Shown: positions 1 to 64,000 of the stretch, piece after piece
How the letters are laid out: every line of letters begins with the position of its first letter
How positions within the stretch are numbered: the first letter of the stretch is position 1
Assembly (NCBI GenBank): GCA_905221605.1
Contig: CAJNDS010000044.1
Coordinates: 43,501 to 107,500, forward strand
From: Symbiodinium natans
Lineage: Eukaryota > Sar > Dinophyceae > Suessiales > Symbiodiniaceae
Direction of reading: 5' to 3'
DNA length: 64,000 bases
The notes under the pieces: model-generated
Told to the model about the DNA's origin: nothing
The model's input: only the letters and a program-made list of their open reading frames with translations
Databases searched by the model: none
Translations under genes and position numbers: made by a program

Positions 1-231
1 GGTGTTGTGCAGTACAGGCAAATCCAGGAAGCTGTCCGGGTGATGTGGCTCGCGGCCCAAACCTCAATGACAAGATACATGCGTATCCCCATTCCGGACG
101 GCATCCCTGAGTGGGGGGTTGATGAGCAAGAGCTGCCTCCAATGCAGGTCATGCCCAGCCGTACGCGTTCCCATACCACCTCAGCTGGCCATCGCTCCCG
201 GCGTCCGGACTGGGATGGCTCCTGGCAATAG
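1..231 (+). CDS. C-terminal end of a retroelement ORF (5' truncated by window edge)
   Basis: The frame is open from base 1 to the TAG at 229-231 and encodes the last 76 residues of a longer protein. It aligns by eye with the frame ending at 14545: both share QY..(V/I)Q(D/E)A(I/V)R.MW, then I(P/S)IP.GIP.WGVDE, and a terminal R(P/H)PDW(D/E)G.WQ before the stop. Conservation of these positions between two diverged copies argues that the frame was under protein-level constraint. I do not recognise a catalytic domain here; it would be the C-terminal domain of a LINE-type polyprotein. It sits directly upstream of the repeat-rich 3' region. Confidence 0.55.
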   Translation, partial: GVVQYRQIQEAVRVMWLAAQTSMTRYMRIPIPDGIPEWGVDEQELPPMQVMPSRTRSHTTSAGHRSRRPDWDGSWQ

Positions 232-550
232 ACAGCAAACTGTCATCTGTGATGTGAGCCCTCACATCTCCTCGCCGATACATGCTGCAAGACTACCTCG
301 GGATATTCTTGGTTTGGCAACCCTCTCGTGGTCTATGCCACGGATTGGATCGTGCTTGTCTTTTGTGTGCTTACAGCTTGCAGCTGTGAACACCCTTCTG
401 GGTCGGCCTCGCGGTGTGCCTGTGGGAACGGGGGGCCTTTCTTTCGTGGTTGCTCCACTGGCCATCTGCCACGGACGACCCGGACGGTGACACCCCCTTG
501 TCGTACAACGGCGTCATGCCAATTGGGAGAGACCAGCTAGGGGATGCTGC

Positions 551-2205
551 TTCTGGGCTGTGGACACTTCTACGCGGAGATGAGGTTTCCACTTCCCTGG
601 CAATGTGCCATCGAGCACCTGTGGACAACCTGGCCTTCACGAGAGCCATTCTCGCCTGTGCTTGGGTTGCTGCGGGGTTCCCTGCCTGCTTGGGTGTATA
701 TCTCTGCTTGCGTCAAAGCAGCCATACATGACTACCTCCCCATCGGTAGGTGGCCAAGCGTGATGTGAGCCCTCACATCTCCTCGCCGACGTCTGTCGGT
801 TTGGGCATGGAGGGTCTGATTCTGGTTATTGAACCCTCAACCCTCACCGGCCAAGGAGATAGTTGCTTGGCCTTGAGTGCGAAGTTTCGACTGGGGGACT
901 CTCCCGCTTCCTGCGGGGCAGGTGGGGTCCCCGCCTGCTTGGGTTTACCTGATGGCTCTGATTGGAACGAAGCAGTCAAGCCTGCTTTGGCCGTCGGACG
1001 AGACTCTTGTGAGTCAAAAGAACGTTGCGCCTTGTGCTCGGAGAGGCTCCACTGGCTGACCACCATGGAGTGCTCTGGGCTGGTCCTACCCTTTGTTCTT
1101 GCCGTTAAGTCCCCACTGGCTGACCACCATGGGGCAACTTTATACTTCGGATCAAGAAGGTTGACACCTGCAACGTCCCGTGCCAAGGCACGACTATGCC
1201 CCACCTGTGATGGCGGACTTGTGAACCTTCTCGTGAACGGCCTTGGCTGGTGCTGAATGTATTCGCATCGGTGGCTGCATGATGGTGGTTTTGTGAATCT
1301 GGCAACGTCGCATTTTGCGACGCACCTGCGCACTCGGTGCTACATGTGTGCTCCCGGCCTCTTCGACGATTTCGAGTACTGAGTGCACAGGGTGACCTAG
1401 CAGTTCGGCGCGCTGGCTGTGGACACTTCTACGTGGAGATTATGCACCCGCTGACTTGGCAGGGAGCCATTCCCCACTTGTAGAACAACCTGGCCCTCTT
1501 GAGACTCTAGAGGGTCACCCTCGTCTGAGCTTGGCCTGCGGCAGGGCAAGTGGGCTCCCCGCCCGCGTGGATGTTACCTGAAGGCTCTGATTGGACCAAA
1601 GTAGCAATACCATGGAGATCCTTGCACTTCGGCACCAATGTGATGTGAGCCCTCCCATCTCCTTACCGACGTACCTCGCGGGTTTGGGTTTGGAGGGACC
1701 TGATGCGTGCCGATGCGCAGGCCAGCGCCAAGGTTGCGTGGCCTTGTGTGAGATGCCTGGACTGGGAGGTTCCTCGTTGTCATTATAAACCCTGTGGCGT
1801 TAAGGGTTTGGTAACTCGCTGTGGACTTTCCCCTGGAATCCGTAGCTGCACTCTCGCCCCCCCTCTGGCCGTGCGCGGGCACCTCTCTGGGTGGGCACTT
1901 GTACGCCAGGTTGACTGGAGAACCCTGTGCTCGGAGCTACTCCACTGGCTGACCGCCATGGAGTGCCCTGGGCCGGTCCTGCTTTGATTGTTCTTGCTGT
2001 TAAGTCCCCACTGGCTGACCTCCATGGGGCATATGCCCCCTGTGCCGGGCGCGGACACCTCTCTGGGTGGGCACTTGTACGCCAAGGTGAATGGAGCACC
2101 CAAAACTCGGAGCTACTCCACTGGCTGACCACCATGGAGTGCCCTGGGCCGGTCTTGCCTTGATTGTTCTTGCTGTTAAGTCCCCACTGGCTGACCACCA
2201 TGGGG
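551..2205 (+). repeat. Tandem and paired repeats in the 3' non-coding region of the LINE-like element
   Basis: Two layers are visible. A long unit beginning GGCTGTGGACACTTCTAC recurs at about 551 and 1415, each followed by a related stretch containing GTGATGTGAGCCCTC (about 760 and 1640). Within the second layer, a motif CCACTGGCTGACCACCATGG occurs in pairs about 65 bp apart, one version followed by AGTG and the other preceded by CC and followed by GGC (about 1048/1113, 1940/2005, 2118/2186). The same pair recurs in the second element copy (about 14790/14855 and 15136/15201). The motif contains CCATGG. Function is unknown. Confidence 0.6.
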
Positions 2206-2653
2206 CATATGCACATCTTTCATCCCCCCTAGGGAGTCTGACTTGCAACATCCTTTCGCCGTTGAGTGTCGGTTGTCTGTCCTTGACAACGAGTACGTGA
2301 TCCGAACCTCTTCTGATGACCTCGGTTTGAATAACCGCTGTCGCACCAGTGGCTACATGATGGTGGTTTTGAGAATCTGGCAATGTCGCAATTTGCGATT
2401 CCCCCACAAGCTCTGTGCTTCCTTGTGAACCGGGACTTCATTGACGACCTCGAGTACTGAGTCCGTGGGGTATCTAGCAGTTCAGCGCGATTGCTCGCTT
2501 TGTTTCTTTGGTGTTTGTTTGCTTGGTGGTTGCTTGTTGTGTCTGGCGGATTGTGTGCGCTGACTTTGTTTCACCCTTTACGTCGAGCCCAACAAGACCG
2601 GCCTACTGTGCTACTGATGTAGTAAAGAGGCGTCAGTCCAAAAAAAAAAAAAA

Positions 2654-3654
2654 GCTTGGTCGAACCGAGAACCGCAAATCTTCCTGGTCAGCTTCTTGTG
2701 CACGTGATCCCCTGGGATGAGCTTCATTCCAAAGCGCCTGCTTTCTTGCTGCCAAGCACGGCCGGAAGATGCAAAGCTGGTTGTCCTGGTGGTGGACAAG
2801 ACCAACCGCCGCAACTCTAACCGCAGAATGTGTCGCAATATTGCCCGTGGCATGGCAATGCCCCCCGAGGCGCGCCTTGATGGGAACGAAATTGCCTTTG
2901 CACTGGAGGCGTTGCTGGCGTTCGTGCCATGCAATGACCACAGCTGCGTCGGTGTCGGAACCGGCGGAGAAGCCACTGATGCGTAGTTTGCATTGGCCGG
3001 CACTGCCGCCACCCAAACCCACATGTAAGGCCGTTAATGCTGCAGTGTGTGGCATGAAGTGTGCCAAGGCCGGCTTCATGGTAAGGGCAGCTTCAACAGC
3101 GCTAATCCTGGCCCTCACACCAGGCAAGTGGCATCCTTCAACATGTGGTAGAGAGCCTTGGCCCAAACTTGGGGGGCCTGAGGGAGGAGCAACAATGCAT
3201 GCGACGCGTTACCACTAGACAAGAGCAGCAGCGGGCGGTGAGAAAGGTTATATCTAACCGGCCTGTCTTGGTTCTTCCGGACTTGTTCCATTTCCAGGCC
3301 CGTTAGTGCGTGAGAATTGGCGGTGTAAAGGAAAATGCCCGAGACGGAAGCGGGCGCGTTCTCGCCTCTGCCATTTATCCCGCTGATGAAGAGCGACCTG
3401 CATTCCCCAGCAGGTGTACGGTGGGGTTTCGAGGGCGGGTGTTAAGACTGTCATTCAAGACCGGCTGAGGTCCTAAGACGTGGCCCGCGTGTCGGCAGTG
3501 AAAAGTGGCCAAGGCACATCCGGCAAAGTACCGGTGCGTTGCAGCAGTCAGAATAGCTCTGCCTTCCTTGCAATCCAATCGGTGTGGAATACTTTTGGAG
3601 CTCGAGATTGGATCTTGCCAGGGGAGAGAGTTTACCGTCCACGCTCTTGGACCG
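2654..3654. other. Gene-less flank between two retroelements
   Basis: Overlapping frames on both strands are open for 90-180 codons between about 2633 and 3218, but none shows a domain I recognise and they compete with each other, so no gene is called. The segment may be older retroelement sequence into which both neighbours inserted. It ends in GACTTT (3655-3660), the hexamer found at every boundary of the following element. Confidence 0.4.
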
Positions 3655-3661
3655 GACTTTC

Positions 3662-3927
3662 AGCTAACGGTCAACGGGTTGATAGTGCTTTAAAGTCTGA
3701 GCCTAGAGAAAAACCCCTTTGTGTTTCTTTGCTAGCTCGCCCGAGCTTTGGAAAAGGGAAAACTTTCCTTCATTGGCCTTTTGCACTCATTTTCCAGTCT
3801 CTGACACCATTGCTTGCGCATGTTCACCGGTTCAAGTGCCTTGTGAACGTTGAGCATCTGTAAGTTCTTGGAGCTGCCAAATGTTTTGCATCAAGCTTTG
3901 AACACTAGACTCAAGCTTCTGCAATGT
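3662..3927 (+). repeat. Split direct repeat A1 (left end of the YR retrotransposon)
   Basis: These 266 bp match 11442-11707 without a difference that I could find; identity breaks at C/A (3661 versus 11441) and at T/G after GCAATGT. The repeat starts with a hairpin-like stretch: TCAAC-GG-GTTGA at 3671-3682, followed by GCTTTAAAGTC at 3687-3697, which is the reverse complement of GACTTTAAAGC found at the right end of the element (12341-12351). It directly precedes the recombinase frame. Confidence 0.85.
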
Positions 3928-3955
3928 TGCATATGAGGCCAGGATAGAGGCGGTT

Positions 3956-5464
3956 TTGGAGAAAAGTTGCCTTAAGCTTGTGGGGTTCCTGAACTCTTTG
4001 GAGCTTAACGCCAGACCACATGCGTGGCCTGCCGGTCATGATGACCAGTGCATCTATGTCAAGGCCTGCCTCGGCGTGAAGTCGCCATTCACTGTCGAGA
4101 AGCGTGCAAATTCGTTGGTTCATCTCATGCGCTGGATGGTTGAGTACAAAGGGCTTCTTGTGAGCATCACCGAGGATGGGCTCTGGGATTATTTGTCATA
4201 CTTGAAGGAACATGCTGCAGCGGCCTCCAAAGGACAGGCTTCCATATCAGGAATCCGTTTTGCCTTGCATGTTCTGGGAGTGTGTTTCTCCGAGCACGTG
4301 TTGAGTCGTCGATGCATTGGATTCGCCGAACAAATGGAGACCTTGTCACGCGAGTCTTGCCAGGCATCTTCTTTGTTGCTTTCAGAGCTTCTGGCATTGC
4401 ACGGTATGTTGAAAAACAGTGCGCTGGAGCCTTGGGACCGCGCTTCCGTGGCGTTCTTGATCATCTGTGCGTATGCCAGGGCGCGGGCCAGCGACCTTGT
4501 CAGAGTACAAAGGGTGTCGGCCGACACCGCAGATAAATTTGGGTTCCTTGAGATAATGCTCAAAACTCATAAAGGGGCTAGGAACCCTAGGCTTAAGTCC
4601 AAGCTCCTGCCCGTGATTGCTCCGTTGGTTGGGGTCGATGGATCCAACTGGTATCTCGATGTCAAGGCTGCTCTGGAAGCAGAGGGCTTGTCGCTCGATG
4701 GCGACATCAACGGCCCTTTGTTCCGTCCTCCTCGCGACGGTGCGGGAGGAGCTCCAGGTGTGCGTGAGCTTCGCGCTCATGAGGTGACTGCGCTGCTGCA
4801 TTCCTTCCTTGGGCAGCCCGATGCGAATCGCCGGCTGTCTTCACATAGCCTCAAGGCAACTTTGCTTGACTGGACTTCCAAATTTGGCTTGCCTCCTCAG
4901 CAGCAGCATATCCTTGGACGCCACTGTGATGCTGTCAAGGGAAGTGCACCATTGTACTCGAGAGACCTGGTTTATGATGCCACGCGAGCTCTTCAGAGCG
5001 TCATCATGGAGGTGCATCATGCCCGTTTCGTGCCCGATGCGCCGAGGTCCTTGAGGTATCCACAGAGTGTTGCTCAGTCTCATGTTGATGTGATTGAGGT
5101 CAAGGACGAGCCCGTTGGCGAGGCAGTGCCGATTCCCACGGTGGGCAAAGGGCCAGAATCTGCTGAGCATGATGCCAGTCCTGCTTCAAGCTCCGATGTG
5201 GAGTCCTCCTCTAGCAGTTCATCCAGCTCCGACAGCGCTGCACCTGCATCCTGCAAGAAGTTCGCACGCCCGGACTGGCCTGACGAGCTCACGCGTGTGC
5301 ATAAGAAGACTCGTACCATGCATCTGGCTAAATCCTTTACAGGTGGAGGCACTGCAATCTTTGCATGCGGTCGAGCGGAATCTGATGCTTACGAGGCTGG
5401 ATGCGCTTCTGGCCCAGGCAGGCGCTGTGAAGTTTGCGTTCGTCTTGGGGCTGATGCGTCTTGA
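3956..5464 (+). CDS. Tyrosine recombinase of the retrotransposon
   Basis: This is a 503-codon frame for a tyrosine-recombinase-type integrase that would insert the circular DNA copy of the element. The catalytic constellation can be followed: Arg in YARARASDL (residues 173-181, R175 or R177), H297-S-L-K300 in the box II position where most family members have HxxR, H323 in LGRHCD, and the nucleophile Y334 in APLYSRD. An N-terminal helical region (about 40-160) fits the SAM-like core-binding domain. The tail (about 385-500) has a Ser run and a basic stretch. The frame is open upstream to a TGA at 3899-3901 but contains no ATG before the coordinate given, so initiation is at a non-ATG codon, depends on splicing, or the start has been lost. 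It lies 28 bp after repeat A1. Lys for the second Arg also occurs in some eukaryotic YR families and does not by itself imply inactivity. Confidence 0.8.
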   Translation: MEKSCLKLVGFLNSLELNARPHAWPAGHDDQCIYVKACLGVKSPFTVEKRANSLVHLMRWMVEYKGLLVSITEDGLWDYLSYLKEHAAAASKGQASISGIRFALHVLGVCFSEHVLSRRCIGFAEQMETLSRESCQASSLLLSELLALHGMLKNSALEPWDRASVAFLIICAYARARASDLVRVQRVSADTADKFGFLEIMLKTHKGARNPRLKSKLLPVIAPLVGVDGSNWYLDVKAALEAEGLSLDGDINGPLFRPPRDGAGGAPGVRELRAHEVTALLHSFLGQPDANRRLSSHSLKATLLDWTSKFGLPPQQQHILGRHCDAVKGSAPLYSRDLVYDATRALQSVIMEVHHARFVPDAPRSLRYPQSVAQSHVDVIEVKDEPVGEAVPIPTVGKGPESAEHDASPASSSDVESSSSSSSSSDSAAPASCKKFARPDWPDELTRVHKKTRTMHLAKSFTGGGTAIFACGRAESDAYEAGCASGPGRRCEVCVRLGADAS

Positions 5465-6147
5465 CATGGTTTCTCTTCTTAGGGCAAAGCCCTTTATGAC
5501 TTGGTGGTACAGACTTTTGCAAAATCTGTCTGGCCAGCTGGCGGATGCGCTTGCTGCCTATGCCTCGGCAACATGGCCGGCGGATGCGCTCGACAACATG
5601 GCTGTCGGATGCGGTTTCGTCACACAGTGGCACTGCCGCCTATCAGTTGTGTTTGGTGGTTGCACCAGCCGGCGGTTGCGCCGATCGGCCAGATTTTTCT
5701 TTGGAGTGGCGCGGCGGATGCGCTTGCGCTATGCCTCGGCAACATGGCAGGCGGATGCGCCTCTACAACATGGCCATCTGATGTGCTGAGGCCACATGGC
5801 TGGCCTTGCACTCCCTGAGTTGTGTTTGGTGGTTGCACCTGCCGGCGGATGCGCTGAGCTGTCAGACTTTTTCGAGCAGATGTTTTTGAAAGCTTCCGGC
5901 AGCCCCCACATCTCTTCGCCGCTGAAAAAGTTGGGCGTTCTGAAGACTTCATATGTGGGACACTAAGCAATCTGCATGAGATGCTTTTGTGGTTTAGTGG
6001 AACATTTCACCTCAAACTAGATGCTGATGAGGCGTGGTGATCTGATGCCTTGATGTTTGGCCTCACTCTGTCAGTACATGCTTCAGTCCTTTGCTGTCGA
6101 GCTCCAGCTTAGGCCGCCATTTGGGAAGGCTGCGCGTTTGTTCAGCC
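5465..6147 (+). repeat. Degenerate tandem repeats between recombinase and gag
   Basis: From about 5505 to 5880 a unit of roughly 160 bp is repeated imperfectly. Marker pieces are GGCGGATGCGCT (several times), CTATGCCTCGGCAACATGGC (5559 and 5730), and GTTGTGTTTGGTGGTTGCACC (5646 and 5819) followed by CCGGCGG and CAGA(C)TTTTTC. The rest, to 6147, is unique and non-coding. It might carry a promoter or ribosome-recruiting sequence for gag, but nothing in the sequence proves this. Confidence 0.55.
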
Positions 6148-7351
6148 ATGTCGAGTCTTCTGGACAGTGAAGCTCATTTTGAAAAGAGGGCCTCCGAAAT
6201 CGGGATGAGTGGGGCCAGCTTGCAAGCTCTGCAGGCTCATGGGGTTGCGACCATGGGTAACATTGCACATATCATTGGGACTCCGGGCCAGCCCCTTGCT
6301 GACGCCGATGTTGAGGTTTGGATGCGCTTGCATTTGCCCGCTGCGACCCTAGGTGATCAGGCCTCGCTCCGCCGCCTCATCTGGGAGGGGAGGCATTGGC
6401 CACAGCTGAGCTCAAGGAGCAGTTAACCCACCCCGACAGTTCCGCCCAAAAGAAGGTTCCGGAAGCTGAACGCTCCCGGCGGATGGCGCATTTAAAGGCT
6501 TCGTTGCCGGGTCTGGCTTTGGAAGGTCCCCTCGAGCCCTCTTTCAGCCTACTTGATAAAGCAGCTGCCATCGAGAGAGAGAATCAGCTTCGTTTTCTCA
6601 GCCCTGATGTTTGTGTTAGTCGGGCCTTCGAGGTCACGAATGCACGACCCGACAAGAAGGTCCTCGAGCTTGATGATGCCAAAACGCTGTCTGTCTCCAG
6701 CCAGGCTGATGTGCCCGAGAGTCCGCCGTGCTCGGCCCTACAGCTGCAGGAAGCCCTTTTGCGGCGAGGCGTTGCTTTTGCCTTTGCGCAGATTGTATCC
6801 TTCACGTCTTATCAGAAGTATGTCACGCTCCTTTTCCAGCATTTGGCCCGTGACCCGCCCCCTGATTACCAAAGGTGTTCGGTCAGTCAGTTGGCCAGAG
6901 CGGACCGTATGGTGTTTGAGCGTCTCATTGCTGCTGATGTCAAGCCCCGGCGCGATCCATCCGGCGTGTATGCCTTGGACACCAAGCTTTTGGAAGCTCT
7001 TGAAAGCTACCAGGTCAGCATGCTTTTGATGCCTTTGGCGGCTCAGCGTCCTGATCAGCGGGGGCTGAAGCGCCCTGCTGCTTCTGCGTCCTCGGGGCAG
7101 TTCGGGCGTGCACGGCCTGGTTCCAAATGGGCCAAAGGCCGCGGCAGAGGGGCCCCTGCTGGCAAAGGCAAAGGTCGGGTCCATGGGCCGGCCGTACCCA
7201 AGGTGATCAGTGACTTGGGCGGACATGCCAGGACTGACGATGGCAAGGAGCTTTGTTTCAACCACAACTTGGAAGGCTGCAAGAATCCGCATTGTAAGCG
7301 GTTTGCGCCAAGTGCTTCAAGAGCACTCACACGATTAGGCAGTGCAATTGA
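6148..7351 (+). pseudogene. gag-like ORF of the YR retrotransposon, frameshifted
   Basis: A protein of about 400 residues precedes pol. It starts with ATG at 6148 (MSSLLDSEAHFEKR), has a helical N-terminal part, a basic Gly/Arg/Lys-rich stretch (encoded about 7070-7200) and a C-terminal Cys motif, CFNHNLEGCKNPHC, that resembles the start of a CCCH zinc finger as found in nucleic-acid-binding gag proteins. The frame is broken by a tandem duplication of GGGAG (6383-6387 and 6388-6392): after it, the homologous-looking frame continues two bases out. A second shift probably lies near 7300, because the expected His of the zinc finger is missing and a Cys/His-containing frame (tgc at 7304 to TGA at 7349-7351) follows in another phase. 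Pol begins 19 bp later. Confidence 0.6.
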
Positions 7352-7369
7352 GAGCTTGGGGCGTCGGGG

Positions 7370-10300
7370 GTGCCGCTGCCGCGCCCTCCGGCGCCGGGCG
7401 CTGAACCACGTTTTTCCATTGGTGAGGTCGTCTCCTCACGCATTTCTCCGGGCAATGCCGAATCTCTTGCAGCCTCCTTTCTCCAACAGGGGGTCACGGA
7501 AGCCGATGTCTGCGCTTTGGTGCCCTATCTCAAGTCCGAGCGTCCTGCTCGGGGACAAGGCATGCCATCCGAGTTTAGCTTTACAACGGGCGCGTACGTC
7601 CATGGGTCTTTGGTTGGCCTGAGGACCCATGCATCCACTTTTCCAAATGTCACGCGCTGTCTGTGTGACCTAGTCAAGCGCCGAGCCCCAGAAATCGAAT
7701 TCTCTTCGATAGCCCTTTTTAAGGATCTTTGCACCCCTCCTCACCGTGACCTGAATAACAGTTCAGGTTTTCCCTCCTGCCTCATTCCTTGCTCCAGCTT
7801 CGAAGGAGGCGAGCTGTGGATTGAAGATGACGAAGGCTCAGTGGCGTGCCCCGACACCGCTGTTGCCACCAAAGGTCGTCTCCTCAGCCTCACGGGGCCC
7901 ACATTTTTCGACCCACATCTGCTTCATGCGACCGCTCCTTGGGTTGGATCCCGGGTGGTGATTGCGGCCTTTGTCATAGCTCGCTTTGAGCTACTGACGG
8001 CTTCCGACAGGTCAGCCCTGCAAAGCTTAGGCTTTCGCTGCCCAGCCCTTTCTACCGGCGAAAATGCCGGTCCGGCCCCCCCGCGTCCGCTGCGCAGCAA
8101 TTTCCCGGTGGTTTTTGAGATCTTCTCTGGTTCTGCTCGCATCACAACGGCTTTGCGTTCTTTTTGGCCGCACTGTTTCGGCGTGGATTCTAGGCCTCCG
8201 TCCGAAGCTCGCTCTCATACTTTGGTGGCAGACCTCAGTTCGCCAGCCGGGCAGGACTTGCTGTGGCATTGGTTGCGTTGCCCATATCTAGTAGGGTTGT
8301 GGATTGCTCCGCCGTGCGGGACGGCCAGTCTCGCACGTTGCATCCCGGTGTATGATGCTGCCGGTAACATTGTACCGTCGCCGCCTCCCTTGCGCGACTC
8401 GGCCTGCCCCGACGGCCTGCCAGGCCTTGAAGGCCTTCATGCTGTGCGAGTTCGCCAAGCGAATATCTTGTATTCCTTGGTTCAGGAGCTGTGTGCTTTC
8501 GCTCACCAGGCGCAGATCATGGTGGCCGTGGAGAATCCTCGCGGCAGCCTCTTCTGGTCGACTTCATCATGGCGCCGAGCGCAGCCCTACTGTCCCTTTT
8601 GGACTTGCTTCCAGAACTGCGCTTTCAAGGGTCGCAGACCCAAATGGACGGCCATCGCTCACAACCACCCCTCCTTCACCGCCCTCGCCCGTACTTGTCC
8701 TGGTGCCAGTTGCGCTTCGCAACATTTGCCCTGGGGGCTCACCCCGTCCCACGCCTGGTCCACTAGTGAGGAGTGCGCTTATCCGCCTTTTCTTGCTGTC
8801 TGCGTGGCGCGTTGCTTTGCCCAAGCCGTTGAGGTCGCGCCGTCGTCTGAGCCGTCCATTGCGGCCATCCGCGCCCGCACTGGGTTGCAGCCCAAGGCTT
8901 CTTCTTACGCCCCCCTGGTACCGGAACACAAGCACGTTGTTGTCTTGCGCGGTCCCTCCGTTCTGCTTGACGACCTGCCGGTCGAGCCCATGGCCCGCTT
9001 GAAGAAGGAATGGGCGCCTCCGCCTTCTGTTGCCCCCGCCGGGGCCCTGCCCGCAGGCTCACAGCTTCTGCGGTCTACTCCTCTTACGGTTAATATGGGG
9101 TTGCCTGACACTGACCAAGTTCCCACAGGTGCCGCTTTGCAGCCCGAAGTTCCCCCACAAGGTACCACCGAGGTTGCTTGGGGCATTCCCTTTGAACCAC
9201 AAGAGTTTGTGAGAGCTGCAGTGGCCAAGGGGCATCCTCGTACTTTCAGCGCTTTGCTGCCAAGTGTTCTGGAAGAGGCCATTGACTTCAATGCGAGCCA
9301 TACCTTGGCTGAGACTGCAGAGGTCAGGACTGGTTGGTTTAAGCACTGGTTGAATAGGATGGGGGCTTTGAAGGAGGAGGAGGCAGCTCTGAAGGCATCG
9401 ATGCCCCCAGAGCGAGCAAAGGTGCTGGAGGGGAAGAACCTCCTGCTATGGCAGGAAATGTTACGCGCCAGCGGTTATCCGGATCTGGGAGTCGTAGATC
9501 TGATGAAGGAAGGTGTCGATCTTGCAGGCCAGGTGCCGGCTTCTGGGCTTTTTGAACCTTGTTTCAAACCCGCCAAGCTGTCCCCCGCTGGTCTGGCACA
9601 GCAGACTCCCGAAGTTCGCCGGAAGATTCTCGTTGCTGCATCCAAGCCATCTGAGCATGATGCCGTCATATGCCAGAAGACAGCTGAGGAATATGAGAAA
9701 GGCTGGGTTTCTGGTCCGCTGGACCCCAGCTCGTTGCCCTCAGATGCAGTGATCAACAGGCGCTTCGCCATTCTTCAGAAGGATCGGCCCAGAGTAATTG
9801 ACGACTGCAGCGCTTCCCTTTTGAACGATACTGTGCAGAAGACCGAATCTCCCCAGCCTCAGAGTGTGGACCTGATCGCAGCCATGGTTCTAGCAGCACT
9901 CCAGCGTTTGCCAGGCAAGGCCATGGTCGGAAAGTGCCTGGACTTGAAAGCTGCCTACAGACAGGTTCCTGTTTCAGCCGCTGGCCTGATGTTTGCCTTT
10001 GTTGCATACTTCTGCCCTGCAGAGGCCAAATGCGTGGTGAGGCAGATGTATGCGCTTCCGTTTGGTGCCAGCAGGGCTGTGTATGGGTACCTTAGGATAG
10101 CGTATAGCTTGTGGTGGTTAGCCGTTAAGAACCTTAAGCTCATGATGACGCACTTTTTCGACGACTTCGTCAACATCTGTAGATCCGAGGAGCAGGTCCA
10201 CGTGGAAAGAGTCCTGCATGGTTTCTTTGCACTGCTTGGCTGGAAAGTTTCGGAGGACAAGGATCATGGGTTCCAGGAAGAATTTACGGCTCTGGGGATA

Positions 10301-11125
10301 TGGGTTTCCTTCAGCAGATTCCTTCATTCCGAGGTCTTGTTCTTCAACACTCCCAGCCGGATACAGGAAGTTTCAGCCTATTTGAACTCGCTCCTGGAGG
10401 TTAGAACGTCCACCAAGAAGGAACTGGAACGAATCAGGGAACGCATGCTTTTTGCTGGTGGCCAGCTGTTTGGAAGGTTGGGCCGAACGTGTGTTAAAGC
10501 GCTGCAGCAGGCAGAAGCCGACCCTCAGTGTGTGATCACCGACGCCATGGCTTCAGCCATCACCTTGTTCATTGACCTCCTCAGAAATGGCCCGCCTAGG
10601 ATGATCTCCAACCTTTCCGCACAACCCTGCTACATCTTCACAGATGCGGCCTTTGATAGGGCTGGAGGTTCTAGCCGTTGTGGGTTGGGGGGAGTCCTCA
10701 TAGGACCTGATGGGATGCCTCGTAGGTTCTTCTCGGTAGAACTTCACGAGTCCTTCCAGCGAGCCTTAGGCGTTGATGAATCTAGTACTATTATCTTTGA
10801 AGCTGAACTTTGTGCCGTAGTTTTGGCCTATGTCCTCTGGAGAGATGACATTTGTTCGCGACCCATCGTTTGCTACATAGATAATAACGCCACAAGGGAC
10901 GTCCTCATCAGTGGTTCCGCCCGCAACCAGGTAGGTGCCAGGTTGGCTCGGCTTCTCCTTACGGTGGAGACCCTGGCCAAAACCTTCAGTTGGTTCGCAC
11001 GAGTGCCCAGTCCGTCGAACTTGGCCGACGAGCCTTCCAGGACCCTCATGTCCTCCTTTCAATTTGAAGGCGTGGTTTTGGAAGCAGATTCTTGCCAACA
11101 AACCTTGGAGATGATTCTTGCTTGA
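7370..11125 (+). CDS. Pol polyprotein: 2OG-dioxygenase-like, C5-methyltransferase-like, reverse transcriptase, RNase H
   Basis: This is an intact 1251-residue frame; the given start is a GTG, so the true start is uncertain. Four regions can be read. (1) About residues 60-205: H125-R-D127 in TPPHRDLNN, F.GGELWIEDDEG, then H186 and R195 in LLHATAPWVGSR, the HxD...H...R signature of Fe(II)/2-oxoglutarate oxygenases. (2) About 248-440: FEIFSGSAR (249-257), IAPPCG (C316) and VENP (E388), matching motifs I, IV and VI of C5-cytosine methyltransferases. (3) About 770-1010: reverse transcriptase with a FFDDF catalytic core (D931, D932). (4) About 1085-1235: RNase H with FTDAA (D1092), FEAEL (E1144/E1146), YIDNN (D1171) and ADEPS (D1220). 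No protease and no DDE integrase is seen. DIRS elements are known to encode a different, adenine-type methyltransferase-like domain after RNase H; here the position and motifs differ. Confidence 0.8.
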   Translation: MPLPRPPAPGAEPRFSIGEVVSSRISPGNAESLAASFLQQGVTEADVCALVPYLKSERPARGQGMPSEFSFTTGAYVHGSLVGLRTHASTFPNVTRCLCDLVKRRAPEIEFSSIALFKDLCTPPHRDLNNSSGFPSCLIPCSSFEGGELWIEDDEGSVACPDTAVATKGRLLSLTGPTFFDPHLLHATAPWVGSRVVIAAFVIARFELLTASDRSALQSLGFRCPALSTGENAGPAPPRPLRSNFPVVFEIFSGSARITTALRSFWPHCFGVDSRPPSEARSHTLVADLSSPAGQDLLWHWLRCPYLVGLWIAPPCGTASLARCIPVYDAAGNIVPSPPPLRDSACPDGLPGLEGLHAVRVRQANILYSLVQELCAFAHQAQIMVAVENPRGSLFWSTSSWRRAQPYCPFWTCFQNCAFKGRRPKWTAIAHNHPSFTALARTCPGASCASQHLPWGLTPSHAWSTSEECAYPPFLAVCVARCFAQAVEVAPSSEPSIAAIRARTGLQPKASSYAPLVPEHKHVVVLRGPSVLLDDLPVEPMARLKKEWAPPPSVAPAGALPAGSQLLRSTPLTVNMGLPDTDQVPTGAALQPEVPPQGTTEVAWGIPFEPQEFVRAAVAKGHPRTFSALLPSVLEEAIDFNASHTLAETAEVRTGWFKHWLNRMGALKEEEAALKASMPPERAKVLEGKNLLLWQEMLRASGYPDLGVVDLMKEGVDLAGQVPASGLFEPCFKPAKLSPAGLAQQTPEVRRKILVAASKPSEHDAVICQKTAEEYEKGWVSGPLDPSSLPSDAVINRRFAILQKDRPRVIDDCSASLLNDTVQKTESPQPQSVDLIAAMVLAALQRLPGKAMVGKCLDLKAAYRQVPVSAAGLMFAFVAYFCPAEAKCVVRQMYALPFGASRAVYGYLRIAYSLWWLAVKNLKLMMTHFFDDFVNICRSEEQVHVERVLHGFFALLGWKVSEDKDHGFQEEFTALGIWVSFSRFLHSEVLFFNTPSRIQEVSAYLNSLLEVRTSTKKELERIRERMLFAGGQLFGRLGRTCVKALQQAEADPQCVITDAMASAITLFIDLLRNGPPRMISNLSAQPCYIFTDAAFDRAGGSSRCGLGGVLIGPDGMPRRFFSVELHESFQRALGVDESSTIIFEAELCAVVLAYVLWRDDICSRPIVCYIDNNATRDVLISGSARNQVGARLARLLLTVETLAKTFSWFARVPSPSNLADEPSRTLMSSFQFEGVVLEADSCQQTLEMILA

Positions 11126-11177
11126 TGGCGGAGATCCCTTCTTGTTTTGGGCATTAGTTTGGGTTTCGGTTAAGTTG

Positions 11178-11442
11178 GGGATTGGTGCATGCTTCCCAGT
11201 GTTATGTCTTTGCCGCCAGCTGCAAAGGGGCCCGTGTGCCCAGCTTCACAGGTTGCCGCCCAAGGTGTAAGGTGAGGCTTTGTGTGCACCGACTCCCACA
11301 GTCTCCACGTGAGAAAAGAAGAAGTGAGTGCAGTGCTTTTATGCATAGTGATGACATGCTTGGGGATCCTTTTGGGAGAGTCTTATGCACTTCGAGTTTT
11401 GCTGTTTTCCCTTTTCCGGGTTTCTTTGGCTCAAGACTTTAA
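11178..11442 (+). repeat. Split direct repeat B1
   Basis: These 265 bp match 12084-12348 without a visible difference. The copy lies 52 bp downstream of the pol stop and abuts A2 directly. Its last bases read TTTGGCTCAAGACTTTAA; the 11-mer TTTGGCTCAAG is the same as the 3' end of the dinoflagellate spliced leader. Confidence 0.85.
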
Positions 11443-11477
11443 GCTAACGGTCAACGGGTTGATAGTGCTTTAAAGTC
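11435..11477. other. B1/A2 junction: putative recombination site of the circular intermediate
   Basis: In split-repeat elements the internal B1-A2 junction has the sequence created when the two outer ends (B2 and A1) are joined in a circle. Here the junction reads GACTTTAAGC, then TCAAC-GG-GTTGA (11451-11462), then GCTTTAAAGTC (11467-11477). The outer arms are inverted copies of each other apart from one base, and the centre is a perfect 5-bp-arm hairpin, as expected for a tyrosine recombinase recognition site. GACTTT also precedes A1 (3655-3660) and ends B2 (12341-12346), so it is the best candidate for the strand-exchange core. Functional assignment is inference. Confidence 0.55.
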
Positions 11478-11707
11478 TGAGCCTAGAGAAAAACCCCTTT
11501 GTGTTTCTTTGCTAGCTCGCCCGAGCTTTGGAAAAGGGAAAACTTTCCTTCATTGGCCTTTTGCACTCATTTTCCAGTCTCTGACACCATTGCTTGCGCA
11601 TGTTCACCGGTTCAAGTGCCTTGTGAACGTTGAGCATCTGTAAGTTCTTGGAGCTGCCAAATGTTTTGCATCAAGCTTTGAACACTAGACTCAAGCTTCT
11701 GCAATGT
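11442..11707 (+). repeat. Split direct repeat A2
   Basis: This is the second copy of A1 at a constant offset of 7780. It begins at the end of B1 (one base is shared) and ends at GCAATGT, after which the sequence diverges from the left copy. During reverse transcription of such elements A2 and B1 are thought to serve as template for completing the ends. Confidence 0.85.
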
Positions 11708-11789
11708 GTTAAAAATTTCTCCCGCCCGGCCCACCCTGTGTCGGTCGCCTGGCTTCCCTCTTGTGCTCGTCCTGCCGAGTGTCGTGCGT

Positions 11790-12083
11790 AAGCGAATGTC
11801 CTGCGTTCGCTCATGTGCACCAACATGGACGCGCCTGCTGGTTCTTGATGTTGCTCATGCCTGCCAGCATTGGAGCACCTGCTGATTCTTGATGTTGCTC
11901 AAGGCTGCCAGCATTGGAGCGCCTGCCGGCTTGTTCCTTGCGTTCGCTCATGTTTGCGCCAGCATTGGAGCGCCTACCGGCTTGTGCCTTGCGTTCGCTC
12001 ATGTTTGCCAGACACCGAGCTCTGACTGCTAACGATGCAAACTCTTGCCCCATGCTTGAGGGGATGAGCTTGTGCCTCCCAAA
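11790..12083 (+). repeat. A2-B2 spacer with a degenerate minisatellite
   Basis: The 376 bp between A2 and B2 are single-copy in this window. From about 11815 to 12005 there are four degenerate units of about 45-50 bp with the core CAGCATTGGAGC.CCTGC followed by GGCTTG...TTGCTCATG or TTCGCTCATGTTTGC. In described PAT/Ngaro elements A2 and B2 are adjacent, so this spacer is atypical. Confidence 0.6.
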
Positions 12084-12348
12084 GGGATTGGTGCATGCTT
12101 CCCAGTGTTATGTCTTTGCCGCCAGCTGCAAAGGGGCCCGTGTGCCCAGCTTCACAGGTTGCCGCCCAAGGTGTAAGGTGAGGCTTTGTGTGCACCGACT
12201 CCCACAGTCTCCACGTGAGAAAAGAAGAAGTGAGTGCAGTGCTTTTATGCATAGTGATGACATGCTTGGGGATCCTTTTGGGAGAGTCTTATGCACTTCG
12301 AGTTTTGCTGTTTTCCCTTTTCCGGGTTTCTTTGGCTCAAGACTTTAA
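12084..12348 (+). repeat. Split direct repeat B2 (right end of the YR retrotransposon)
   Basis: This is the second copy of B1, offset 906. Identity ends at GACTTTAA; the flank continues AAGCTTC. Together with GACTTT at the left flank this fits insertion at a GACTTT target with no other duplicated bases. Confidence 0.85.
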
Positions 12349-13618
12349 AGCTTCAATGCTAAGTCAACCCAGGACTTTTATGCCAGGTGCCCCCCCCCGC
12401 CCTCCTGCTTCGTTCCTCTCCGCACTGGTAGGCATAGATCAAGTGATGGAAGCAAGGAAGCGGATTACCTCTTCTTCTTAGCGCCTACGCACAGAAGGCC
12501 ACTGCTAGCCCTCAGGCTGCCTAGTTATGGAGAACCAGCTGGCTTATCCTCCTTAGAGTCATGACCGCCGATCGGAGGAGCAACCCCAAAAAAACCAGAT
12601 ACTCCGCAGCAAAGCGGTGATCTGTCGCTCTGGAAGACGCACACACTTCCGCCACCGGGTGTCCGCCCCCCTCCTGGCCCCAAAGCTCGACCCTTGTAAA
12701 CAGTTTCTTCCAAGCGGAGTGGAGCGGGGCCAGAGATGCATCAAGATCACCCTGTGCCAAGTTCCCGTAAGCGGACAGGGCTAACTTAAAACCCCCCTGC
12801 GCCCCCCTCCAATGAGTCTCCTTTCCGTGGAAGTGAAAATCTGTTTGTGGGCTTATGTGGCGTGCGCTCAAGGCGGAGCACGGAGCGTGAAGCCCTACAT
12901 GTGCTTGCCTAATTCAACTTATCTGACGATGCATGGGCAACAATTTCCAGCGTATAGGAGCTGCGCCTGCCACACCAGCTCTCCAGGAACCGGACACCTT
13001 ATTTAGCATTGCAGACACTCTTCTCCATCTGCCTGACTTTCCCGGCAGCCTACCTGAAAATCTATAACCCCACTATCACGCAGTGCTTGCGACTCTTAGG
13101 GGCGCTACAGCACATTGATCTGGCGGACTATCATTCCAAATACCACACCTGGATAAAACCAGGCTGTTGGATTCTTTGGTCGGGTGCGGGTTTCTGACTA
13201 CTGCTCAGTACATTGCTGATCTTCTTTGCTGTTGCAGATGTGCCAGAGGTCCGCGTTGCCAGTTTTCCGGCCATGTTGTGTTACTCCGAACTAGATTACT
13301 GGTTGGGGGCGGTTTTGCTAGCCTTTAAGTCTTACCAGAAGGGTTCCTTGGGACGAGCAGCCGGGCTGCCTGTAGTCTTAAGCTTCTCTAAGACGGACAA
13401 TCGCATTAGTAGGTCTGTGTGCCTTCTGCAGCCATGGTGGTCTTTCTCGCTGGTCGTGAATATTAGCTGCCCACGTGCCCTGCAACCAAATATGCGGTGG
13501 ACACTCAAGAACTTCCCAAGTCCACGGACAGGATCGCAGGAGGCCTTGAAGGCCTGGGCGGAGGCTGCCAAGCACACGAATCTGGAAACCGCCAGGTTGG
13601 CGCAGCAACCTGGCTTTA
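12349..13618 (+). other. Decayed sequence upstream of the second LINE-like copy
   Basis: Short frames are open here and there (for example 13213-13644 on + and 12521-12871 on -), but stops and phase changes interrupt them and no domain is recognisable. Part of it is probably the eroded upstream portion of the retroelement whose better-preserved end starts near 13.6 kb. No intact gene is seen. Confidence 0.4.
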
Positions 13619-14545
13619 ATGCGTTTGTCCGGATTTTGCTTTAAGGCTTGCAAAAACTGGAGCACCGCCAGTATCAAGAATTTAGGCCAAGTGTACCACC
13701 AGTTCACTTCCTTGATGCCATTTGGCAGGCCCTTGCCGCCTCCGTTGCAAACCAGAACATTGAACACTTCTGCATGGTCCGTCTACAATTTGGAGTGGCC
13801 TGACACAACTGCAAGGGTTGCGGTTTTCCTTGTGTGTTGCATCTCTTCTGACACTAAGAAGGCTTCGCCTGCACCTATTGCTGAGGCGGCAGACGATTTC
13901 GAAGCTCAGGTGCATGATTTGCGTTTTTCGGAGCTGCGTACCACTAACCTTGCGGCCTTGCGAGAAGTGGATGTTTCTACCCCTTTTCGATGACCAGCCC
14001 TTAAGGATGAGCATTGGCAAGGACTTAGTACAACGCCGAACAGACATGGGCCCCAACGCGCCCGGCCTGCTTGGTATGATGCTGCCACCGCCCACTGGGC
14101 AGCCCTTAAGGGGCTTACACGATCCAAACACCCAACTAAGCAACGCCTCAACAGCTTCTGGTATAAAATGTACTGCCACGGCAACCCCAAGGAGCCTGAG
14201 CCCTCGGCCCTTGCAACTGCCCTCTCCACCTTTCCCTTCCAGTCCCGGGAAGAAGGTGCTGTGCAGTATTGGGAAGTTCAGGATGCCATTCGGACGATGT
14301 GGCATTCAGCCAAAGCCACCATGGCACGGCATGTAGGAGTTTCCATCCCGACTGGCATCCCAGCGTGGGGGGTCGATGAGGAGGAGACGCAAGCCTGTCT
14401 TTTGCCTCGCAATACCGCCGCCGCTGACCCGCCAACTGCTGTTGAGGGAGTCAGCATGAAGGCCAAAAAATCAGGTAAGCGTGCTGAAACGCCCTCTACA
14501 CGGTATCGTCCGCGACACCCTGATTGGGAGGGACCATGGCAATGA
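13619..14545 (+). pseudogene. Retroelement ORF remnant with one in-frame stop
   Basis: One frame runs from about 13619 to the TGA at 14543-14545 with a single internal TGA (13991-13993). On both sides of that stop the amino-acid composition is protein-like: LRFSELRTTNLAALREVD before it, and ARPAWYDAATAHWAALKGL and RLNSFWYKMYCHGNPKEPEP after it. The last 90 residues are homologous to the frame ending at 231. I cannot assign a catalytic domain. The copy is presumed dead because of the stop and the loss of upstream continuity. Confidence 0.55.
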
Positions 14546-15686
14546 CGTGCTGCGGGCCGGCGTAAGGGTTTGACTGCTGTTTGGTAGTCTCTCCCCTCTG
14601 AATCGGTCGCTGTTGCTACTCGCAGGTTTCCTCCCTGGGAAACTAGGAGGACTCTGCTGACTGCGGCCCCAGGTTCTACTTGGATATGTGGCCGGGCTGA
14701 ACACAGTTGTGCGCCTGGATGTTGGGAACTCTGAGTTCGTCTTCCAATTAGCGAACTGCATTTTGGGTTGGCTGTTGCTCGGGGTTGCTCCACTGGCTGA
14801 CCACCATGGGGTGCCCTGGGCTGGTCTTGCATCTGCTGTTCTTACTGTCAAGACCCCACTGGCTGACCACCATGGGGCGCGCGCTGGCATTTCCTTTGCT
14901 GCAGGCTAGAGTGAGGGTTTGATTGCTGTCTGATAGTCTTCCCCATCGGAATCGGTAGCTGCTGCTACTCGCAGGCTTCCTCCCTGGGAAGCTTGGAGGG
15001 CCCTGCTCACTGCGGCCCCAGTTTCTACTTGGGAATGTGGTCAGACTGGGCACAGTTGTGCGCCTGGCTGTTGGGAGCTTTGGCCGGGCTTCAATAATAG
15101 AACCGCAAGTGGTGTCGGCTGTTGCTCGGGGCTGCTCCACTGGCTGACCACCAGGGAGTGCCCTGGGCAGGTCTTGCATTCGTTGTTCCTGCTAACAAGT
15201 CCCCACTTGCTGACCACCATGGGGCGCGTGTTTTTTTTTTCTGGGAAAGTTGGCCAATTTGTACCTTCCCTTTTCGCTACTGTGTGCCTGGTACCTGCCC
15301 GTGTCGTTCGGTAACTCTGCTGTCCGTCTTCGATTTACAGCTTTCCGTGCTGATCGTCGTTGCACCAGTGGCTTCATGATGGTGATTTTGATTATCTGGC
15401 AAACCCTCGCGTTTTGCGACCCTCCCGCATGCTCTGCGCTGCTCGATTACACCTGGACTTCTGCGACGACCTCGAGTACTGAGCGCGGGGGACACATAGA
15501 CGTTCGACGTTTGACGCTTTGGTTTTGGCGGGTTGCTGCGGGTTTTGGTCGTTGTGTTTTGTGGTGGTTTTGGTGTGTGTTTGCTTTGGTTCTCGTACCT
15601 GCCCTGTTTCACCTCTAGTGTTGAGACCCACAAGAACGGCCTACTGCGCTGCTGATGTAGTAAAGAGGCGTCGGTACAAAAAAAAA
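13619..15686 (+). mobile_element. Non-LTR (LINE-like) retroelement, 3' part with poly(A), copy 2
   Basis: This copy has the same plan as the one at 1-2653: a coding end (to 14545), a repeat-bearing non-coding region and an A9 tail (15678-15686) preceded by the shared terminal block GATGTAGTAAAGAGGCGTC. The 3' region is only about 1.13 kb, against 2.4 kb in copy 1, because the long unit starting GGCTGTGGACACTTC is missing. It keeps two pairs of the CCACTGGCTGACCACCATGG motif. The left boundary is not defined; coding-like sequence may extend further left. Confidence 0.6.
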
Positions 15687-16259
15687 GGCTGGCCGATGAG
15701 GAAGAAGACGGCGAGCCTGAGCACGAGGAGTGGCCTTCCGAGCTATGTCGGAGGCTGCGATCAAAGGCTTCTACATCCTTGCGTCCGCCGTGCACTAGCA
15801 CCCGAGCGGACTCATCCTTCGGAGCCGATGCAGACGTAGGCTTGGAACGCCGGCTGTGGCCCAGCGCAGGCGATTTGGGAGATTACGGATCCACCTGCGC
15901 CCAGCCCTATCACATACGCAGGAACGGAGAGGTGAGGGCTCACTTCTCTTCGAATTTCCTGCAGCAGGTCAGCGATTTGCAGTGCGTCAGGCAGAACCCA
16001 AGCTGGTGGCGATCCAGCATTTCCTGCTGCAGGCCAGGCGCATGCCAAAGTGGCGTGTTGGAAGGCTAAGTTCTCCCAAAGGTGCTCGACGCATCCCTGC
16101 CAAGGCAAGGGGTGGACGTGTCCGCACCCCGGTAGCATCACCACCACTGCATTTGTTGCTGTTCTGCATGTGACTGATGTGCAAAGGGGACCTGCTGATG
16201 TGATTGTTCCATGCAGGTGTGCAGTTGTGCTGATCCATGCTTCAAGCAACGCTTCGGCT
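15687..16259 (-). repeat. Open + frame interrupted by an inverted fragment of the LINE 3' region
   Basis: Directly after the A9 tail the + strand has an open frame rich in Asp/Glu (ADEEEDGEPEHEEWPSELC), about 80 codons long, that I cannot name. From about 15840 to 16140 the - strand is clearly related to the long 3' unit of copy 1 at 551-800: shared landmarks are GGACACGTCCAC...CCTTGGCAGGG...GTCGAGCACCT and GTGAGCCCTCACCTC. This is therefore a third, inverted piece of the same repeat family. Whether copy 2 inserted into an older element here cannot be decided without the empty site. Confidence 0.5.
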
Positions 16260-17475
16260 TGAGCAAAGCTGACAAAGAAACATTTTCACCCGCTTCTCCC
16301 TCCCCCTTTCTTTGTATGACAGGTTCTGCGCAGATGTCTGCCCGACAGGAATGCCAACCCGTGGCTGGACCCTGCCGATAGTGGTCCTCATTTTCCATAT
16401 AAGACTACTAAGTGCTCTTCTTTTGCTCAAGCTTGTCGTGCCAGTTTCGAACTCCTTGAGAACTCGTCATGGAGCGAACTTTGACACTGCTCAGACTTCG
16501 TCTCGTTTCAGTAAGGTGCTGAGACCGACTCAGCCATAAGAATGCCAGAGCCACAGTCATGTCTGACCCCACTTGGTGCTTGAATCTTTCATGTCTTCAG
16601 CGACTGAATTATTCCTCCTTTGAGTTTTACTATAGATTGCTTTCTTATGAGAGATGGACGTGTTATGATTCCGATGCCGGTCCAGGATGAGATAATGCTT
16701 CAATTCAGAGGTGTTTGACAGACCCCTTTGTGGAATTGGACGACCTGGATGATATCTTGGTTCGTTTGCATAGGATATGCAAGGCAAGGCATCTACACTC
16801 AGCATGAAAGCTGCAACGAGGATGCTGTGGTTTTCTTTTGGCAATGTCTTTTCCTCTGGAATGACGTTTTTGCAGCTATCTGCTGAGCTGTAAATTGACC
16901 AATGAGTCTGGAGCAAAGGGCCAATGAGTCAGAAAGGGAGTCCGAAACGATTTCTTTTGTATCCTCCATTAGGGGTAGGCAAATCCTCAATGATGGAGGC
17001 AAAGCGCCCAAAAGAGGTGCAGAGTACCCAAGTGGTACTAAAAGCTCTAAGCTTTGTCGTCCTGGGTGACGTTAAACCAGTTTCACAATGTTAATGGCTA
17101 CGGCATGTCTTTAATGACACTAGTCAAGACTTTTGGCTGCTGCCAATCGCGCAGTTTTTGGCCAATGATGCCATCTCCAACTGTGTCCCAGGTAACCTGG
17201 GGCAGGGGGAGTGCGGAGATGGTAATTGTGTTTCAAGGAGGTTTAAAGGGACAATGTTCCCGTAACACTTTGGCTCAAGGATGGCCGGGAGCCGTCCGTC
17301 AGAACTTGAAAAAGTTGTGTGCTTGGGGTTGGGGTCAACAGGAGGGTGTAGTCCTGCCCCGTTCTCCTTGCTAGGCCAAACCCCTGGTTTTCTCTTCTGG
17401 TTCTTTCTGGGGAATTCATTTAGGCAACTGTTGAGGGTTGATATCCTGGTTTGTCCCCTTTCGGTTGCCCCCGTA
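16260..17475. other. No gene seen; ordinary intergenic sequence
   Basis: Frames are short and contradictory on both strands. The only marked items are the spliced-leader-like stretch listed separately and a + frame following it (ATG at 17281 to 17481, 66 codons, without a recognisable domain). Confidence 0.4.
17260..17279 (+). other. Relict dinoflagellate spliced leader
   Basis: The 20-mer CCGTAACACTTTGGCTCAAG matches the conserved dinoflagellate trans-spliced leader CCGTAGCCATTTTGGCTCAAG apart from one missing base and two changes; the 3' 11 bases are identical. An ATG follows two bases later (17281). Relict leaders in genomic DNA are the known signature of a trans-spliced mRNA that was reverse transcribed and re-inserted. 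The gene that was carried is not recognisable. Confidence 0.55.
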
Positions 17476-17667
17476 CCCTAAACCCTAAACCCTAAACCCT
17501 AAACCCTAAACCCTAAACCTTAAACCCTAAGCCCTAAATCCCAACATGTCCCATGAAGATGGAAGAACTGCCAGGGTCTAGGGCTTGGGGCTTACAGGCA
17601 CCGGCGTCGCCTGGCAACCGAGGAGTTGAACCAGCCATTCTGGGGGGTTTAGGGGGGTTTAGGGTTC
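17476..17667. repeat. Interstitial telomeric repeat (CCCTAAA)n
   Basis: Nine or so units of CCCTAAA, the last ones degenerate, occupy 17476-17541. About 100 bp further on, GGTTTAGGGGGGTTTAGGG (about 17646-17665) is the same repeat on the opposite strand. The 7-mer is the plant/alveolate telomere type. Its internal position suggests an old telomere insertion or break repair. Confidence 0.8.
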
Positions 17668-20600
17668 ATACTGCACATGGTCCCTTATGCCTTGTTTAAA
17701 AAAGTTCTGAAGTATGTGCCGCTGCCTCAAAGGTCGTTTAATCCCTTCTACAAGGATCCCCAAAATTAGGGTTACTCCCAAATATAGTAGATTCCCGGGT
17801 ACAAGCCCTGGAGGCTCCCCAAGCCAGAACACTCCTACCAGCAGGAGGTGGAGAGATCGCTGTTGGCCCCAGTTCCCCATGCAAATGGCCCTTCGCGGAA
17901 AGGGGAACGACCTGGAGGCTTTGGTCAGTAAGATGTGCTTCAGCTGCACATTCGGTCATGGCCCATGCATGGCAAGGTAGTGCGGGGTTCCGATGCCCTG
18001 CGCCTTCGGCGGGACGGAGTCGGACTCCCTGGGTGCACCTGGCGGGAGGGTGGCTACCAATGAACCCTCGTCCGTGTTGCTCATATCTGAAAGGCCGATG
18101 ATGCAACACCAACATGTTACGAGTAGACTGTGAGGACGCGCGTGAATGAAGAGAAAGCTCTTTTACCTTTTTGGAGTTTGGTCTTCACTCGCAACTCCTT
18201 CGTTGCACTGGCAACCAACAGATAGAAGAGTTTTGGCAACAACATCTGGAGACTTTTGGGGCGTTCACGACGACTCGTCGTACTGAGAGTGGGAGTAGTT
18301 GAGCGGCTTGCAATCCATTCTCGTTTCACCGCCTACCATGCCTATGTACAACGCTGCCCAGTAGTTACTTGCTGCTCGAGTAGCAGGTTCTCTTGTAGCT
18401 CTGAATAGCCTTTTTGCCGTTGCGAGAGCAAACGGGGTTGTGTGTGGCTCCGTTCCTCGCAGTGAGCTTGCTTTCGCTTTTGCAAATTTCACACCGACTG
18501 GCAACAGACCGCCCACTGAATCACTGACGCATAAAGGGGCCCGCTACCAAAAAGCAAACTTCCAATCTTTCTGTTGTGAATGTTTTCTGTGCCCCAAAGG
18601 TTTGCAAAACTTGAGCATGTTCTTTTGGGTCCTTGGGCGCGTTCATTCGGTCACATGCGTTTCACTCATATTCTTCGAACTCGGCTTTTTGATTCAATTT
18701 ATTTCTAAAAAAAGGTTATCGTAGCGCCCGCGGTTTGTGTAAGTCTGCTTCTTGGTCTGAGTTTGCCTGTGCTTGAGATTTGAGAGCTGCGTCCGAGTTT
18801 ATTGTGCGCGAGTTTGTATAAGTCTAAGCGTGATTGGACCTTCGGTTCTGAAGCACAGGTGCTCTTGAGTTGGAGGCAAAGAAAGCGCGGAAAGTTTAGG
18901 TTAAGTTTCCGGTGCTTTTGTACGAAAGGATTGCACAATGGAACTTTTCAATAAAGTGGGAAACAAGACAAAGTTACAAAGTTGTACTTCCTGAAAAAGA
19001 TCCAGTTTTTGTTTTTCAGACAGTTTTGATTTTTTCCTTGTTTTCCCAGCAAGAAAACTTCCTTAGGTGCAGTTCTTTTTCAAAAATGGTGATGTCATTG
19101 TGCCAATTGGCCGAGACATCCATGAAACCTTCCATGAACTAATTTTGCATTAATCGAAAGACATCGGGTCAGCCTCAGTTGTGAAGCACTTTGATGAGAG
19201 CACGTACCGAATGTTTCCTTTTTATTGTCAAGAATGGTCGAACGGCCTTTGTTTCAAACCTGCCGAGAGAAAGACGAAAAGACGGAGGAGAGAACGAAAG
19301 AGGTGGACCTCATTCGTAGATGCAACGTGAGTGTCTGGCAAGTACCTGTCTGGCTCGATAGCCCCTGCTGTGTACAGAGCATGAATCAACAAGAACAGCT
19401 GAGCAAGATAAGACAGCCAAGCGCTCGAACGCAAACAACATCCATTTGGGGTCCCGCAGCAGCAGACGCAAGACTTCCTCGGCGGATTCGTCATGTCATC
19501 ATCCTCATCCTGCTCTTTCTCTCGGCAGGATGGTCACGCCGCAGGACGAGTGTGTTTAACGTCCACTCCGGCACAAGCTGTCGGCACATGCGTGTGATTG
19601 TGGACTGGAGTGAAGTTCACGTGTTGTGTAGGGAGTGCTAGCTTCGTTTGGAGTCCCAACGTTTGGATATGATTTCAGCAAGCGTGCGAAAAAAGCATGG
19701 TGAAGCAGCGGTGACCAGCATTGCTCAATGAAGACTGTTGAGACTTGCTTTGCCTTAGCACGCTGATCGAAACACTTTTGAGGGATTTGGGTGGCTTGGG
19801 GCCTTAATCTGGGGCTTTAAAGCTCTGTTCGCGTTCTGGGTGGATCACTGTCGCTATACGACACAGCTTTTATGACAATGTGTTCACAGTGATAAACGTG
19901 GCTGCGTCGGTGCCTTTGTTTCCGGGCGGCCAAGCGAGAAAAGAATCTGCAGGATGCTTTACGTTGAGGCCACAACACAACCAGGCTGAAAAATCACAAG
20001 CATGTGTCGCAGTCGTGTACCACAACACACCACCAAAGCCGGTTGTCACGACACAAACACATAGCACTTTGATTACGTAAACTCGGCCGTAGAAAGTTTG
20101 AAGCCCGGTTTTGTGTTGAGATTTGTTAAGCACCTGGAGTTTGTTCACACAATCTGTTTGATTGCTTCTCCGATTGTAGTGTTGGCTTCACTCAGCTTTC
20201 CTTCAGGCCCCAGCGCGAGAGGATTCGCCGGCCCGCACAGAAGAGGTGCGGGAAGATGGGCAAGTGCCACGGCAAGTGCCACAGCAAGCTGGGGATGTGC
20301 CGGGAATGCACTGGGAGTGCTGGAAAGCGGGTATATTGGCAGGTTCGTTAAGTTTGAACTTTCGGGTTTAAGCCGCGGCATCTGGCGAACATGCGTGCGA
20401 GGATACTCAAATATTCCACATCAACTGTGGAAATTCATGTCTGGCAGTGCCGAAGCATGGCAGGAAGCGGCATGTTTGCTCAAAGGGCCCTGTGCATACG
20501 CATCTTTTCCCGAGAATGCAACCATCTCATTTGGCGAATCAGGGCTAACGTCAAGACCACCCTGTAGTGATGTACAGTTCCCTGAAAGCCAGAGACAATC

Positions 20601-21278
20601 AAAAAAGCCAGTGCCTTTTATGTAGCACCAACTCTGTTCGTAGTTGTCCCCTCTTGCCTCGACTTGCGCCGATGTTCTTGAAGTTCCTTCTGAAGTTGCC
20701 TTGTGTCTCGGAGTTGCCACTGGACAGTCGTGACTGCCTCAACAGATTCAAGGGCCGAGTGATTCTGATTGTCGTTCTCTCTGACTGCTTAGTGCTGCTT
20801 CCCTGCACTTAAGTGGTTCAATAGCTTGTTCTTCGTGATACGGTCAAGCTGCTTCAGAAACTTTGCAGGCGCTGCCGAGCTGCACGAATACTTGACACAC
20901 TGAATGGGACAGCAAAATACAGCACTCCGGATCATCTGGGCGATCCCACTGCCGGAATTTCAAAGCCTGCGCTCGAGGCAGCTCGTAGACACTAGCTGAG
21001 CAGTGCTTGGATCGAAAAGGAATCGCAAAGTATTCGGGCAATCCGATCTTTTCAGCGTTTAATGTCTCTGTCAAAGTCATTCTCAGTCTTTGGACGTCTG
21101 ACGCAATCCAAGGTATGTTCGCCGCAAACAAAAGCCTTTGGTGACTCCTATGTGTTTGGCCTTCCATCTAGAATCTCCTAGAATCTCCGGGACCTCGTAG
21201 AGTCTCCCGTGGAATCTCCTAGAGAGCTCTGATAGCTGCTATGCGAGAGCCACGTTGGGGTCTTTGCACTCTTGGAAG
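17668..21278. other. 3.6 kb without a gene I can support
   Basis: Several frames reach 70-175 codons (17714-17980 +, 19225-19641 +, 20098-20625 +) but have skewed composition, no recognisable domain and no consistent exon chain. A small perfect inverted repeat ACGACGA-C-TCGTCGT lies near 18266. The 5' exon(s) and leader-acceptor site of the downstream AAR2 gene must lie in the right part of this region but were not identified. Confidence 0.4.
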
Positions 21279-24200
21279 GTGCTGCGATTGGCAGAGCATG
21301 GCGCTTCGGTCCTTTGCCTTGGTTGCCCAGAAGGTCCGTGGCACGTCCGTTGGCACATGTGCGAGGTTTCTTGCAGAGGAAGTTGCGTTTTCCGTCCTTT
21401 CCAAGCCTTTCTAATCTTTCTAGTCTTTCCCATATGGAAAGTCTTTTGCAGTGGCGGATTGCGAAGTGTCATAGCAGTGAAGTCCCATTCTTGTATCCCC
21501 AAGGACCATGACATGACATGTCACGAACGACTCGGAGTAATGGCAGCAATTACTGCCGCGACTCTACTTGCATCGATCCGCTTCTCACCTTTGCACACAT
21601 GCCTTTTGGTCAGCTGTTTCTGTGTTGCTGTATCTTCTTCTTCTGAGACTTCTGACAGTTTCATTACGCTTCTCGGATACGAGCGAAGCGTGTACCCGAC
21701 ATCTTTTGCCCTCGCGCTCCTTGATGCCGGGTCTTTCTTATGCTTAAACTCATTTTGTGGGTGTTTTGCGTGGGTGTTGAAAACTTGCGGGACCGTACCT
21801 GATCGTGCATTCTCGGCATTTCTCTGTTTCGAGATGCTTCGAGGTTCTGTTGGGGTCACGAGTGCCAGTGCCAACCGACCCCGGAATCCCAGACGTTAGG
21901 ATGTCAACAAACCATGTAACAGCCGCATGTTCGTCGCTGGAAGCCCAGCAGCAACGGACACAAGTATGTCTTTGTTCTATGCGATTCGATTTGCAGCTTG
22001 CCATGGATGCAAGAAGGCATGCTTTTTGGCCTTGACTATGCGGCGTGGTCCGTTGGGCCCCGGCCGCATGGTCGCAAGGACCAGGCAAACATTGCTGACC
22101 ATCGTGCCAAATCTCGCTTGGAGAGCTTGTCCGTGTGTCCGAGTTGGACAAGCTTGAGGTTTATGGGTGTGAAACTGGTGCCGCCGGGGCTTCATTATCT
22201 TTACTGCAGCGCAAGTGCGGGTCTCGTTACGAGCACCGCATGCTCACCTCTCTCTCTGTCACTCTCTCCTGTTTTTGTTTCTCTCTCTTTCTCTCTTTCT
22301 TTCTTTCTGTATGTCTTTCTTTCTTCACAACTTCAAGGTGCTGCAGAGGACGTGGGACTTGCTCGCAGCGGCTTCTTCCTCCACTTGAGGCGGACTGAGC
22401 TGTGCTTCACTCACAGCTCTGACTAAAGTTGAATTTTCTTTGTTGTACTAATGGAGCTGTGCTTTGCTCAAGAGACAGACGGACAGACAGGCAGACTCGT
22501 CGACTTTTTCATTGAAGTCGCAGAACAATAAAGTCCACTGCAGAGATGGATCTTCGAGATTCGGCCATTTAGTTGTGAACTTTGGTCTTACTTGAAACAT
22601 ACAAGCTACAATATGCAAAGCTATGTTGGCAGCCAATGACATGACAGTTTGCAGAACTGTCAGACACCGCAGAGACTGCATTGTCTGTGCACCACCATTG
22701 CAGCTACGCCCGTGGGCGGCGATGAGTGTTCAGGATGACGAAATAGGTCTGCTGGGCACTTGGCAAGGCGAAGCATGGCGCAAAGATAGAAAGAGAACAC
22801 CGAACTGCGAACTTTTTTTGGCTCACAAGGGCATCCAGGGCTGTGGCACGACAAGTATGCGCAGGCCCAAGGACGTGGCCGTGTTCCGCTGGGATCCAGA
22901 GGGCGAGGACATTGTAGACTTTGCTTCTAGCCACGATGGGGAGAATGCCGGAAGTGCGAAAGAAAGATGAAAAAGGTTCTCATTTTTCCAGAAAGCTCGT
23001 TTCGGGGTGCAAGGAGCTCACACGACCTAGCCGGCGCCTCGGGTCTGAAGCGAGACGTCGAAGGTGGTTTAACGCGACCCTGGCGGCCCTGTTCACCTTT
23101 CCAAGCTGCAACCGGTGCAAACCCGGCGCAAATCCGGTGCAAACTGTGGGAGGCCCCGACGAAGAACTTCGGTATGCGGACGGTGCTCGGAGCTTCGACT
23201 TCGACCGGAACCTTGGCCCCTGGGCGCCATGAGGTGTTCTTGAGAGCAAAAACAGAACAAATCTGGAAAAGCGAGGTCCCTACCCGCTGGAGCTGCGGGA
23301 GCCCTGGGCGGAGCTCACGCGGCACGTGCGGGGCTCGCAACCTCTTCGCAAGTTCATCTCCTCGTTTCCTCATCGTTGCCTCCTGCCCCATCGTTTCATC
23401 TCATCGTTTCCTCATTTTCATCTTGTGTCGTTTTGTTAAACGTGAGGCGACGGCGGAGCTGGCCGCCAGGATCGAGCCGGTCTCGGGCCGAGTCCGCTCC
23501 AAGCGCGCCGAGTATGACGCCCTGAGCTTAGTTAGCGTTCCAAGAACTCCGAGAAGCTCGCGGAAGCTCTCTCTTTCTAAAACTCACTCCATCTCCCTTC
23601 TTTTCTTTCCCTTTGAGGAATGATCATGTTTGTACTTGCATGAGCAAAGGATGTCAGTGTGCTGTTTTCGTGTGTGTTTGTTTTTCGAATTTCTTTGCAC
23701 TCGAGGCCCCTCCTCAAAGCGCTGAGAACGAGGAGCAGGATGGGGACGAGGCGGCTTAAAAAATCACTGAAAAAAGTAGACCATGTTTGGGAACTCTGTG
23801 TTGACACCCCCAGAAAAAGCTGCGCCTCTCTTGGAACTGGCGGAACTTCTCACGAGAGGTCATGGCAGATGCAAGGCGGGTGTGTGTGTGTGTGTGTGTG
23901 TCTGTGTGTTCTCTCAGAATTGTTCGCAGACACGTTCGAGTGCCAGGAAGGGAGCTACCATCGAGTCAAACAGCACCACGCCTCGATGTGATCTCTGAGT
24001 GTAGTGAGTGTAGGAGTACCGCCGAGTACCGCCGTTTTCGTTTTCACATCCTTTCAGCTTTTCAAGGCTCGCTCTTCTTCTCATCCGTCCCACGGGTGCG
24101 GAAGGCCTGAGACACGACGAGGAGACTCAGAGCCGATCGGAGAGAGCCTGGTCTGATAAGGGACGCACCGCTGCCGAGATCACGCAGCACTGGCCCCACC

Positions 24201-27200
24201 TTTGCGGTCTGCACCTTTTGTAACCTTTCGTTTTGTGGACTAAAGCATCCCTGAAATGTCGCGAGAACCGAGGTTGCACATGGACCGCACAGTGCAGCTC
24301 GAGGACCTCAACACCAGACTGTCCATCTCCTGGAACCAGTGAACGACCCGATGTGTCCCAATTTGACTCCGAAGTGTGCTCACCATGGCAGGAAATGCTG
24401 GAGCGGGAGTACTCGGGCAATGAACTGGCCATGTTGGGAGTCCCTTGGGCCTGACGAGAGTGTGGCGGAAGTGTCACACCACGAGTACCTTTGGAGGCTC
24501 TCCCCACCCGAGGAACTGCAGCTGGCTTACATCGCCTTCCTCCTGGGACAAAACGCCGATGGCTTCGATCAGCCTGGACCACAGTTTGCTGCAGTCGCAG
24601 CTCACCGCAGAGCACCACAGATCACCGGAGAGAAGAGGCCCCGAATACGAAATAAGTTTGCCGGGTCAGAATGTTCGCCATTTTCAAGCCGCTTGCATTC
24701 AGCTGTCAGCTCGCGTTGCTGTGTGTTTGCTTTCGTCTATTTTCTCGCATTTTCTGAGGTGGCGTGCTTTGTTGCAGCTGCTGTGCAGCTGCGAGGAGGC
24801 TGCTCATCGACGATCTGAGCCAGAGTCCTACTGACAGCGTTGAGCAAAAGTCAGCTGAGTTCTGGTGCGACTATTGGGACCTAGACCGAAGCTGGTTCGG
24901 GCCTCTCAGAGCCTGAAAGGGCTGCAGAATGCGGGGATACGCGAGGTTGTACGCGGAGCTGCTGAGGGCTTTCTTCGCTCAACTGAGCCAGGCAAGCGCC
25001 CACTCCGCATCTCTTTCGTCTCTTTCGTCTCTTTCGTCTCTTTCGTCTCTTTCGTCTCTACAGTAGCTTCTTTCTTGTTCCATGCTTTTCGACTGTTCTC
25101 AGGCACCTGCAGACCTCTTCGGAGACGACCTGACCAAGGCAACACATGTCAAGTAACTCATGTAGGCACAAGTTGAGTAAGCATCGGTGAACACAAGTTG
25201 CAAACATCTGGTGAGAACGTAGTGAAAACACAGCAGACGTCGTAACGCGATGAAGCTTCAATGTACTTGCGCTGGTCCGAGTGGTAGGACAACTTTCTGG
25301 GAAGCTGCACGCTGTCCCTCCTGGAGATCTGTGAAGAGGCAGATCACATGTGCAGCAATTTCTAATCAACTCGCGAAGCTTCTCAACACCTGTGTTTGTA
25401 AGCATATGCGTTTCTTGTGCGTTTCTTGTCTTGTTGTGCAAGATTTTGCCCGGGCACGGCTCTTTGAGCAATGTTCTTTGGACAGTTTTTGACTCAGGGG
25501 CCGGCCAAGCTGCGAAAGCGCTGCGCCAAGCTCCGGCCCGGCTTGCCCGGGTTCAGAGAGCACTCCGAGTGGAGAGCATAGTGGAGAGCACTCTGAGTGG
25601 AGATCTGAGTGGGACTGCTCTCAGAGAGCGTTGAGATTTTTTCGGGGGGAATGTGCCCAGAACGCAGCTCGCAGCGAACGCAAAGCAGCGAACGTGGAGA
25701 GTTTGTGCGAGATTGTCTGCAGGCAGCTGGTAGAGGAGAAGTTTGGCCTTTCGACCCAGGCCAGAAGTTTCATCCAGCCTCCGGCTTGGGCCGCTCACCC
25801 GAAGAGGCCCTCACAGTAGCCTATCCATAGCATCAACATCCGTCTCAACCAAAAACACCTTCTCCCCAGAGCCATTGTGTTCTATGAAGTTCAATTGTAT
25901 TCTATTCCCTTGTATTTCCTTGTATTCCATTGTATTCCATTGTATTCCATTGTACTCTATTGTGCAACTGAAGAGGTGATGCGGGGTCAGATTTTGAACG
26001 GGCCAATCTGGAAACATGAACGCGTGCAAGGGCCGTAATGTTGGTTCGTTTGCTATTCTCTCTTTCTTGCCCTGACAAATTGGCGCCTTTTGATGTTGTC
26101 AAATCACACTTTGTTTTGTGATGTGTGCAAAAGCTGGGGGGCCCAGCGTGCGAATAGAGGTGCCGCATCTCCTCTCTCTCCTTCTCTCGCTGATTCCTTC
26201 ATGTTATTTGTTTAGAGTGGGATTGGGGTGTTTGTTTCAAGTTGTTAATCGACAAGGGCTGGATTGCTGAGAGGGACCACAGCAGGCAGATCCCTGCGTT
26301 GCGCGCTCGGGGGCAGCTGACGCTAATCAGAGGAACACTGAAAGAGCTCACTTGCGCGGCGCCCACGGGCTGAGAAAATGATTCCGATGACGGTTTGGGG
26401 GGGAACTTACAAGCAGCCCCTCTCCGAGTGTTGTCCTAGGCTGCAAGCGTCACACTACCCGTGTAGGACCTGCCAAGCTATATTCGCTGCCTGAGACGAG
26501 TGCATCAACTTATTCAGAATATGAACCCAACTTCAATATGGACCCGGAGCTTGTTTGCGGATTGTTTGTTCTTTTCAGCGATTTGCTTTCGAGTTTTGCA
26601 TACACTAGTATGCACTCATTCCCAGCTCCCGTGTGCATTTCGCACGGCCCCCGTGCTTATTCCGTGAGCGAAATCATGATCCAGCCAAGGTCCGCATTCG
26701 GTGGATCTGGGGAGTAAGCCTCCATTTCCTCTATATGTCTAGTAATATTTCTGCGCGAGCGCCGCCTCGGCAAAGGTCCCGAGGCGAATTGAGGGTTCAC
26801 TACCGTTACTCATGGGAGTTCGAGCGCGCTAAGTTTTGCGCTGCCCTGATAAGTAGTGGTTTAGTCTGGTGCTGCGCCGCCCTCAGAAGTAGGAGCGCTG
26901 CTTGAAATCCCAAACTACAGCCAATGCCTGCTGAAGCAGGGAGATGTTAGTAGGGGTGTTGGTCCGTCCAATGGCCCCAGTGCCGCCCACGCCGAGCGGA
27001 TCACGGTCCGACGCCCCTGGTAAGGAGGTGTCGTTTCGGCTTGGGGACGGCCCTCGGCACACACATTTCATGAGTCTGTCCAACGCATCTCCAACGCATC
27101 CCACGCCGCTGGGGGATGAGAGGGGTGGGGGTGGAGGGTGTGGTTCGACACGCCTTGTAAGTTGAGGAGGTGTTGTTGCGGGCACAGGCTATGAGTCCGT

Positions 27201-28211
27201 CCAACTGGCAGGAGTGGTATGGGGGCGAGGGATGAGCGGGGGTGGGCGGCGGGGTAGGACGCGTCAGGCCTCTGGCCACGGTGGATATTGATAATCGGGT
27301 TTCAAGCTATGCGTGTTGATGGCCCATTGTTCTTTGAAGCCAGCTTGCAGAATCGAGAAGGGGGTTGGGCCGGGAGGTGCCGATTTGGAAAGGAGGGAGG
27401 CAGATGGGACGGGTAGCCTTTCCATCACCACCGCCAGAGCGAACGTGAGGTGGTCTGTTGAGTTTCAAGCTTTTTTTGGCAACATCTCCTCTCTCATTTT
27501 TCTTTCTTTTTCTCTCCCTCTCTCTCTCTCTCTCTTTTTTTTTCTCTCTCTCTCTCTCTCTCTTGCTCCCTCTCTCTGTTCTCTCTCTCTCTCTCGCTCT
27601 CTCTGGTTGGTTGGCTGGTGAGGACCTTGCCCTGCTCGGTGAGGATGCCCCCGAGATCGTGGAGGCGCCCCAAAGAAAAAGGAAAGAAGAAAGGAAAGAG
27701 AAAGGAACGAGAAGCGTGGGGGGAAGGGGGGGAGGTTGTAAACGAAAGGATTCGTGGGGGCATTTTGTCGGAGGCATTCGCCCCACCTTTGCGCACCCGT
27801 TTTGCATTGCGTTATACCAATCGTGAGCTCTTGGTTGCTGTTGCTCTTGTTCTTGTTTTTGTGTCTTGTGTTCTCTCTCTTCACACTCTCTCTCTCTCTC
27901 TCTCCCTCTATCTCCGCAAGCCCGAACTCTTTTGGGGTTTATACTTATCGGACTCTTTCTCTTTCTCTTTCTCTTTCTCTTTCTCTTTCTCTTTCTCTTT
28001 CTCTTTCTCTTTCTCTTTCTCTTTCTCTTTCTCTTTCTCTTTCTCTTTCTCTTGTTACACGTGGACTGGGTCGTCAGCGAGAGAAAGAGTGTTTGTCTTT
28101 TTCTTGTTCGTTTCTTGGGGCTCTCGGGTTCTCGCTTTCCTTTTGTCTTTAGCCGAGGCAGGCGCGGCGCCGGCTTCATTGCCGTCGCCCGTCTTCACGG
28201 ACATGGACTGA
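21279..28211 (+). CDS. AAR2: AAR2-like U5 snRNP assembly factor (multi-exon, 5' end incomplete)
   Basis: AAR2 binds the spliceosomal protein Prp8 during U5 snRNP maturation. Exons read by eye, joined in phase: 21279-21333, 22017-22062, 22159-22214, 22338-22389, 22865-22902, 23153-23215, 23276-23325, 23447 to about 23515, less certain pieces near 24066-24107 and 24260-24300, then 24392-24439, 24513-24571, 24759 to about 24812, 24946-24991, 25103-25138, 25498-25537, 25733-25759, 27623-27664 and 28158-28211 (TGA). Family landmarks in order: SVLCLGCPEG, FGLDYAAWSVGPR, GVKLVPPGLHYLYC, GFFLHLRP, FDRNLGPYPLE, HMDRTVQLEDL, ELQLAYIAFLLGQ, WRALLQLLC, APADLFGDDL and DLALLGEDAPEIVE. All acceptors are AG|G; most donors are GC, the rest GT. 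The initiating exon, an exon between 25138 and 25498, and exact ends around 24 kb are missing. The next gene starts 637 bp downstream on the same strand. Confidence 0.85.
23880..23909 (+). repeat. (TG)n microsatellite in an AAR2 intron
   Basis: About 12 GT dinucleotides follow a CGGG block inside the intron between the eighth exon and the uncertain exons. Confidence 0.9.
25011..25061 (+). repeat. TCTCTTTCG minisatellite in an AAR2 intron
   Basis: Five and a half perfect copies of the 9-mer TCTCTTTCG lie between the exons ending at 24991 and starting at 25103, forming a pyrimidine-rich tract just before the acceptor. Confidence 0.9.
25890..25966 (+). repeat. TTGTATTCCA minisatellite
   Basis: About seven imperfect 10-bp units (TTGTATTCCA and variants) lie inside the 1.86 kb intron between 25759 and 27623. 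Confidence 0.85.
26763..26896 (+). repeat. Dispersed repeat family, short copy, in an AAR2 intron
   Basis: CGCCTCGGC (26763-26771) and CCGAGGCGAATTGAG (from 26779) form an inverted pair, followed at 26861-26896 by TTAGTCTGG...GCGCCGCCCTCAGAAG. The same landmarks in the same order recur at 39450-39814, and the first two at 49493-49893. This copy has lost the sequence between the inverted arms. Confidence 0.6.
27510..28053 (+). repeat. Pyrimidine microsatellites (CT)n and (TTTCTC)n around the last AAR2 exons
   Basis: (CT)-rich blocks occupy about 27510-27606 and 27880-27910; (TTTCTC)n, about 16 units, fills about 27954-28053. They flank the exon at 27623-27664 and lead up to the last acceptor at 28157. 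In both identified genes such tracts sit on the coding strand as pyrimidine runs upstream of acceptors. Confidence 0.9.
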
Positions 28212-28848
28212 GAAGGAAGTACTTCTGTAGAGATTTGTAGAGTAGAGTCCTGAATTGAGGGGGGCTGAGGAGGAGACGATGCGAGAGGATCCTCTCTTTC
28301 TCGAGCATCTCGGAGTTGCTGCGACAGTGCTTGAAGATGCCTGAAGATGCTTAAGCCGCATCGCCGCAATCACACGCAGCAAAAGTCAACACGGCTTTAT
28401 GGGGAAGCGTTGCGCATGTTGCTGCGCGATGTTTTTGTGACTTTTTCGCTGACGGAATTGTTTTGTGGTTCGGTGTGACATGGGGTGACAGGAAGACGAG
28501 CTTCTTTTTGAGGCATAGGGTTTAGAGTTAACTTGTGTTAAGACCTCTTTCATCGCCGAAAGTCTCAAAAACTCAGCGACGTTGGGGCGTGATGCGGGTT
28601 AGTTTGCTAATAGACTGGAGCACGACTCGGGGGAGGGAGAGGCGAAATCCCGCTGCATGTTCAAACCTCCTCTCGTTGCTCCAATCTTCGATTACCGCTG
28701 CTGTGTTGAGCGTGGACACTGGACCGTGGATTCAGATGGCGACATGGTGCCTCGTCAGAACAAGACTTGTGCAATATTGTAACAAGTATTTTGACCAAAA
28801 AAATCTAACATGTTGTCGTCAGATGCACAGTGGCTGCGTGTTAAGGCG
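28212..28848 (+). other. Intergenic region between AAR2 and the sorting-receptor gene
   Basis: These 637 bp separate two co-oriented genes. No TATA box or AATAAA-like signal stands out, which is usual for dinoflagellates, where mature mRNAs receive a trans-spliced leader. Several AG sites precede the ATG at 28849 and any could accept the leader. Confidence 0.45.
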
Positions 28849-31507
28849 ATGGCGTCGCCTTGGGCGTGGTTGCTCCTGGCACTTGGTCAGCTCGGCCACT
28901 GCCAGATCAAGGTGTGCGAGCCAGACAAACCGAGAGCTAGAGAGAGAGTTGGCGCCTGGGCACGCACAAACTGATGCCAAGCCTGTTGCCAACTTCAGCT
29001 GAGCACGCAAGGGATAGTGCAATGGGCAGATAAGCCGAACATCCAGCCTCCGCACACCGCAGCACACCGCAGCACGCAGCGCGAAGCAGTCAGCTCGAGC
29101 CATGGACACCAGATGAGTAGCCTAGGGGGCAATACCCAGCCGACAGCAGCCCAGCTCTGTTCCGAAAAGTCCTCCAAGCTGCGGCCGTGCTGTCATCCTC
29201 AAGGTGAATGTATCTACCCCTGTTTCTGAGGCACTCAGTTAGGACTACAGTAGGTTAAGCAACATTTCGCACGCTTGATTGCTACTCACTGCAAAGCCCT
29301 TGAGCTCGAATCCAAGAAGCGCAGTTCATCCAACCGGTGAGAAACTCCAAACTCGTAGCGGAGCAGGAGATTCCCACAGGGGCGAGAGAGCGAGAGAGGG
29401 AGAGGGTGAGAGCGCGAGCACGAGCGAGAGCGCGAGCACGAGCGAGAGCGCGAGAGATGAGCAAAAGCCAGAGGGAGAGGGAAAGGGAAAGGGAAAGGGA
29501 AAGGGAAAGGGAAAGGGAAAGGGACAGGGAGAGAAAGAGAAACAGAGAGAGAGAGAGAGAGAAAGGGAGAGCAAGACAGAGTGAGAGAGAAAGAAGGAGG
29601 CTCGGAGCAGCCAGCAAGCACTCGCAGACAACAGTCCTGTGTTGTATTTCGAGTTTGGCACGCCCCTACGCTAGTCGCCACGTGCTTGCACCCTAAGGGC
29701 ACCAAAGCACACGCCATAGTGGATCGGGAGATGGAAAGATTGGGGGATTCCCCGAAGTGTTCAAAGCTGGTCAGACACCTCCCGACATGGCGAGGGAGGC
29801 CGCTAGGACCTCAAGCAGATGAGAATCCGTCTTGTTCGTGGCGAAACACTTGTGAAAGCCAGTGTACCTGCACTTTGCATGTCGCCAAATGGAAGGAGTT
29901 CAACCACCTGCAATGACCGCCACAGTGCCCCACAGGCTACTCCCGTGTGACACCGTCAGGGGCGCCAAAAAAAAACGCGGCGCTGCAACAGGCAGGGGAC
30001 CAACAATAACTAGGCCTAACAACACCGAGCCAAGTGGCAGTCATGACGTGAAGTTGGCATCTGGCCAGCAAGGGGCTATGAGGCGTGACGGTGACCCACA
30101 ATGTGCAACACCCTCGGGGGCACCTAGCCAACATCCACGCCGTCCTCTTCGTCAAGACCAACAGCCAACAGCTGACTGGTCCTGAAGCGTCGACTGCCCC
30201 GCCGGAGCACGCGCAACAGTGAACGTTGCGAGGACACTCCGCGACGTGCGCCTCAGCTGTGAAGACAAGTGGAGACAGGGAAGGATGGCAGCGGCACCAG
30301 CGCAACTATTACATGAACGCTTACGCCCCGGACTTGAAGAGTAAGCGCGTAGCCCTGATTGCAGAAACATGGACAGACCACCACGTGAATGGGAAGAGCG
30401 GCCGACTCACCACCAGATCCCGGACACCGGACGGAGAGCCCCCATGTGCCACCACGCGAAGGCATCCCCACACCAGCCGGAGCACCACATTGACAACACA
30501 ATGCTGACCGATCCGAAAGGGCCACCCTCTCCCCACCTACGCCACGGGAGGCTGGAGACCGGGACCAGGAGAAGCGCGTCGAGGCGGAGACCGAGGAAGC
30601 AGAGCACTTCATGCTTACAACACAACGGCGGATGGGTCAAAGAGGCATGGGAGAAGAGAGCCACCGTGCAAGCAAATAGCCAGACTTGCTAAGGCAAAAC
30701 GCGCAAGAGAGGGAGCTTCGGGATTTCTGGTTGTCTTAGGTCGGGCTGATGCCCAAGCCTCCATTGTGCCGCTCTATTCTGGTTGGGCACTATTTAACAT
30801 AAAGCCATCTGTCAATCCTCGGACGTACTCACCTGCACAGCTCCTACCAGGGAGGGTCTCTCACCTGCCATTTCTCCCAATCGGTAATCGTAATTATGCA
30901 TTTGGCCTTAATTGAGGGCAGAATCCACAGCTCGGTACAACCAAATAGGAGTGCACGTTTTTGGCCTGCCCCAAAGATGGACACTTGGCAATGCTGTTTC
31001 GCAATTGTCCCAGCTGATGTTCGTCTTCCTTCCTTGGCACAGTGTTTTTTGCAAAGGTACCCCAAAACCCCCGAAGCCGGGAGTACCCGAACCCAAAGGG
31101 GTAGCAACAGTGCACAGGGAGCCGACCCATGATGGTTAATGTAGTTCGGTTCGTGTTGGGGGAGTAGGAGATGGGGAAGCTCCACGTTGTGCCGGGCACC
31201 AATATCACACATCCTCACACCGACTGACCCGGTGAAGGCACGGTAAACCGTGCCTTCTGGCGGCCCATTTGATTGGGGGGGGGGGCAATACGTGCGGAAG
31301 GAAGGAAGGAAGGAAGGAAGGAAGGAAGGAAGGATGAGAGGATGAGAGGATGAGAGGATGGGAGGATGGGAGAATGAGATGAGAGAATGAGAGAATGAGA
31401 GAATGAGAGAATGAGAGAATGAGAGAATGAGAGAATGAGAGAATGAGAGAATGAGAGAATGAGAGAATGAGAGAATGAGAAAATGAGAAAAAATGAGAGA
31501 ATGAGAG

Positions 31508-31548
<41 letters not shown>

Positions 31549-32110
31549 ATGTTTTCACCTCGTGAACGGACCTCGTGGACTGGGCGCGCCTGTGGGCGCG
31601 GAGGGTCTTCGGGCCCGTCATGCCCCCTAGAAAAGATAGAAGAAGAAGAGAGACAGAGAGGGAGAGAGAGAGAGAGAGAGAGAGGGAGGGGGGGAGGGAG
31701 GGAGAGAGAGAGAAGGGGGGCGGAAGGAAAGTTTCACCAGAGGGCTTTTCAGCGTCCCTTCAAGCCCAGCAGAAGGACAGAGAGAGAGAGAGAGAGCCAG
31801 AATCTATGTGTGTCTGTGTGTGTGAGGTGCGATTGTTTTCATCACCTTTCTTTCTTCATCGCGTGTTTCCTGGACCCCCTTTGTGCACTCCTCAGCTCGG
31901 GAGGTGATCACTCCCCCGGAGCTCCTTTCGAAGTTTCACAGCAGCCGTGGCAGGAGAGGGGGAAAGTCTTAAACTTCTCTTTTCTCAAAACGCACTCTTC
32001 AACGATTATCTTAAAACGTTTTGTGTATGTGTTTTTGTTTGTTTTTTTCTCTCTTCCCCTCTCTCCCCCTCTCTCCCCCTCTCTCCCCCTCTCTCCCTCC
32101 CTCTCTCTCC

Positions 32111-32152
<42 letters not shown>

Positions 32153-35098
32153 TTAAGGAACCTTTCATTCTTTTTGAGAGTCTCGCTCTCACTCTCGCTC
32201 TCGCTCTCGCTCTGGCTCTCTCTCTCTCTCTCTCCCTCTCTCTCTCTCTCTTTCCTGAGAGGATCACGGGCTCCACGGCCACCTTCGGAGCGCCCTTCTA
32301 CGGGGACGTGGTGATGGGCCGCCTGGTGCGCGTCTGCAACTGTTGGAATGTTGGAGTTGCTTGGGAGAGAGAACCGCAACAAAACAAAGAAGCGAGCGAG
32401 GGAGGGAACGCAAAGCATGCACCCCCCAAACGCAAATGGGGTCACAGAAAGCTCTGGATGCTCTGCTCATAGCCGGAGTTTGCATTCGTCTCAGCAAAAA
32501 GTGTTTGCCGTGTGGCCCGTCGCCAGCAGGTGTACGGCCTCTCCAAACACAATGACGTCTATTGCAACGAGGACGATCGGGGGTTTCTTGTTGCGAGGCA
32601 CGAGCGCTTAGGTATATCACATATATATATACATATATACATATCATCTGCATCTTTGATGGGACCTCTTTCCCACACAGGATGACTACGATGTTCCGAG
32701 CCCCGAGACGTTTCAGACGGAAGGCAGCAGCTACCGCAAGGCGGAGAGTCGAGTTGTTTGAAGTCCGAAGGAGGCTTCAGAAGGAGGCAACTTCTGCTTT
32801 TGAATGGAATTTAGCGGCCAAACCCTGACGATTGAGGTGAAGCTGTTGAACATAATAATGGTGCGCCGGGGCAAGTGCTCCTTCACTACGAAGGCCAATG
32901 CTGGAGAGTGATGTGTTGCACAATGTGTTGCACAATCGTCAGTCTTTGCTTTCCCTAGGGGCATCGGGCTTCGGCGTGTTTTTTTTTGTTGGGGGCCTGT
33001 GGGTTTGGGGAATGTCGGCTGTTTGGATGTGGGACGTGCTTTGAGGCCTCAAGATGATGTGTATTGTGAAAGGCCTAAGGACGGGCATGGCCGCCCTAGC
33101 CGGCGCAGAAGCCTCTTAAGCCCAACTCTCTCAAATTGACTCTCAAATTGACTCTCTATTTTTTTGTCTGCTCCACACTCTCAGAGAAAAAGTCTCGAGG
33201 TGAAGGTGGCACAGGACAAGGGCGCCCACGCAGTGATCATCGTGGATCGCGAGGAGAGCGTTTTGGAGAGCCAAGAGCTAAAAGTCAAACAAAGGGGAGC
33301 AAAAGACGGCGGGAATCCTTCGGTTCTCAGCTCCTCTCACTTTCTCTCACTTTCTCTCACTTTCTCTCACTTTCTCTCACTTTCTCTCACTTTCTCGCAC
33401 TTTCTCGAACAGACCAAAACAACATGCTGAAAAAGGACTCGACCCTGACGGCCCAGAGCCTGTCGAATATCATCGTGGCCGACGACGGCTACGGCAGCAG
33501 TGTATACATTCCCTCGGCGGCTGGCCGAGCTTGGATTTTCACTGGCGTCGCACACGGGCGTCGCGAACGCCAAATCTCTCTGCACAGTGCAAGAATGTTG
33601 TGTGTGTGTGTGTATGTGTTTGTGTTGCTTTTCGTGTATTTCTTTTGTCTTGTGTGTCTGATACCTTGTGGTTTTCTTAAGTTGTTTTTTTTGGTGAGGT
33701 CCTGATCTCCAAAGAGGACGGCCAGGAGCTCATCAGCGCCGTCCAGTCCACGGAGGTCGAGAACCGGAGAGAGGGGGAGAACATTTGAGAGAGCAGAGAA
33801 CACATTGAAACGCCTCTAACTTCTCTCTTCCCCCGATTCTCGACCCTTGAGATTCATATCTGAACCCCCTGCATTCCTCTGATCGCTCAGTGAAGCAGGT
33901 GAAGTCGCCTGCCTGCGTGTTGTTACAAAAGCAGTCCTTCCGACAACCCAAGTAAGGCCTTAGCGCAAGAACGTGAAGAAAACAAGCGTTGGAACTTTCA
34001 AAACTAGACCTTTTTGCGTCAAACTCAGATATTGTTGCATACGTGCGATGGGGTTCTTATTCCTGTATTGAGATGCGGTGTTTCTTTTGATCGCTCAGTC
34101 GGCAAAGCGGGGATAAGTCAATGGTGCTAGCTTGAGTTTCCTCATGCCAATTCTTTTGCATAGGCAAGCTTTTCTTTCTTTAGTACTCTCAAAAGAAGCA
34201 AGAAGTCCTCCAGTAGAAAATCCTCTATTTCACCCTCTTGCTACGCAAGTTTTTGTGAAAAGTGCTTCCGCCACGATTGCAGCCTCCCGGCACAACAGGA
34301 ATGAACATAATCAAGCGCCCCCAGACACCACAAGAGCAAGAGCAACATGCCTCTGCCGCGACAACAGCCAATGACCATCTCGGAATCATCTCGACATCGG
34401 GATGTCGCCAGGTCGTGATCGAGTTGGCGTGGAACTTGCCAACCGATCATGTGGTCACCATGGACATGTGGATGAGCTCGGGCTCCAGCCAGTCCATGCA
34501 ATTCCTCAAGGACTCATTCGCGAGAGAGTTCAACAGGAAGAGAGAGAGAGGGAGAGAGAGAGAGAGAGAGAGAGCGGGAGAACAAGAGGCAACGATAGAG
34601 AACACGGTCCTTTTGCTCGCGCCACTGCCCGGTGTGTAGGAGTTTGCCCCGAAGCGGCGGGTCCTGAACGAGGTCATGATCTTCAACCCTCATTACGTGC
34701 GGACCCCCAAACGTGTGCTCTGTTGCGTGGCAATGAGACACTGGAGTCTCCAACGGAGTCTGCAACTTGAGAGCGAATCTCGAGCGACACTTGGAACACC
34801 GATTTGTATGAAACGAATCCGATAGAGACCCCTCTTGAGTCAAGCGCGGGCCGTACCAGAACAAGCGATCCGAGTCCTGCACAGAGTTGGCCAAAGAGCT
34901 GAGTCAGCAAAACGAGACCGAGTAAGACAGCGGGCTGGTTTAGGGTTTTTAAGGTTTCGGGTGTTTAGGGTTTTGGGGTTTACGATTCGTTAGGTGTAGA
35001 GTGTCTATTTAGGGAGTGTTAAGGTGGTTTGGGGCTTTAGGGTTTGTTGGGAGCAGCTTACGGTTTTTTAAATGTTATAAGGTATTGTGTTGTTTTTT

Positions 35099-35129
<31 letters not shown>

Positions 35130-38100
35130 GGCAGGGTTTCCAGGGTTTTAGGTTTTCTAGGGCTTTTGGGGACTTTAGGGTTTGAAGAGCTTTTCGGGGT
35201 TTAGGGATTTTGGGTTTCTGGTAAAAGGGGTTCGTGTTGTTAAGGTTTGTTCGTTCTGAGGGTTTGGGGTTTGAGGGTTTAGGGTTTTCAGAGGAACTCG
35301 GACGAGGCCACGAGCAGTAAGTGAGCGGGCGGGGGTGGCTACGGAGCAAATAAAGGAAACGCGCCCCTGCGGCCGTGGAGTCAACCCGCAGCTTCAACAA
35401 TCGTTTTGAGTTGGTTGAGATCCCGGAGTTGGGGCTTCTCTAGCCCTCTCCTACATAGTTGTCCCTTTAGTCTGCCATCCCCTCCTAAGCCCTCTAAGCC
35501 CCGTAATGTTCGTCCACTTGTGGTTAGACCCACTAAGCCCCTTAAGCGTGCACCACCGTATCATATTAAAAATCGGACAATGCGGCAAAATGTTGAAAAA
35601 TGCGGTAACATGTTGAATTTACAGGTTCATTAGATAATATTGGTGAACATATGACATGTTGAAAAAGATCTGTATTGTCATGTAAGAAGTAAAATAGAAT
35701 ATATAAATAGAGGTATATATACCAAGGATTACATTAGATTTTTTGGTTTTGTTTCAAGTGTTTTAATCAGTCTCTGAAACTCCTGGCTCCCGAGGACCAT
35801 TAAGGCACTTGAAACACTTGAAATACTTGAAGCATTTACTTTCCTTGCGTGGAGGGATATTCAAGTGTTTTGTGAAAGCTTGAGTCACTTGAACACTTAT
35901 CTCCGGAGACAACTGTTTTAAGTGTTTCAAGCGTTTCAAGTGTTTCAGGTGTTTTAATGGATTGGGGAATTCCCAGAAGTTTGCCCCAGCCCATTAAACC
36001 AGTTGAAAACACTTGAAAACACTTGAAAACACTTGAAAGGCTTGAAACGCTTGAAACACTCTCTCCCCGGAGAAAAGTGTTTCAAGTGTTTCAAGTGCTT
36101 CAAATCACTTGAGACGAAATGCCAGAACGGAACGGATCTCTGCAGAGAAATGCGTTCCAGCGTTTCAAGCTGTTCAAGTGTTTCAAGTGTTCAGGTGTTT
36201 TAACGGGATGGGGAACGTCACTCGGAATTCCAGAACTTGAAATTTGCGCGCTTACGCTTCTCAAGTGTTTCAAGTGTTTTTGACTGTTTTACTGGGTTGG
36301 GGAAAATCCTGAAAAATATCAATTCTTGAGATTGGGTTCCGAAATTTTGCCAGAGAGACAAACCTCAAAGGCAAAGAGCATCAAGCATGCAACAATTGCA
36401 ACAGTTGCAGCAATTCCCATCGCCTCTGAAGGGGAGTCTGAGGCTGTCTTCTCCATGGACACCAATGACCCAGCGTGCAGCTCAGTGATTTTGTGGTGTG
36501 TGCGAGTCTTCTGTGCAGTTCTGGCGTGCAGTTTCCCTTCACTCAGGCAGTGTACTCCGGGGTCTGCTTGGATAGTGCAGGAAGCAAGGGCGAGTTCTGT
36601 GCGGAGGAGATCCGACACCCCGATCTGGAATGAAGTACTTGAAGTACCCCTCAATACATTGCCCAGCCCATGTCCTCGGCGATTTCGCCAAGATGTCGTC
36701 AAGCCAAGCCAGCGAGAGGCCCAACACCAACATCCTTGCGCCCTCAGAAAGTCGTATTGGTAGGCTTGAGGCAGGTTTTAATGGAGGGTTCTCGAGCTGT
36801 TTCGTTTTGAGCGCTCCTCTTTTCCGCATCAGCGGCTCAGTAGGGAAATTGAAAAACCGAGAAGAGATAAAGGCGAAATGGAGGGTTCCGGAGCGCAGGG
36901 GCAAGGTTATTCGGGCCAGGAAGGAGCTGATTGCTGTTTTTTTTTGGTTAGAGGTTTGTTAGGGCGGGAGCTTGTATCATAGTGCTTCGTTATTCCCAAA
37001 GCCACACACACACACCAAGTTGCTATCAGCGTCCAAGCACGAACCCTACATGCCTGCAACGACGCATCGTGTTCCATTAGATGGACAAACAGCATTTCAT
37101 GTGGAGGGGAAGAAGTCACATTCTTTCATGTCAGAAATGGCCCCCCCAACCAACCACAACAGCACCAAGAGGGTGAGAGAGCGAGAGAGGGAAGAGAGGG
37201 AAGAGAGAGAATCAACAGCCAGAAGCACCAAGAGCCCCAAGTGCCCCAAGAGCCCCAAGAGAACACGAGGGTTGACACTTCAGACCTGCTGCAGTGTGTG
37301 ACTTTTGTGGAGTGGTGGGAGGATCCAGATGGTGCGGGGGATGTGACGGGCAAGGAGGACGCGCTTTCAAGTTTATAAGTGTGCCACATTTTTCCGTTCT
37401 TTCCCGTCTTAGGCAAGTTCGGGCATGCTCTTTTCTGAGCACTCACCTTTGCTGCCTCTGGAGTGCCCAATGACTAGGTCCTTGAGGAGGATGTGCGGCA
37501 GCTGTGCATTCACGAAGCCAAGAAGGCAGCTACGAAAGTCCGTGTCAGTTCTTCTTCATTTGTTGCCTCTGCCTTGGCTGAGTGCAGGTCGCCAGGACAG
37601 CATTCCAGACTTTGATGACTTGTTGTTGTGACACGCTCCGGTGGCTTCCGGCGTACGGTGTTTGGGGTGTTTGGGTGGTTTTTCCTGGTTTCGAGCCGCG
37701 GGTTTTTATGCGTTCGAGGCGCGCGCTTTGGGCGGTGCGAACTTGCGAACCCCTTTGCATTTGCCCATGGTCTTGAGGCTTAGGTTAGCAGGAGCGTTGG
37801 GACTCCACCAAGCATAGCTAGAGTCTAGAGGACACAGAAGGAAAACAGCACGAGCAAATCACCTCTTTACTTGTCATATGCCAATTGACAATTTGGTTGT
37901 CTGCACTCCGCAGGACGAGCATGGAGGTCAGCAGAGGTGGTCAGATCGTCGAGCGGCTCGGCTCGATCAGAATGGAATCATTGAAGAGAGTAGGAATAGA
38001 ATGGAATAGAGTCAGGTTGAAAGAAAGGTACTTTGCGGGTTGTGTGGGCCTCGCTGTGAGATTGCAAGACTAAGGTATGCAAAGGAGTACTGGGACTACA

Positions 38101-41100
38101 TGGAGAAGTATCCGGTCAGGCAAGAGAATTGACAGAGCCACAGATCCCACGCACGTCGTGCACGTCGCTTTGAGCTGCGAGGTGCCCCGTGGATGGCACT
38201 GGGGCCAAGAAGTTCGGCCAGGAGTGCTCCATCGCGGTCATGAAGGAGGCGAGGAGACGGCAGAGATGTGGAAAACGTCGAAAGCACGCACATCCTCCCC
38301 CCGTGCTTTCTTCTGAGGTCGGCGTCGACCCGGATGAGATCATCCAGTGCGCGATGACGACCAAGGTGGAGTCTCCCCGGCCAGTTCTTCGAAGGTTCGA
38401 GATACAGCTGAGAGCGAAGAAAAGAGAGAGAGAACAGAGAGAACAGCAAAAGGGGCAAAAGGGGCAAAAGGCAAAACACAACTCTTTTCTCTCCAATATC
38501 GGAAAGAGCGCGAGAGCCCAAGATGGCCATACTCTGTGGATGTTGCCAGGAAGTTGAGGCAACAGCTCCGAGACACGGCCGGGTACTGTGTGCTGCGATC
38601 TGCTGAGATGATCTGAGGTGTGTTTGCGGTTTTCGTCTCGATACATGAAGAGGAATTGCATGCTGAGAGCATACTGTCATCCGCTGTAAAAGTAAGCCTG
38701 AAGTCCTCAAAACACAAGCATCACCTCACCGCGTCCGAGTTCGGCTCCACGCATCGCACGATGCGGCGCACGACGTTGCGGTCCATGTCCAGCGCACCCA
38801 CAGCGCACACTCAGCCTCCGTTCTGACCCAGAATTCAACGTTTTGCTTTCGGCTCGCCTCTCCTTTGTGCTTCGCTTTGGTTGTCTTGGCTCGTCTGTGT
38901 CTTATATGACTTTCTACTTTGCGTCTACTCATGCGCGAGCAGCTGCGAAAAATCACTCACGAACCCTCATGGAAGTACTTTCCGGCCGCTGTATCTTCTA
39001 CGCAAGTCAGGCATTGACATGCCCCCAAACTAATTCCTAGCACGCAAGCACTCAAACCCACAAACCCTGAACATCCTTGGCTCCCAAAGACCTCAAGCCC
39101 GACTAGCACAGACCTTCCCAGATCGCCCCAGCCAAGGGTCAGGAAACCTCGTTTCGAAGCGTGAAGCTGCGACGCTCTTTTTGTATTGGTTAATGATGGT
39201 TAATGGCAGGAAAGCGTTGATCAATTCTGATATGCGACAAGCTTTAAGTTGCGTTTGAGAGAATGCAGTTGGCCCCGGCTTCTCATTAATCTTAAGGCCT
39301 TGCTGAAGCCTTGTGCCCCATACTGTACGCATAATCCGCTCTCTTATTTCCATTTTTGTATTTGTCCATGAGGTAGAGCGGGGAAGCTTTTTGTATGTTT
39401 CACGTTTGTTAGTTCATGACACAACTTCTTTTATGTTAACAAGAGGTACGATAATTGTAAACGCTTGCACGCGCCGCCTCGGCGGCCGGGCTGGCCCAAC
39501 GCGGGGGTGCAGCGCCCGCATCGCAAATTAGGAACGCCAAGTCCTATGTCATTTGGTGCAGCATCACGCACGTCATGAGTTCAGGAGTAGGGGTTTGCAG
39601 GGTCCGTGGGACCGTTTCAACAGTGGGGGGGGGGTCCCAGCAGGTCGCAAAAGAAGCCGAGGCGAACTTTCGGTACTCTCAACAAGACGCTAAGACGCTG
39701 GGAAGATCTGGGAAGAAGTCGTTTGATTTCTTTCGGTTCTTAAAGCTTAAAGTCCCCTCGTCTGTGCAGCCTTCCGCGTCGTGTAGTCTCGCGTGTCGCC
39801 CTCAGAAGTAAGCGTTGGCGGGCTTCGGGCCTCTCTTAGTCTCTTGGAGCGTTTTCTTTCGTTCACGCCGCCCTCAGCAGCAGGAGCAGGTCAGTTTGAG
39901 GACAGCTGCTTCTGTTCGTACGCGTTTCAATAAAGTAAATGGGCAGGAGAGAAATACAATGTCAATATGAAACGCGGCTTATTCGTGTTACTAACTGCCG
40001 ATCTCATATTGACATGTCTTGGGCAGGATGCGTCATAGCACGTAAACTGCTTACACAGCAGACATCGAACGAGCAGCTCGTAAACAGCGCGCCCCACAGT
40101 GCCCCGGACTTAACACAACTTCTCTGTAGGGCTTCAAAGTGGAAAATCCCAACATCAAACATCAACCCCTGAAAACCCCGCCACCGCACCACAACCGGGG
40201 GATGTTTCTTCCATGATTGGAGACCATCCTTTCGCAGGGGCCCCTTGGACCCAGCCATATGGCGAAGCAGAAAGTAGGCGCGCCAGTCTTCGCAAAAGGC
40301 ATATGACCATTGTGTGCTTTCCCCAGAGGCAGAAATTCAAAAGAAGACATCTCTCTGAAGCAGTTGACATGTTCACGTTTCATTTGATCACTTGAAAATC
40401 TTCGCTGCCACTGTGAAGGAGATGCTGTTTCGCTTGAGACTCTTCCTGCTTCCATGAATGCGGTTGAATGCACGCCTTTTGCTTCAGTAGCTGTGATTGT
40501 AGACATGCCGTTTTACATGAGCTACCGAAAAGGGCGAGCCGACTTCTGGCCATGCACCATTCTTGGGGTTTCCATATTCGCGCCTGGTTGGAGATAAAGG
40601 ATCTGTTGCAGGTGCTTGTCGGTCCAGTCCTATTGCTCGTTCATCCCCCCAAAAGACTCTAATCCTTAGTATAGGAACCTGGCCCAGATGTTGGAAGCCC
40701 TCATATGCTTCTGGAGCAGTGCTGCATTGACCTGTCGGGGAAAGCGCGAAACCGAGAGGTGACGTGCTCTTCCCATGGTCTTTTGGACCACGAGAAACAC
40801 AAACAGTTGTGTGCACCGGAAAGCTTGAAGCCACAACAGTCACAATCCTCACTTTGTCACCTTCCACTCACGAAAGTGCGAAAAGTGCTAGAACCTATCC
40901 GAACCAGCCGATGAGACTCGGTACTGGCAGCATGCGACGCCAAGCATGCGCACTGACAATTCACATCTTGGCTCAGAAATCTGAGTGCTTTTGGCTTCCC
41001 TCATCCGACAACATTCACAGCTTTAGACAAGTCATATGGGAACCAGGCTTGGTCGGACCAAGCGATCCGGGTGAACGGCTGGCGCTTCAAGGGCATCGTC

Positions 41101-42157
41101 ACAGCCGACCTCGTCGTCCGTGCGGTGTGTTCTGGATTCATCCACCAGCTACCCGGCTTCTAGTTGCATTTGCCTTGATCTGCTCGAAGACATGTGGTGA
41201 CGATGTGTATGATTTGTTCTTCTTTGTTTTCATTTCGCTCAGCATTTTTGTTACAGGCCCTCGGAATGCGCTCAGCTCATAGAGAAGCGGGACGTTTTCC
41301 GGCCTTACGTTGTTGCCCCCAGTGCGGCGTGGATGCATACAGCGAGAACAGAGCCGCAAGGGAGAAGGGCAGAAGAGATCAGTGAGAGGAACAGGGGTAG
41401 GGCTTAGGGAGCAGAGGAAGAGAAGCACATAGAAGCACTTTCGAGCTGCCCCTGTGAGAAATTCAGCCGATGTGGAGTGAAATATTTCAATGCCAAACAG
41501 CACGAGAGCAGATTGAAATCTCGAGAGGGCTGCAGAGGCTTCAGAGGGGTCGCCCACAGCACGCAAGTAACACAGTGAATCGCAAGCGCAGAGCGGGTTG
41601 CCGGCTTCAGAACAGTTGCTCCGCAAGATGTTGAAAAAAAACTGTTGAAAAAAGCTGTTGATAAGACTGCTGAAGAAGATGTTCTGCTCACACAAAACAC
41701 TTCAGGGCGGGGTGAGCTTCGGAGAGCTCCTCGCCTGGCTCCTGGCCACGGTAGCCTTGGGCTTCGCCGCTGGTCTCAAGGAGTCCCCTTTCTGCCCACT
41801 TCTTCTACTTCTTCTTCTACTTCTGCTGCACTTCATCTATTTTTGTTTGCCGAGGTCTGCATGTTGATGTACAAGCCAGATCCCCGGAGATCCCGGTAGA
41901 GCGCCCATTCCTCCCCTTCATCTCCCTTTCCTCTCCCTCGAGGCGGTATCTGAAGAAGGAGATGCGCACCACCCTCAGAGAGGAGGCCGGGAGAAGACTG
42001 AAGAAGCCGTCTGTGGCGCACTTGCGTGCGCAGTGTGTTTGCACGTGTGCATGATGATACATGATACATCTGTAGTGAGAATGCAGAGTTCACTACACAG
42101 GTCATGCTGGAGGTGCAGGCCCAGATGGGGGAGTATGCTCAGCTCCGGGGCGCATGA
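28849..42157 (+). CDS. PA-domain vacuolar-sorting-receptor-like type I membrane protein, 23 exons
   Basis: Likely a cargo receptor of the Golgi/endosome route. Exons in phase: 28849-28911 (signal peptide [18 protein letters not shown]), 31904-31953, 32262-32325 ([12 protein letters not shown]), 32530-32571, 32681-32752, 32838-32894 ([12 protein letters not shown]), 33200-33259 ([10 protein letters not shown]), 33436-33516 (IIVADDGYG), 33699-33755 (VLISKEDG), 34412-34510 ([11 protein letters not shown]), 34640-34696, 36547-36606, 37322-37354 ([11 protein letters not shown]), 37478-37525 ([13 protein letters not shown]), about 38085-38119, 38182-38248, 38318 to about 38365, about 38554-38577, 41047-41147 ([11 protein letters not shown]), 41257-41323, 41706-41782 (membrane span), 41943-41985 and 42101-42157 (stop). 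The protein is about 450 residues: signal peptide, PA domain (exons 3-9), Cys-rich luminal part, one membrane span, and a basic tail ending ...GEYAQLRGA with a YxxL-type adaptor signal (YAQL). Joins around exons 14-15 and 17-18 are the least certain. Plant receptors add EGF repeats, absent here. Confidence 0.85.
29380..29595 (+). repeat. Purine-rich satellites in intron 1 of the receptor gene
   Basis: A 12-mer GCGAGAGCGCGAGCAC-like unit (about 29410-29455) is followed by (GGGAAA)n, seven copies (about 29478-29524), and a (GA)n stretch. Purines on the coding strand are the opposite of the pyrimidine tracts seen near most acceptors here. Confidence 0.85.
29880..30720 (+). other. GC-rich island inside intron 1, possible transposon remnant
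   Basis: Within the 2992 bp intron the composition changes to GC-rich, non-repetitive sequence with frames open on both strands for about 100 codons (for example [20 protein letters not shown] on + about 30300-30365). No domain is recognisable and no terminal repeats were found. Confidence 0.3.
31235..31256. repeat. Perfect 10-bp-arm hairpin
   Basis: AAGGCACGGT-AA-ACCGTGCCTT is an uninterrupted palindrome with a 2-base loop, located in intron 1 just before a long tetranucleotide array. Confidence 0.8.
31298..31548 (+). repeat. Compound satellite (GGAA)n-(GATGAGAG)n-(AGAATGAG)n-(GA)n in intron 1
   Basis: (GGAA) about nine copies, then GATGAGAG units, about 15 units of AGAATGAG, and (GA)n to 31541. 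The graded units suggest stepwise slippage from one ancestral array. Confidence 0.9.
32045..32255 (+). repeat. (CT)n tracts before exon 3 of the receptor gene
   Basis: Long CT and CCCTCTCT runs fill most of intron 2 and end at the acceptor 32261, an extreme polypyrimidine tract. Confidence 0.9.
33335..33405 (+). repeat. TTTCTCTCAC decamer array before exon 8
   Basis: About seven copies of the 10-mer TTTCTCTCAC lie in intron 7, ending about 30 bp before the exon 8 acceptor. Confidence 0.9.
34936..35300 (+). repeat. Degenerate TTTAGGG-like array with T16/G23 homopolymers in intron 11
   Basis: Dozens of GGTTTAGGGTTT-like pieces with substitutions run through this stretch, interrupted by T16 (35093-35108) directly followed by G23 (35109-35131). 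It resembles eroded telomeric repeats with the G-rich strand on +. Confidence 0.65.
35750..36290. repeat. Nested direct and inverted CACTTGAAA / TTTCAAGTG repeats in intron 11
   Basis: The 9-mer CACTTGAAA and its reverse complement TTTCAAGTG occur more than 15 times in about 540 bp, in blocks of alternating orientation. A larger unit, GTGTTTTAATGG(A)TTGGGGAA, occurs near 35950, 36195 and 36284, and its reverse complement (CCCCAGCCCATTAAA) near 35986. The RNA could fold into long hairpins. Confidence 0.75.
39450..39890 (+). repeat. Dispersed repeat family, fuller copy, in intron 18 of the receptor gene
   Basis: Order of landmarks: ATAATTGTAAACGCTTGC (39450-39468), CGCCTCGGC (39475-39483), GGGTTTGCAGGGTCC and GGGGTCCCAGCAGG in the middle, GCCGAGGCGAA (39656-39666), then TCGCCCTCAGAAG near 39796 and CCGCCCTCAGCAG near 39868. 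CGCCTCGGC and GCCGAGGCG are exact reverse complements. The copy at 49493-49893 shares the first four landmarks. Confidence 0.65.
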
Positions 42158-44101
42158 AAGGGAGGGCCGTCTGGCGCCATGACGCCCCGCCCTCGCTTGA
42201 GGAGACTCAAAGGCACTGGCATACTATAGAAATCGAAAAGAAGCGCCCCAGAAAGCAGCTCTCTACACGTTCACGTGGAGTTTTCGGTGAGTTTTCTCCT
42301 TTGTGTCTCTCCGCGTCGCTGCGCTTGAAAAAGAAGAAGCGCCCATGGCCGTGGCTACGCCACAGGCCGCGAGCAAGTTGGCGGTCTCACCTTACAGTCT
42401 ACGGGAACGACCCGTCACCGGAACTCCTCGAAAGGAAAAGCCATGAAAAGCCCTCTCAAATTGAGAAGAGCGCCTTCGCAGTCTTCGCGTCTTCGCATCT
42501 TCGCAGTCTTCGCAGTCTTCGCAGTCTTCGCAGTCTGCAAGGCTTTGCTGCCAGTGCTGCCATGTCGAGCTATGTAGGTATGGAGTGCATAGGAGGTTGG
42601 ATAGCTTAGGTTGGGTGAGCAGAGCTGGTAGCCATAGTCCACAGAAGAGATAGGTTTTAAATGCGGGGAGCAGGCTGGACACTAGGCAAAAGCAGGAAGG
42701 GAAACGACTTCTCTCTCTTCTGTCGCTTAGCTCCTCTCTCGTTCTCGTTACATTCTTTCTCAATGCGCAATGGAGAGCGCGGCGTCTCGCGCGACGAGAA
42801 CGATGAGAACGAGGAGCGGAGCTGAGAGGGAGCATGCTCAATCCTCGAACAGAGAGGGAGGGAGAGTGAGTTTTGAAAGAGAGGGGCTCGTGCTTTGTGC
42901 AAAAAGAAATTGAAATTATGGCGTTTTCCTCTTGGGGGGCTTGTCTTTTCGTTTCTTGTAAGATCCCCCCCGACCGGAAGCTCGCAGCTAGCGGCTATTA
43001 AGCCTTACTAAGCCAAGGTGATTCGAGACCCCCAGTTATTTTGTTAGCTCCTTTGGAGAACATGTCTTACGACTCGCCCATGCCTCCGTGTGAAAGGAGC
43101 TGAAGAGTGGCACCAGGCCGCGCAAGTCGCCTTCGCGGCTCCGAGCCGGAGTGCTAGGCCCGGGCTGCTCAGTGTTGGGCTTCATCGAAGGTCGGCCGAA
43201 AACGATCAAAGTCCAGGCCTCAGTCTAGACATGCTGGTAGCTTCGTCGTTCTACACGCAACCCCGGAAGTTAAACAAGTTTTTCGTTCAAGTCGATGCCT
43301 GACTCCGTATGACGGCCTACTTTGTAGTGAAAAGACACCTTCACAGGGCAAAGTCGAGGAAGGTGAACGAGAAAAGCAGAAGCGCACTCTTTTACGGGCT
43401 TGTTGGCCAATTGCCTCCTCAGCTGCGGAGGCCGGCTCAGCTCCGGATCCAACATATCTTTCTCGTTGAATTGGTTTGGATCTGGTGCTTTTGGGAACAT
43501 ATGTTTCTCAGCTGCCCTAAGCCTGTGAGCCGATAGAGCTTGCAGTCTCCAAGAGTGGTTCAGTCTGGTTCTGCGCCGCCCTCAGAACGGAAGTAAGGGA
43601 ACGTGGAAGGGGAGGCGCAGGCGGAAATGGCCAGAAGAGGAAGCTACATCCGAGGCGGAATTCCGGGAGAAATGCAGCCATAATTCACAGTCAGCAGTTC
43701 GGGGCCGACCGGTGCTATCGTCAGTGTTTTCTTCCTTTTTGTAGTCATTTTGCTGTCTTAATGTTTTTTCTTCCTTGAACGGAACGACGTGAAATTGTGG
43801 AAACTATCTCCGTTTAAGTCTCCTTGCACACTGACCCCACTGACCCGTTTGACCGGTACTGCTTGTGAGCCCTAAGCCCGTGTTGTTCTGCGAACCGATT
43901 CTGCAGTTGTCCTATATTATAATATGGCCTTGCTAAGATCGCATGGCGCTGACATGTGGTGTTCACATGTCTCACGCCTTCCAAGGCCTTAGTCGTCGCA
44001 TGTCATTCCTGCCCTCGCCATTGCAGCTGGTGCCCGTTCTGCATTGGCTCCTGTTTCTTCTCTGCAGTGTCTCTGTAGTCTCTGTCGTCTCTGTGTGCCA
44101 G
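42158..44101 (+). other. Downstream flank of the receptor gene; possible start exon of the next gene
   Basis: An ATG at 42345 opens a frame MAVATPQAASKLA with a GT donor (AGCAA|GTTGGC, about 42384); it could be the first exon of the carrier-like gene but no intermediate exon was found. A CTTCGCAGT 9-mer array lies at about 42478-42541, and a copy of the short dispersed motif GTCTGG..CTGCGCCGCCCTCAGAA at 43555-43593. Confidence 0.35.
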
Positions 44102-47100
44102 GTGTCGTATCCTTTAGTGGCCAACAATGTGAGGCTTTTGTGTGACGAGGAGTCTCCAGAATGAGAAGAGAGAAGAGTGGTGCCCGGTTGCAATGCTTGT
44201 TTTCAGCAGCTTGCAGCAGCTTGTGGCTTTGCACGGGATTGCGCGGAGAGGATCGAGGGCCGCGGGCCTCTTCCCTCGCCGCATCCTTCCGCCGGCTTCG
44301 CCACACGCGACTCGTTGCATGAATGGAAGCGAGTTGTACAAAGCATGAAAGCTGACTGAAAGGGCGAACGAGCGAAGGAAAAGTCATGAAAAGCATCTTT
44401 AAGTGCGAGCACTTCCTTTCTTTGCCCTTGGCTCAGGTACCAGTCTGAGGGCTTGCCTGGGGTATTCCGCGGAGGTCATCTTTATCTACTGCATCAGGTC
44501 CCAGACCAAGTGTTTCGCGATGATTCGCGCACGTTCCTTATTTGGGCGGCCTTTGCCCAGCTCTGAAAGAACGAATGAAGGTTACGATTTACTGATGGCC
44601 CTGTGACCGCAGCCTCTTGCCAAACAAAGCAGCAACGCCTTCGATTCAGCATTCTCACAGCACGAATGTGTCACTGCTCGTGTTTTTCGTGAGCCGGTTG
44701 AAGACGATGAATGACTACAACTCTGTGCCCAACAAAAGTCAGCCTTAAATCAAGCCTGCCGGGACCTAAGGAAAACCCAACCCCCCCATTTCTACAGCCT
44801 CCGGCTCAGGCAGTACCGGCGCACGAGAACCCTTAAGCTTCGACGCAAACCACTGCGGTTTCAATGTGCTTCGTGGGCTGCCAGGTTGCCCCAAAAACTT
44901 CACCCCGAACCCGAAGTAAACTGACACCGGAGACCCGACACCCAAAACAAGCGCGGTGCACAAATCGTAGTCTCCGTCCAGAAATCCTTAATACCCCCCA
45001 CGAGGCGTAGATTAAGTAGATCCTAAACTAAACTACTTCCTAAAGGGGCAAGTCCCTAAACTGGAAAGAAAGGCTAAATCATATTGGCCGAGCCTAAAGT
45101 GGGGCGATCCCAAATCTTCGTCCCTCAATCCGATTCTCTCAATCTCAGCGGAAAAGGTTTTTTAAATCCTGAAGTGGTTTTAGTCACCCCCCCCCCCTCA
45201 GGGCTTCAATTTTATTTGCTAAGTCCTCAACGCATAGGATGTAGGAAGAGGATTTGGGAGCAAGATGTAGCGAATCAGATTTAGAGCCCCGAATCGGATA
45301 AAAGGGGAGGCCATTTGAAGCCGAAGAAGAGAGCCCCTAAATCCAAAAACACAAATCCTATTCCCTAAATCCTATTCGCTAAGCCCTAAAGAGCGGGATC
45401 CCCGAATCGTATTTCCTTAGTCCTATTCCCCACATCCTATTGCGTAAACCATGCTGAAGACGGCGGTGGTCCTTAATTCCATAACTAGTGCCTAAAACAA
45501 GACCCTGTTCCCTAAGTCCTTTTCGCTCAATTCTAAACCTGATAGGATCCACGAATTCGAATGCAGAAAGCAGTCACCTATAACGTAAATATAACGCAAT
45601 ATAAACGAAACGTCGGTGGCGGGCGGACGGACCACCACCACACCACCACGGACCACCACCACGGACACGGGACCACAAACACGGACGACCACCACGGGAC
45701 CACCACCACGGGACCACACCACGGACCCCCACGGACCCCCATCTGGGACCACCACCACGGACCACCACCACGGACCACCACCACGGACCACCACCACGGG
45801 ACCACCACCACGGGACCACCACCACGGGACCACCACCATGGGACCACCACCACGGGACCACACCACGGAACCACCACCACGGAACCACCTCCACGGGACC
45901 ACCACCACGGGACCACCACCACGGGACCACCACCACGGGACCACACCACAGGACCACCGGAACGCAATATGGAACGCCGCGGGGGCGCGCATCCTGTGGA
46001 GTTCCTCTTTAGCTTGACGGATTCGGAACACCGCGGAACGCCACGCGGAGCGCCCCCGGGAATCGTGCCCTGTGGAGTTCCCCCTTAGCTTGATGGATTT
46101 GGATCACCGCGGAATGTGGAGTTCCCCCTTAGCTGGACGCATGCGGAACGCCGCGGAACGCCACGTGGAACGCCCCGGGACGCGTGCCCTGTGGAGTTCC
46201 CCCTTAGCTTGACGGATTCGGAACGCCGCGGAACGCCACGTGGAATGCCACGGTGGCGCGCGTCCTGTGGAGTTCCCCCTTAGCTTGACGGACGCGGAAC
46301 GCCGCGGAACGCCACGTGGAACGCCGCGGCGGCGCGCGTCCTGTGCAGTTCCCCCTTAACAGCGCGCATTACGGTATTACGCCACTCGCGGACGCTTGCG
46401 GACGCTTGCGGACGATTTGCGGATGCTCTGCGAAGGCTCTGCGTACGCTTGCGGACGCTTTGCGGACACAACGCAACGACGTTTGGTAGCCTCCCCCCCA
46501 ACTTCAAAACGGGAACCCTTCTGCGGAGCATTCGGGAAAAAACAGGATCCCTGAATCAAAATCCTGTAAAGAGAGGGGGTTTCTCAAACCCTAGAGAGGA
46601 GAGCCCCCAGGCGAGCCCTTACATCCTAAACAAACTAGCCCTTTTCGTTTAGGATTTAGCGAATAAGGTTAGGCCCCGATGCGGGCAAAAGGGAGAGGTG
46701 AGGGGGAGGGAGAGCCGCGGGGGGCACCCAGAAATCGAGACAAAACCCGCACCTCGGAGCTCACGAAAAAGATGAGGAGGTTGTTTATATCAAAGTTTTC
46801 AGCTTTTGCATATGATTTGCTCTGACATCCTGAGTAGGAATGTAGGGGGAGTTGAGATGATACATCGATGCATGAGTGCGATCACGTGTTGGAGGTGCTG
46901 CGCGACAGCCTCCGGCGCTTGGCTGAGATCCCAGGGGGTCGGAATACAAGGCGATAGTTGACAAACGTTGGCACAGGGCACCTGATTTCACAAAAGTGAG
47001 GTGTTACTAAGTGAAGGTAAGAGATTGGAGAAAAGGGGAGAGCTTGGCTCCTTCGAGAGGCGCGGCCCAGCTTGGAAGGCAGCGAGGTGCGGAGGGATGT

Positions 47101-49577
47101 GGAGTCTCAGAGAGCGGAAACCCGTTGTGGGTGGCTACGAAAGTCAACACGCAGAGGTTCTCAACATGTGTCTTCTGTCACGACCTGGTCCGTTTGAGCA
47201 CACTGACGTTCTTGAGGCTGGCAGTCAAGTACGGCATCGATGCGCTCTGCTATCCAGTTCTTCTGGCCTCCACGCGCGTAGTGATGTTGAAGAGTGAGGA
47301 GAGTGCTGACATGTGCTGACATGCGCTCACTATGTTTTTGGTGTCGGTGCCTTGCTGTGCGCGTGCTTCCGCGTCCTACATTGTCTTCAACTTGTAGACG
47401 GATTGATTTACTTCGTGAAGGGTTTGTGTTTTCCTGAAAGAGCGACAGGAGATTGCCATCTCTGAGCCGTTTGTTGCAAAAACGAAAGAAAAAGGACCCC
47501 TCTGTCACAACATCTCGGGTGTTTTGTCGAAAACCTCTAAGTGATGGCAGCTGGGGATCTTTCTTTCTGTGCCGTTCTTTAAAGAGCTTGAAGTTTGAGT
47601 AACAAGAGCGCATATTTGTTGCAAGTAACATCTGCAAACGTAGAGGTGAATCGACAGGCGCGGGGGATTCGCAGCCAGCAGGCCTGCCAACAATCGTTGC
47701 AAACCCCGCCCTGTGAGTGGCACCCTTTTTTCCGTGGCATTCTCGAGCTCTTTCGTGAGCTTTGCTCATCCCTGCAATCGATCAGGTTCTGTTCACCTCT
47801 CTCTCTCTGTCTCCCTCTTTCTCCCTCTCGCTGTCTTTCCCTCTCTCTTTCTCTTTCGCTCTCTCTCTGTCTCGCTCTCTCACTCTTTCTCTCTCTCTCT
47901 CTCTGTCTGGTTCTGTCTCTGTCTCTCTCTCTGCCTCTGCCTATCTCTCTCTCCCTCTCTCCCCCTTCCTCTCTTTCTCTCTTCCTCTCTTTCGGGCCCA
48001 TAGCCGGCGTTGGGTTGGCATGTCAGCGGTACGTATTCCAAAGACAGTTTATGCAGGCCTGAAACCCTTTTCGGGGCAGAGCTTTCGTCCCGCCCTTTCG
48101 CACTTTTCCTGTGCAATGCATCCTCTTTCTGTCTCGTAAAGGTTGATCAAGAGCGCATGATTGGGTACCAGACAGGAAACACATTCGCTAACCAATCACA
48201 TCCTTACTGATTGGCAGTGCCAACACAGCAGAGACGGTAGCTTTTTAGTTATTAAATTATGCAAGAAGACCTCACTTGGAGCAGCACAGTCAAAAGAACC
48301 AGTACAGAGATCGTTGCTCGGCAGTTCTGCAGTAAAACATGCCTGCAGCTGAGCAGAAAGAGATTCTGCAGTGGTGTGGAGCAGCGCGTAATGCGCCGGG
48401 TAGTCAAGCGAGTTGAAGCGAGTTGAATGGTCACTTCTCAGCCCGCAATGGCTGTCTCCGTTTATTCGTGGAAGGCATGTTTTGCTTGGAACATCAGCAG
48501 TGGGTTACGCAGTTTGTCATTGCCCCGAGCAGTTTTTTTGGGAGGCAGTGGTTAGTCTTTCAATTGATGGACCATTGGCAAGCCAAAGGAAGAACCGCGA
48601 TCCACAACATGTACTTAAAAGCCGTTGACATGACCATGTTGGGTTGAAAGCACATGTGCCGTACTTTATTTTCGGAAACTTGTGTGCGCAGTGAGGAGAG
48701 TACTTGGCAAAAGTTGGGCGAATGGTGTCAGACACTGAAGTGCTGTGGCGGGGCTGGGTTTCATGAGCGACCGCGGCTGGGCAGCTCTTAAGCGTTGTGA
48801 GGCCGAGAGGAAGGAATATGGTCCCTCTTCAGTGGGCTGTGTGCTTCATTGTTGTCGACTGCTTTCGAGGAGGCAAGGACCGTGCAGTTCCACAGAACTC
48901 GTGCTGAGCGCGCAGAGTACACTGATTTTTCTGAGGCCATGGACATGTTGCTGGGAGCCTGCATTGACCACGGAAACGCGGATGCAGCCGACAAACTCGT
49001 CTTGAAGGATCGCAGTGCCCTTTTGTTCTCATCTCTCTCTCTCTCTCTCTCTCTACTTTTGCGTTTGTCGCTCCATCCCTGCCCACGTCTGTATGTTTAT
49101 CTGTGTGGGTGTGCATGTGTTTTTTTGGCTTGTGTGGACCTGCGCAGGTGTGGTTCTGAGTGTGTCACTGTCTGCTTGCGCACGCATCAATTTTTGATTC
49201 GTTTGTTCGTTGTTGCTCACTCTTTGCACTCGCTCTTTCTCGCTTGCTCGCTCTCGCTCTCGCTCTTTCTCTGGCTTGTCTGTTTGCGCAGCACTCTGCC
49301 GCTGCATCTCTCTCACACCCCCTCTTTCGCTCCTTGCTTTTTTCCAGAGGCTTGTGGGAACAGTGTCGTCTCTGTCTTCACATCACCCATCAACTACGTC
49401 AGCGTCATCCAAAGGTTCGCTGGGCATGTCATTTTGGCAAGCAGCAAGCACCTTGTTCTCAACACCAATCGCATTTGACATATGACGGCGGTGTAATTGT
49501 AAACGCTTGCGCGCGCCGCCTCGGCAGCCGGGCCGGCCCCAGGACAGGAAAGGAGGAAAGAGGGAGGAAGGGCAGAG

Positions 49578-49622
<45 letters not shown>

Positions 49623-50514
49623 TGAGGGGGGGGGTGGGGCGGGGGGGGGGGGGTTGGGGTGGGGGGGGTGAGGCACTCCCCCTGTAGGAGCCACCGACAA
49701 GCGGGACCCCCAAGGGCATGGGTTTGCAGCTCCTCCAAGGGATTGGGCGGGGTCCCACAGGGCGGGGGGGGGGGGGGGGGGGTTGGCGTTAGAAAATTTG
49801 GCATGGGGGGAAGGGTGGGGTTAGGGGGAAGGAGGCCCGATCCGGGTCTGCTTGTTCCAGACGCTTCTCGGCAGGAAGCCGAGGCGAATTGAGCATGTTC
49901 CGTTGCGGCGCCAATGGGGAAGCAACAAGCTAGAGTGCTTCTTCTGACGCAACGCTAACTCTTACAGGTGCCAGTCTCCGCGGCTGCCAGGTTTCGTGAG
50001 GCAAGCTGAGGAACTTCAAGTTTACATAGCGATGCCAAGCGGTTTTGTGAGCTCTGTCATTGTTGCTCCTGTTCTTGTCCTTGATTGTCCTTATCTGCAG
50101 CATGTGGATCACTCCTTCTTTAGGCCACGTCCGCTGCGCGGCATCGTGTGGGGTCTGCCCTGGCGAGGCAGATTCGCAGAGCCCTTTTCGCAGCGGTCTG
50201 AGGAACCGAAAATTCTCACGGAAAAGCTCAGAGCCTTGCCGAAGGCTCCTTCAACCAGCTGGTCCTCTTCTCGGGAATCCTGGGCCTCAACGTGAGGTGG
50301 AGTGGAGTGCGCGAAGTGTGTGGAGAGCGTGGAGAGTGTGATGAGAGCGGACGTAAAGACTCCTTATTTGTGAGAGGCTCATCCAGTGGAAGATCCAGCT
50401 CAAAGTGCGCTCTGAGCTTTGTTTTGCTTGCTCAGAGACTCTTTCTCTCACTCTCGCTCCCTAGCGGAGTCTTCGCGGAGTGCGCAGGAGGAGGCGGAGG
50501 AGTCGGAGGAGTGA
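44102..50514 (+). CDS. Mitochondrial-carrier-like protein (SLC25/MTCH type), partial exon model
   Basis: Exon pieces that look protein-coding and fit three degenerate carrier repeats: about 44102-44149 (SYPLVANNVRLL, the PxxxxxxR element), 44258-44346 (TRDSLHEWKRVVQSM), 44437-44559 (YQSEGLPGVFRGGHLYLLHQ, the EGxxG(x)FRG element), 47157-47293 (YGIDALCYPVLLASTRVVML, second repeat), about 48865-48990 (EYTDFSEAMDMLLGACIDHG), about 49352-49420 (SPINYVSVIQR, third repeat), about 49969-50030 (SPRLPGFVRQAEELQ), about 50231-50297 (AEGSFNQLVLFSGILGLNV), and an acidic last exon 50488-50514 (EEAEESEE, stop). The canonical PX[DE]XX[KR] is degenerate in each repeat, as in MTCH-type carriers of the outer mitochondrial membrane. 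The first exon is unknown (42345 is a candidate) and some joins are not phase-checked. Confidence 0.5.
45629..46472 (+). repeat. Three adjacent minisatellites in an intron of the carrier-like gene
   Basis: First, about 45629-45958: about 22 units around GGACCACCACCACGG. Second, about 45959-46366: four to five units of about 88 bp containing GGAACGCCGCGGAACGCCACG and TGTGGAGTTCCCCCTTAGCTTGACGG split across each unit. Third, about 46376-46472: CTTGCGGACG decamers. GC content is much higher than in the surrounding intron. Confidence 0.85.
47795..47996 (+). repeat. (CT)n-rich tract
   Basis: 200 bp of CTCTCT, CTGTCT and CCCTCT units in the intron between the exons at 47293 and about 48865. Confidence 0.9.
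49493..49893 (+). repeat. Dispersed repeat family, long copy, with poly(G) expansions
   Basis: Landmarks match the copy at 39450: GTAATTGTAAACGCTTGC (49493-49510), CGCCTCGGC (49517-49525), GGGTTTGCAG and GGGGTCCCA in the middle, GCCGAGGCGAATTGAG (49878-49893). Inside are a G43 run (49579-49621) and further G runs near 49640 and 49762, which may be partly assembly or sequencing artefacts. Confidence 0.65.
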
Positions 50515-51507
50515 AGAGGCGTCGGAGGAGTGAGAGAGACGTGGCGGCAGAGGCGCCCCGAACACCACGAGAAGCCGGGGAGGAATAGAGAGAGAAGAAG
50601 AGCGCGTCTCGCAAAAAAGAAGCGAAGAACACACTGTATCTCAAGCCCTGAGACGTACGCCGGTCAGGGTGAGTTCTGGCTCAGCAGTGTGCATGAATTG
50701 GCTTGCCGAGCTGCTCCGCTCGAACGGTTGCTGCACTCCTAGTACAGCGGGTGTAGAAGCAAGAAAGGCCAAGGAAGAGGGACATTTTTGGTAGGTGGCA
50801 AGTGGCATCTGGGCGATGGAGTGAGCGCGCCTGATTATGCTATGTCTCGGGTCGGGCGGAGACGTTTCCCAGCCAGGTCTTGGTCATACCACAATACAGT
50901 ATGTACAGTATGGTTTTGGTTATTGCATCACAGTATAACAACTCGTGCTGCGAAAGTTGATGTTCGGCTCTGTCCTTGTCAGCGCTGATTGGCATGGCTG
51001 GGAGTCTGGCCTCGTTTGCTAAGAACCCCAAGGCTGCAATAGAACCAAATTCATGTTTAGAATAACTTACGTATTGCGGGACCTGTCAGTTTTTCGTGCT
51101 GCAGCACAATTGCAAGCAGGCTCGAGCACTGAAGATCATACATGCTCATGCAGTTAAAACTTAAAACGGCAGATTGGCATCACAGTACACGTCTAGAACT
51201 TGAGCTGCAACTGCTGAATTTTCAAAGGGACTTCTCCACTTCAGCTATATCTTCCCCGATTCCAGTAGAAGCCCAGGGTGTCACACACCAGCAACGCAAA
51301 ACGCTCAGCCTGCTTGTGAACTCAGGACTTGCACCGCTTTACGTGAACGGTACGACCTAAACCAAGTACACCTGATTTGGGTTTCCTCCATGACATATGC
51401 TGACATTATCCATGATGGTGGAGGCACCCTCCCCACCCCCACCGACCCTTAACCCATCAAAGCCCCAACCTTGTCGTTTCATCGTTACGTCCTCCTTTTT
51501 CGTCGCC
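50515..51507 (+). other. Intergenic, no gene supported
   Basis: A 66-codon + frame (50788-50988) has no recognisable features. CATCACAGTA occurs at about 50927 and 51178. The upstream gene end and the leader-acceptor of the next gene should lie here. Confidence 0.35.
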
Positions 51508-52583
51508 ATGGCAACTGATGCCACGGCTCAGCGACTTCTGCAGCAGTTCTTGTGTGAGGAGCATGATGAGGCCTGGTTGAAGAGTGTCTTGCGCTGTGCT
51601 GCAGTGGTAGCTGGTGAGAGAACCAGATTGGCCCGTGCTAAGCTCTGATATAAAGAGCGTGCTTTAATTGAGTATGCAGTCCATGGCAGGGTCGCAGCAG
51701 GTTGCATTTTGGTTTGAATTTCCATCTTCGGCAGGTAATACCAGGCTAAACCCTAACCCTACACCCACCAGAGTGCAAGGCATGGCTGCGGTGGAAGGAT
51801 CTGCCCGAAGATACGATGGCTACTTCCTCGCGTGAGGCTTAGGCGTGCAATGCTGTGTTGCTTCCGTGCTGTCGTGTAATGCTGTGCTATTCATGCGACA
51901 TAATTAGACTACTCGGACGATTACTGTACAATACAATTCGACATTTTTCATTCTATATGAAAATACAGTACTTCTCTCCTGATGGTTTGCTGGTGGCTGG
52001 ATTCCAGGTTCCGGAGGAGCTGAGGCGTTGTATACTGATAGTGCCAGCGAAGAGACTTGCGAACATGAGTTCGCTTTGGGGGCTTTTGAGAACCACAAAC
52101 CGGGCAGATTTGTTTGCTGCATGGGCTGAAGTGTTCACGTGTGTGAAAACATGGAAAGGACTATGGCATATTTAAGCGTTCTTGAACACAGGGAGATCGA
52201 CCATTGCAAGTCCGCTACGTAGCCGTCGGAGATTTGCAGCCGGCACCAACCAATGCCGTGCCTATGCCTTGCCTGTCCAAAGTGAACTGAGGTCTGGTGA
52301 CTCGCAGTCCTTTGATCAAAGTTTCGAAGGGTTGCAGCCGCAGCTAACCTCGCTGACTTCGTCCGGGTCTGAGATGGTTTCCTGCGTTGTGGCAGCCATG
52401 GTGGAACCTCGCTGTCGTTTGCAGCGCTAGCAAGCGCTTGTGTGATGGCCCAGGCTGGACACTTTACTGCAGAAGGTCTACGAACGACAAGAGCAGTCAT
52501 CTGGTGCGATTGCTGCCCGCATTGCGAGCCTTGAGCGCCAGATATGCAAGCTCCAAGTCCAGATTCTTGCCATCACGAGTTAG
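51508..52583 (+). CDS. Unidentified small multi-exon gene with C-terminal coiled coil
   Basis: Three protein-like pieces on the same strand. About 51508-51612: ATG, MATDATAQRLLQQFLCEEHD then EAWLKSVLRC. About 52008-52150: PEELRRCILIVPAKRL and LLRTTNRADLFAAWAEVF. About 52473-52583: a heptad-like end with ERQEQSSGAIAARIASLERQ and LQVQILAITS, stop TAG. Middle exons were not resolved, because phases of the first two pieces do not join directly with GT donors (a GC donor at 51600 would fit). An upstream in-frame ATG at 51397 exists, but the Kozak-like GCCATGG at 51508 is favoured. I do not recognise the family; the aromatic AW..V....W repeat style resembles centrosomal or cytoskeletal coiled-coil proteins. 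Confidence 0.45.
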
Positions 52584-52702
52584 CAATGTGTCTGTTTTTT
52601 GGGGGATTAGGTGGGCTGAGAGATTTTGTTGTACACATGCCGTTCTTGGGAGTGTTTTATTTTGTTAATGTTCTTTTGAAAAGTTTTGTTCAGAGATTAT
52701 GA

Positions 52703-52795
52703 AGCCACCGCCTCCTCCCCCCCTTCTTCCCCACCCTTGTCTCTCCCCTCCTTCTCTCGCCTCCTTCTCTCCCTCCTTCTCTCCCCCCCTTTCGG
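52703..52795 (+). repeat. CCTCCTTCTCTC-type minisatellite
   Basis: A pyrimidine-only stretch of C/T units about 12 bp long lies between two small genes. Confidence 0.85.
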
Positions 52796-53012
52796 CGTGA
52801 GATAACAGAATGTAGATAAATCATGAGGTGCCAACCCCGTCCCCATTGATGATCTTCTTATCACACTCAACTTATTCCATGCCTCATCTACGCTTCTCAG
52901 GGTGCCTTGCTGTCCACAGGCCACTCTTGAAAACCGAGAAGGGATAACCGGATAACCCATTGGGCAGAATCATTCGCAATGTGTTCTGAGGTATGAAGTT
53001 GCGGGTGCGAAG

Positions 53013-54615
53013 ATGCAGAGCAAGGTGAAGAGAAAGCGCTTTCTCACATCTTGTTCCACAAGTCCAAACACCAAAAAGAAGAAGCAGAAGGTCCAGGATG
53101 CGCTGTCTCCAAGGCCGCTGCTCAGCTTATTTGAGTAAACCTGGCACATGCAAACGCAAGCTGCTAGCAAAGCTAGTCAGGCACACAGCAGCTTCCAGAA
53201 GTAAGATTGCTCTTGCGGAACGAGGTGCATTGATGACCCTGCACGCCGGAATCTCGACTGCGAGTTCTTTAATGTGGCTGATAAGGAGAACGCGGACGAC
53301 CAGCAGGAGCGAAGGGGCGCTAGGGGCGCTAGGGCCGCTAGGGCGCTGTGTTCGTGAGTGAACGGGGAAGAGGCTTGGCAGGTTCCTTGTGCATTCTGCT
53401 TCCTCTTTAGTATGCCCCATGCAGCGGACAGACATGTGGACCGGCCTGAGCCCTAAGCCGCCTAAGCCCTGAGTTGTTGTGAAAGAGGCTGTCTTGAACT
53501 TTGCAGGCAGCTTCCTGCACGGCGACGGCCTCGCGGGATGGCCCCTTGAGCCCTTTGAGCCCTGTGAGCCCGAGCGTTTGGGACCGCGGGGTTTGGGCAT
53601 TCTGAGGTGTCTAAGGAGTTCCCTTGATGCCCTTCCCGAAGTGTTCTCCAGACTTAGACCTCGGTGAATGCTGTAACTTTAAAGAGAGGACGTGCTCTCG
53701 GGCGTGTTTGGTTGGTCAGAGCCTGAGCTGATCTTTGTCGGAGGACAGCTCGAGCCTCTCTTGAAGCATGTTTCGCAGGAGAGAAGCTCCTGAGCAACGC
53801 TGTGATCAAAAGGCTTCCATGCACGTTCTGTCTTAAAGGGCGTGGAGTCGAGTCGGTTCATGGACCAGCTTAAACTGAAGCGAAGATGCAGGCCAAAAAG
53901 ACTCTAACGCAGTCCAGCCATTTTCCCCAAGAGAAAGGCAGTTGGGTGAATGGAGAGTATTGTGTCACACACAGAGTGTATCATGCCCAATAGGCGAAGT
54001 TACGGGCGTCCCGCCGCCTCCGTGTCACGCGTCGCGCATTTAAAAATAAACCTATACCCCCATCATGATTTGCGTTCACATGAGCAACAAGAGACAAGGC
54101 CCAAAACACCAACGTTAAGAAACTCGCTTTGTATTGCTGCGTTGCACATGTCTAGGGATGCAGACAAGGTTGTTGCGAGTAGCCAAAGGCCGCTCTCCAT
54201 CACTTCCTTTCCAGGATCCGGAACGCGGCGAACGCGGCGTGGAGGATTGTGAGGCGCAGCTGTGCCCTGTTGCGCCTCGCTCTACCGCTGTTCCAAAGAC
54301 CAGAGCACAGGCTGAGCTCTCGATGCGTGGAGCTGTGCCGGAACAGGCTGTTGGGTTTCTGGGCGCAGGGCTGTTCCATCAGATCGCTCACACTCGAGAA
54401 TCGCGCCGAGTCAGGCAGGTTATGAGCCGGCGCAGATCGAGGATTGGTTGTGCCAGCATGTTGGTTGGAGTCGCACTGAACAGTGGGGAAGACTTGGGGA
54501 GGTGTCGGAATCCGATAAACTGGACTGGGCTCACCTTTCGCAGCTTGGCGGCGAAGATTTGTGTTGTAGATGTTGTAGCAAATTGTGTCGTGTTGACCCT
54601 GTGCCTCCTCTATAG
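53013..54615 (+). CDS. Unidentified gene, basic N-terminus and Cys-rich C-terminus (probably nuclear)
   Basis: Exon 1 (53013-53134) starts MQSKVKRKRFLTSC and contains KKKKQK, two candidate nuclear localisation signals. Its GT donor joins in phase to exon 2 at 53225 (SLFE|CIDDPARRNLDCEFFN, VADKENADDQQE). Further pieces: about 53511-53590 (SRDGPLSPLSPVSPS or an alternative frame), about 53689-53785 (VLSGVFGWSEPELIFVGGQ), and a last exon 54369-54615 (AGYEPAQIEDWLCQHVGW, EVSESDKLDWAHLSQL, then CCRCCSKLC near the end) with TAG at 54613-54615. The exon 1-2 join and the last exon are strong by composition and phase; the middle is tentative. No known domain is recognised. The Ser-Pro pairs, if the chosen frame is right, suggest phosphorylation. 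It converges on a - strand gene 30-40 bp downstream. Confidence 0.5.
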
Positions 54616-54646
54616 GCATCGCACTCTTACAAATGAGTCGGGCTGC

Positions 54647-55351
54647 TGAAAGTGGACAGTCTTTATGTCACGGTATGTCCTGTGTGTTGTTGTCCGGAGC
54701 TGGAGTGAAGCGCCATTGTTGAGGTATGTAAAGATGCACATCTGGAAGTTCTTGCCGGTTTGCCACTCAGCACGGGCAACGCTGAAGATCCATCTAGTTT
54801 CAGATGCTGCTGCCTCCCACATTTGACATGGCACTGTGTCACAAGAAACATGAGCCATTTTTATCAAGTTTCCTTTGTCGCCCAAGACTTCCTCAAGCAC
54901 TTGGTGAGGAGGGAGTGAGAGTGGAGAGCGTGGTGGGAGTGGTGGGTAGGATGGCGAGGGCGGCGAGGGCGGTCAGGGCTGAGGGGTGTGGGGCCACATG
55001 AGCTCTTCTAAAACCATTGCAGACCAGTGAAAACGGGAAGGTGAGAAGGGCAGGGAGAATAGGGAGTGAGAGTGCAGAGGCTGGTGGGAGTGGAGGGGGT
55101 GGCGGGCGTGGTGGGTAGTGAGGGCGGAGGGGATTCTAAAGCGGCGAAAGCAGTAGTGGAGAAGGTGGTGAGAAGGGCGGGAAAACGTTCTCGTACGTAG
55201 CTCTCCTCCCCAGATTTTTGCATCTGCAATAATGCCAGCTGCTCCAATTATCCTTGTTATGATTCTCACTATCACCGTCGCTATCGTTATCATCCTGGCA
55301 AAAAACAAGCTCAAGCCACTTTTCTTGGAAGGAACCCTCGGCTTTGCTTAG
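54647..55351 (-). CDS. Unidentified - strand gene, two exon pieces
   Basis: On the - strand, about 55351-55212 reads SKAEGSFQEKWLELVFCQ then an Asp/Asn/Ser-rich stretch ending WSSWHYCRCKNLG, and about 54900-54647 reads EVLGDKGNLIKMAHVSCD, CQMWEAAASETRWIFSVARA, EWQTGKNFQMCIFTYLNNG and LRTTTHRTYRDIKTVHFQ. Composition of the second piece is strongly protein-like. The + strand of the first piece also reads as a hydrophobic peptide ending at 55351, but that is the expected shadow of Asp/Asn codons. Family not recognised; the gene must extend to higher coordinates and its end after 54647 is not resolved. Confidence 0.45.
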
Positions 55352-56166
55352 AGACCTTAAGGAATCCAGAATGTAATCTAAAGCCCCAAAGCCGACCCGA
55401 TGTTTCCGCTGTAGCTCAATGGCTTAATATAAAAAGTTTCCTAAGCAAAAGCTAAGCATTGTGAGCCTGAGCCTCCGCTCGAAAAGAGCATTGGGCTTGT
55501 ACTACTGTAGATTTGCACAAGCCAGAACCATTGTGCTTCTTTGCCAGGCCGAGCCCTAAACCGTAAGCGGCCTCCGTTCTCTTTCCTTTCCTGTCTCCTG
55601 TCATGTCTTCCTATCTCGCTTGAGTGTTAAGGAGCGGTGACCGTGACGTGGCTTGAAGTCCTTTAGAATCTTAACCCTGCATTGAAGGGTGGGGAAAAGA
55701 CACAGACACCCTTCCGTTGTCACTGGAAGTTTCATGAGCTCTTTTTGTTCAACGTCCTGGTGTTCGCGTGGTGAGAGACAGCTCCCAAAGCAGACTCTCT
55801 CATATCAGAGCAACTGTCACAGGACACACAGACACCCGCTTAGGCTGTCTCCAATACATTGAAAAGCATTTTCAGGTCAGGCTTCCGGCCCCTTTGTTGG
55901 TGGAGCATGTGGAGCATCACACCCAACAACGCATGTTGCGTAGTATTGCCGGATTTTGCCTGCGCAAGTGCATGGTCTGCTTGATCTGAACCCCTCCTCT
56001 CAACCTGCAAAAAGGCCGTGGAGATCTGCCAGGGTCGAGCGGTGTCGTGCACCTTTGCAAAGCCAAAGGACTCTATGACTCATGGAGTCCGCAGAGCTTC
56101 CATGTGGCTGGGTGTTATGCGAGTGTCGGAAGCGGCTTCCCGAGGAGCTGATTGACCACTTCAAGC
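55352..56166 (+). other. No clear gene; possible upstream exons
   Basis: Frames with mixed protein-like character occur on + (CLQYIEKHFQVRLPAPLLVE about 55850-55910; ECRKRLPEELIDHFKHVADL about 56119-56178). They could be exons of the gene that follows, but no consistent chain was built. Confidence 0.3.
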
Positions 56167-56544
56167 ATGTTGCCGACCTATCCAGGCGCATTTGTAGCCG
56201 AACAACGTTGGATTTGTAGGGCAATGCAAGAAAGGAATCGTGCAGTTTACGTTGCGTGCTGGAGGAGGGACGCCCTCCTGGCTCACACAGTGTCGCTTCA
56301 TGAGAAAGCTCGCGACAGGGGCGTACAATGGTTTGGAGAGGCTCACGAAGATCCTTTGCTTTCAGTTCGCCTGGATTCGGCCATGCTCGAGCGGAGGGAC
56401 AGCTCAGCGGCGGCATCACAAGACTTTTGTGTTGATAGTGATGGTCTGATAGTCTTGCCGAAAACCCTCCCGCAAGTGGTAGCGGCAATATGCCACATGA
56501 GGCGCCTGAAGAGGGCGAAGGGGGAACTCATTAAGCCGTCTTGA
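56167..56544 (+). CDS. Unidentified protein-like frame (probably one large exon)
   Basis: An ATG at 56167 opens 125 codons (MLPTYPGAFVAEQRWICRA, RNRAVYVACWRRDALLAHT, QWFGEAHEDPLLSVRLDS, DGLIVLPKTLPQVVAAICHM) to TGA at 56542-56544. Composition is typical of a folded soluble protein, unlike the five other frames. No domain is recognised. It may be an exon, with the start depending on an upstream junction near 56178. Confidence 0.45.
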   Translation: MLPTYPGAFVAEQRWICRAMQERNRAVYVACWRRDALLAHTVSLHEKARDRGVQWFGEAHEDPLLSVRLDSAMLERRDSSAAASQDFCVDSDGLIVLPKTLPQVVAAICHMRRLKRAKGELIKPS

Positions 56545-56638
56545 AGTATCTTGCAATATAAGAAACATTGATCAGCATTTCCGAACTATCAGTCTGGCTG
56601 CCTGGCTTTGAAACAGCGCTCCAGGTTTCCGCTGCCTC

Positions 56639-56857
56639 ATGAACCTGGGCAGCCTATGGTTTGAGCATGCTCCTTTCTCCATGCTGGAACTGCTGTGGCG
56701 CCTGGCCCGGCATACCTTGAAACAGCAGGGCGAGGAGTTTGACGACGAGTATTTCTACACACGCTCAGCAGCAGCGGTCTCGCTGAACAGACTGCTGCTT
56801 CACACTCCAGGGTTTCACCGTTGGCTGGCGCAGCACAGGGATACCAACAGCGCCTGA
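56639..56857 (+). CDS. Unidentified protein-like frame, 72 codons
   Basis: The frame MNLGSLWFEHAPFSMLELLW ... GEEFDDEYFYTRSAAAVSLN ... HRWLAQHRDTNSA ends at TGA 56855-56857. It is helix-rich in appearance, with aromatic and acidic clusters. It may be the last exon of the gene at 56167 (an AG|G acceptor lies at about 56625) or an independent short gene. The 570 bases after it hold only weak frames. Confidence 0.4.
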   Translation: MNLGSLWFEHAPFSMLELLWRLARHTLKQQGEEFDDEYFYTRSAAAVSLNRLLLHTPGFHRWLAQHRDTNSA

Positions 56858-57520
56858 AAAATGAACATGTGGAAATGTGCGGTCTGGACACTTCAGCTGG
56901 GGGAGGGTGCTGGACCTCCCGCATGACTTGTCGTGTGACCTGGCTCCAGTAAGCTTGGCTTTTTTATCAGATGCCAGTGAAAAAGGTGTCTCGCATGATT
57001 GTCCTGCCTTCAACATGCCTCGATCTTGGCTACCCTCAGCTGGCTGTCCGCAAAGCTTTTGGATGTTATCTCACTTTCTCTTCGTCGGGATTTGGGAAGG
57101 TCTGTTGGATCGCACTTTGCCTGTGCTGCTTAATTGTTGCTTCTGTGTTGTTGACTGGCAACTGGCCACTGTCCTTGCCGCAAAAGAGAAGGATTCTAAA
57201 TGCAGCGCTTTAGATGCTGGTGTCTGAAGTGCAGGCATTGGTCTCGCGAGGACGACACATCTCTGGGATGACGATGATTACGAAGCACAGGCAAAGGCGT
57301 GGGGGAGTCTGCGGCACATGCTGAAGTGTATATGGGAGACAAGATGCTAGGGCCGTCTTGCTGATATGGTGACCTCACAGGAGGAGCAATCGAAGGGAAC
57401 TTGGACGCATGAGGTCTGATGCCCTGGAACCCTGAGCAGGCAAAGAGTGCTTACCGAAAAAGTCGGCGTTTCCTCGTGGGCCCAATGCTCGCGCCTGCAG
57501 CTTGCTGCGCATCGATTGCG

Positions 57521-58745
57521 GCCGCAGCGCGCCGTGGTCCTGTAATCAACGATGGAGCGTGTGCCCGGTCCTTATAGAGTTGCACCGACTGGCCGTGGAT
57601 GTGTGCAGTGAGACTGTGTTGCAATGGAACGGGGTCTGATCTATCACAACATTCTTGTATGGGCACCACTTAGCAGCCCCGTCGCTGTGTAGGACGCGGC
57701 TATCAGGCGCAGCTCGATTAGGCAATCAGTAGAAGACTGCCAGCCAGACGCATCCCTGCCGTGGACCGCCCAGCATCTTAGGTCCTTGCAGCTCCCAGCG
57801 GTGTGGACAAGATGGCAAAGTTTCCAGATCAGCCTTCAGCTTTGCACGCTACCCGGAAGCCTCGTGCAGGAGAGCAAGCTGGAGCGGGGTATCATTTCGT
57901 GACCGACGAGCAGATGCAGCCAGACACAGATGCTGGGCTCTTTGGAACGTCCTTTGAGATAGTTTCAGCTGCGACTTTGGATGGGGAAGTGCGTTCACGT
58001 GACATTGACCTCCAGGGTGCTGTGGCCTTACGCAGGTCTGCCCTGACAAGTGTTGTGGTAGTTTTTGCGCCGCCCACAGCACTGGTTATGGAGCTAAAGT
58101 TGTCCGACGCAAGTTATATTACAGGGGCTGCGACAGAAGTCAAGATGCAATAGCGGCTGGAGCAGCCAATGATGGAACTGGCAGTTTGCGAAGGGAATCT
58201 GGGTGCCTGGGCTCCGACGTTTTGGTACATTGAAAAAGCTGAGAGTGCTGACCAAGATTTCTACTCGCCCCCGCAGCGAGCGGGGAACCGATCGTCACAG
58301 TGCACTATGGTGCTGTGGTCAAGGATGGAGCGTGCGCCTGGTCCTTAAAGTTGCACCGACTGGCCGTGGATGCACATTTAGGGAACGCAAACACACAACA
58401 AGACAGTGAGACTGTGTTGCAATGGCACGGGATCTGACTAGGCAGTAATGATGCCTGGCAGACGCATCCCTGCTATGGCCCGCCCAGCCTCTTAGGTCAT
58501 GCAGCTCCCAGTGGTGCGGACAAGATGGCAGAGTTTCCAGATCAGTCTGGGCCTTCAGCTTTGCTACTACCCGGAAGCCTCGTGCAGGAGAGCAAGCTGG
58601 AGCGGGGTATCGTTTCGTCACCGACGAGCAGACAGAGTGGCTCTTGATGGAAAGCGAAGTGCGTCAAGTAATTGACGCCCAGGGCGCTTCGGCCTTCTCC
58701 AGGTCTGTGCCGGAAGTTTTTGAATCAGTTCCAGGATTCGAGTGA
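57521..58745 (+). repeat. Tandem duplication of about 0.75 kb containing coding-like segments
   Basis: 57521-57990 and 58268-58715 are related at about 75-85% by eye. Shared blocks include GGATGGAGCGTG..C..GGTCCTTA, GTTGCACCGACTGGCCGTGGAT, AGTGAGACTGTGTTGCAATGG, CAGACGCATCCCTGC and CCGGAAGCCTCGTGCAGGAG. The right copy keeps open frames; the left copy has a stop in the first segment (TAA near 57542), so it looks like a decaying duplicate. Confidence 0.65.
58277..58745 (+). CDS. Unidentified gene segment, two exons, in the right copy of the duplication
   Basis: Piece 1, about 58277-58437: SGEPIVTVHYGAVVKDG, ACAWSLKLHRLAVDAHLGN, TQQDSETVLQWHGI. Piece 2, about 58572-58745: RKPRAGEQAGAGYRFVTDEQ, EWLLMESEVRQVIDAQGASA, VPEVFESVPGFE, stop. 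In the left copy piece 2 survives (about 57851-58153: AGEQAGAGYHFVTDEQ) but continues into a different, longer C-terminus. No family is recognised. Confidence 0.4.
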
Positions 58746-60962
58746 CGAATTCGCTGAAGGATCTAACAATCTACAGCGGGCATCCGGATGCATGAGATCT
58801 TTCTCTCCCCAATTCCGAAGCTTGCGAGGCAGAAGACACCAGCGAACAAGTGCGAACAGAAATCTACAGCGGTCACACACTGAGTAGCCCGAAGCCCTGA
58901 ACCGTGCTTCGGTTTTTCAATTGCTGAACAAGCAGTAGCGCTCGATGTTTTTCTGAGTGGTGCGTGTCGCTACAACTACTCCTGCGCCCTGACTCACCAG
59001 TGCTGTTCGATGTCTTGCTTAAAGGTGGTGCACGTCACTACAAGTACTCGTGCCTTGAACATGTTTTTCTTAGTGGTGCGTGGCACCAATATGCAAAACA
59101 TCGACCAGTACTAGTTAGTCAGGGTACAGGAGTACTGGAGGGACGGCTGGAACCGTCCAAGTTGATCTGGGGGGTCACTTAGCCCATTCCTTCCTCTTCG
59201 CTGTATTGAAGTATTGTTTGTGCGGCTCTCAGAAGTACGGGAAGCAGTTTGTTAGTTTGTCCGCACTGCCCTCAGATGCAGCGAGCCGGTTTCGCAGATA
59301 CCAGCCGCTTTACCAGTGGACCTTGTGTTGATAGCCGAGCTCACGTAGCAATGCCGAGGACTGTATCTCAAATTACAGTTTTTGTGAGAAAGTATTTTGG
59401 CATGCTTGCATGTGACTCAGGTGTGTGACACGCAAACTTCCCAAAATAGTTACATGATCTCGAAGTCAGAGCTTTCTCCCACCGACAAGTGGGGTTGTTG
59501 GAAATCAAGGACACACAGGCACAGATCTGCGACGTGCTCGGGACAAGAAGCAGTCGAGCTATTTCAATATTGCAAAGCATAAAGTGTGCCAGCCTGAACG
59601 CACGTGCTGCACAGCTGTTAGAAGGTCGTACAGTCAAGAATGCACTAGCCCCACTGACCCGCATGTTTAATCACTTGACCCTTAGGGGGGTGTGGTTCCT
59701 ATGGGGATGTGTGACAGTTGATGTTAGATGCCGTCCACAGTAGCAAGAGCAGCAGGATGTGCAGATGGACGCTATGACCATGTCATTCCTTGATGGGCTT
59801 TGGAATCTATGGCCGTGGACCATCCTGAGGCAGAAGGTTGCTTTGAAACAGGTTGGAAAGATTTCGCCAATGCTTCCGCAGCTTCGGCTTTGAACACATG
59901 GCCAAGAAGCGACTCATGACAAACTCACCGTGGAGAATTGGCTCGTGCAGAATTAGTTCAATTCAACACGAGGGGAAATACCGAGCATAGATTGAGAATA
60001 GAACTTCCTGAAACGCCGCCTAGCAAAATACATGTTGTCCAAAACATCCTGCTTTAGGAGGGTCGATGCTGTGTAGGGTATCTTGCATGTGGTACTGCGG
60101 TTGCACTCGTTCCCCTCGAACCGTACCCTCGCACCCTGCAGTGATCCTTGAGAGCGCCCCCCCCAACCCAATTCGTCCCCTGCACCTCCGGACCATCTCA
60201 CACTGACTCACACCCCCCGTGCCCAGCTCCCCTACAACTTGCCCCTCCATGAGGCAATTTTTGATATTAAGTGTTAACCTCGGCGAGACTTCAGATTCGA
60301 TTTGTTCTCCTGCTCACACAAGCGCGCAGCGAAACATCCAGCAAGAATACCGCACCCGCTTTCTGGTTTTCTGCGACTTGTCCATGTGACAAATGCACGG
60401 GTGAAACGTTTTTGTTAATGTGATGGCAAGGTGAACGGTTGGATTGGGTTGCATTGGCAATCTTTTGTACGGTTTCGCCGGCCTGTGCTGGAGCTTTCAT
60501 TAGCTTCCAGTGCGCATCTTTGCACATTCCTTGCATGTCTCAGCAGCGCACACATGCAAGACTACATCTGCAAAAGCCGTTTTTGCAGGAATCCGAAATT
60601 GAACCTTCAAGAACCTTCAAGAACCTTCAAGACTGATGCATTGACATGTATTGACATGTGCTGGAAGCATGGGCAGCGCACACTGCAGACGGCCCACTGC
60701 CTGAAGCTCAGAGACATTCGAGAGGCGAGAGATCCCTTAAGGGACTCGGAGCAGCTCAGAGCTTCGCAGAGACAAGCTTCTCACCTAAAACGCATCCAGC
60801 CCAAGTACGAGATTGCACTAGGTGGTGATACGGGTGGTATGTGATACGGCCGAGAGAGCGAAAGGGCTTTGTGAGCCGGTGTCCAGATTCCACTGATGTT
60901 CGACTGATGTTCGACTGATGTCCGCTTTGGAGCCCCCCCTTTTCCCCTCTTTCGCAGCTTAG
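58746..60962 (+). other. Sparse region with one helical frame
   Basis: The frame at about 59489-59700 (+) reads MGLLEIKDTQAQICDVLG, SSRAISILQSIKCASLNA, RAAQLLEGRTVKNAL and may be an exon. At 58950-59090 a short unit AG(T/G)GGTGCGTGTCGCTACAA is repeated three times. The short dispersed motif GTTTGTCCGCACTGCCCTCAGA occurs near 59255. Three AACCTTCAAG copies lie at 60602. Otherwise nothing supportable. Confidence 0.35.
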
Positions 60963-63231
60963 GACGAGGAACTTCGAACCGAAATCGAGGAAAGCGAGGG
61001 AAGCGAGGGAAGCGAGGCCAGGCCTTGGGGAGTCTTTAGTGCACCTCAGAGGCATCTCAGAGGCATCTCAGCATCTCAGCGTTTTTTGGCAAAGGCCTGT
61101 CATGTTCGAGGTTGGGTGTGACTCACGCTTTGTGCTTGTGTGCGTGTGCAGCTCTTGTTGAAAATTGAGTGGAGCAAAAGGCCACTGCAGTATTTTGGTT
61201 CAAAAAGCTCAGAGGCGAGCCAACTAGCACCAAGTATGGGGCAGGCGGAGTCAAGAAAAGAGTGGTGCACCCAATGCACTGATTTTGGACGTTGAGTGGG
61301 GCGATCAGGCTGGCAGCGCCAGTGCTGAGCTTCTGACGCTGGGAGGCTGCATGGGCCCCGGATGTTATTCGAAGGCCGCGCGGCTTTCGAGCATGCTGGA
61401 AGGGGCCTGAACGGCATCCGACACTTCTCTTTTCTGTGGGTCAGCCACTACTGTACTCGAGTCGAGGCCTGGAGAAGCTCAGCCGCGTACTCGGCGCCAA
61501 AAGTGGGAGCCAAACAGCGGGGAAGCCGAGAGCGGGGGAGCCGAGAGCGGGAGCCAAGGCGATGACGATTTGCTCCGGGCCGCCTTCGCCTTCCTGCACG
61601 GGAGAGAGGGGGGAAGGGGAAGGGGCTTTTTGTTTCGAAACTCAAGAAGAAAAGAAGAAGTGTGCTTGGGAGACAAGACCAAAAGCAAGCAACGAGCAAC
61701 GAGCGCGGCGAGGAGGCCGGGGCTCCTGGAGCGTTTTCGCTCGCGCTTCTCGGCACCCTTGGATTTCGAGGAGAGCCTCTCTGTGAGAGCTTCTCTCTTC
61801 CGCAAAGAACTCATGATGCAAAATTCTTTCTTCTCCTTGTGTGTTTCTGCGTGCATCCTTTCTTCCTGCGCATGGCTTCTCAAATTGCTCCATATCATGT
61901 CGGCATGTTTTGCTCATGTTTCACTCTGAGAGGACCCTGGGCCGACGGGGCCCGACGCGCTCGTCGCCGGCGGGGGCATCACCATCCTGGCAGAGAGCAG
62001 CTGGAGCCCCCCGCGGCTGCACTGCAGCGAGGTGCGCAGAAGTGCAGTCGCTGTTGAAGTTTGTCCTTGCTTGTTTTTTTTTTTTTTTTTTTTTTTTTGC
62101 GGCCGTTCTTCTGTCATTTTTTCTGAGAGGTGCTCTCTGAGAGAGAGACAGAGCGAGAGAGAGCGAGAGAGTGCGTCAGGTGAAGCCCGGCCAGCCTCTG
62201 GCGTGGTGAAGCCCTGAGAAGGGTTTCTTGGAGCCCGGCCACGCAGTATTGGCCTAGTGGCCGACACGTCAAAGCAAACTAAGAGAAAGGGAGAGCGAGC
62301 AGCCTGCACAAAAGCTTGGAGGACCTCGCTCCCCGGCGGGGGGCTCGGGGGCGTGAGACGAGATTAAGGTCTCTCTCTTTCATCTTGTTTCACGAAGCGC
62401 AAGAGTGCCCTTTGATGAAGGGCTCAGAGAAGTCAGAGTTCTGAGAGCGGAGCAGAGTTCTGCGAGGCCTGGCCATGTGTCAAAGCCGCGTCGAGGGCTT
62501 CGCCGGCTTCTGGGCCCTGCGCTTCCCCGGCGCTGGGAAGCTCGAGCCGGAAACCAAAAGAGAGAACTGAGAGCGAGAGAGAGAGATTATGGTGCTCGTC
62601 TGAAACAGGAGATTGAAGGGGATTAGGCAGTGACACCCGTACCAGTTTCTGCAAGACGCAAGACGGGCCAGGGCTGTGCCGACCCGTGAACCATGCACGT
62701 TTACTTAGGTCGCAGGGAGTATCGGGGAGAGAAGGAGGCTGTGGAGAGCGCAGGCATATGGGAGGGAGGTCACAGTGAGGAGTAATTGGAACCCCATCAA
62801 GCCGCAACAGCCGGAGAAGGGAAAAGGAAAGCCAACAGTCAGAGAGCAAAAACAGTCAGAGAGCAAAGCAGAGAGCAAGAAGCAGTTGGAGAGGAGAGAA
62901 CTGCAGTGGAGAACTTGTTAATTTTTGACTCTGAGGGAGACGCAGAGAGTGTGTGTTCTCTTTTAGGAGTTTTCCCCCACTGTTCTCAGTCTGAGAGAGA
63001 GAGAGGGAGAGAGCTCTCTCTCTCTCTCTCGATATTTCTCCTTCTTGCTTTCTTGCTTTCTTTCTTTCCTTCTGTATGTCTGTCTGTCTTTCTTTCTTTT
63101 TTCTGACTCTCGCTCTATCGCTCTTTCTCTCTCCGTTGTGTGTTCTTTCCTTTTTTTTGCACACTTGACGTTCCCAAGGTTTTTGTTGAACGACGGCTAC
63201 AACAACTGGCAGAAGTTGCTCGGCAAGAGAG
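60963..63231 (+). CDS. Unidentified multi-exon gene, fragments only
   Basis: Protein-like pieces behind AG|G acceptors: about 60963-61050 (DEELRTEIEESEGSEGSEAR, PWGVFSAP), about 61550-61600 (DDDLLRAAFAFLHG), about 61933-62035 (GPDALVAGGGITILAESSWS, PPRLHCSEV), and about 63179-63230 (FLLNDGYNNWQKLLGKR). The order is consistent with one + strand gene, but phases could not all be joined and no domain is recognised. Intronic satellites: T25 at 62074-62098 and (GA)n/(CT)n at 62997-63030. Confidence 0.35.
62074..62098 (+). repeat. T25 homopolymer
   Basis: An uninterrupted run of 25 T directly after CCTTGCTTG and before GCGGCC, in a presumed intron. Confidence 0.9.
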
Positions 63232-64000
63232 TTTAAGTTTAGGGCTGGTTGCGGTTCACTCGCGCCACACCAGCGCTTGGATGCACGGCCTGCGCGCCAC
63301 GTGCAAGCGCCACGTGCAAGCGCCGCGTGCAAGCGCCATTTGCACGCAAAAAGGGGGCGCTGTGCAGCACTGCGCGGTGCTGCAGCCGTCGAAGGCACGG
63401 ATTGGACGATGTCCAATGGCTCGTGAGTTTGCACCTGCCATGGTGTAGCTGTTTGCAGATGTCGGGGGATGATTCGTTTTTGTTGTTCGCCGGTTTGTCC
63501 TCACGCCACCCTCAGAAGGAGGAGCAGCATTTTGTTTCTTGACGATGACAAATGCCGGTGCTTGTTTCTGTCTTGCAAATCACAGATTTGGATGAAATAC
63601 ATAGCCATGGTTTGAACAGCTGAGTTCAAAGCTACAGCATGCGCCCTCTCTTTCTAGCAACACCAAAGGAGTTTGGCTCCGTACTGATGATTCTTGCAAG
63701 CCAAAGCATGCCTTTGTCACTACTCGGCTGGCTTGGGAAGCTCGGCCAACTGTACCGGAACGTTTCAGAGGCCAAGACTCAAGGCAGCTGTACATGTTAG
63801 GAGGCTCAGGCCGCAAAAGAAATGTGGCGGGGCCATGCGGGGCCTTTTGGACTTAAGAATTTGCTCCGGTACACTGACCGTCACTGACCTCCTGAGCCTC
63901 CTAAGCCTGCTTTGAGGCTTATTGCCATATTGCCATATTCCAGTGCACACGTCTGCGCCTCCACGGGAATGCCTATCAAGGCCACCTACTGTCCTGAATG
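63232..64000 (+). other. Window end, no gene supported
   Basis: CACGTGCAAGCGC and related CGCGTGCAAGCGC units repeat at about 63299-63336. The dispersed motif GTTTGTCCTCACGCCACCCTCAGAAGG lies at 63491-63517. A possible exon (CTRLRLHGNAYQGHLLS, about 63942-63995) touches the window end. Confidence 0.35.

Follow-up and report, generated by a model that had tools for sequence, protein, structure and literature searches.

Architecture of the element and its gag–pol junction

Within the window, by which we mean the whole 64,000-nucleotide stretch of Symbiodinium natans DNA analysed, positions 3655–12348 hold a tyrosine-recombinase retrotransposon with split repeats in the order A–coding–B–A–B (Table 1), a repeat layout that it has in common with the SymbioDIRS elements (PMC5890265). 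Both repeat pairs are 100% identical, so the insertion is probably recent. The recombinase ORF is without ~300 N-terminal residues found in the open frame of a related locus, L031, and is thus damaged in this copy. Tyrosine recombinases carry the signature motifs R, H-x-x-K/R, H and Y; the corresponding R (ARASD), HSLK, LGRH and Y (SRD) align in the window and in loci L031, L033 and L034. The name rests on these motifs, since Pfam gave no match for the ORF. Split repeats and aligned motifs together bear out the element type given in a first-pass annotation of this DNA. Degenerate ~70-nt repeats lie between the recombinase and gag ORFs (5628–5871), as they do in L031. Elsewhere in the window, a 290-aa ORF on the minus strand (27307–28179) has only a weak match, to Atrophin-1 (0.0045), and for a 307-aa ORF on the plus strand (31549–32472) no match was found.

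Table 1 Features of the retrotransposon in window coordinates, with the evidence for each
Feature	Position	Strand	Basis
Repeat A, left copy (left element end)	3655..3927	+	273 nt, 100% identical to 11435–11707
Tyrosine recombinase ORF	3956..5464	+	Motif alignment; 97.8% identical to residues 303–804 of the L031 open frame
gag region	6104..7348	+	Extent estimated from that of L002 (gag frame of 415 aa)
UGA between gag and pol, presumed readthrough site	7349..7351	+	One in-frame TGA in 11/11 assessable families
pol ORF, 1,257 aa, intact	7352..11125	+	Open reading frame
TET/JBP-like 2OG-Fe(II) oxygenase domain, residues 20–232	7427..8065	+	Alignment and Pfam scans
HxDxxN motif: H125, D127, N130	7742..7759	+	Invariant in 34/34 rows
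Distal H186 and presumed 2OG-binding R195	7925..7954	+	H in 34/34, R in 33/34 rows
C5-methyltransferase-like domain, residues 233–500	8066..8869	+	Alignments and profile comparison
PPC motif, presumed catalytic C316	8309..8317	+	C in 38/38 rows
ENP motif, E388	8531..8539	+	E and P in 38/38, N in 37/38 rows
Reverse transcriptase; FFDDF at residue 929	9800..10303	+	RVT_1 1e-5, 25.8 bits (below cut-off of 29.6)
RNase H region: TDAA 1091, EAEL 1144, DNN 1171, ADEPS 1219	10640..11038	+	Motif positions
Repeat B, first copy	11178..11442	+	265 nt, 100% identical to 12084–12348
Repeat A, second copy	11435..11707	+	273 nt, 100% identical to left copy
Repeat B, second copy (right element end)	12084..12348	+	265 nt, 100% identical to first copy

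The gag region of the window copy is broken across frames, with ORFs at 6091–6426 and 6396–7622, the last piece being in the pol frame. It ends in a CCHC zinc knuckle (a pattern read by eye) directly 5′ of the UGA. The pol frame had been counted from a GTG (7370–11125, 1,251 aa); this GTG is a mechanical start, because the frame is already open from 7352, right after the TGA at 7349–7351. As the first-pass annotation had proposed, reverse transcriptase (RT) and RNase H follow downstream in the same frame, with their catalytic motifs and an RVT_1 match that stays below the Pfam cut-off; RT_RNaseH matches a relative, L038, at 2.2e-4. Comparison of the pol sequence with solved structures gave nothing significant.

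A single stop, always TGA, lies between an open upstream frame and pol in all 11 families in which the junction could be assessed (L002, L016, L029, L038–L043, L045 and L046; L035, L036, L037 and L044 were left out of the count as their frame runs off the locus). The upstream frame ends at the locus edge in L016, L038, L039 and L045, and it measures only 157 aa in L046 and only 17 aa in the window copy, where gag is frameshifted. The codon after UGA is CTA in L016, L040, L041 and L045, CTG in L038 and CTT in L039, placing CU directly after the stop in 6 of the 11 families; it is CGG in L029, CGT in L042, GAG in L002 and AAG in L043 and L046. A CUA codon right after UGA is known to make the stop leaky, and the gag–pol junction looks like a site of programmed readthrough. 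Readthrough would place the oxygenase and the methylase within Gag-Pol and hence, we infer, in the particle.

Two predicted DNA-modifying domains ahead of the reverse transcriptase

The N-terminal part of Pol had been read as a Fe(II)/2OG oxygenase followed by a C5-cytosine methyltransferase, and the one-frame motif layout behind that reading was recovered. H125 (in HRD), GGELW (residue 146) and H186 (in HATAP) lie where they had been placed, D127 and R195 agree by alignment, and the methylase motifs SGSAR (253), PPCG (314, with C316) and ENP (388) follow. The residues named for a conservation survey are retained in every collected row, apart from one oxygenase row with G in place of R195 (Table 1); the 34 oxygenase and 38 methylase rows counted here are all those collected, near-copies included, with the window sequence present twice in each set. 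Such conservation indicates that the motifs are not chance. It extends to divergent sequences. In the 19-row oxygenase alignment A4, drawn from 13 of 27 distinct own-genome domains and five of six database rows of alignment A2, the 18 chosen relatives are 23–50% identical to the window domain, and H125, D127, N130, H186 and R195 are invariant in all 19 rows. The 19 chosen rows of the methylase alignment A5 (11 of 26 distinct own-genome domains and seven of 11 database rows of A3) are 22–53% identical to the window, with C316 and E388 invariant throughout.

Tet_JBP (PF12851) was the sole recurrent Pfam family among the oxygenase rows, with matches in eight of them (E up to 10) out of 19, at E-values of 8e-7 (L037), 3.2e-6 (L035), 1.1e-4 (L040), 0.0023 (L044) and 0.031 (L039). 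The window domain alone matched it at E 0.062, over profile positions 75–161 of 164, and in one Pfam scan six of nine oxygenase domains had no match. We call the domain TET/JBP-like because the best score, 28.9 bits, does not reach the curated cut-off of 34.9. Searched with PF12851 up to E 0.01, the S. natans assembly (759 Mb, 2,543 contigs) gave three places only, L035–L037. All three match the oxygenase profile A2, built without them, at 1.8e-25 to 4.4e-33 in a small database of locus ORFs, so the window family is assigned by homology as a divergent TET/JBP-like oxygenase, with oxidation of a 5-methyl pyrimidine as its putative activity. The TET/JBP half of the earlier suggestion is thereby retained. 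AlkB, its other half, and further 2OG families were rejected, having given no match at the thresholds used.

Further searches added little on the oxygenase. PF20515 found no place in the genome, nor did its control, which makes that search uninformative; solved structures, compared by sequence, gave nothing significant, NCBIfam nothing relevant, and viral contigs no confirmed relative. A protein search with A4 returned 18 proteins, one of them named Symbiodinium sp. CCMP2592; Pfam labels were absent from all of them. In human TET2, the position equivalent to N130 is an Asn that contacts cytosine. In the fungal enzyme CcTET, the position five after the first His is Gly331, which has been tied to 6mA activity (PMC12730594); Asn, not Gly, lies five residues after H125, a mild argument against a CcTET type.

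The methylase assignment was refined in a similar way: the C5 type stands, now with phage-type relatives, and the expected Pfam family does not. PF00145 matched none of the 19 methylase rows at E up to 10, for which reason we call the domain C5-methyltransferase-like and reject a Dnmt3 identity. By contrast with PF00145, phrog_757, labelled 'DNA methyltransferase', matches 10 of the 19 rows (best 2.8e-6) and phrog_363 matches five; the window domain itself matches neither. A profile comparison of A5 with A6, an alignment of four phrog_757-type proteins from the same genome, gave a probability of 98.6% (E 1.4e-15), with C316 on the last Cys of the A6 PCC and ENP on ENP; the control, the oxygenase alignment against A6, gave 0.2%. 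The A6 member L051 has a match (3e-16) in Bacillus phage BM15, to a protein whose annotation reads 'cytosine-C5 specific DNA methylase'. Against the PDB at E up to 1, six of eight A6 matches are C5 methylases, the best of them (0.033) not significant alone. Canonical C5 methylases have QxRxR as motif VIII. At that position the methylase family has C..GG.R.K.T, close to the C.YG.RY.K.T of the phage-type family.

Direct comparisons of the methylase domain yielded less. By sequence, solved structures gave nothing significant. Searching phage records by tblastn with the retroelement methylases gave weak matches, in 3 and 23 records and with 0.06 as the best E, and no relative was confirmed in viral, bacterial or archaeal contigs. 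In the S. natans genome, phrog_757 has 66 places, of which six coincide with PF00145 places; at least five overlap listed methylase places and at least eight have a listed oxygenase place no more than 700 bp away, the overlaps of phrog_757 and PF00145 being computed against 13 hand-picked listed oxygenase or methylase places. L048–L052 and the other phrog_757 places represent small DNA methylases of the phage type; copies are numerous, most of them in short frames. On homology, the domain belongs with the phage-type C5 methylases rather than with Dnmt3; the C5-type assignment is well supported, and methylase activity is predicted.

Recurrence, probable selection and possible exchange of the domains

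The genome contains at least 39 pol matches, eight of which (window included) are 98–100% identical and open at full length. They fall into subfamily A (at least 16 rows, 95–100% identical to the window pol, eight full-length), subfamily B (at least 13 rows, 39% identical, L016–L028) and subfamily C (at least 10 rows, 37–38% identical: L029, L030 and eight more). Pairwise dN/dS for oxygenase, methylase and the rest of pol was 0.27, 0.14 and 0.06 in A (8 copies), 0.37, 1.21 and 0.23 in B (13 copies) and 0.04, 0.15 and 0.22 in C (4 copies), the value of 1.21 resting on very few changes (pS 0.0024). All the others, eight of nine, lie well below 1, consistent with purifying selection.

Pairing of the two domains is recurrent and not a one-off. 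Single-protein searches scored at least 151 oxygenase and at least 143 methylase places in the genome. On the same strand and within 1,500 bp, at least 41 pairs run oxygenase–methylase and at least 14 methylase–oxygenase, 49 of these 55 with the same frame length (150 of the 151 oxygenase places entered this tabulation). These counts are too low, because a profile search finds a methylase in five of six ORFs fetched as listed for oxygenase only (L039–L044); that of L039 is the most divergent, and L044 has only a weak trace (E 1e-4). Among ORFs listed for methylase only, the profile check found an oxygenase in L045 and none in L046.

Relatives in the protein database show further combinations. 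Of 14 Pol relatives (P0002–P0015), five have both domains (P0002, P0003 and P0006–P0008). P0004 and P0005 have the oxygenase only by BLAST, with a weak methylase trace by profile that lies N-terminally, before the oxygenase. The other seven (P0009–P0015) have the methylase only, some being perhaps truncated. P0015, with RT first and the methylase at the C terminus, represents a third arrangement. The oxygenase also occurs in very long ORFs: that of L044 (G000:C1918) is Copia-type (RVT_2 3.8e-13), and a stretch downstream of L035 (C1769), L047, matches RVT_2 at 2.5e-6, below the cut-off. L037 (C2511) likewise has its oxygenase inside a very long ORF. The parts of L035 and L037 that were covered showed no clear methylase.

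We compared domain trees across 13 elements that carry both domains, L039 having a very long RT branch. Methylase and RT trees agree (Mantel r 0.83, p 0.0001), whereas oxygenase and RT trees agree poorly (r 0.28, p 0.04); oxygenase against methylase gave r 0.36 (p 0.015). These values suggest that the methylase largely travels with RT, while the oxygenase is exchanged more or evolves differently.

Possible roles and known systems

The reading that we put forward, with chances we judge to be about even, is a packaged two-enzyme DNA-base-modification module, delivered via Gag-Pol, that would act on the DNA of the element as it is made. Translation of the element would yield Gag and, now and then, a Gag-Pol fusion when the single UGA is read through; Pol would enter the particle together with the RNA, its RT and RNase H preceded by a TET/JBP-type oxygenase and a C5-cytosine methylase. 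During cDNA synthesis the methylase would mark cytosines of the element DNA, and the oxygenase would oxidise a 5-methyl pyrimidine, which could be thymine or 5mC, the latter made by the methylase or by the host. A copy modified in this way might resemble host DNA, or be spared by host nucleases and silencing, until its insertion by the tyrosine recombinase. The near-invariance of catalytic residues in both domain families supports this reading, as do Tet_JBP as the sole recurrent Pfam family, the profile match of the methylase to phage-type enzymes, the adjacency of the domains in both orders, the mostly low dN/dS values and the single UGA at the gag–pol junction; SymbioDIRS-Dnmt3 and the phages with both enzyme classes are precedents. 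It is weakened by the occurrence of methylase and oxygenase apart, by Tet_JBP scores under the cut-off, by solved structures giving no significant sequence match to either domain, by the poor agreement of oxygenase and RT trees and by the methylase dN/dS of 1.21 in subfamily B. The original idea that the element writes a mark and then oxidises it is compatible with these findings as a hypothesis; an obligatory write-then-oxidise pathway is not established, because the domains also occur apart.

A JBP-like oxygenase could instead act independently of the methylase, oxidising thymine to 5-hydroxymethyluracil (5-hmU) in element or nearby host DNA and so tapping or feeding an abundant base. The Asn at N130 in 34 of 34 rows, the counterpart of the cytosine-contacting residue of TET2, speaks against this, while the Copia-type ORFs, which hold the oxygenase without a clear methylase, speak for it. 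The link to 5-hmU, known in dinoflagellate DNA since the 1970s, is attractive because the base replaces 12–68% of thymine in the dinoflagellates assayed and is enriched in most repeats of Breviolum, with a possible main role in repeat activity suggested by the authors; the top enrichment, however, is in Maverick elements, and DIRS-like ones go unnamed in the repeat section (PMC11071213). TET family enzymes in general likely generate 5-hmU, according to a review (PMC6723414). We regard thymine as the target only tentatively, as possible and on the whole improbable. The broader proposal, that retrotransposon-borne TET/JBP-like oxygenases, with their 151 or more places, are a source of dinoflagellate 5-hmU kept at least partly by selfish elements while the fused methylase writes 5mC in parallel, seems to us decidedly doubtful. 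The available text of the 5-hmU mapping paper contains neither 'oxygenase' nor 'JBP' and, by the words searched, names no enzyme (PMC11071213); the domains described here are candidates, open to testing, for the enzymes that oxidise dinoflagellate DNA.

Anti-silencing is a further explanation, in which the oxygenase would remove or alter host 5mC on integrated copies and the methylase would have a separate task. It has a precedent in the TET-bearing DNA transposons of fungi, for which this role has been proposed (PMC12730594), and CG methylation covers most of the Symbiodinium genome (PMC5890265). Yet most of the families examined have a methylase of their own in the element as well, and enzymes carried by Pol would be expected to encounter particles and cDNA, not DNA that is already integrated, which leaves anti-silencing unlikely in our estimation. 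If the targets were RNA, with both domains editing methyl marks on element RNA, the orchid Gypsy elements that carry an AlkB-type m6A RNA demethylase would provide a parallel (PMC9289625). The oxygenase matches Tet_JBP, not AlkB, and the methylase resembles phage DNA methylases, so an RNA role appears highly improbable. The activity of both domains is predicted from sequence, and they might be non-catalytic packaging or binding modules; given the (near-)invariant catalytic residues in the 34 oxygenase and 38 methylase rows, we attach very little weight to that view. On the modification-module reading, the pairing may allow the element both to set marks on its own DNA and to alter them.

The closest known system is SymbioDIRS-Dnmt3 (de Mendoza et al. 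2018), whose retrotransposon DNMTs were shown to perform de novo CG methylation (PMC5890265). Both are dinoflagellate DIRS-like elements with a methyltransferase inside Pol, a separate tyrosine recombinase ORF and variable domain order; the SymbioDIRS methylase is Dnmt3, with genes counted by PF00145 (PMC5890265), whereas the window methylase is of the phage type and does not match PF00145. Elements of the window type were therefore probably scored there as lacking a DNMT, and the available text contains none of the words 'oxygenase', 'TET', 'hydroxymethyl' or 'readthrough' (PMC5890265). DIRS elements with a Dam-like methylase likewise combine a methylase with a tyrosine-recombinase retrotransposon, but their enzyme methylates adenine and has no structural relation to the cytosine DNMTs (PMC5890265).

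On the oxygenase side, the orchid Gypsy elements share a 2OG oxygenase within a retrotransposon; unlike that of the window element, it is an m6A RNA demethylase of the AlkB class, encoded by an additional ORF of an LTR element (PMC9289625). Among fungi, mobile elements with a TET/JBP-type oxygenase are DNA transposons and Helitrons, whereas the carrier here is a retrotransposon, and the 2025 survey, as far as its available text goes, found no retrotransposon with TET/JBP (Kojima 2025, PMC12730594). We likewise found none with a TET/JBP-type oxygenase in the open-licence literature searched. Phage hypermodification systems bring together the same two enzyme classes, C5 methylase and TET/JBP, but their genes also work with glycosyltransferases and involve no retroelement (PMC12730594). 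Already known, then, were cytosine methylases in retrotransposons, TET in DNA transposons, and the two together in phages.
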